DNA from: a virus | Length of the DNA: 20,913 nucleotides | Direction: 5' to 3' (one strand) | IMG/VR virus record: IMGVR_UViG_3300030451_002667 | Coordinates: 1 to 20,913 of that record | In this document: piece after piece, positions 1 to 20,913 of the stretch | How the letters are laid out: each line of letters starts with the position of its first letter | Numbering within the stretch: the stretch's first letter is position 1 | The notes under the pieces: generated by a model | Told to the model about the DNA's origin: nothing | Databases searched by the model: none | Seen by the model: the letters and a program-made list of their open reading frames with translations, nothing else | Position numbers and translations under genes: made by a program

Positions 1-1
1 C

Positions 2-244
2 AGAGGTACATTTACTGCATCAATTGATATGAATTTTGATGAGACTGATTCTGGTCAAACAGCATTAACACAAGGCTCTTCTTTGAGTTTTGAGTTTATG
101 CCAGAGGGTGCAGATTCAGGCGACAGAAAATTTTCTGGCACAGGTATTGTGACTGGGATGTCTGTTGGAGTGACCTTAGACGGAGTAACTACAAGAACAG
201 TTTCTTTACAAGGTACAGGTGGTCTAACTATCGGCACAGTATAA
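2..244 (+). CDS. Major tail (tube) protein, C-terminal part
   Basis: The reading frame is open from the window edge to a TAA at 242-244, so only the last 80 codons are seen and the true start lies upstream. The visible part is rich in Gly, Thr and Ser with alternating hydrophobic residues, and ends in SLQGTGGLTIGTV, the kind of beta-rich end common in siphovirus tail tube subunits. Position supports this: it lies just upstream of a tail assembly chaperone pair and the tape measure gene, the usual place of the major tail protein. The role would be to form the hexameric tail tube. The identification rests on gene order and general composition, since the diagnostic N-terminal half is missing. 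Confidence 0.72.
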   Translation, partial: RGTFTASIDMNFDETDSGQTALTQGSSLSFEFMPEGADSGDRKFSGTGIVTGMSVGVTLDGVTTRTVSLQGTGGLTIGTV

Positions 245-247
245 TAA

Positions 248-601
248 ATGCCAGATAATAAAATAGATTACTTTGAGGGAATCAAAGATCACTTTTCTAC
301 ATTAGAAACACAAATAATTGAAGTACCCGAATGGGGATTAGTTGGCGATAAAGCAATTTATTGCAAACCTTTTAATATGCTTGAGAAAGCCAAAATATTT
401 AAGGGTGCAACAAATACTGATCTCAACGTTTTAATTGATGTTATTATTGAAAAAGCATTGACGAAAGACGGCGATAAAATGTTTAATGCGACTCATGTTT
501 TGGCTTTTAAAACTAAAGCAGATACAAATGTCATTGCAGAAGTATCAACAAAAATTATGGGAACAGGAAACGTTGATATTGAAGACAGTAAAAAAAACTA
601 A
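248..601 (+). CDS. Tail assembly chaperone, short form (lambda G-like)
   Basis: A 117-residue, largely helical protein beginning at ATG 248, three bases after the tail tube gene. In siphoviruses the position between tail tube and tape measure is held by a chaperone that coats the tape measure while the tube polymerises; it is not part of the virion. The N-terminal region (FEGIKDHFSTLETQIIEVPEWG, residues 9-30) and central helices fit that role, although sequence identity in this family is always low. The last codons are AGT AAA AAA AAC followed by TAA, which contains a -1 slippery heptamer immediately before the stop, as expected for the G/G-T arrangement. Confidence comes mostly from synteny plus the frameshift site. 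Confidence 0.8.
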   Translation: MPDNKIDYFEGIKDHFSTLETQIIEVPEWGLVGDKAIYCKPFNMLEKAKIFKGATNTDLNVLIDVIIEKALTKDGDKMFNATHVLAFKTKADTNVIAEVSTKIMGTGNVDIEDSKKN

Positions 602-771
602 AAAATAATCCAGAACTACACAATATTTTTGCTTTAGGCGAAAAACTACACAAGACACTTCCAGAAATCTTGCAAATGTCCGTATATGAGTTTAATATGT
701 GGATTGCCTATTTTAATCTTCAACAAGAAGAAAGAGAAAGACAGGACAGACTTGCGAGTATGAAAAGATAA
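248..771 (+). CDS. Tail assembly chaperone, -1 frameshift product (G-T-like)
   Basis: If ribosomes slip back one base on A AAA AAC at 592-598, translation continues from codon CTA 598 to TAA 769-771, adding 57 residues and giving a product of about 174 residues. The extension is a clean open frame without its own convincing start and fills an otherwise unexplained 170-base gap. It contains helical, charged sequence such as ELHNIFALGEKLHKTLPEI and YEFNMWIAYFNLQQEERER, resembling T-type domains with a conserved aromatic region. Its stop overlaps the tape measure ATG (TAATG at 769-773). In lambda the T domain binds the tail tube protein while the G part binds the tape measure. A hairpin with a 7-pair stem (626-632 with 638-644) lies downstream but rather far from the slip site. 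Confidence 0.8.
592..598 (+). promoter_or_regulatory. Programmed -1 ribosomal frameshift heptamer A AAA AAC
   Basis: The bases 590-597 are all A, followed by C598. In the chaperone reading frame the codons are AAA 593-595 and AAC 596-598 preceded by A592, exactly the X XXY YYZ phase needed for simultaneous -1 slippage. The zero-frame stop TAA follows at once (599-601), while the -1 frame stays open for 57 more codons. This is the arrangement established for lambda G/G-T and conserved across long-tailed phages. Confidence 0.85.
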
Positions 772-2732
772 TGGCTACAAAAAAAGTAAATATAGATATT
801 GTCGCTAAAGATAAAACTAGACAGGCGATGCAATCTGCAACGCATGGTGTTGATGGTTTAAAAAATTCTGTATTTAATCTTAAAAATGCCTTGATAGGTT
901 TAGGTGCTGGTGTTGCAATTAAATCATTTGTCGATGTTGGAAAACAAATAGAGTCATTACAAGTAAGATTAAAATTTTTATTTGGTACTGCTGAAGAGGG
1001 TGCAAAAGCATTTGATGCTATGGCAAAGTTTGCCTCTAAGGTACCTTTTAGTCTTGAGCAAATACAACAAGGTTCTGGTGTTCTAGCAGTAGTCAGTAAA
1101 GATGCTGATGAACTAGCAGAAATATTAGAACTTACAGGTAATGTAGCTGCTGTCACAGGATTAGATTTTAGAACTACTGCAGAACAAATACAAAGATCAC
1201 TATCAGCTGGTATATCAAGTGCAGATTTATTTAGAGAAAGAGGTGTTAAAGCAATGCTTGGGTTTAGTGCTGGGGCAACTGTTTCAGTAGAACAAACTAG
1301 AGATGCTTTGTTTAAAACTTTTGGAAAAGACGGTCAGTTTGCTGGTGCTACTAAAGATTTAGCAAACACACTTGAGGGTACTCTATCAATGATAGGGGAT
1401 AAATATTTTAATTTTCAAAAAGAGGTTGCAGAAGAATTTTTTGTAGCATTAAAAAAAGAGTTTGGAGCTTTAGATCAAGCACTTGCAGATAATGAGGCTT
1501 TAATAACTGATATAGCTAGAGCAATAGGAAAAGGATTAGCAGATGCGGTCACACTTGCGTCACAGTCAATAGTATTTTTTAAAGAAAATTTTGAAACCAT
1601 AAAAAGATTAGGTATGGCTGCTGTTATTTTTACAGTCACTAGAAGAATGCTTTCATTAGCAATAGCAATTAAAAAAGTTGGTTTAGCATTTTTGACACTT
1701 AACAAAGTAGCTATGCGAAACTTTATAGGTATGTTGGCTGCTGCTGGATTTATTATTGCAGACATGACTGGTAAATTAGATGAATTTTTTGCATTATTTG
1801 AGAAACCGAAAACTATGCAAGAGTTAGGCGATGAACTTGATCTTATAGTAGAACAATTAGGATTATTAGAAGATAACGGAGTCAAGGGATTTCAAAGAAT
1901 ACACGATGAGGCAATTCAATTTAGAAATGATCTTGAAGCATTAAGAATGGGTGTTGAAGAGGGCTCACATGAGTTTCAAATGTTATCAAATATGATTAAC
2001 GAGGTTGAACAAGCACTTCATGATGTACCACTACAAACAATAACTATTGATGTAGATGAACAAACTAAAAAAGTAGGATTGCTTACTCAAGCATATCAAA
2101 AATTCAAAGAGGGATTTATGGATGCTTTGAAAGATCAAAAGTCAGCAATGGAACAAATTAAAGATATTGGTAAAGCTACTTTCGGTGAACTTAAAAAAAC
2201 TTTAACAGATTTTGTTATGACAGGTAAATTAGAGTTTGAAGATTTTGCAAGATTTGTAATTAAAAAATTTATTGAAATGTTAGTTGGTCAAGCAATACAA
2301 GCAGCTTTCCAAAAATCATTAAAATTATTTAAAATGGATGCAATAAAAAAAGCTATGATAAGTGTATTTGAGGGGGCATTAAAAACTTTTGCCTCAATAC
2401 CTTTTCCATTTAACATAGCAGCTGTCGGTGGTGCTATCGCTTTCGGTATGAGCATGGTTAATAAAATTAGAGGATTTGAAAAAGGTGGTAGACCACCTGT
2501 TGGACAACCAAGCATAGTAGGAGAAAGTGGACCAGAATTATTTGTACCCGATCAAGCTGGAACTGTAGTACCAAATAATCAATTAGGTATGGGTAAACAA
2601 GTGACAGTAAACTTTAATATCAATACTGTTGACGCAAGAGGTTTCAATGAATTATTAGTTAATAGCAGAGGTGTAATAGTTAATATGATAAACAATGCTG
2701 TTAATGAAAAAGGTAAGGTAGCAATTATATGA
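771..2732 (+). CDS. Tail tape measure protein
   Basis: A 653-residue protein starting at ATG 771, overlapping the chaperone stop by one base. It has the classical layout: an N-terminal region of amphipathic helices with KDKTRQAMQSATHGVDGLK and hydrophobic Gly/Ala stretches, a long helical middle, a strongly hydrophobic segment near residues 280-335 that could insert into the host membrane during DNA delivery, and a C-terminal region with GGRPPVGQPSIVGESGPE (about residues 570-590), a motif common at the end of lambda H-type tape measures. Using the usual 0.15 nm per residue, tail length would be near 100 nm; that is an estimate. The gene ends in an ATGA overlap with the next tail gene. Confidence 0.95.
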   Translation: MATKKVNIDIVAKDKTRQAMQSATHGVDGLKNSVFNLKNALIGLGAGVAIKSFVDVGKQIESLQVRLKFLFGTAEEGAKAFDAMAKFASKVPFSLEQIQQGSGVLAVVSKDADELAEILELTGNVAAVTGLDFRTTAEQIQRSLSAGISSADLFRERGVKAMLGFSAGATVSVEQTRDALFKTFGKDGQFAGATKDLANTLEGTLSMIGDKYFNFQKEVAEEFFVALKKEFGALDQALADNEALITDIARAIGKGLADAVTLASQSIVFFKENFETIKRLGMAAVIFTVTRRMLSLAIAIKKVGLAFLTLNKVAMRNFIGMLAAAGFIIADMTGKLDEFFALFEKPKTMQELGDELDLIVEQLGLLEDNGVKGFQRIHDEAIQFRNDLEALRMGVEEGSHEFQMLSNMINEVEQALHDVPLQTITIDVDEQTKKVGLLTQAYQKFKEGFMDALKDQKSAMEQIKDIGKATFGELKKTLTDFVMTGKLEFEDFARFVIKKFIEMLVGQAIQAAFQKSLKLFKMDAIKKAMISVFEGALKTFASIPFPFNIAAVGGAIAFGMSMVNKIRGFEKGGRPPVGQPSIVGESGPELFVPDQAGTVVPNNQLGMGKQVTVNFNINTVDARGFNELLVNSRGVIVNMINNAVNEKGKVAII

Positions 2733-3337
2733 GTGGTGCTTTTCCAAGTGAAAATTTTAATGCAATAAATATTAAAAATAATCAGAAAACTTTAGTAAGT
2801 GAAACAGATAGTGGCAAAACATTTAGAAGACAAATACAAGGACAACGATTTAGTTTTACAGTTTCATTTCCTCCTATGAAACGAGAAGATTTTGCCCCAA
2901 TCATGGCTTTTATTATGAAACAAAGGTCAAGGAAAGAAAGTTTTACCATAACCTTGCCAAGCAACTTAGACGCTCTTGGTAGTGAAACTGGAACCTTATT
3001 AGTGAATGGGGCACACTCCTCGGCAGATACGACTATTGATATTGACGGATTTGCTAGTGATGGTGCTGGAAGATTAAAAGCTGGCGATTTTATTAAGTTT
3101 GCCCATGATAAAGTATATATGGTTGTTGCAGATGTTACATCATCAAGTAATGCGGCTACCGTTAGCATTGAACCACCATTAAGAACTGCTTTAACAAATA
3201 ACAGTGCAGTCACATATGATTCTGTGCCTTTCACTGTGCATCTAACAAGTGATGTCCAGGAGTTCGGTATAGGGGAAAATGATAATGACGGTAATCCAAT
3301 ATTCAGATATGAGTTTGATGTTATTGAAAGTTTATAA
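2729..3337 (+). CDS. Distal/minor tail protein following the tape measure
   Basis: A 202-residue protein whose ATG overlaps the tape measure stop (ATGA at 2729-2732). The N-terminal half (LVSETDSGKTFRRQIQGQRF, then a segment ending in KQRSRKESFTITLP) resembles small tail proteins that sit under the tape measure and build the distal tail ring. The middle (about residues 85-145) looks like an inserted beta-domain with GDFIKFAHDKVYMVV, reminiscent of a short carbohydrate-binding or OB-like insertion. The gene order tape measure, this gene, next gene, J-like gene parallels both lambda H-M-L and the DUF2460/DUF2163 order of gene transfer agents. Exact family membership was not tested. Confidence 0.75.
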   Translation: MSGAFPSENFNAINIKNNQKTLVSETDSGKTFRRQIQGQRFSFTVSFPPMKREDFAPIMAFIMKQRSRKESFTITLPSNLDALGSETGTLLVNGAHSSADTTIDIDGFASDGAGRLKAGDFIKFAHDKVYMVVADVTSSSNAATVSIEPPLRTALTNNSAVTYDSVPFTVHLTSDVQEFGIGENDNDGNPIFRYEFDVIESL

Positions 3338-3900
3338 TGCCCAGAGGATTATCAAGTGCAGTTAAAACAGAACTAGCAACAGGCAATATTGATCCTGTTG
3401 TTTTAGTAGAGATAGGTTTTGCAACACCTGTTTATTTAACAAATGCACCTTTTGATATTGCTTCTAGTGTTTCTGGCTCATCAAGAACTTATCTAGCCAA
3501 TGGACACTTACGCAGTATCACAGGTGCTAATGAAACTAATAGACCAACAAAAAACACTTTATCTATAAGTTTATCGGCTGTTGATCAAACATACGTTGCT
3601 GTTGCCCTTAATGAAAACATTATAAATGCTAATGTTTATATTTATAGAGGCTTTCTTGATACAAACAGTGCGATTATTGCCGACCCTTTTTTATTATTTT
3701 ATGGCACGATAGACGAATATAAAATAAGTGATAATACAACTACTGCTAATTTAATTTTAAGTATTACTTCACATTGGGGAAATTTTAGCAAAACTGCTGG
3801 TAGAACTACTACCGATAATTCACAAAAAAGATTTTTTAGTAGTGATAAAGGTATGGAGTTTGCGGCTTTGACTGTTCGTGATATTAAATGGGGTAGATAG
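3337..3900 (+). CDS. Minor tail protein, DUF2163-like position
   Basis: A 187-residue protein with TAATG coupling to the gene before it. The opening residues (MPRGLSSAVKTELATGNIDP, then VVLVEIGF) match the style of tail proteins described as DUF2163-like, where the N-terminus ends in a hydrophobic strand, followed by a beta-rich body containing statements such as VYIYRGFLD and FLLFYGTIDEYKIS. The C-terminus (AGRTTTDNSQKRFFSSDKGM) is typical of the strand-rich end of such proteins. It probably forms part of the baseplate hub between the distal tail ring and the J-like protein. It ends in TAG whose G starts the GTG of the following gene, so translation is likely coupled. Confidence 0.72.
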   Translation: MPRGLSSAVKTELATGNIDPVVLVEIGFATPVYLTNAPFDIASSVSGSSRTYLANGHLRSITGANETNRPTKNTLSISLSAVDQTYVAVALNENIINANVYIYRGFLDTNSAIIADPFLLFYGTIDEYKISDNTTTANLILSITSHWGNFSKTAGRTTTDNSQKRFFSSDKGMEFAALTVRDIKWGR

Positions 3901-4343
3901 TGACAAGCATACATCTTTATCAAGCAGAAAGAAAAGATATAGAAAATATTTATCAATTATTAGTTGAATATAAAAATGTTGATTTAGAAGATGTAAACTT
4001 TCCTGATATTGATAGAAATAAGTTAATTAATTTTATAAACACAATACTACAAAGAGGTAAAATAATTTTATTAAAAGATTTAGATCGTGATGAATTAGTT
4101 GGTTGTTGTATGTTTAACAAAGCCGAATATTTTTTTAGCACAAGTAAAATGATGCAGATACAAATGATTTATATTAAACAAAGATTTAGAAATTATAAAT
4201 TAGTAAAACAATTAATTGAATCAGTAAAAAAAGTGTCAGAAGATTTACCAATAGTTTTATCTATTACTTCTGGTTTAGGTATTGATCCTGTTTTTCAAAT
4301 GTTAGGTTTTGAAAACATGGGTGGTAATTGGAGGTTAATGTAA
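3900..4343 (+). CDS. GNAT-family N-acetyltransferase-like protein in the tail cluster
   Basis: A 147-residue protein starting at GTG 3900, which overlaps the previous stop. The order of elements fits the GNAT fold: an N-terminal strand and helix (IHLYQAERKDIENIYQLLVE), a central beta pair around KIILLKDLDRDELVGCCMF (residues about 54-73), the acetyl-CoA-binding region MIYIKQRFRNYKLVKQLIES where the usual Q/R-x-x-G-x-G/A loop appears as QRFRNYK, and a final LGIDPVFQMLGFENMGG, like the usual GF ending. The glycine of the pyrophosphate loop is not conserved, so activity is uncertain. Substrate is unknown; it could modify a tail protein or a host target. It lies where many tail clusters have the NlpC/P60 peptidase. 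Confidence 0.72.
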   Translation: MTSIHLYQAERKDIENIYQLLVEYKNVDLEDVNFPDIDRNKLINFINTILQRGKIILLKDLDRDELVGCCMFNKAEYFFSTSKMMQIQMIYIKQRFRNYKLVKQLIESVKKVSEDLPIVLSITSGLGIDPVFQMLGFENMGGNWRLM

Positions 4344-7285
4344 TGGGTGGCTGGAATCCTTTTGAGGATATTGTTGATTTTGTTACCGATGTCGTTGATG
4401 CTATTGTTGATATTGTTGAAGATTTTGTTGGTTGGTTATATCCTATGCCCGATATCCCAGATTATGGGGATATGCAACAAGACCTCAATGCAAAAGGTGT
4501 TTTAGTAAATAAATTTAGTGCCAATGCCTCTATACCGATAGTTTATGGAACAAGAAAAGTTGGTGGTAATGTTGTTTTTTTAGAAACATCTGGAACTGAT
4601 AATCAATATTTATATATGGCTTTAATACTCAGCGAGGGCGAAATAAATGATATCTCATCAATATTTGTAAATGATAGCCAAGTCACATTTACAGGCGATA
4701 TTGCTGATAACACACAAATAACAGTAGCAAGTTCTGACAGTAATTTTTATGATACTGAAAATTCTGAAAGTTTAATTACCGTTGAGCCACACTTTGGTTC
4801 TGATTCACAATCTGCCTCAAGTTTATTAAGCACATTAACATCATGGACTAGTAATCATAAATTAAGTGGACTTGCATATCTAGCAATACGTTTTACTTGG
4901 AATGCTGATAAATTTGGTTCTTTACCTGTAGTAAACGCAGTTGTTCAAGGTAAAAAAGTATATAACCCAAACCTTGACGGAACAAAAACAGGTGGCTCTG
5001 GTTCTCATAGAGAGGATACATCATCAACATGGGAATATTCAGATAATCCTGTTTATCAATTACTAGATTATTTGCGCAACGATAGATTTGGAATGGCTAT
5101 ACCAAACAGTTATTTTGATAGCAATTATGCTGATTGGCAAACTGCTGGTGATGTTTGCGATACAAATATAACACCATATTCTGGTGCTAGTGCTATAGAT
5201 TTAATGGATAGTCATACCGTTGTTGATACATCAAAAAAAGCCATAGAAAACGTAAGAGAGTTTGTAAAAGGGTGTCGTGCTTTTTTAAATTTTAGTGGGG
5301 GTAAATATAAAATTCTTGTAGAAAGTTCTGGTTCTGCCTCTATTACACTTACAGAAGATAACATACTCGGTGGTATTACAGTATCAAGTAAAAATAAAAA
5401 TTCACGATACAATAGAGTTATTGTGAACTGGATAAATCCTGATAAAAATTATCAATCAGATACTGCACAATTTCCCCCTGTTGATGAAACAGGATTAGCA
5501 AGTGCAGATCAACACGCAACTATGAAAACTGCTGATGGTGGTTTATTATTAGAGGGAAGATTTGATTTTCCTATGTTTACAAGTCCATATCAAGCACAAG
5601 AAATGGCAGAAATAATTTTACGTAGATCAAGATCAAGTTTAGATGTTACTTTGAAAGCAGATGCCACAGCATTAGAGTTAAGTATTGGAGATATAGTAAA
5701 TATTACCCATGCTACCCCTAGTTTTTCTGCTAAACCTTTTAGAGTGCAAGGTATGTCTATCAATGCTGATCAGAGTGTTGGTTTACAATTATCTGAACAT
5801 CAAGATAGTTATTATACCTTTGGTACTCAACAAGAAGTTGCCACAATACCAGATACAACATTACCTAATCCTTTTACAGTTCAACCTCCAGCGTCGATTA
5901 CATTAACAGACGAATTGATAGAATATTCAGAGGGAACAGTAATTACACGATTAAATATAGCAATAGGTGCATCAACAGATCAATTTGTTCAATATTATGT
6001 TGTAGAAGCAAAACTTTCTACTGAAACAAATTTTAAAATAATTGGTCAAGGAACTGAACTAAATTATGAAATGCTTAATGTGATAGATGATGCAACTTAC
6101 AACGTTAGATGCAGAGCAATAAATTCACTTGGCTCTTCTTCTTCTACAATCACAGAAAATAGAAAAATAGTTGGTGCAACAGAACCGCCAAATGATGTTA
6201 CAAACTTTTCTGTGAATATGCTTGGCAGTTCTCAAATGCAGTTAAATTGGGACGCAAATACTGACCTTGATATTTCTTTTTATGAAATACGTTATCAAAA
6301 CGTCACTTCAAATGCTCAATGGAACAAATCGGTTAATTGGCTTCAAGTTCCTAGAACATCAGGAACAAGTATTACAACAAATGTAAGAGATGGTGCATTT
6401 TGTATCAAAGCTGTAGATAAATTAGGAAACGAATCAAACAATGAAACGATTATCTATTCTAATATAGCGTCAGCAACAAGTAACTTTAAAGATATACAAA
6501 CATTGACAGAAGATATAACTGCTGGAACATTTGACGGAGATACAGCATTGACGGATAGTTCTGGTGTTAATTCTATTGTTTTAGATACTGTAAATGATTT
6601 CGATGATGTTACTGGAAACTTTGATGATGCGTCAGGCGATTTTGATTTAGGAGGTGCAGATGATAATATTGATAATGAAGGATTCTATACACTTGCACAA
6701 ACACTTACATTATCTAGTATTTACGATACTTCTTTTATTAAAAATATTACAATAGATCAAATTGAAGACCCTTACGATTTGTTTGATGATGGTAGAGGAG
6801 CGGCTTTATTTGATGATGCACCTGCACCTTTTGATGGTAATGACCCAACAAATGCAACAGCACAACTGCAAATAGCTAGTTCTACAACATCATTAGATAA
6901 TGCTACAAGTTTTCAACCAATGAATACATCAACAACATTTAAAGGTAGATATTTTAAATTTAGATTACGATTAGCTAATACTAATAATAAAACAAGAGCA
7001 TTTATATCGGGTATTTCAATAGATATAAAAATGCAAAAGAGACAAGAAACAGGTGAAGATGTAGCAAGCGGAACGGGTACAAAATCTATAACATATGGAA
7101 GTTCATTTTTTGCTGTTCCAAGTATAGGTATTGCCGCTCAAAATATGGCTACAGGAGATTTTTTTTCAATATCTAATAAATCTGTTGACGGATTTGATAT
7201 AGTCTTTAAAAACAGTAGTGATACAATAATAAATAGAACTTTTGACTATGTTGCAACAGGACATGGCTTGAAAAGTTCTTCATAA
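4343..7285 (+). CDS. J-like tail hub/tip protein with fibronectin III domains
   Basis: A 980-residue protein. ATG 4343 is chosen over an upstream in-frame TTG (4328) because GGAGG at 4330-4334 sits eight bases ahead and the ATG overlaps the stop of the acetyltransferase gene. After a short N-terminal part with hydrophobic helices (residues 8-33) comes a J-type core with IPIVYGTRKVGGNVVFLETS near residue 64, then hub domains to about residue 500. Two fibronectin type III-like domains follow (about 510-710, including PPNDVTNFSVNMLGSSQMQL and a DKLGNES element). Residues about 750-835 are Asp/Phe-rich, and a beta-rich C-terminal domain ends the chain. The protein closes the tail tube tip and carries the fibres or contacts the receptor. 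Confidence 0.9.
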   Translation: MGGWNPFEDIVDFVTDVVDAIVDIVEDFVGWLYPMPDIPDYGDMQQDLNAKGVLVNKFSANASIPIVYGTRKVGGNVVFLETSGTDNQYLYMALILSEGEINDISSIFVNDSQVTFTGDIADNTQITVASSDSNFYDTENSESLITVEPHFGSDSQSASSLLSTLTSWTSNHKLSGLAYLAIRFTWNADKFGSLPVVNAVVQGKKVYNPNLDGTKTGGSGSHREDTSSTWEYSDNPVYQLLDYLRNDRFGMAIPNSYFDSNYADWQTAGDVCDTNITPYSGASAIDLMDSHTVVDTSKKAIENVREFVKGCRAFLNFSGGKYKILVESSGSASITLTEDNILGGITVSSKNKNSRYNRVIVNWINPDKNYQSDTAQFPPVDETGLASADQHATMKTADGGLLLEGRFDFPMFTSPYQAQEMAEIILRRSRSSLDVTLKADATALELSIGDIVNITHATPSFSAKPFRVQGMSINADQSVGLQLSEHQDSYYTFGTQQEVATIPDTTLPNPFTVQPPASITLTDELIEYSEGTVITRLNIAIGASTDQFVQYYVVEAKLSTETNFKIIGQGTELNYEMLNVIDDATYNVRCRAINSLGSSSSTITENRKIVGATEPPNDVTNFSVNMLGSSQMQLNWDANTDLDISFYEIRYQNVTSNAQWNKSVNWLQVPRTSGTSITTNVRDGAFCIKAVDKLGNESNNETIIYSNIASATSNFKDIQTLTEDITAGTFDGDTALTDSSGVNSIVLDTVNDFDDVTGNFDDASGDFDLGGADDNIDNEGFYTLAQTLTLSSIYDTSFIKNITIDQIEDPYDLFDDGRGAALFDDAPAPFDGNDPTNATAQLQIASSTTSLDNATSFQPMNTSTTFKGRYFKFRLRLANTNNKTRAFISGISIDIKMQKRQETGEDVASGTGTKSITYGSSFFAVPSIGIAAQNMATGDFFSISNKSVDGFDIVFKNSSDTIINRTFDYVATGHGLKSSS

Positions 7286-7305
7286 ATGTTTATAGTAGGA
7301 TAAGT

Positions 7306-8166
7306 ATGAGTCAAGTTTCAGATGTAAGTTTAGCGAACCAAGGATTCAGTGCATTTCGTACTGAACTGAATAATATTTTAGGTGCATTAAATTCAATGCA
7401 TTCTGGGACATCAAGACCTGGTTCCGCAACTACAGGCACTATTTGGCTTGATACAACAAATTCTGGTTCAAATTCTTTAGAAATAAAATTTTTTGATGGT
7501 TCTGATGATATAAGTTTTGCTACTGTTAATACTTCAGCTAACACAATAAACTTTATTGATAGCACAGTATCATTTGATATTGTTAGTGATACAACACCGC
7601 AACTTGGTGGCGATTTAGATACTAACTCAGCAAACATAAAAATTGATGATGCTCATGGTTTATTTGATGAAAACAACAATGAACAGTTAATATTTCAAAC
7701 AACTGCAAGTGCAGTGAATTTTGCAGAATTAACAAATGCGGCTACAGGTAATGATGTGGGTTTAGCAGTAGATGGTTCTGATTCAAATGTTGGTTTATCA
7801 TTGTCAACAAAAGGAACAGGTAAGTTTAAATTTAATGATGCCGCATACTTCCCTGAAGCAACATTAACAGACGCATCAACAATTGCTTGGGACGTTCAAT
7901 CAAGTCCTGTTGCTAAAGTAACTCTTGGCGCAAGTAGAACATTAGGTGCGGCTACAAATGGAGTAGCTGGTCAATTTGTTTCATTATTAGTTATTCAAGA
8001 TGGAACAGGAAGCAGAACATTATCATTTAATGCTGTTTATGAATTTAAAGATGATACTGCACCAACATTAACAACAACTGCTTCTAAGGGAGATTTATTT
8101 GTATTTAGATACAATGGTTCTAAATTTTTAGAAGTTGGTAGAAACCTTAACCTTACTTTATCATAA
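7306..8166 (+). CDS. Tail fibre-like protein
   Basis: A 286-residue protein starting at ATG 7306, with a weak purine-rich site (TAGGAT) about seven bases upstream. It opens with a short helical part (LANQGFSAFRTELNNILGAL) then SGTSRPGSATTGTIWLDTT, a pattern frequent at the N-terminus of marine phage fibres. The rest is rich in Ser, Thr, Asn, Asp and short beta repeats (TTPQLGGDLDTNSANI, then GLSLSTKGTGKFKFND), and ends in a small globular part with FVSLLVIQDGTGSRTLSF and GSKFLEVGRNLNL. These are familiar repeats of trimeric fibre shafts in cyanophages and marine phages. It follows directly after the J-like gene, so attachment to the tail tip is likely. Confidence 0.75.
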   Translation: MSQVSDVSLANQGFSAFRTELNNILGALNSMHSGTSRPGSATTGTIWLDTTNSGSNSLEIKFFDGSDDISFATVNTSANTINFIDSTVSFDIVSDTTPQLGGDLDTNSANIKIDDAHGLFDENNNEQLIFQTTASAVNFAELTNAATGNDVGLAVDGSDSNVGLSLSTKGTGKFKFNDAAYFPEATLTDASTIAWDVQSSPVAKVTLGASRTLGAATNGVAGQFVSLLVIQDGTGSRTLSFNAVYEFKDDTAPTLTTTASKGDLFVFRYNGSKFLEVGRNLNLTLS

Positions 8167-8167
8167 T

Positions 8168-8779
8168 ATGTTTGCATTAGTTCAAGATGGTAATATCGTT
8201 CAAATGCCTAAAGGCAATAAAGGAATAACTATTGATGGAGTACAACACCCATCTTCAATATATAAATTATGGTCAGATGAAGAAAGATTAGCAATAGGAA
8301 TTTATCCTGTTAGAGTTGACACCACAAATAAAAAAGATGAAGATTGGTACATTAATACAAATATCACTTATGCTGTAAGTGGTAATGAAGTTGTAGGTAC
8401 TTATGGGACAGCAACAGCTAGAGCTATTGAAGATGCAAATGCAAAAGATAAAGAGGGTAATAATTTAACTGATGAAAATGGAAATCAGATAATTATAAAA
8501 GGATTAAAAACAATTAAAAAAGAAATGATAGATCAACAATGTGCTGGAATATTACAACCTAGTGATTGGAGAGTAATAAGAGCAAAAGAAACAGGTGGAA
8601 CAATGAATAGTGGTTGGAAAACTTGGAGAGCATCAGTTAGAACTAAATGTAATTCTATGCAAGATCAAGTAGATGCAGTTTCAAATGTTGATGAACTTGC
8701 GGCTTTATTTACTTATACAGAACAAGAAGATGGAAGCATTACAAGACCATTAGGCGAATTTCCTACTAAGGACGATTAA
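8168..8779 (+). CDS. Fibre-associated protein, possible tail fibre assembly factor
   Basis: A 203-residue protein. ATG 8168 is preferred over an in-frame TTG at 8135 because MFALVQDGNIVQMPKGNKGI is a typical opening of phage proteins encoded beside fibre genes and because it begins two bases after the previous stop; no clear ribosome binding site is present. An early LWSDEERLAIGIYPV segment (about residues 37-51) is of a kind recurrent in such proteins. The C-terminal half is helical, with GWKTWRASVRTKCNSMQDQV, resembling the helical end of fibre assembly chaperones (DUF4376-type). The assignment as chaperone versus virion component is inference from composition and position between two fibre genes. 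Confidence 0.55.
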   Translation: MFALVQDGNIVQMPKGNKGITIDGVQHPSSIYKLWSDEERLAIGIYPVRVDTTNKKDEDWYINTNITYAVSGNEVVGTYGTATARAIEDANAKDKEGNNLTDENGNQIIIKGLKTIKKEMIDQQCAGILQPSDWRVIRAKETGGTMNSGWKTWRASVRTKCNSMQDQVDAVSNVDELAALFTYTEQEDGSITRPLGEFPTKDD

Positions 8780-10258
8780 ATGCCTTTTGCTATAGGTGGA
8801 AACCAATTAGATACAGGTTATGATGTAAGTAATTCAATTAGAATGGACGGCACAGCTAACTTTTCTGATTATACTTTTGGCACTTCAACAAATGTTAGAA
8901 AAAGAACTTTAAATTTTTGGGTTAAAAGATCAAAAATAGATGATGATGCTGGTCAAGTTGTTATATCGTATGATTCTAGTGGGGCTGGCGGTTCACTTTT
9001 ATTTCAAGGTGAGGGAACTGGAGTAGGTTCAAACGATCAATTATTTATCTCAAATAGAAATGCCACGTCAGGTAGTTCAGATTATGGAGTAAGAACTAAT
9101 AGATTATTTAGAGACGTAGCAGCTTGGTATAATATTCATATTGAATACGATACAACTCAAAGCACAGCATCAAACAGAATAAAAATTTATGTAAATGGTG
9201 TGCAAGAAACAAGTTTGGCACAGACCGATTATCCAAGTCAAAATTATGATACAACAGGATTTTTAGGTAGCACAACAGCCGCACATGAAATAGGTAGAGG
9301 TGCGCCGACAGGTTCAATGAATTATTTTAAAGGTTATTTTGCTAATTTTGCTTTTGTTGATGGAACAGCTTTAGACCCAACTTCATTTGGAGAATTTAAT
9401 GATAACGGAGTTTGGGTACCAATAGACCCATTAAAACAAAGTATTAATTTTGGTAATGTTGGTTTTTTTCTTGAATTTAAACAATCTGGTTCAAATCAAA
9501 ATGCAAGTGGTCAAGGTGCTGACACTAGCGGCAATGATAATCATTTAAATCCCAACAATATGGGAACAGAAGATACAACAACAGATACACCTACAAATAA
9601 TTTTTGTACGTTAAATCCCTTATCTGCTGGTAGTGATATGAGAGCAAACGGGTCTTTTACACAGGGTAATTGTGAATTAACAAATGGTGGTACAACAGGT
9701 GAAGCTAACGGACAAAAATGTCAAGGCACTATGGGTTTTGCAAATGGAAAATGGTATTGGGAAGTAAAATTAATATCAAATACTATGACAGCAGGTATAG
9801 TTGATTCATCTATTAATACTTCAGCAGATATAAATTTAGGTTCTAAAAATGCTGTAACATATGACTCAGAAACAGGTATTATAGCTAATATTAATGGTAA
9901 TGTGCAAGGCGAGACAGTAAGTAGCCAATATGACGATGGAGATATAATTGGTGTTGCTGTTGATGCTGATAATGGTTTTGTTTATTTTGCAAAAAATAAC
10001 ACTTATCAAAATAGCGGTAATCCTACAAGTGGCTCATCTGGTACAGGAGGTGCATCTTTTACACAAGGTAATCAAATGTTACCATTAGCAGCAGATAATA
10101 GCTCAGGTAGTGCAGGAAATCATCAATACAATTTTGGTAATGCACCTTTTTCTATATCAAGTGGTAATGCTGACTCAGAGGGTCATGGTAATTTTGAATT
10201 CGCACCACCTAGTGGGTATTTTGCATTATGCACTAAAAATTTAGCGGAGTACGGATAA
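8780..10258 (+). CDS. LamG-like plus SPRY-like lectin-fold fibre protein
   Basis: A 492-residue protein that begins immediately after the preceding stop. Residues about 1-215 look like a LamG/concanavalin-type jelly roll: RKRTLNFWVKRSKIDD, AAWYNIHIEYDTTQ, RIKIYVNGVQ and GYFANFAFVDGTALDP are in the order expected for that fold. A linker of about 100 residues contains SGNDNHLNPNNM. From about residue 320 a SPRY-like domain appears, with GKWYWEVKLISN, GDIIGVAVDADNGFVYFAKN and a final NFEFAPPSGYFALCTKN. Both folds bind carbohydrates or proteins in other systems, so this is a strong receptor-binding candidate. It overlaps the next gene by one base (TAATG). Confidence 0.8.
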   Translation: MPFAIGGNQLDTGYDVSNSIRMDGTANFSDYTFGTSTNVRKRTLNFWVKRSKIDDDAGQVVISYDSSGAGGSLLFQGEGTGVGSNDQLFISNRNATSGSSDYGVRTNRLFRDVAAWYNIHIEYDTTQSTASNRIKIYVNGVQETSLAQTDYPSQNYDTTGFLGSTTAAHEIGRGAPTGSMNYFKGYFANFAFVDGTALDPTSFGEFNDNGVWVPIDPLKQSINFGNVGFFLEFKQSGSNQNASGQGADTSGNDNHLNPNNMGTEDTTTDTPTNNFCTLNPLSAGSDMRANGSFTQGNCELTNGGTTGEANGQKCQGTMGFANGKWYWEVKLISNTMTAGIVDSSINTSADINLGSKNAVTYDSETGIIANINGNVQGETVSSQYDDGDIIGVAVDADNGFVYFAKNNTYQNSGNPTSGSSGTGGASFTQGNQMLPLAADNSSGSAGNHQYNFGNAPFSISSGNADSEGHGNFEFAPPSGYFALCTKNLAEYG

Positions 10259-11391
10259 TGGCTTATACAACAATAGATGATGGTTCAGTATATTTTCAAA
10301 CAGCTTTATGGTCTGGAGATAATGCTACTACACAAGACATAACTAATGATGGTAACTCAGACTTACAACCAGATTGGGTTTGGGTTAAATGTAGAAATAC
10401 AGGAGGGAATGGTTTTAGTCATAATGTCCATGATACTTCAAGAGGAGTTGATAATAATGTTAATAAATCTTTAGCCCCAGATGATAATGATAAAGAGGGT
10501 TTAGGTAATAACGTAACTTCTTCAGCACAATTTGGTGGTGTTAGTGCTATGCTTTCAGATGGATTTACAGTTAGAGAAGGTAGTATTGATAATGATGCAA
10601 GATATGTTAATGAAAGTTCAAGAACATACGTAGGTTGGCAATGGAAAGTTAATGGTGGAACAACAGCTTCTAATAGTAACGGCTCTATAACTTCTACTGT
10701 TCAAGTTAATACAGTAGCAGGAATAAGCATAATTCTCTATACAGCTACTGGGTCTAACGCAACAATAGGCCATGGATTATCACAAACCCCTGAAGTAGTA
10801 ATAACAAAAGGGCGATCCGATAATCACTCTTGGATTGTTGCACATAAATCCGACAGCGCAGATTTTAGTAAAGTTTTTGTTTTGAACACTAATGCCGCTA
10901 GTGTTACATCTACAGGTAATTATCAAGGTGTTGCGCCAACAAGCACTGTATATTCAATCGGAACTTCTGGAGGAAACAACAGCACAGGCGGTGGTGGTTT
11001 ATATGTTGCTTATGCTTTTCACTCAGTGCAAGGTTACAGTAAATTTGGTAGCTACACAGGAAATGGCAATGCAGATGGAACATTTGTTTACACAGGATTT
11101 AAACCTGCTTGGATAATGGCTAAAAGAACTGATGCCGCAAAAAACTGGTATATAGCAGATAGTACTAGATCACCAAATAATGTTAATAAAGCACATTTAG
11201 TTGCTAACACTAGTGATGCAGAAGATACATCTGGCGATGCAAATGATTCTTATTTTGATATTTTAAGTAATGGTTTTAAATTAAGACAAGATTTTTCACA
11301 TTTAAACGCAAGTGGAGCAGAACATATCTACATGGCATTTGCAGAACACCCATTTGTAAGTAGTAAAGGCGTTCCTGTTACTGCAAGATGA
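10258..11391 (+). CDS. Putative receptor-binding fibre protein (DUF7483-like)
   Basis: A 377-residue protein starting at ATG 10258. The repeated theme of a Trp-rich beta-strand followed by a Thr/Ser/Asn loop (PDWVWVKCRN near residue 40, TYVGWQWKVNGG near 122, FKPAWIMAKRTD near 280) and the C-terminal HIYMAFAEHPFVSS are typical of adhesins found at the end of marine phage tail clusters, sometimes labelled DUF7483. The two halves look related: residues about 150-250 and 260-370 both begin with a Gly-rich strand and move through a PEVVITK or PAWIMAK motif. It is probably the second adhesin, paired with the LamG/SPRY protein upstream. The stop overlaps the next start (ATGA at 11388-11391). Confidence 0.65.
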   Translation: MAYTTIDDGSVYFQTALWSGDNATTQDITNDGNSDLQPDWVWVKCRNTGGNGFSHNVHDTSRGVDNNVNKSLAPDDNDKEGLGNNVTSSAQFGGVSAMLSDGFTVREGSIDNDARYVNESSRTYVGWQWKVNGGTTASNSNGSITSTVQVNTVAGISIILYTATGSNATIGHGLSQTPEVVITKGRSDNHSWIVAHKSDSADFSKVFVLNTNAASVTSTGNYQGVAPTSTVYSIGTSGGNNSTGGGGLYVAYAFHSVQGYSKFGSYTGNGNADGTFVYTGFKPAWIMAKRTDAAKNWYIADSTRSPNNVNKAHLVANTSDAEDTSGDANDSYFDILSNGFKLRQDFSHLNASGAEHIYMAFAEHPFVSSKGVPVTAR

Positions 11392-11960
11392 AACCTTTTG
11401 TAATAGGCACAATATTAGCCCTGATAATTATTTTTTTTCTTAATAGTATGCTGAACTCAGCTATGGCTGAGACAAACACAGTATCATCAACAGTCGTCAC
11501 AAATAATACACCACCAACTGCCAGCAGTCCTAGTGTTGTTGTGAATAATTCTGATGTATGTAAAACTGCTGTAGCTGGTGCAGTACAGACTCAAATACTT
11601 GGCATAAGTTCTGGTATGACAGTCACTGATGAGAACTGTGAACGTATAAAATTATCAAGATCGTTATATGCTATGGGAATGAAAGTCGCCGCAATATCAA
11701 CTCTTTGTGCAGATTATCGAGTGTTTGATGCGATGTGGAATGCTGGAACATACTGCCCTTTTCAATCAGCCATAGGCGAAGATGCAAAAACAGGTTGGGA
11801 AAATAATAAAAGTTTAATTCCTGAGGGTAGTTTGATATTTGTTGAACTAGAAAAAATAGAGGTTAGTGAAACACCAAACATTGTAAGAGATATAAATGAT
11901 TTTGAGAAATTTGTTATTATGGGTATGGCTATGTATATTGGTATCCCTATCATTTTCTAG
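11388..11960 (+). CDS. Exported or membrane-anchored protein of unknown function
   Basis: A 190-residue protein I do not recognise. It begins with a typical Sec signal: MKPF, a hydrophobic core GTILALIIIFFLNSMLNS, and AMAE as a possible cleavage site near residue 27. A low-complexity Thr/Ser/Val/Asn segment follows (residues 30-53), then a compact region with four cysteines (DVCKT, ENCERI, TLCADY, TYCPF) that could form disulphides in the periplasm. A second hydrophobic stretch ends the chain (KFVIMGMAMYIGIPIIF). The gene is coupled to the fibre gene by ATGA and overlaps the next gene by 65 bases. Late operon position between adhesins and lysis genes suggests a virion-exit or envelope role, but this is not demonstrated. 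Confidence 0.6.
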   Translation: MKPFVIGTILALIIIFFLNSMLNSAMAETNTVSSTVVTNNTPPTASSPSVVVNNSDVCKTAVAGAVQTQILGISSGMTVTDENCERIKLSRSLYAMGMKVAAISTLCADYRVFDAMWNAGTYCPFQSAIGEDAKTGWENNKSLIPEGSLIFVELEKIEVSETPNIVRDINDFEKFVIMGMAMYIGIPIIF

Positions 11961-13431
11961 TAAAGCTGTAGATTGTACAACTGATACAGTAGGATTATGT
12001 ACCCCTACGATAGAACAAATCATTGAAGAAGTCGTCACAGAAACAATAGAGTTCCAATCTGACGGTATATTAACCACTACAACTACTGAAACTACAACAA
12101 CAACAACGACTGTTTCTAACGAAGATTCTGGCGATATTTTAGATGGCAATAATGGTTATGTCACATCTTCAAAAGAGGGGGATATGGACATTGATTGGGG
12201 AGGTCAAGGACCTGCTACTATGCCGAGTGGTTCTGGCTGTTATAATTTAGGTACTGATAAATGTGCCCAAATAACAGGATCAGGCAACTCAACATCAACA
12301 ATGGGTGTATCTGGTATGGGCACAACTTTTATAAATACTGTTGATATATCAGATCTAAACATAAAATATGGTGGCCAAACCAATTACTCAATCAAAGTAG
12401 ATAAACGAGATGCTCAAGATTCAATCTATATGCATATTACAGGCAAGAACGGTAATACAAGTGTTTTTAGTGGTACGGATATTTTAAGTGCTAGTGGCAC
12501 GAACTCTGGTTTTAATACATACACAGGGGGATTTGATTTTTCTGGTAGCATAACGACTGTAATTATTGAGGTCGGAGGTAGAGATATAAATCTTGCTATC
12601 GGACCCTTGTTCGATGATGTCACTGTTAACGTTTTGTATAACACTATCAATACCATTGTCGAGCAAACTATAACATCTGTTGAAATGTTTGTTGCTTTAA
12701 ACCCAGATGTGCCAGATGAAGTGATAGATGTTGTTGAAGATATTTTTGATGCCAATATGCCTGTTGAATCTGATGCTGGTTTTGATTTTGAACCTATTGA
12801 GGTAGAAGAAGTAAGTTATGAAAGTGTTGAAATAGAAATCGCAGAAATAGAAATAGAAGAAATACAAGTAGTAAGTGTTGATGTTTCAGAAAATGTTGAG
12901 GTTAGTGTGGCTGATGTGGAATCAGAAATTGAAATGGAGTTAGAAATGGAGTTAGATGATGTTGAGACAGAAACCAATACAGAACCAGAATCAACGCAAG
13001 AATCCCCAACCAATAGCGAAGACGCAGAACCAACCGAAGAAAAAACAGAAGAATCAACACAGGAACCCAAACAAGAAAAAACAGAAGTAGCAGAGGCGAA
13101 AGAAGAAACCACCCAAGAAGAAAGCCAAGACGATGAAAAACAGGAATCATCTAAACAAAAAGCAGCCAAAAAAGTTTTGAAAAAGATTGATGATAAAAAA
13201 AGATATGATTCTACAAGTCAATTAAAAACCCTCGTTGTAATGCAAGTATTAGGAAACACTAAATCATTTTTCAGTGACCAACAAGAACTTAATGATAGGG
13301 CAAATTTTTTTACTAATCTAACTTTGCCAGATGCTGTGATATCTGATAATAATATAGCTGGATATTTACTGTTTGGTGGTAGCAATCAATTAATGAACGA
13401 AATGATAGATAGTCAATGGCAACAGAAATAG
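11896..13431 (+). CDS. Large exported protein with poly-Thr and Glu-rich segments
   Basis: A 511-residue protein of unknown function. ATG 11896 lies within the previous gene in another frame; it gives a convincing signal peptide (ILRNLLLWVWLCILVSLSFS with SKA before VDC as cleavage site), so the 65-base overlap is probably real. The mature chain has a poly-Thr run at about residues 60-72, a globular beta region (about 105-260; GSGCYNLGTDKCAQITGSGN, then FSGSITTVIIEVGGRDI), a Glu/Val repeat region (about 295-350), a Glu/Thr/Gln/Pro low-complexity region (about 355-410), a Lys-rich stretch and a C-terminal globular domain ending in QLMNEMIDSQWQQK. There is no lipobox. It overlaps the next gene by 16 bases. 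Confidence 0.65.
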   Translation: MILRNLLLWVWLCILVSLSFSSKAVDCTTDTVGLCTPTIEQIIEEVVTETIEFQSDGILTTTTTETTTTTTTVSNEDSGDILDGNNGYVTSSKEGDMDIDWGGQGPATMPSGSGCYNLGTDKCAQITGSGNSTSTMGVSGMGTTFINTVDISDLNIKYGGQTNYSIKVDKRDAQDSIYMHITGKNGNTSVFSGTDILSASGTNSGFNTYTGGFDFSGSITTVIIEVGGRDINLAIGPLFDDVTVNVLYNTINTIVEQTITSVEMFVALNPDVPDEVIDVVEDIFDANMPVESDAGFDFEPIEVEEVSYESVEIEIAEIEIEEIQVVSVDVSENVEVSVADVESEIEMELEMELDDVETETNTEPESTQESPTNSEDAEPTEEKTEESTQEPKQEKTEVAEAKEETTQEESQDDEKQESSKQKAAKKVLKKIDDKKRYDSTSQLKTLVVMQVLGNTKSFFSDQQELNDRANFFTNLTLPDAVISDNNIAGYLLFGGSNQLMNEMIDSQWQQK

Positions 13432-13901
13432 ATGTAGGTGGTATTAAGTTTCGAGGAGGTAAAATATTCCTTATAATAACCATTTTAAGTAGTTTTGTAG
13501 GGGTATTATGGGGTGGTTTTGAAGCTTATCAGAGGTATTTAGACATGGAAAGCAAGATAAACAACTTTGTATCGCCTGATTTTTCTCATTATGACACTAA
13601 ATTAGAGGTACTTGAAACTGAATTAAATATGCTACAATCAGAGATATCTGTTATACTTGACGAGGTGGCTTTAGTGGCAGATGTTGCTAAAGAACTTAAA
13701 AATGACCTCAAAGCAGATGTCAGAAGAATAGAAACTATTGTTGAAGATGTAGAGCAAAGAGTAAAAGAGGATAGCCGAGAAAACTCAAAAGATTTAAAAG
13801 AGGCTATAAATGGGATAAAAGACGATATGACAGAACTAGAAGAAAAAACTGAAAAGCAGATACGTAATGCTTTAGAAAACCCACTCAATCAATTGAAATA
13901 A
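13416..13901 (+). CDS. Inner-membrane-anchored coiled-coil protein, candidate spanin-like
   Basis: A 161-residue protein with one predicted membrane segment near the N-terminus (residues about 16-36, IFLIITILSSFVGVLWGGF) followed by a long, charged, heptad-rich helix from residue 55 to the end, with LEVLETELNMLQSEISVILD and VEDVEQRVKEDSREN. This N-in, periplasmic coiled-coil architecture matches inner-membrane spanins, and the gene lies at the head of the lysis cassette. No partner outer-membrane lipoprotein is encoded beside or inside it, so a spanin role is only a candidate; a virion-associated or signalling coiled coil is possible. The start codon is inside the 3' end of the preceding gene. 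Confidence 0.55.
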   Translation: MATEIDVGGIKFRGGKIFLIITILSSFVGVLWGGFEAYQRYLDMESKINNFVSPDFSHYDTKLEVLETELNMLQSEISVILDEVALVADVAKELKNDLKADVRRIETIVEDVEQRVKEDSRENSKDLKEAINGIKDDMTELEEKTEKQIRNALENPLNQLK

Positions 13902-13926
13902 TTACGATATATGATAATGATTAACT

Positions 13927-14115
13927 ATGAGTAAGATAACACCTAAAACAACAAAAGAGCATATTGTAAATATTTACAACAAAATAGAGCAATTAGAATC
14001 AAATCATATTTACCATTTGCAACAAGAGGTAAAAAAATTAAATCGTATTTTGTATGCTGTAGGTTTTATGGTTGCTACTCAATTTATTGCCTGGGGATTA
14101 AAATTTTTTAGCTAA
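13927..14115 (+). CDS. XhlA-like small membrane protein
   Basis: A 62-residue protein with an N-terminal amphipathic helix or coiled coil (residues about 8-40, including VNIYNKIEQLESNHIYHLQQ) and a single C-terminal hydrophobic segment (about residues 42-60, LYAVGFMVATQFIAWGLKFF). This is the topology of haemolysin XhlA proteins, which cooperate with a holin in host lysis. It stands one base-overlap ahead of the lysozyme gene (TAATG at 14113-14117) and just after the coiled-coil gene, so a lysis role is likely. The evidence is topology and position; sequence similarity to XhlA is loose. Confidence 0.6.
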   Translation: MSKITPKTTKEHIVNIYNKIEQLESNHIYHLQQEVKKLNRILYAVGFMVATQFIAWGLKFFS

Positions 14116-14555
14116 TGGACTTACATACTTTACAACAAGAAATAATAAAAGAAGAGGGTGGTATAATCCTTAAACCTTACAAGGATCATCTTGGTTATTG
14201 GACTATCGGTGCTGGCCACCTCATTAGAGATAATGAAAAAACAGAACTTATGCAACCGATTAACTATCAAAAAGGATTAGAATTATTTTTAAAAGATTTT
14301 AATGTATCAAAAAAAGATATGGAAACTTTTACAGAGGGTATGACTATTGATGATAATGCCAAAGAATGTGTTCTTCACATGGTATTCCAACTTGGTTTAC
14401 CTCGTTTAAATAAATTTGTAAAATTTAAAAAATGTTTATCTGAAAACGATATAGAGGGTGCAATGGTTGAAATGAAAGACTCGCTTTGGTATCGTCAAAC
14501 AACCAATCGTGCAAATCGCATTATTGATAAAATGAAAAAAAGCATAGGAGTATAA
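14115..14555 (+). CDS. T4-type lysozyme (endolysin, GH24)
   Basis: A 146-residue enzyme that would cut the glycosidic bonds of peptidoglycan at the end of infection. The catalytic region is clear: EEGG at residues 13-16, KPYKD at 20-24, then YWTIGAGHLI at 28-37. By comparison with T4 lysozyme, Glu14, Asp24 and Thr30 match the Glu-Asp-Thr triad, with one extra residue between Glu and Asp. The C-terminal part keeps the family's LWYRQTTNRANRI, equivalent to the helix carrying the W..Q...R motif of T4. No signal peptide or signal-anchor is visible, so release should depend on a holin such as the one encoded next door. The following gene starts one base after its stop. Confidence 0.95.
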   Translation: MDLHTLQQEIIKEEGGIILKPYKDHLGYWTIGAGHLIRDNEKTELMQPINYQKGLELFLKDFNVSKKDMETFTEGMTIDDNAKECVLHMVFQLGLPRLNKFVKFKKCLSENDIEGAMVEMKDSLWYRQTTNRANRIIDKMKKSIGV

Positions 14556-14972
14556 ATGGTGTTAGGAAAATTATTAGGTGGTGATGCTATAAAAACTGTT
14601 GCTGGTGTTATTGATGATTTACATACCAGTGAAGAAGAAAAAGAACAATTAAAAGTAAGATTTGCTGAGATAGAGTCACGATTAAAAGAAAAACAGATGG
14701 CTATTAATTTGGCAGATGCACAAAGCACTGCTGGCGGAATAAGTGGTATGTTGCAACGTTCATGGCGACCTCTTATTGGTATGTCTTGTGCTTTAGCAAT
14801 TTTTTGGGAGTTTGTCTTGTCAAAATTTATTTTGTTTATTTGTGGATTGTTTCAGTATGAAGTGGTAAACATACCAGAGTTAGATATGGGAACTCTCATG
14901 CCTCTTGTGATGTCACTTTTGGGTATGGGTGCGCTCAGAACGTTCGAGAAAACCAAGGGAATCTCGAAATAA
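14556..14972 (+). CDS. 3TM-type holin (GTA holin family)
   Basis: A 138-residue protein. Residues 1-65 form a soluble helical region with GDAIKTVAGVIDDLHTSEEE and a charged coiled-coil part; then comes SGMLQRSWRPLIGMSCALAI, where the RSWRP motif preceding the first membrane helix is the hallmark of the 3TM holin family first described in gene transfer agents and marine phages. Hydrophobic segments lie at about residues 74-90, 92-105 and 112-128. Its place directly after the lysozyme supports a role in forming the membrane lesion that releases the endolysin. The C-terminal tail RTFEKTKGISK is basic and cytoplasmic by the positive-inside rule. Confidence 0.88.
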   Translation: MVLGKLLGGDAIKTVAGVIDDLHTSEEEKEQLKVRFAEIESRLKEKQMAINLADAQSTAGGISGMLQRSWRPLIGMSCALAIFWEFVLSKFILFICGLFQYEVVNIPELDMGTLMPLVMSLLGMGALRTFEKTKGISK

Positions 14973-14987
14973 CGAAAGGAGTCAGTT

Positions 14988-15116
14988 ATGGCTAGAAAAT
15001 TTATTGAAGAGAAAGTCAATAAATGGTGGCATGCATTCACTGAATTAAAATCATGGGTGCAGATTGCAATAGCATTAGTTGTTGTTGTCATCGTTCATAA
15101 TTATATTTTGCATTAG
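14988..15116 (+). CDS. 42-residue single-membrane-segment protein
   Basis: A small gene starting at ATG 14988 with a strong ribosome binding site, AAAGGAG at 14975-14981, six bases upstream. The product has a charged N-terminus (MARKFIEEKVNKWWHAF) and a C-terminal hydrophobic segment (VQIAIALVVVVIVHNYI, residues about 23-39). The topology would suit a holin modulator, antiholin or small envelope peptide, but no family is recognised. It follows the holin gene by 15 bases and is followed by the basic microprotein genes. The good Shine-Dalgarno sequence and the clean membrane helix make this more than a random reading frame. Confidence 0.65.
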   Translation: MARKFIEEKVNKWWHAFTELKSWVQIAIALVVVVIVHNYILH

Positions 15117-15117
15117 T

Positions 15118-15222
15118 ATGGCTAAGAAGAAGAAAAAAACAGCTGGTCTTACTAATAAACAAAAAAAATTGCCTAAAGCATTGCAAATGGCAATCTTGAA
15201 AAAACAAAAGAAAGGGAAATAA
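15118..15222 (+). CDS. Lys-rich microprotein of 34 residues
   Basis: Starts at ATG 15118, one base after the stop of the membrane peptide, without a clear ribosome binding site, so it probably depends on translational coupling. The product begins MAKKKKKTAGLTNKQKK and ends KKQKKGK; about 15 of 34 residues are lysine and no acidic residue is present. It is the first of four consecutive basic microproteins. Such peptides could bind DNA or RNA, associate with the packaged genome, or act on the membrane; none of this is shown. Low complexity limits any family assignment. Confidence 0.5.
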   Translation: MAKKKKKTAGLTNKQKKLPKALQMAILKKQKKGK

Positions 15223-15223
15223 T

Positions 15224-15322
15224 ATGCCTAGTCATTATGGTGGTGGCAGAATGAAAGGATCAATGAAGTCAAAACCCATGAAATCCAAAAAAGCCAAAAA
15301 GAAAAAAAAGAAGAAAAGATAA
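15224..15322 (+). CDS. Lys-rich microprotein of 32 residues with Gly/His head
   Basis: Starts at ATG 15224 one base after the previous stop, with a purine-rich AAAGGGA (15211-15217) as a plausible ribosome binding site. The head MPSHYGGGRMKGSMK is followed by an uninterrupted Lys-rich tail ending KKKKKKKR. The head is of a kind I associate with tiny conserved proteins of marine phages. The 3' end contains an A AAA AAG heptamer at 15304-15310 in the phase needed for a -1 frameshift into the next gene, and the stop TAA shares its last base with the next ATG. Confidence 0.55.
   Translation: MPSHYGGGRMKGSMKSKPMKSKKAKKKKKKKR
15304..15310 (+). promoter_or_regulatory. Possible -1 frameshift heptamer A AAA AAG
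   Basis: In the 32-residue gene the codons AAA 15305-15307 and AAG 15308-15310 are preceded by A15304, the dnaX-type slippery phase. After a -1 slip the frame reads GAA GAA AAG ATA and then enters the ATG at 15322 of the next gene in frame, with no stop between. A fused protein of about 96 residues would result. Because the area is an A/G-rich lysine run, chance is a serious alternative, and no stimulatory structure is evident. Confidence 0.35.
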
Positions 15323-15504
15323 TGGTTAAGGTTGCATCAATAAAAAACATTGTAAAAGATTTAAAACCAGGACAAAAAAAAACTATGAATCGCCATGCGA
15401 AACATCATACTTTAAAACACATGCGGTCAATGGCTCGTGCAATGAAAAAGGGTGCAACCTTTGCCCAAGCACATAACAAAGCAATGAGGTCAACAGGCAG
15501 ATGA
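15322..15504 (+). CDS. Basic 60-residue protein, possible nucleic-acid binding
   Basis: A 60-residue protein beginning MVKVASIKNIVKDLKPGQKK, followed by a His/Arg/Met-rich helical part (NRHAKHHTLKHMRSMARAMK) and an end AFAQ-like segment reading TFAQAHNKAMRSTGR. Lys, Arg and His make up about two fifths of it. Unlike its neighbours it is complex enough to fold, probably as two or three amphipathic helices, which would fit DNA or RNA binding. It is coupled by TAATG to the gene before and by ATGA to the gene after. No family is recognised. Confidence 0.7.
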   Translation: MVKVASIKNIVKDLKPGQKKTMNRHAKHHTLKHMRSMARAMKKGATFAQAHNKAMRSTGR

Positions 15505-15644
15505 GTAGTGGATTTACAACAACTGCCACAATATCTGAATTAATAGACAAAAGACCTATAAAACGCAAAAAACGATCTAAGAGGTCTAAAAAAGTTGTGA
15601 AAAAAGGCTCATACAGAGCCGCACAGTCGCTTTTAAGGGTTTAG
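15501..15644 (+). CDS. Basic 47-residue protein at the end of the late block
   Basis: Starts at ATG 15501, overlapping the stop of the preceding gene by four bases (ATGA). After a neutral head MSSGFTTTATISELIDKRPI the chain turns strongly basic (KRKKRSKRSKKVVKKG) and ends SYRAAQSLLRV. It resembles a nuclear-localisation-like or RNA-binding basic patch, but function is unknown. The stop TAG 15642-15644 lies inside the left arm of the hairpin separating it from the converging leftward block, so this is the last gene of the late transcript. Confidence 0.6.
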   Translation: MSSGFTTTATISELIDKRPIKRKKRSKRSKKVVKKGSYRAAQSLLRV

Positions 15645-15665
15645 GGGTACTAATACCCCCAAACC
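15638..15665. terminator. Hairpin at convergent junction, possible bidirectional terminator
   Basis: GGTTTAGGGGTA (15638-15649) can pair with TACCCCCAAACC (15654-15665) around a four-base CTAA loop; eleven of twelve positions are Watson-Crick with one A.C mismatch. It overlaps the stop codons of both converging genes. A long uridine tract is absent on either side, although the rightward exit (TCAGTTCTTGCCTTT) is moderately U-rich, so it may end transcription imperfectly, block exonucleases, or be a protein-binding dyad. Confidence 0.6.
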
Positions 15666-16438
15666 TCAGTTCTTGCCTTTAAAACAGCCTCTTCTCGCCA
15701 AATCCAATCATCAGGGTTAGGAATCAATGAATTTTTTACATCTTCGGCTGAATTAACAGTTTTTAGGTAATAAGCCATAGCAGTTATAATATGCTCACAT
15801 AATTTCATGGCATAATCATACTCAGTAAGTGCTAGTTCATAAAAATCTGTGCCTGTTTTTTTTGCTACAAGATACCATAATTTTTGATTAGCATTTGTGC
15901 CTCTATGATAGATAGCTTGTTGCATAGCATGAGACATAGATATACCGTTAGGTTTCCTCTTAGTAGTTTTCAAATCAATATAAAAATCTTCCTTAGTATT
16001 TTTATCTTCCATGTGAAAGTCAGTATAACCAATCAGAGGTATGCCCTTGATATCTAGTTCTACTTTTTTTTGATAACCTATAAGATTCCATTTAAAAGCA
16101 TGATCTCTAAACTTTTGAACACCTAACTGTAGCAAAGGAGTAAGATATTCTTTTTCCTCTGCAGTTTTAGGGTCATTAATCCTAGAGCAGTTTGCGTCAA
16201 ACTCATCATGCATTTTTTTTTCGGCAACATCAAATTCTAATCCATTAAGAAACATATTTAAACCAGACTCAACAGCTTTTCCTCGTTCAGCCGCAGCACT
16301 ACTAGCAAACTCATAACCGAATATCCTACGTAATGCCCACCTTTCACGATTGAAAGCGAACTCGTTTAAATGGCTAAATGAAAGTGGCAATAATTTTTTT
16401 TTATCGCCACTATCAAACTTTTGAAAATGTTCTATCAT
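15650..16438 (-). CDS. PD-(D/E)XK exonuclease, Cas4/RecB-like
   Basis: A 262-residue protein at the end of the leftward operon. The nuclease motifs appear in order: an N-terminal LSFSHLNEF and AAAERGKAVESGL (the region that holds the conserved His/Glu in RecB-type enzymes, residues 48-60), GYTDFHME with Asp140, then FYIDLKTTKRK with Asp155 and Lys157 as the D-x-K pair, and MQQAIYHRG (residues 172-180), the family's Q-x3-Y motif. Two cysteines or four that would mark an iron-sulphur Cas4 are not evident. Phage enzymes of this type serve in recombination with a ssDNA-binding or annealing protein or in host DNA degradation. The start overlaps the preceding gene's stop by four bases. Confidence 0.85.
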   Translation of the reverse strand: MIEHFQKFDSGDKKKLLPLSFSHLNEFAFNRERWALRRIFGYEFASSAAAERGKAVESGLNMFLNGLEFDVAEKKMHDEFDANCSRINDPKTAEEKEYLTPLLQLGVQKFRDHAFKWNLIGYQKKVELDIKGIPLIGYTDFHMEDKNTKEDFYIDLKTTKRKPNGISMSHAMQQAIYHRGTNANQKLWYLVAKKTGTDFYELALTEYDYAMKLCEHIITAMAYYLKTVNSAEDVKNSLIPNPDDWIWREEAVLKARTEVWGY

Positions 16439-16686
16439 ATCAAATCAATATATTCTTTTTGCTTTTGAATAATATTTTGAACTTTGATTTGTAGGTTCAT
16501 TAAATCATCACTGATTGCACCTTTACCGAACTTATGAAGATACATAGCAATAGCAATTCTCAAGTTTTCCATAGTATTTAAATCTTGAGCCGCATGAAAT
16601 AAAGCACCCTGTATTTGTTCTTCATGTTCATTGTGATATGCCTCTTGCTCTTCTGGTGTTAGTTCTTCTAATAAACGATCAGACAT
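16435..16686 (-). CDS. Small acidic protein of unknown function
   Basis: An 83-residue protein with a good ribosome binding site: on the coding strand GGAGG precedes the ATG at 16686 by seven bases. The start codon shares a base with the stop of the winged-helix gene (TAATG). The N-terminal part is acidic (LLEELTPEEQEAYHNEHEEQ), the middle is a hydrophobic helix (ENLRIAIAMYLHKFGK), and the end is helical. I do not recognise a family. It sits between a DNA-binding protein and the nuclease, which suggests a helper in DNA processing or regulation, without direct evidence. Confidence 0.7.
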   Translation of the reverse strand: MSDRLLEELTPEEQEAYHNEHEEQIQGALFHAAQDLNTMENLRIAIAMYLHKFGKGAISDDLMNLQIKVQNIIQKQKEYIDLI

Positions 16687-16883
16687 TATTTTACCTCCAT
16701 TGAATATTGTGCGAAAGTCTTACCCTGTTTGGTAATATTTTCAGTTATTATATCATAACCCTCTTTTCTTAAATCTAAAATTCTAGCACTTAACCTAAAG
16801 CAACCGAACTTTTCTAGAGCATCAATGGGGGTTAGTTTTTTACCTTTAAGTAGGTAATTTAAGATTTGTTTATTCTGGCTCAT
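16686..16883 (-). CDS. Winged-helix DNA-binding protein (HTH_39-like)
   Basis: A 65-residue protein. MSQNKQILNYLLKGKKLTPI followed by DALEKFGCFRLSARILDLRK and EGYDIITENI is the compact helix-turn-helix plus wing described as HTH_39, common in small phage and bacterial proteins: the first helix, the LTPIDALEKFGC helix, the recognition helix RLSARILDLRKEG, and the hairpin wing. The ATG at 16883 follows AAAGGAG by five bases on the coding strand. The protein may regulate the early block or assist DNA replication. Its stop overlaps the start of the next gene by one base. Confidence 0.82.
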   Translation of the reverse strand: MSQNKQILNYLLKGKKLTPIDALEKFGCFRLSARILDLRKEGYDIITENITKQGKTFAQYSMEVK

Positions 16884-16895
16884 AACTACTCCTTT

Positions 16896-17252
16896 CTATA
16901 AGTGTTTTGCCAACTCCCTTTCGTTAACGACTTTAGTTCTTAAGTCCTCTCGAAAGGTTTTAAAGGTTTCGTATCTAATCTTAGCACGATTCCTTTCTTT
17001 AAGAACTTTCTCGTATCTAGTAGTAAAGTCCTTAAACCTTTTATCTGAATAAATGTGTGCATTTAATTCAGTAGTATTCTTATACTTGGTATTTTGACAG
17101 TAATAAAGGGTTAATTCTGAAACTAACATTTTTTCCTCTTTTTTAAGGAGTTCGTAAGCAGTATCACTGTCGCTAAATTCTAAACCTAGTAACTCTTGTT
17201 GATGAGATAATTGACTAGGTTCAAACTCTAGTGAATATATATCAGTCGCCAT
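16896..17252 (-). CDS. Helical protein of unknown function
   Basis: A 118-residue protein rich in Glu, Lys and aromatic residues, with mostly helical segments: SDTAYELLKKEEKMLVSEL, then TTELNAHIYSDKRFKDFTTR and KERNRAKIRYETFKTFRED. The helical hairpin style is similar to small proteins often encoded near phage exonucleases and ssDNA-binding proteins, but I do not know a precise family. It overlaps the 3' end of the HNH gene by 11 bases, with GAGG as a modest ribosome binding site. Its start at 17252 is the natural one in this arrangement. Confidence 0.65.
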   Translation of the reverse strand: MATDIYSLEFEPSQLSHQQELLGLEFSDSDTAYELLKKEEKMLVSELTLYYCQNTKYKNTTELNAHIYSDKRFKDFTTRYEKVLKERNRAKIRYETFKTFREDLRTKVVNERELAKHL

Positions 17253-17538
17253 TGTTTTCCTCGTACTCTTTGTTATCTATTTTTTCTCTTAAATGAACTT
17301 TCCATTGTTCGTTAATATCTTTATGTTGATGTGCAATCGTATGACATGATCTGCAAACAGGAAACAAATTATCAATTCTATTCAAGCGATTATTTTTTAC
17401 CCCACCCATTTTTTTTGAAATCAAGTGATGAATATCTACAGCTGGTTTACGATAGCAACCCCAACATATGGGGGTATCTTGTTCGCCATACCCCCAATAT
17501 CTTCTGAAAAGTAATTTATAGTCTTTCAAGGTTTTCAT
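17242..17538 (-). CDS. HNH endonuclease
   Basis: A 98-residue protein with a complete zinc-finger HNH core: Cys25-Trp-Gly-Cys28, then VDIHHLISKKMGG (Asp35, His37, His38), Asn57 in RIDNLFPVC, and CRSCHTIAH with Cys62, Cys65 and His66. The pattern CxxC...DxHH...N...CxxCH is the beta-beta-alpha-metal nuclease fold. Phage HNH proteins of this size act in DNA packaging beside terminase, or as free-standing nicking or homing enzymes; here it lies in the early block rather than next to terminase. The start at 17538 overlaps the gene before it by 23 bases, and no clear Shine-Dalgarno is present. A G5/C5 dyad lies near the 5' end of the gene. Confidence 0.92.
   Translation of the reverse strand: MKTLKDYKLLFRRYWGYGEQDTPICWGCYRKPAVDIHHLISKKMGGVKNNRLNRIDNLFPVCRSCHTIAHQHKDINEQWKVHLREKIDNKEYEENNGD
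17469..17496. repeat. Inverted repeat TGGGGGTAT / ATACCCCCA
   Basis: Nine-base arms (17469-17477 and 17488-17496) flank a ten-base spacer, inside the 5' part of the HNH gene. The G5 and C5 runs stand out in a very AT-rich sequence. It resembles the dyad ahead of the VRR-NUC gene near the right end and the core of the hairpin at 15638-15665. It codes for part of the WGYGEQ and PICWGC region, so some of the G content is forced by Trp and Gly codons. Confidence 0.5.
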
Positions 17539-17938
17539 TAAATGACTTTACAGCATTTTTAGTTAGATCTGAAATATCATCTACTGAAAAGTGCCCACTA
17601 CCCATAGCACGACCAACTATACCCGTCACAAAAATATCTCTTCTTTGAGTGACATCTTTATTAACCATAGGTCTTGTTGGTGTTGGATTAGTAGGCGAAC
17701 CTACATCTTCTGACGTGTGATCTGCTACTATTTCTAAATCCTTAACATTAGTATAAGGATTACCATTCGCAGATGTTTTAGTGTTGATTACTGTAAAATT
17801 TATAGCATCGCCACTCTTAGGCATTGGATTTAATACTGTGCCTCGGCAGTATAATCTAGTACCATCTATCAAATCAATTGAGTAGTTTGGTACTCCGTCT
17901 TTAGTATTATCAAAACATTTTTCTACAACGTTCGACAT
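17516..17938 (-). CDS. Possible OB-fold ssDNA-binding protein
   Basis: A 140-residue protein with the start at 17938 supported by AGGAGG five bases upstream, preceded by an (AAT)n run. Residues about 15-70 show alternating strands that could make an OB barrel: NYSIDLIDGTRLYCRGTVL, GDAINFTVINTKTSANGNPY and TNVKDLEIVADH. A Pro/Thr linker (about 76-90) follows, and then a helical C-terminal part with ISDLTKNAVKSFNENLERL. This layout, core plus linker plus tail, is reminiscent of single-strand binding proteins, although the tail lacks the acidic DDDIPF-type tip. With a RecB-like nuclease downstream, a role in recombination or replication is plausible. This is a structural guess, not a recognised family. 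Confidence 0.5.
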   Translation of the reverse strand: MSNVVEKCFDNTKDGVPNYSIDLIDGTRLYCRGTVLNPMPKSGDAINFTVINTKTSANGNPYTNVKDLEIVADHTSEDVGSPTNPTPTRPMVNKDVTQRRDIFVTGIVGRAMGSGHFSVDDISDLTKNAVKSFNENLERL

Positions 17939-17970
17939 ATTTACCTCCTATTATTATTATTTATTAAGAA
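17939..17970 (-). promoter_or_regulatory. (AAT)n leader with AGGAGG ribosome binding site
   Basis: On the coding (minus) strand the sequence reads a series of AAT triplets followed directly by AGGAGG and then TAAAT before the ATG at 17938. The triplet run overlaps the last codons and stop of the lipoprotein gene. The same design occurs ahead of the genes starting at 19610 and 20310. Confidence 0.65.
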
Positions 17971-18403
17971 CATTATAACCTCTACCCTCTAAACAATTAT
18001 TGATTAAATCTTGTCTAGTAGTTAATTTGGGAGAGAGCCATAAAATCCTCCAACGAAAAGAATTATATACTATTTTGCCCTTATCGGCTACGACATTGGT
18101 ATGATCTTTGACAATATCTTCGCAAGTATATAAGTCATCATGATATCTGTTCATATCCCCATCGATATTAGCAGATGATTTGCCTCTACTGTCAACTATT
18201 GGTGCCTTGCTACAACCGAAAACAGCCATAGCAAGACATATTAAAACAAACATTGTTAATATCTTAAAAAACATTTTGTAGTAAGTTTTTTGTTGAGATA
18301 TTACATGTTTATATTCAATGACAGGTTTACGAGTTCTTAGACAGTACCCGACAATGCGGGTACTCATATAACCATAAGGAAAAAATTTATTTCTCTTTGG
18401 CAT
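17957..18403 (-). CDS. Small lipoprotein, with alternative internal start
   Basis: The frame runs from ATG 18403, one base after the upstream stop, giving 148 residues. From Met44 (codon at 18272-18274) the chain has a classical lipoprotein signal: MFFKILTMFVLICLAMAVFG then Cys64, with Phe at -2 being slightly unusual, and Ser at +2 predicting the outer membrane. Starting at Met44 gives a normal lipoprotein precursor of 105 residues; starting at Met1 puts a basic 43-residue tail (with RKPVIEYKHV) ahead of the hydrophobic segment. Neither start has a good Shine-Dalgarno. The mature part contains YTCEDIVKDH and NCLEGRGYNVL, a pair of cysteines that may form a disulphide. An early phage lipoprotein suggests superinfection exclusion. 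Confidence 0.7.
   Translation of the reverse strand: MPKRNKFFPYGYMSTRIVGYCLRTRKPVIEYKHVISQQKTYYKMFFKILTMFVLICLAMAVFGCSKAPIVDSRGKSSANIDGDMNRYHDDLYTCEDIVKDHTNVVADKGKIVYNSFRWRILWLSPKLTTRQDLINNCLEGRGYNVLNK
18343..18364. repeat. Perfect inverted repeat AGTACCCG / CGGGTACT
   Basis: Eight-base perfect arms (18343-18350 and 18357-18364) around a six-base loop. On the minus strand it begins directly after the in-frame ATG for Met13 of the lipoprotein reading frame (18365-18367). It shares the GGGTA/TACCC core with other dyads in the window. It could be a folded mRNA element controlling which start is used, or an operator. Confidence 0.5.
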
Positions 18404-18404
18404 A

Positions 18405-18725
18405 TCAACTCACTATTTTTAAGTGATCTTTTTTGACAGGTGCAGTCGAACCAAATGCCTTACGTAAGACTTTATCGAGTTCGTCTATACCTATCATCAA
18501 AAGTTTATCCATGAGTTCTTGTTTGCACTCACAGTAAGTAGGTGCCTCAATAATCTCAAGATTATGCCTATTGATTAATTGTTTATCATCAATAGAGCCA
18601 ACCCATTTAGTACCAGACTCACCGTCTAGACCAATGGTTTTTTTAACCTTAATAATATCCACTTTGACAGTTCTGCCAACAAATGGAATGTAGTCAACAT
18701 AATGACCATGCTTTTTAGTCTTCAT
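18405..18725 (-). CDS. Unknown early protein of 106 residues
   Basis: The ATG at 18725 is chosen over an upstream in-frame ATG (18773) because GGAGG lies nine bases ahead of it on the coding strand and it gives the usual 11-base overlap with the DUF2958 gene. The protein starts MKTKKHGHYVDYIPFVGRTV, continues with a beta-rich half (KVDIIKVKKTIGLDG, then SGTKWVGSIDDKQLINRHNL) containing YCECKQE, and ends in helices (MDKLLMIGIDELDKVLRKAF). The first half could be a small barrel domain. I do not recognise a family. Its position after the ArdC-like, metalloprotease and DUF2958 genes makes it a candidate member of the same system. Confidence 0.7.
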   Translation of the reverse strand: MKTKKHGHYVDYIPFVGRTVKVDIIKVKKTIGLDGESGTKWVGSIDDKQLINRHNLEIIEAPTYCECKQELMDKLLMIGIDELDKVLRKAFGSTAPVKKDHLKIVS

Positions 18726-19017
18726 ATTTAAGTGCCTCCAATTTTTTAGGTGTCCAATATTTATCTCTTTCAATGCCTAAACCAAAAGCACCTTTATAAG
18801 ATGATAGTTCATCAATACTGACATAACCTAGTTCTTTTTCAAATATCTCACATAACCCATAAGCAACGTTAGTTTCTGGATCAAGTTCTGATAGATACCA
18901 AGTGCCTTTGCCTGTTGGGTTAAAGAGCTTAACATAAGCAAGGGAAGATTTACTTCCCTCAGCTTTTTTATGGTTTTTGATAAGTTGTTCTCTTATCGCT
19001 TTAGTGAATAATTTCAT
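18715..19017 (-). CDS. DUF2958 family protein
   Basis: A 100-residue protein, essentially the whole length of the DUF2958 domain. Diagnostic segments are LFTKAIREQLIKNHKKAEGS, AYVKLFNPTGKGTWYLSELD, YGLCEIFEKELGYVSIDEL and FGLGIERDKYWTPKKL; the order of xVKLFxPxGxxTWYLxExD, ELGYxSLxEL and GLxIERDxxxxPKxL matches the family as I know it. The biochemical function is unknown. Genes for it are often found beside ArdC-type antirestriction genes on plasmids and integrative elements, and here it follows the metalloprotease gene. The start at 19017 is backed by AGGAGG about seven bases upstream and shares one base with the previous stop. Confidence 0.88.
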   Translation of the reverse strand: MKLFTKAIREQLIKNHKKAEGSKSSLAYVKLFNPTGKGTWYLSELDPETNVAYGLCEIFEKELGYVSIDELSSYKGAFGLGIERDKYWTPKKLEALKYED

Positions 19018-19610
19018 TATTTGCCTCCTTTTAATTCACTTACGTAAGCATCTATCTCTGGCTTACATGCCTGTCTAAATGCTCGGTTAAGATATTTAGA
19101 ATCTGACATTGACCAATCAACATTCATTTCATAAGCCAAATCTTGCATGGCTCTGAAAGTAAATCCTAAATATTTGTTTAATAAAAACATATAAACACCC
19201 ACAAAGTCACGACCATGTTGCGTATCATTATGGCAAAGGAAATGTGCTACTTCATGTATGATTATGTGTTTTGATCTTGCCCACTTTGGCAGTTGCATTT
19301 TTTTGTAATACAATTTTCTACCTTTAGTATCTGACTTAGCAAATCTATGGGCACTGTAAAATCCAGAGTAAGCAAGAGCATTTCTGCCACCATTATTATT
19401 TGAGCATTTGACTCTAGTTACTCTGATTAGTTTATCAGTATAGTTTCTATAAAATTTATTTTTATAGGTATTCCAAATCTTTGATGCAAATTTATTACAC
19501 TCTTTAAGTGACATACATTCATCAAAATTTACGATAGATTTTTTAAGTCCGTGATCTGAAAAAAGTTTTTCTTCCCATTTATAGACTCTACTTCTTTGGC
19601 TGTCTCGCAT
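19017..19610 (-). CDS. Zinc metalloprotease, HExxH type, SprT/ArdC-C-like
   Basis: A 197-residue protein using ATG 19610, which follows GGAGG by five bases; the upstream in-frame ATG (19622) would lie on the ribosome binding site itself. The metal site is HEVAH at residues 119-123 with the catalytic Glu120, followed by His132-Gly in DTQHGRDF, i.e. HExxH-x8-HG, typical of SprT-like and other small zincins. An upstream strand-helix KWARSKHIIIHE leads into the site. The N-terminal 60 residues are basic and helical; KCSNNNGGRNALAYSGFYSA may be a specificity loop. The same operon supplies an ArdC-N domain without a protease and this protease without such a domain, so together they may make a two-chain ArdC-type antirestriction factor. 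Confidence 0.85.
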   Translation of the reverse strand: MRDSQRSRVYKWEEKLFSDHGLKKSIVNFDECMSLKECNKFASKIWNTYKNKFYRNYTDKLIRVTRVKCSNNNGGRNALAYSGFYSAHRFAKSDTKGRKLYYKKMQLPKWARSKHIIIHEVAHFLCHNDTQHGRDFVGVYMFLLNKYLGFTFRAMQDLAYEMNVDWSMSDSKYLNRAFRQACKPEIDAYVSELKGGK

Positions 19611-19782
19611 TGTTGCCTCCATTATTATTATTATTAATTATTCTGCTACTCATAACTTGATTAGCATTATTATCAAAGACGGCACTACTACCGTCTAAGA
19701 AAACTATTTTAAAGTAATGAGTGACCTTACCATTCTCGATAAGGTCAACTCTTCTTGAAGATTTGAAAGGTTTAGGAATCAT
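19588..19782 (-). CDS. 64-residue protein with Asn-rich tail
   Basis: ATG 19782 is preferred over one at 19830 because GGAAG lies six bases upstream on the coding strand and because it gives an 11-base overlap with the ArdC-N-like gene. The N-terminal part (MIPKPFKSSRRVDLIENGKV) and HYFKIVFLDGSSAVFDNNAN suggest a small beta domain. The C-terminus, IINNNNNGGNNARQPKK, is odd: it is produced by translation through the AAT repeat and the GGAGG ribosome binding site of the next gene. The tail is therefore probably a by-product of regulatory DNA rather than a functional domain. No family is recognised. Confidence 0.65.
   Translation of the reverse strand: MIPKPFKSSRRVDLIENGKVTHYFKIVFLDGSSAVFDNNANQVMSSRIINNNNNGGNNARQPKK
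19611..19640 (-). promoter_or_regulatory. (AAT)n leader with GGAGG inside the upstream gene
   Basis: On the minus strand a run of AAT triplets is followed directly by GGAGG, then CAACA and the ATG of the metalloprotease gene. All of it lies inside the coding sequence of the 64-residue protein, in frame so that it reads as Asn residues. It matches the leaders ahead of the genes starting at 17938 and 20310. Confidence 0.65.
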
Positions 19783-20032
19783 TTTTTTCTTCCTTGTTAA
19801 ATTCAATTTGAGATATATGAAAAACAGCAAACCTTTTAAAGTATGGTTTTTTTGGATCGTCGTTGTTAATCATACGAATTAAACTCGCTACTGATTTTGT
19901 ACCTTTAGGCACAACACCACCAATCTCAAATGCTTGTTTGAATGTAATGAACTCGCCCTCATATCCAGACTTTCTTAACAAATTAATATTCTCGCCTGTA
20001 TAAGATTCCTTAGTAACGTAATTGATATACAT
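19772..20032 (-). CDS. Stand-alone ArdC N-terminal (ssDNA-binding) domain
   Basis: An 86-residue protein starting at ATG 20032, with AGGAGG six bases upstream; an ATG at 20059 in the same frame lacks such a site. The sequence carries the ArdC-N signature in order: TGENINLLRKSGY, FITFKQAFEIGGVVPKGTKS (compare the W-x-T-x-x-Q-A-x-x-x-G-G-x-V-x-K-G-x-K pattern of ArdC), and FKRFAVFHISQIE (compare VFNxxQI). Full ArdC proteins have this ssDNA-binding domain fused to a C-terminal HExxH metalloprotease, and protect incoming plasmid DNA from restriction. Here only the N-domain is present, and a separate protease gene lies 162 bases further down the operon. TAATG couples it to the gene before. Confidence 0.82.
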   Translation of the reverse strand: MYINYVTKESYTGENINLLRKSGYEGEFITFKQAFEIGGVVPKGTKSVASLIRMINNDDPKKPYFKRFAVFHISQIEFNKEEKNDS

Positions 20033-20310
20033 TATTCGCCTCCTAAATAAATAATACAACCTAAAGCAGAACCAAGTTTGTTTACAAGTATTCTGTTTGA
20101 ATGATCGGATAATAAATCAATAGCAACTGATTTACAAACATCAGAAATATCCATAATGTTAATCATGCCTGATTTATCAACTTGAGATACTTGTATTTTT
20201 TTTGCATTTAGCAAAATAAATCTAGCATCAACATATGCGTATGAACTAACACCTTTTTGAAAAGTTTTACCTTCAAAAGAAAAGTATTGAGTATTTAGTC
20301 TATGAGTCAT
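20032..20310 (-). CDS. First gene of the leftward block, unknown
   Basis: A 92-residue protein starting at ATG 20310, backed by AAGGAGGG five to six bases upstream; an ATG at 20343 in the same frame only reads the AAT repeat as Asn residues and has no ribosome binding site. The chain is beta-rich at first (YFSFEGKTFQKGVSSYAYVD, then RFILLNAKKIQVSQVDKSGM) and ends with a helix and strand (CKSVAIDLLSDHSNRILVNK, then GCIIYLGGE). No family is recognised. As the first gene after the divergent promoter region it is likely expressed early and strongly, and its place before the ArdC-N-like gene hints at host takeover or antidefence. Confidence 0.7.
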   Translation of the reverse strand: MTHRLNTQYFSFEGKTFQKGVSSYAYVDARFILLNAKKIQVSQVDKSGMINIMDISDVCKSVAIDLLSDHSNRILVNKLGSALGCIIYLGGE

Positions 20311-20343
20311 TTGACCCTCCTTATTATTATTATTATTAATCAT
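20311..20343 (-). promoter_or_regulatory. (AAT)n leader with AAGGAGGG ribosome binding site
   Basis: On the minus strand TTAATAATAATAATAATAA is followed by GGAGGG and TCAA before the ATG at 20310. It is the clearest of three nearly identical leaders in this block. The AU-rich, unstructured run just upstream of a strong Shine-Dalgarno resembles A/U-rich translation enhancers bound by ribosomal protein S1. Confidence 0.7.
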
Positions 20344-20511
20344 AATAGAAACCTACTAAATTTTTTAGGTTTTGACTACATAAATCGTCATAAAAAAACC
20401 CTTATAAAACCTTGATTATTTAATTTTTTTTTAATAAAGTTAGTTTGCTTTTTCTTTTTTAAACATAAAAAGCTCTTTTTGTGGTGTCGCCTCCAACTTG
20501 ACACTACATAT
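20344..20511. promoter_or_regulatory. Divergent intergenic region with likely promoters
   Basis: The longest non-coding stretch in the window (230 bases between the two divergent start codons). It is extremely AT-rich with T-runs. A rightward promoter-like pair is TTGATT (20412-20417) and TAAAGT (20435-20440) with a 17-base spacer; TTGACA at 20498-20503 is a second good -35 but has no good -10. Leftward, TATAAG- and TATGAT-like elements exist without clear -35 boxes. A dyad AAACCTA/TAGGTTT (20349-20355 and 20366-20372) could be an operator or the base of a leader hairpin for the leftward operon. Confidence 0.5.
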
Positions 20512-20541
20512 TGGGGGTAAGTTAGTTTATCCTTGCCCCCA
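20512..20541. repeat. Inverted repeat TGGGGGTAAG / CTTGCCCCCA ending at a start codon
   Basis: Ten-base arms (20512-20521 and 20532-20541), with nine Watson-Crick pairs and one T.G pair, around a ten-base AT-rich spacer. The last base is the A of the VRR-NUC start codon. No Shine-Dalgarno sequence lies between, so the structure would mask the start of the message or act as an operator at the DNA level. A TTGACA box lies nine bases upstream of the left arm. Confidence 0.6.
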
Positions 20542-20913
20542 TGACCAAAGAGATTGATATTCAAATAGCATGTAATTTTTTGTTAAATGAATTATCAGAG
20601 GTTTATATTTTTAGACACTATCATATAGCCAATGAAGGAAAGCGATCAGTTCAATATCAAGTAAAATTAAAAAAAATGGGTTTCCGTTCTGGTGCACCAG
20701 ATTTAGTAATTGAGTACCCAGAGGGCAAACTTTTATATGTAGAATTAAAAAATGAAAAAGGGCAATTATCTCAATCTCAAAAATTATGGAAGATACAATC
20801 TAGTGCTTTAAACACCCCACATTTTATTATAAAAGGTAATATCAAACAATGTTTAGAACAATTAGTAGATATTATTGATAAATATGTCCCTCGTCGTACA
20901 AGTCAATCAAAAT
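20541..20913 (+). CDS. VRR-NUC domain nuclease, cut by the window end
   Basis: The first 124 codons of a gene starting at ATG 20541, the only in-frame start after a TAG at 20523-20525. The visible part contains the VRR-NUC fold: IFRHYHIANEGKRS with Glu32, then MGFRSGAPDLVI (Gly51, Asp54), YVELKNEKGQLS with the E-x-K pair Glu68/Lys70, and SQSQKLWK with Gln80. Enzymes of this type are small PD-(D/E)XK-like nucleases found in phages, in FAN1, and beside helicases; in phages they act in replication and repair, often as Holliday-junction or flap nucleases. It starts the rightward block beyond the divergent region. The C-terminal end is outside the window, but the domain looks nearly complete. Confidence 0.9.
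   Translation, partial: MTKEIDIQIACNFLLNELSEVYIFRHYHIANEGKRSVQYQVKLKKMGFRSGAPDLVIEYPEGKLLYVELKNEKGQLSQSQKLWKIQSSALNTPHFIIKGNIKQCLEQLVDIIDKYVPRRTSQSK

Follow-up and report, generated by a model that had tools for sequence, protein, structure and literature searches.

Four very basic microproteins at the end of a phage late operon: a putative DNA- or head-binding cassette

Introduction

What use would a marine phage have for four adjacent, very basic microproteins encoded at the very end of its late operon? The question is raised by a 20,913-base IMG/VR virus record (IMGVR_UViG_3300030451_002667), itself a fragment, which was analyzed over its full length and is here called the window. Its late run on the + strand comprises genes for the tail, for two secreted proteins, and for a lysozyme and a 3TM holin, and the basic cluster closes the series. 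A preliminary description of the locus proposed that the small proteins are virion-packaged, DNA-condensing (protamine-like) peptides, binders of RNA or ribosomes, or cationic helpers of lysis.

Protamine-like DNA condensers are familiar from several viruses, such as P6.9 of baculoviruses, VII and mu of adenoviruses and J of phiX174. To our knowledge, tailed dsDNA phages are thought to package their DNA with small counter-ions only, and we know of no well-studied tailed phage that packages its DNA with protamines. For eukaryotic dsDNA viruses, small basic condensers are described (PMC6163548).

Results

Composition and conservation of the cluster

Four ORFs with ATG starts, of 34, 32, 60 and 47 codons, follow one another on the + strand between positions 15118 and 15644, exactly as had been described. 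A34 (15118..15222, +) encodes a Lys-rich peptide of 34 amino acids with a net charge of +14 and the motif KQKxLPxALxxxIL, and B32 (15224..15322, +) a Lys-rich peptide of 32 amino acids (net +15) with an N-terminal MPxxxG motif. C60 (15322..15504, +) encodes a basic protein of 60 amino acids (net +15) that is assigned to phrog_31838 and predicted to form a three-helix domain, and D47 (15501..15644, +) a basic peptide of 47 amino acids (net +13) with the conserved N-terminus GFTTTxTISELIxKRPxKRKKR. A single base separates A34 from B32, whereas B32 and C60 overlap by one base (TAATG) and C60 and D47 by four (ATGA).

The cluster proved to be as poor in acidic residues as had been claimed (3 of 173, or 1.7%, vs. 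12.6% across the rest of the window; P = 2e-7). Its net charge per residue is +0.33, whereas across the window's 31 remaining genes the mean is approximately 0 and the maximum +0.14. Lys and Arg dominate all four proteins; His, which had been named alongside them, is notable in the 60-aa protein only.

The shuffles, the dN/dS values and the depletion of acidic residues rule out chance ORFs of AT-rich DNA. When the region was shuffled 2000 times with its dinucleotides preserved, chains of basic ORFs reached a length of at most 2, compared to the 4 observed. Median dN/dS was 0.08 for A34 (29 homologues), 0.34 for B32, 0.11 for C60 and 0.30 for D47, and 0.125 for the adjacent holin. Judged by these substitution patterns, which are not those of non-coding DNA, each of the four frames is maintained by purifying selection and is a real gene. 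Much of the variation in B32 and D47 falls in the Lys/Arg tails, where the charge stays and the sequence drifts. Searches against Pfam, NCBIfam and PADLOC gave no significant family for any of the four proteins, and no PADLOC profile of a known anti-phage defence component matched among them.

Genes and elements around the cluster

Upstream of the cluster lie a 161-aa protein with an N-terminal TM and a coiled coil (13416..13901, +), which resembles an i-spanin by layout only, and a 62-aa coiled-coil/TM protein (13927-14115), which precedes the lysozyme here, whereas in phages of the HTVC111P type its homologue follows the basic cassette. These are followed by the lysozyme-family endolysin (14115..14555, +; PF00959), the 3TM holin (14556..14972, +; GTA_holin_3TM, PF11351, phrog_3427) and a 42-aa single-TM protein (14988..15116, +). 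The latter is encoded directly 5' of A34 and is translationally coupled to it; we assign it to the lysis neighbourhood and place it outside the basic set. On the other side, a PD-(D/E)XK nuclease (15650..16438, -) is the first gene of a convergent operon and delimits the late operon at this end. A weak hairpin of 12 pairs (15637..15666, +; z -1.85) spans the D47 stop codon between the convergent operons and possibly marks the end of transcription, and the GC skew reverses at the end of the basic cluster.

No ORF with a canonical lipobox, as a spanin partner, was found within the window, the record being a fragment. A putative phage lipoprotein (17957-18403, -) reads VFGC where its homologue in contig L143 has a clear LAGC lipobox. 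Adjoining the lysis genes and the basic cluster on the upstream side is a 511-aa protein (11896-13431) with a signal-peptide-like start, a long acidic, Glu-rich region and a net charge of -70. Inside the tail module, a 147-aa protein that is GNAT-like by eye (3900-4343) occupies a slot resembling that of the "toxin-activating lysine-acyltransferase" gp47 of HTVC026P and the like-named gp46 of HTVC112P.

Distribution and variation of the cassette

Homologous loci were gathered with C60 as query. Of 82 loci that have C60, 80 have a recognisable B32, 77 a recognisable D47 and 43 a recognisable A34, and with few exceptions the order is the same. The search of marine phage contigs suggested at the outset thus returned dozens that carry the cluster in a fixed order, and the Pelagibacter isolates HTVC111P and HTVC026P carry it in part. 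A search of 84,980 genomes found, at its given sensitivity, no bacterial or prophage carrier of a relative.

The window-type order is 161-aa TM protein, 62-aa TM protein, lysozyme, holin, 42-aa TM protein, A34, B32, C60, D47 and the opposite-strand nuclease. The HTVC111P-type order is lysozyme or M15 endolysin, (A34), B32, C60, (D47), followed by basic proteins of approximately 61 and 81 aa, the larger of which is DUF5824. DUF5824, DUF6321 and DUF5872 are Pfam families of unknown function with small basic proteins of sister cassettes among their members; the four proteins of the window lie outside all three. DUF5824-like stretches also occur within larger proteins encoded directly 5' of the major capsid gene, namely one of 238 aa in Roseobacter phage CRP-823 (L087 3665-4381) and one of 934 aa in Salinibacter phages (L088 4792-7596). 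The expectation that gene finders miss such proteins was borne out for the shortest ones, as the B32 homologue of HTVC111P and the A34 and B32 homologues of HTVC026P are unannotated, and failed for homologues of 36-60 codons, which are annotated as hypothetical. The D47 homologue in HTVC202P is gp54.

In HTVC026P the place of C60 and D47 is occupied by an unannotated, non-homologous basic peptide of 36 aa, and the endolysin of HTVC112P is followed by two basic proteins (35 and 65 aa) that are again unrelated. As the slot behind the endolysin holds unrelated basic peptides in these phages, charge is kept while families change. The summed charge of seven cassettes, from isolates or the window, ranges from +53 to +101, and at the cassette locus charge is better conserved than any single family. 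The MED4-184 cassette starts with an unannotated 43-aa basic protein of phrog_2423 (L082 4228-4359); 59 of 80 related contigs carry it.

C60 is a member of a conserved family with four invariant histidines

Residues 17-59 of C60 match positions 6-50 of the 51-position profile of phrog_31838 (E 2.3e-6), and the copies of P-SCSP2 and Hodr match it with E-values of 7e-12 and 7e-14, respectively. This family of unknown function has further members in the cyanophages MED4-184, MED4-117 and P-HS2. An outward search from the cyanophage, Hodr and P-SCSP2 members yielded 348 loci and 138 distinct proteins, and nine positions are invariant in 138 of 138 sequences (H25, H29, H33, M37, G44, F47, H51, A54, and G59). 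No individual residue was a requirement of the search, which allowed a choice among several different peptide patterns. C60 has all nine positions in common with the family and conforms to the signature H...H-x3-H-M-x2-M-x6-G-x2-F-x2-A-H-x2-A-x4-G. It differs from the other members in an N-terminal extension of approximately 10 residues and in its lysis-side location in the window.

Structure prediction with AlphaFold gave confident three-helix models (pLDDT 88 and 92, the latter for C60). A sequence search of the PDB found no relative of C60, a Foldseek search against the PDB gave no significant match (best E 0.7), and no significant match to any DNA-binding protein emerged from the structural searches. 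The best VIA-align hits (Z 5.4-5.5) were to unrelated helical pieces (an AAA+ lid, Noc) and are uninformative; one nameless viral predicted model of 58 aa gave E 6.5e-3. The presence of four invariant histidines in a domain of 50-60 residues suggests a putative metal or phosphate site.

Relatives of the cassette in head and packaging modules

In MED4-184-like phages the cassette lies between the minor head gene and the scaffold, with MCP following, in P-SCSP2-like podoviruses between scaffold and MCP, and in Hodr between a TerS-like gene and TerL, with the portal next. Other contigs show further arrangements, some of which adjoin lysis genes. An A34-like peptide is encoded beside the C60 homologue in the packaging region of Hodr; shuffles scored as well in 0 of 5000 cases for the best member of the A34 family and 13 of 5000 for the window copy, values to be read in the light of the low complexity of A34 and B32, which makes their homology across distant phages hard to judge.

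In the C60 tree, one half is nearly all from a head context and the other half, which includes the window, mostly from a lysis context. The tree is built on 60 columns and resolves poorly, and the context counts are biased, as the sampling of loci was seeded by queries from both contexts, partly head-context members. Therefore, the lysis and head contexts were not counted as independent events.

Contigs L072 and L141 carry an A34-B32-C60 trio in the order and coupling of the window, with a closely related C60. In both, the trio is directly 5' of a Mu-F-like minor head protein, and in L072 it is visibly 3' of the portal. In L072 the trio comes after DUF5824 and, as read from the sequence, the 61-aa family; all of these lie between portal and minor head protein, and the scaffold follows the latter. 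The L141 sequence runs on into a capsid gene, whose product is 91% identical to the capsid protein of HTVC112P. In HTVC112P itself the portal and minor head genes are contiguous, and in HTVC111P only one opposite-strand ORF separates them, the cassette being located 3' of the lysozyme. As the trio lies in the head module of L072 and L141 and the HTVC111P cassette at the endolysin end, the cassette has moved between modules in related phages. This relocation speaks against a lysis-bound role and in favour of one connected with a late product common to these phages, DNA-filled heads.

Discussion

Our preferred reading, to which we give close to an even chance, is that the cassette is a late accessory set of very basic proteins that bind DNA or the head. 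The target of the four translationally coupled proteins would be a polyanion, with the phage DNA as the likeliest candidate; they would bind it while the head fills, and some of them may remain in the virion afterward. A34, B32, and D47 would serve as flexible counter-ion peptides, either on packaged DNA or along the procapsid's acidic inner face, and C60 would be a small folded domain with affinity for DNA or the head, perhaps stabilised by a metal through its four invariant histidines. Nucleic-acid binding, presence in the virion, the mechanism and metal binding are here inferred.

Gene context therefore favours the first of the three options originally proposed, DNA condensation in the virion, in a modified form. 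The term "protamine-like" suits A34 and B32 by their composition, but not C60, which with its invariant histidines and predicted folded domain (pLDDT 92) is unlike a disordered polycation of the protamine type. The cassette proteins resemble the viral protamine-like condensers in being tiny, strongly basic, nearly free of acidic residues and late; they differ in that several different peptides are adjacent, that they are Lys- rather than Arg-rich, and that they belong to a tailed dsDNA phage. The head or packaging context expected of such a condenser is found in relatives of the cassette and is absent in the window itself, where, as in most of its C60 branch, the neighbours are lysis genes; this speaks against our reading, as do the protamine-free packaging known from well-studied tailed phages and the failure of the structural searches to match C60 significantly to a DNA-binding protein. 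A literature search found no virion proteome for any carrier, and nothing useful on DUF5824, DUF5872, or DUF6321 or on disruptins in pelagiphages. A bolder version, which we regard as doubtful, is that ocean phages of Pelagibacter and Prochlorococcus would package their genome in a chromatin-like manner, with interchangeable protamine-like peptides and a His-ligated metal/DNA-binding domain.

The lysis neighbours support the alternative that the cationic peptides destabilise the outer membrane at lysis, replacing or supplementing spanins, as the disruptin gp28 of phage phiKT does. In PMC12819732, which covers the work of Holt et al. (2022), gp28 is presented as a short amphipathic, antimicrobial-like helix. 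Like the cassette proteins it is a short cationic late peptide encoded inside the lysis region, and its place between endolysin and holin is comparable to that of the cluster, 3' of the endolysin, the 3TM holin and the 42-aa TM protein. In the half of the tree that includes the window, most C60 proteins adjoin lysis genes, in several phage types. An amphipathic stretch of C60 has a moment of 0.62, close to the 0.68 of gp28, but its hydrophobicity is lower; A34 and B32 are low in both. Overall the cassette is more charged and less hydrophobic than gp28, which has a net charge of +7 and a more hydrophobic amphipathic helix, and in hydrophobicity its peptides fall far short of both a disruptin and a TM segment. 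Neither a signal peptide nor a TM was seen in the cluster proteins, and a compact fold with invariant histidines is not expected of a membrane-lytic peptide. C60 and D47 lack local similarity to gp28, which is weak evidence because disruptin-type families are diverse and said to be hard to predict (PMC12819732). Unlike gp28, the cassette has relatives in head modules, including the trio with the closely related C60. We consider a lysis role unlikely and less favoured than DNA or head binding; it keeps some probability, as the spanin-like protein at 13416-13901 is so by layout only and no canonical lipobox partner was found in the window.

Less probable still is that the proteins act as capsid assembly aids or cement, binding the acidic scaffold or the inner face of the capsid in the procapsid and then leaving, without contacting DNA. 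The cassette does adjoin strongly acidic scaffolds in head contexts (the P-SCSP2 scaffold has a net charge of -36), but in both HTVC111P and the window it lies apart from the scaffold. Moreover, as families swap freely while charge is kept, a generic polyanion suits the cassette better than a specific protein partner.

Somewhat further down we place late RNA- or ribosome-binding factors that would favour phage translation or shut down that of the host. The smallest ribosomal proteins are likewise small, rich in Lys and Arg and poor in acidic residues, and the late operon position of the cluster would fit; however, Pfam, NCBIfam and the PDB gave no sequence relative among RNA binders, and the cassette's repeated occurrence in head modules offers no reason to assume a role in translation. 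We judge least probable that these are mobile accessory genes without a single shared function, gathered at a permissive late-operon junction, where host-takeover genes often collect: position and membership of the cassette do vary, but internal order and coupling are fixed over long divergence and the extreme charge is consistent across unrelated families.

Pelagiphages are among the most abundant marine viruses, and their small genes are mostly unannotated. Within this set C60 represents a compact and strongly conserved family, for which the four histidines give a sharply defined prediction. If one copy of each of the four proteins accompanied every capsid subunit (415 in an assumed T=7 head), the cassette would contribute approximately 24,000 positive charges, a meaningful share compared to the 80,000 phosphates in a genome taken to be 40 kb long. 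A microprotein cassette that is defined by its charge, swaps its families and moves between lysis and head modules may thus offer a test of packaged basic proteins in tailed phages.

Follow-up and report, generated by a model that had tools for sequence, protein, structure and literature searches.

The closest described relative of the small phage protein analysed here is ArdC of plasmid R388 (6i89 and 6sna; PF08401 plus PF18818), which binds ssDNA through its ArdC-N domain and still overcomes restriction as the protease-dead mutant E229A, so that its protease is dispensable (PMC7213743). ArdC-N domains have been found mostly in multidomain proteins of conjugative elements and only rarely in phage-type polyvalent proteins (PMC5512222). 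The 86-aa protein shares with R388 ArdC the sequence and fold of ArdC-N, including the VFxxxQ "squiggle" (here VFHISQ), but lacks both the C-terminal metalloprotease domain (MPTase) and the alpha1-alpha2 region, and is phage-borne instead of being carried on a conjugative plasmid. Its small size also recalls BHD2 of Rad4/XPC, a minimal nested-hairpin DNA-binding fold, although Rad4/XPC, which serves DNA repair in eukaryotes, has three domains in tandem and identity is 10%. Two neighbouring genes have described relatives as well. A 197-aa zincin has in common with the TIGR04338 (HEXXH_Rv0185) metallohydrolases the HExxH...HG motif and the N-terminal RDxQRxxVYxWE stretch, and forms a divergent phage branch, with proteins of a Hydrogenophaga plasmid and of Caulobacter phage CcrBL9 likewise below the family cut-off; the literature on TIGR04338 yielded a single topic, the linear plasmids of Mycobacterium avium. 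A 100-aa protein matches DUF2958 (PF11171), mentioned only in passing in the literature, over the full domain; it is phage-borne here, whereas plasmids are the commoner carriers (14 phage records contain a relative, compared with 193 plasmid records, of which 128 are conjugative).

The operon and its surroundings

The window, by which we mean the whole stretch of DNA analysed, is an IMG/VR virus record of 20,913 bases that carries no completeness estimate. Its long tail protein shares 54% identity with the counterpart in Pelagibacter phage HTVC026P, and we therefore regard the window as part of a pelagiphage-like marine phage. Upstream of this large tail protein lies a 147-aa ORF (3900–4343, plus strand) which resembles, by position only, a gene annotated as "toxin-activating lysine-acyltransferase" in HTVC026P and HTVC111P. 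The operon begins beside a divergent VRR-NUC/Holliday-resolvase-like nuclease gene (20541–20912, plus strand; among PHROGs families it matches endonucleases and Holliday junction resolvases), which marks the operon boundary across the phage family, this flank being conserved in relatives. Leftward from it, all on the minus strand, come a fast evolving 92-aa gene of unknown function (20032–20310), replaced in one relative (L002), the 86-aa ArdC-N gene (19772–20032), a basic 64-aa protein kept in most window-type operons (19588–19782), the zincin (19017–19610), DUF2958 (18715–19017), a 106-aa protein of unknown function (18405–18725) and a 148-aa gene, followed by a 140-aa gene, an HNH gene, more small genes and a 262-aa exonuclease-like gene.

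Neighbouring stops and starts overlap along the operon; the 3' end of the 64-aa gene, for instance, crosses an AAT leader into the start of the zincin gene (overlap 19588–19610). The four ORFs from ArdC-N to DUF2958 lie where a preliminary description of this DNA had placed them and are as tightly linked as it stated, while its designation of the operon as "early" found no support, promoter-like sites being at chance level (17 vs 18.1 ± 3.6). Where it could be calculated against relatives, dN/dS was 0.09–0.30, pointing to purifying selection on the operon genes. The DNA of the operon region gave no match to named phages, and in the four cultured pelagiphages with the most similar tail protein the ArdC-N, zincin and DUF2958 genes are all missing, the 148-aa gene alone having a relative there. 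PADLOC returned a single weak, chance-like match, to the 64-aa protein.

The ArdC-N protein, the zincin and DUF2958

Both profile and predicted structure identify the 86-aa protein as an ArdC-N domain, as the signature recognised in the preliminary description had suggested. It matches PF08401 with 26.6 bits (E 7.6e-6; gathering score 22.6), a profile of 20 ArdC-N members matches the ArdC of the crystal structure (E 6.5e-6), and profile-profile comparison with full ArdC gives a probability of 96.5%. Its AlphaFold2 model (pLDDT 87.9) retrieved from the PDB with Foldseek only ArdC at significant values (6i89 and 6sna, prob 1.00, E 2.8e-5, TMq 0.69–0.73), the next match, to Rad4 (4yir, prob 0.72, E 1.0, TMq 0.43), being plausible but non-significant. 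It is not a complete ArdC, having neither the C-terminal MPTase (PF18818) nor an entire N-terminal domain with helices alpha1-alpha2: the PF08401 match starts at profile position 29–36 in stand-alone members, and at about 34–36 in the window protein. Such stand-alone ArdC-N genes were found in 52 viral contigs, the longest frame being at most 126 aa and none of the 52 fused to an MPTase. The 20 phage members aligned are all basic (pI 8.9–9.8), and the net charge of the window protein is small, +1.6. A search of 84,980 genomes of bacteria and archaea with the ArdC-N and zincin alignments, its reach limited by short search patterns, detected no relatives of either. On the evidence of the profile and fold matches and of the model, the 86-aa protein belongs to a family of minimal, protease-free (Rad4 BHD-like) ArdC-N domains found in phages.

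The zincin motif reported earlier proved invariant: residues H119, E120, H123, H132 and G133 are conserved down to about 28% identity, with HG eight residues beyond HExxH, and the RDxQRxxVYxWE stretch is kept among distant relatives too. The protein is strongly basic (net charge +18). Its best family is TIGR04338 (Rv0185-like), aligned over most of the profile (positions 1–145 of 161, E 3.7e-9) at 36.6 bits, below the curated cut-off of 90, and the match to SprT-like PF10263 (13.9 bits, E 0.049) falls short of the gathering score of 25.6. MPTase-PolyVal (PF18818) was found neither in the zincin nor in any searched record of the window's phage family, and is absent from 23 of the 24 viral records searched. 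Against full ArdC the zincin reaches an hhalign probability of only 19%, and it has HG in place of the EELVAE glutamate helix of the ArdC MPTase. Because a structural model of the zincin, built on four sequences, was of low quality (pLDDT 54) and retrieved no similar folds, this classification rests on profiles and motifs.

The exception among the 24 records, an unrelated phage fragment (L094), encodes a full-length ArdC (2310–3236; ArdcN E 5e-21, MPTase E 6e-36, profile match from position 2) and, 0.9 kb downstream on the same strand, a relative of the zincin that is TIGR04338-like (4104–4871), and a 38-kb record (L116) has a zincin relative with neither ArdC domain detectable. Together with the profile of another family and the lack of PF18818, these two cases argue for regarding the zincin as a protein of its own kind, by its sequence an accessory protein of TIGR04338/SprT-like type and not the protease half of ArdC. 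A further relative (E 1e-12), annotated as hypothetical, adjoins a thermonuclease gene on a Hydrogenophaga conjugative plasmid (L117:11953–12645).

The 100-aa protein is assigned to DUF2958 by its profile match, in agreement with the earlier assignment (PF11171, E 3.8e-20, 72.7 bits; gathering score 21). The accompanying remark that ArdC is often encoded near DUF2958 held in one of six plasmid neighbourhoods inspected and failed in the other five.

Gene-by-gene exchange and the (AAT)n-GGAGG leaders

The operon consists of exchangeable accessory genes, and the first gene, ArdC-N, the peptidase slot and DUF2958 are all swapped between phages. The swaps in L004, L005 and L006 place these genes in a variable accessory region. 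ArdC-N and DUF2958 are kept in L005, where the zincin is absent, and in L004, where its slot is filled by a Cys/His protein of 178–183 aa (L004:1895–2428; papain-like pattern by eye; PHROG 3754, of unknown function). The same protein accompanies DUF2958 in L006, with ArdC-N replaced by a short ORF, SH3-like by eye. Directly behind the 64-aa gene, where the window has its zincin, L020 (4560–5939) and L030 (3799–5259) carry large HExxH proteins (HEFGHW, ca. 470–505 aa), the N-terminus of the L030 protein being weakly GHKL-like (HATPase_c_3, E 0.016). Two contigs, L048 and L055, are 94–95% identical over about 11 kb except exactly at the ArdC-N gene, replaced one for one (L048:2809–3114, L055:4752–5042). 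The ArdC-N proteins of the window and of the distant L095 share 74% identity, although the exonuclease and 140-aa genes of the two are only 44–45% identical; for ArdC-N of the nearer, zincin-bearing L011 the figure is 41%, despite much closer exonuclease and 140-aa genes (66–75%) and zincin. ArdC-N has therefore moved independently.

The joint travel of ArdC-N and zincin that had been anticipated is contradicted by relatives that separate them (L004, L005): among the 52 contigs with stand-alone ArdC-N, a zincin is nearby in four and DUF2958 in nine, counted over the stretch retrieved from each contig, with truncation in some. Zincin-bearing operons, from lineages not selected on ArdC-N, have ArdC-N in 4/4 cases (Fisher p 0.007, uncorrected for shared ancestry) and DUF2958 also in 4/4 (p 0.0015, from few related lineages and likewise uncorrected).

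Three (AAT)n-GGAGG leaders (AAT-repeat/Shine-Dalgarno) were found on the minus strand, before the first gene (20316–20337), the exchangeable zincin slot (19616–19635) and the 140-aa gene (17944–17962), against 0.02 expected in the base-shuffled window, an undemanding null for translation leaders rich in A and T. These leaders are conserved in the phage family and coincide with the boundaries of accessory-gene swaps. The one at the zincin slot is kept in front of the Cys/His protein (L004, L006), of DUF2958 (L005) and of the GHKL/HExxH protein (L030), and the L048/L055 breakpoint is at or beside such a leader. Recombination between phages may use them, individual operon genes being exchanged, as we picture it, with the leaders as boundaries.

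Function of the minimal ArdC-N protein

We favour, with a probability of about 0.55, the reading that the 86-aa protein is a minimal, protease-independent, DNA-binding antirestriction protein in a swappable operon beside the VRR-NUC gene, the zincin being separate. Its targets would be single-stranded stretches or junctions in the phage genome during infection or replication; bound there, the protein could guard the DNA against restriction by the host or attack by other nucleases with no protease required, much as plasmid ArdC protects DNA with its protease inactivated. Several points count against such a role as DNA protector, namely the missing helices alpha1-alpha2, the net charge of only +1.6 and the flanking nucleases, which suit replication or recombination equally well. 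Furthermore, phages inject dsDNA, and the protection given by ArdC is known for conjugation.

A serious rival, if an improbable one, is that ArdC-N is no antidefence protein but a small ssDNA- or junction-binding helper of the adjacent nucleases in replication or recombination. The neighbourhood of VRR-NUC, PD-(D/E)XK-like exonuclease and HNH genes and the Rad4-like fold would suit this role, but phages can do without the ArdC-N gene and exchange it one for one, keeping the nuclease genes, a pattern typical of accessory and not of core replication genes. We think it similarly improbable that, within the window's sub-lineage, ArdC-N and zincin are partners of different origin, ArdC-N marking ss/ds junctions, the zincin being aimed at DNA-bound host proteins and DUF2958 acting as third partner. 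The constant company of the zincin with DUF2958 and ArdC-N (both 4/4), its charge of +18 and its weak SprT-like similarity speak for a partnership; the association comes from few, related lineages, however, and L005 and L004 retain ArdC-N and DUF2958 without the zincin. Still somewhat more doubtful is the further step in which the basic TIGR04338/SprT-like protease, the minimal ArdC-N and DUF2958 would work in trans as a DNA-guided proteolytic antidefence of this sub-lineage, possibly removing restriction or repair proteins from phage DNA, a system that would have been assembled by module shuffling and not by splitting of ArdC.

The original proposal of a dispersed ArdC system stands as far as the linkage of ArdC-N, zincin and DUF2958 is concerned, and fails for the zincin as ArdC's protease half. 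We accordingly give very little credence to the reading in which a single ancestral ArdC was split into the 86-aa and 197-aa chains and these work as a complex. Their genes are close together, all four zincin-bearing operons have ArdC-N, and both genes persist in three lineages with zincins about 63% identical. On the other hand, the zincin belongs to another family and the MPTase is absent, 48 of the 52 contigs (some truncated) have ArdC-N without it, zincin relatives occur beside a full ArdC (L094) or without detectable ArdC (L116), and the two genes have discordant histories.

What emerges is a conserved phage family consisting of the ArdC-N domain alone, of about 90 aa, which makes the question of the domain's own function directly testable. 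A protease-free family fits the report that the ArdC protease is dispensable for antirestriction, and the gene-for-gene swaps reveal a route by which accessory genes are exchanged among these marine phages.
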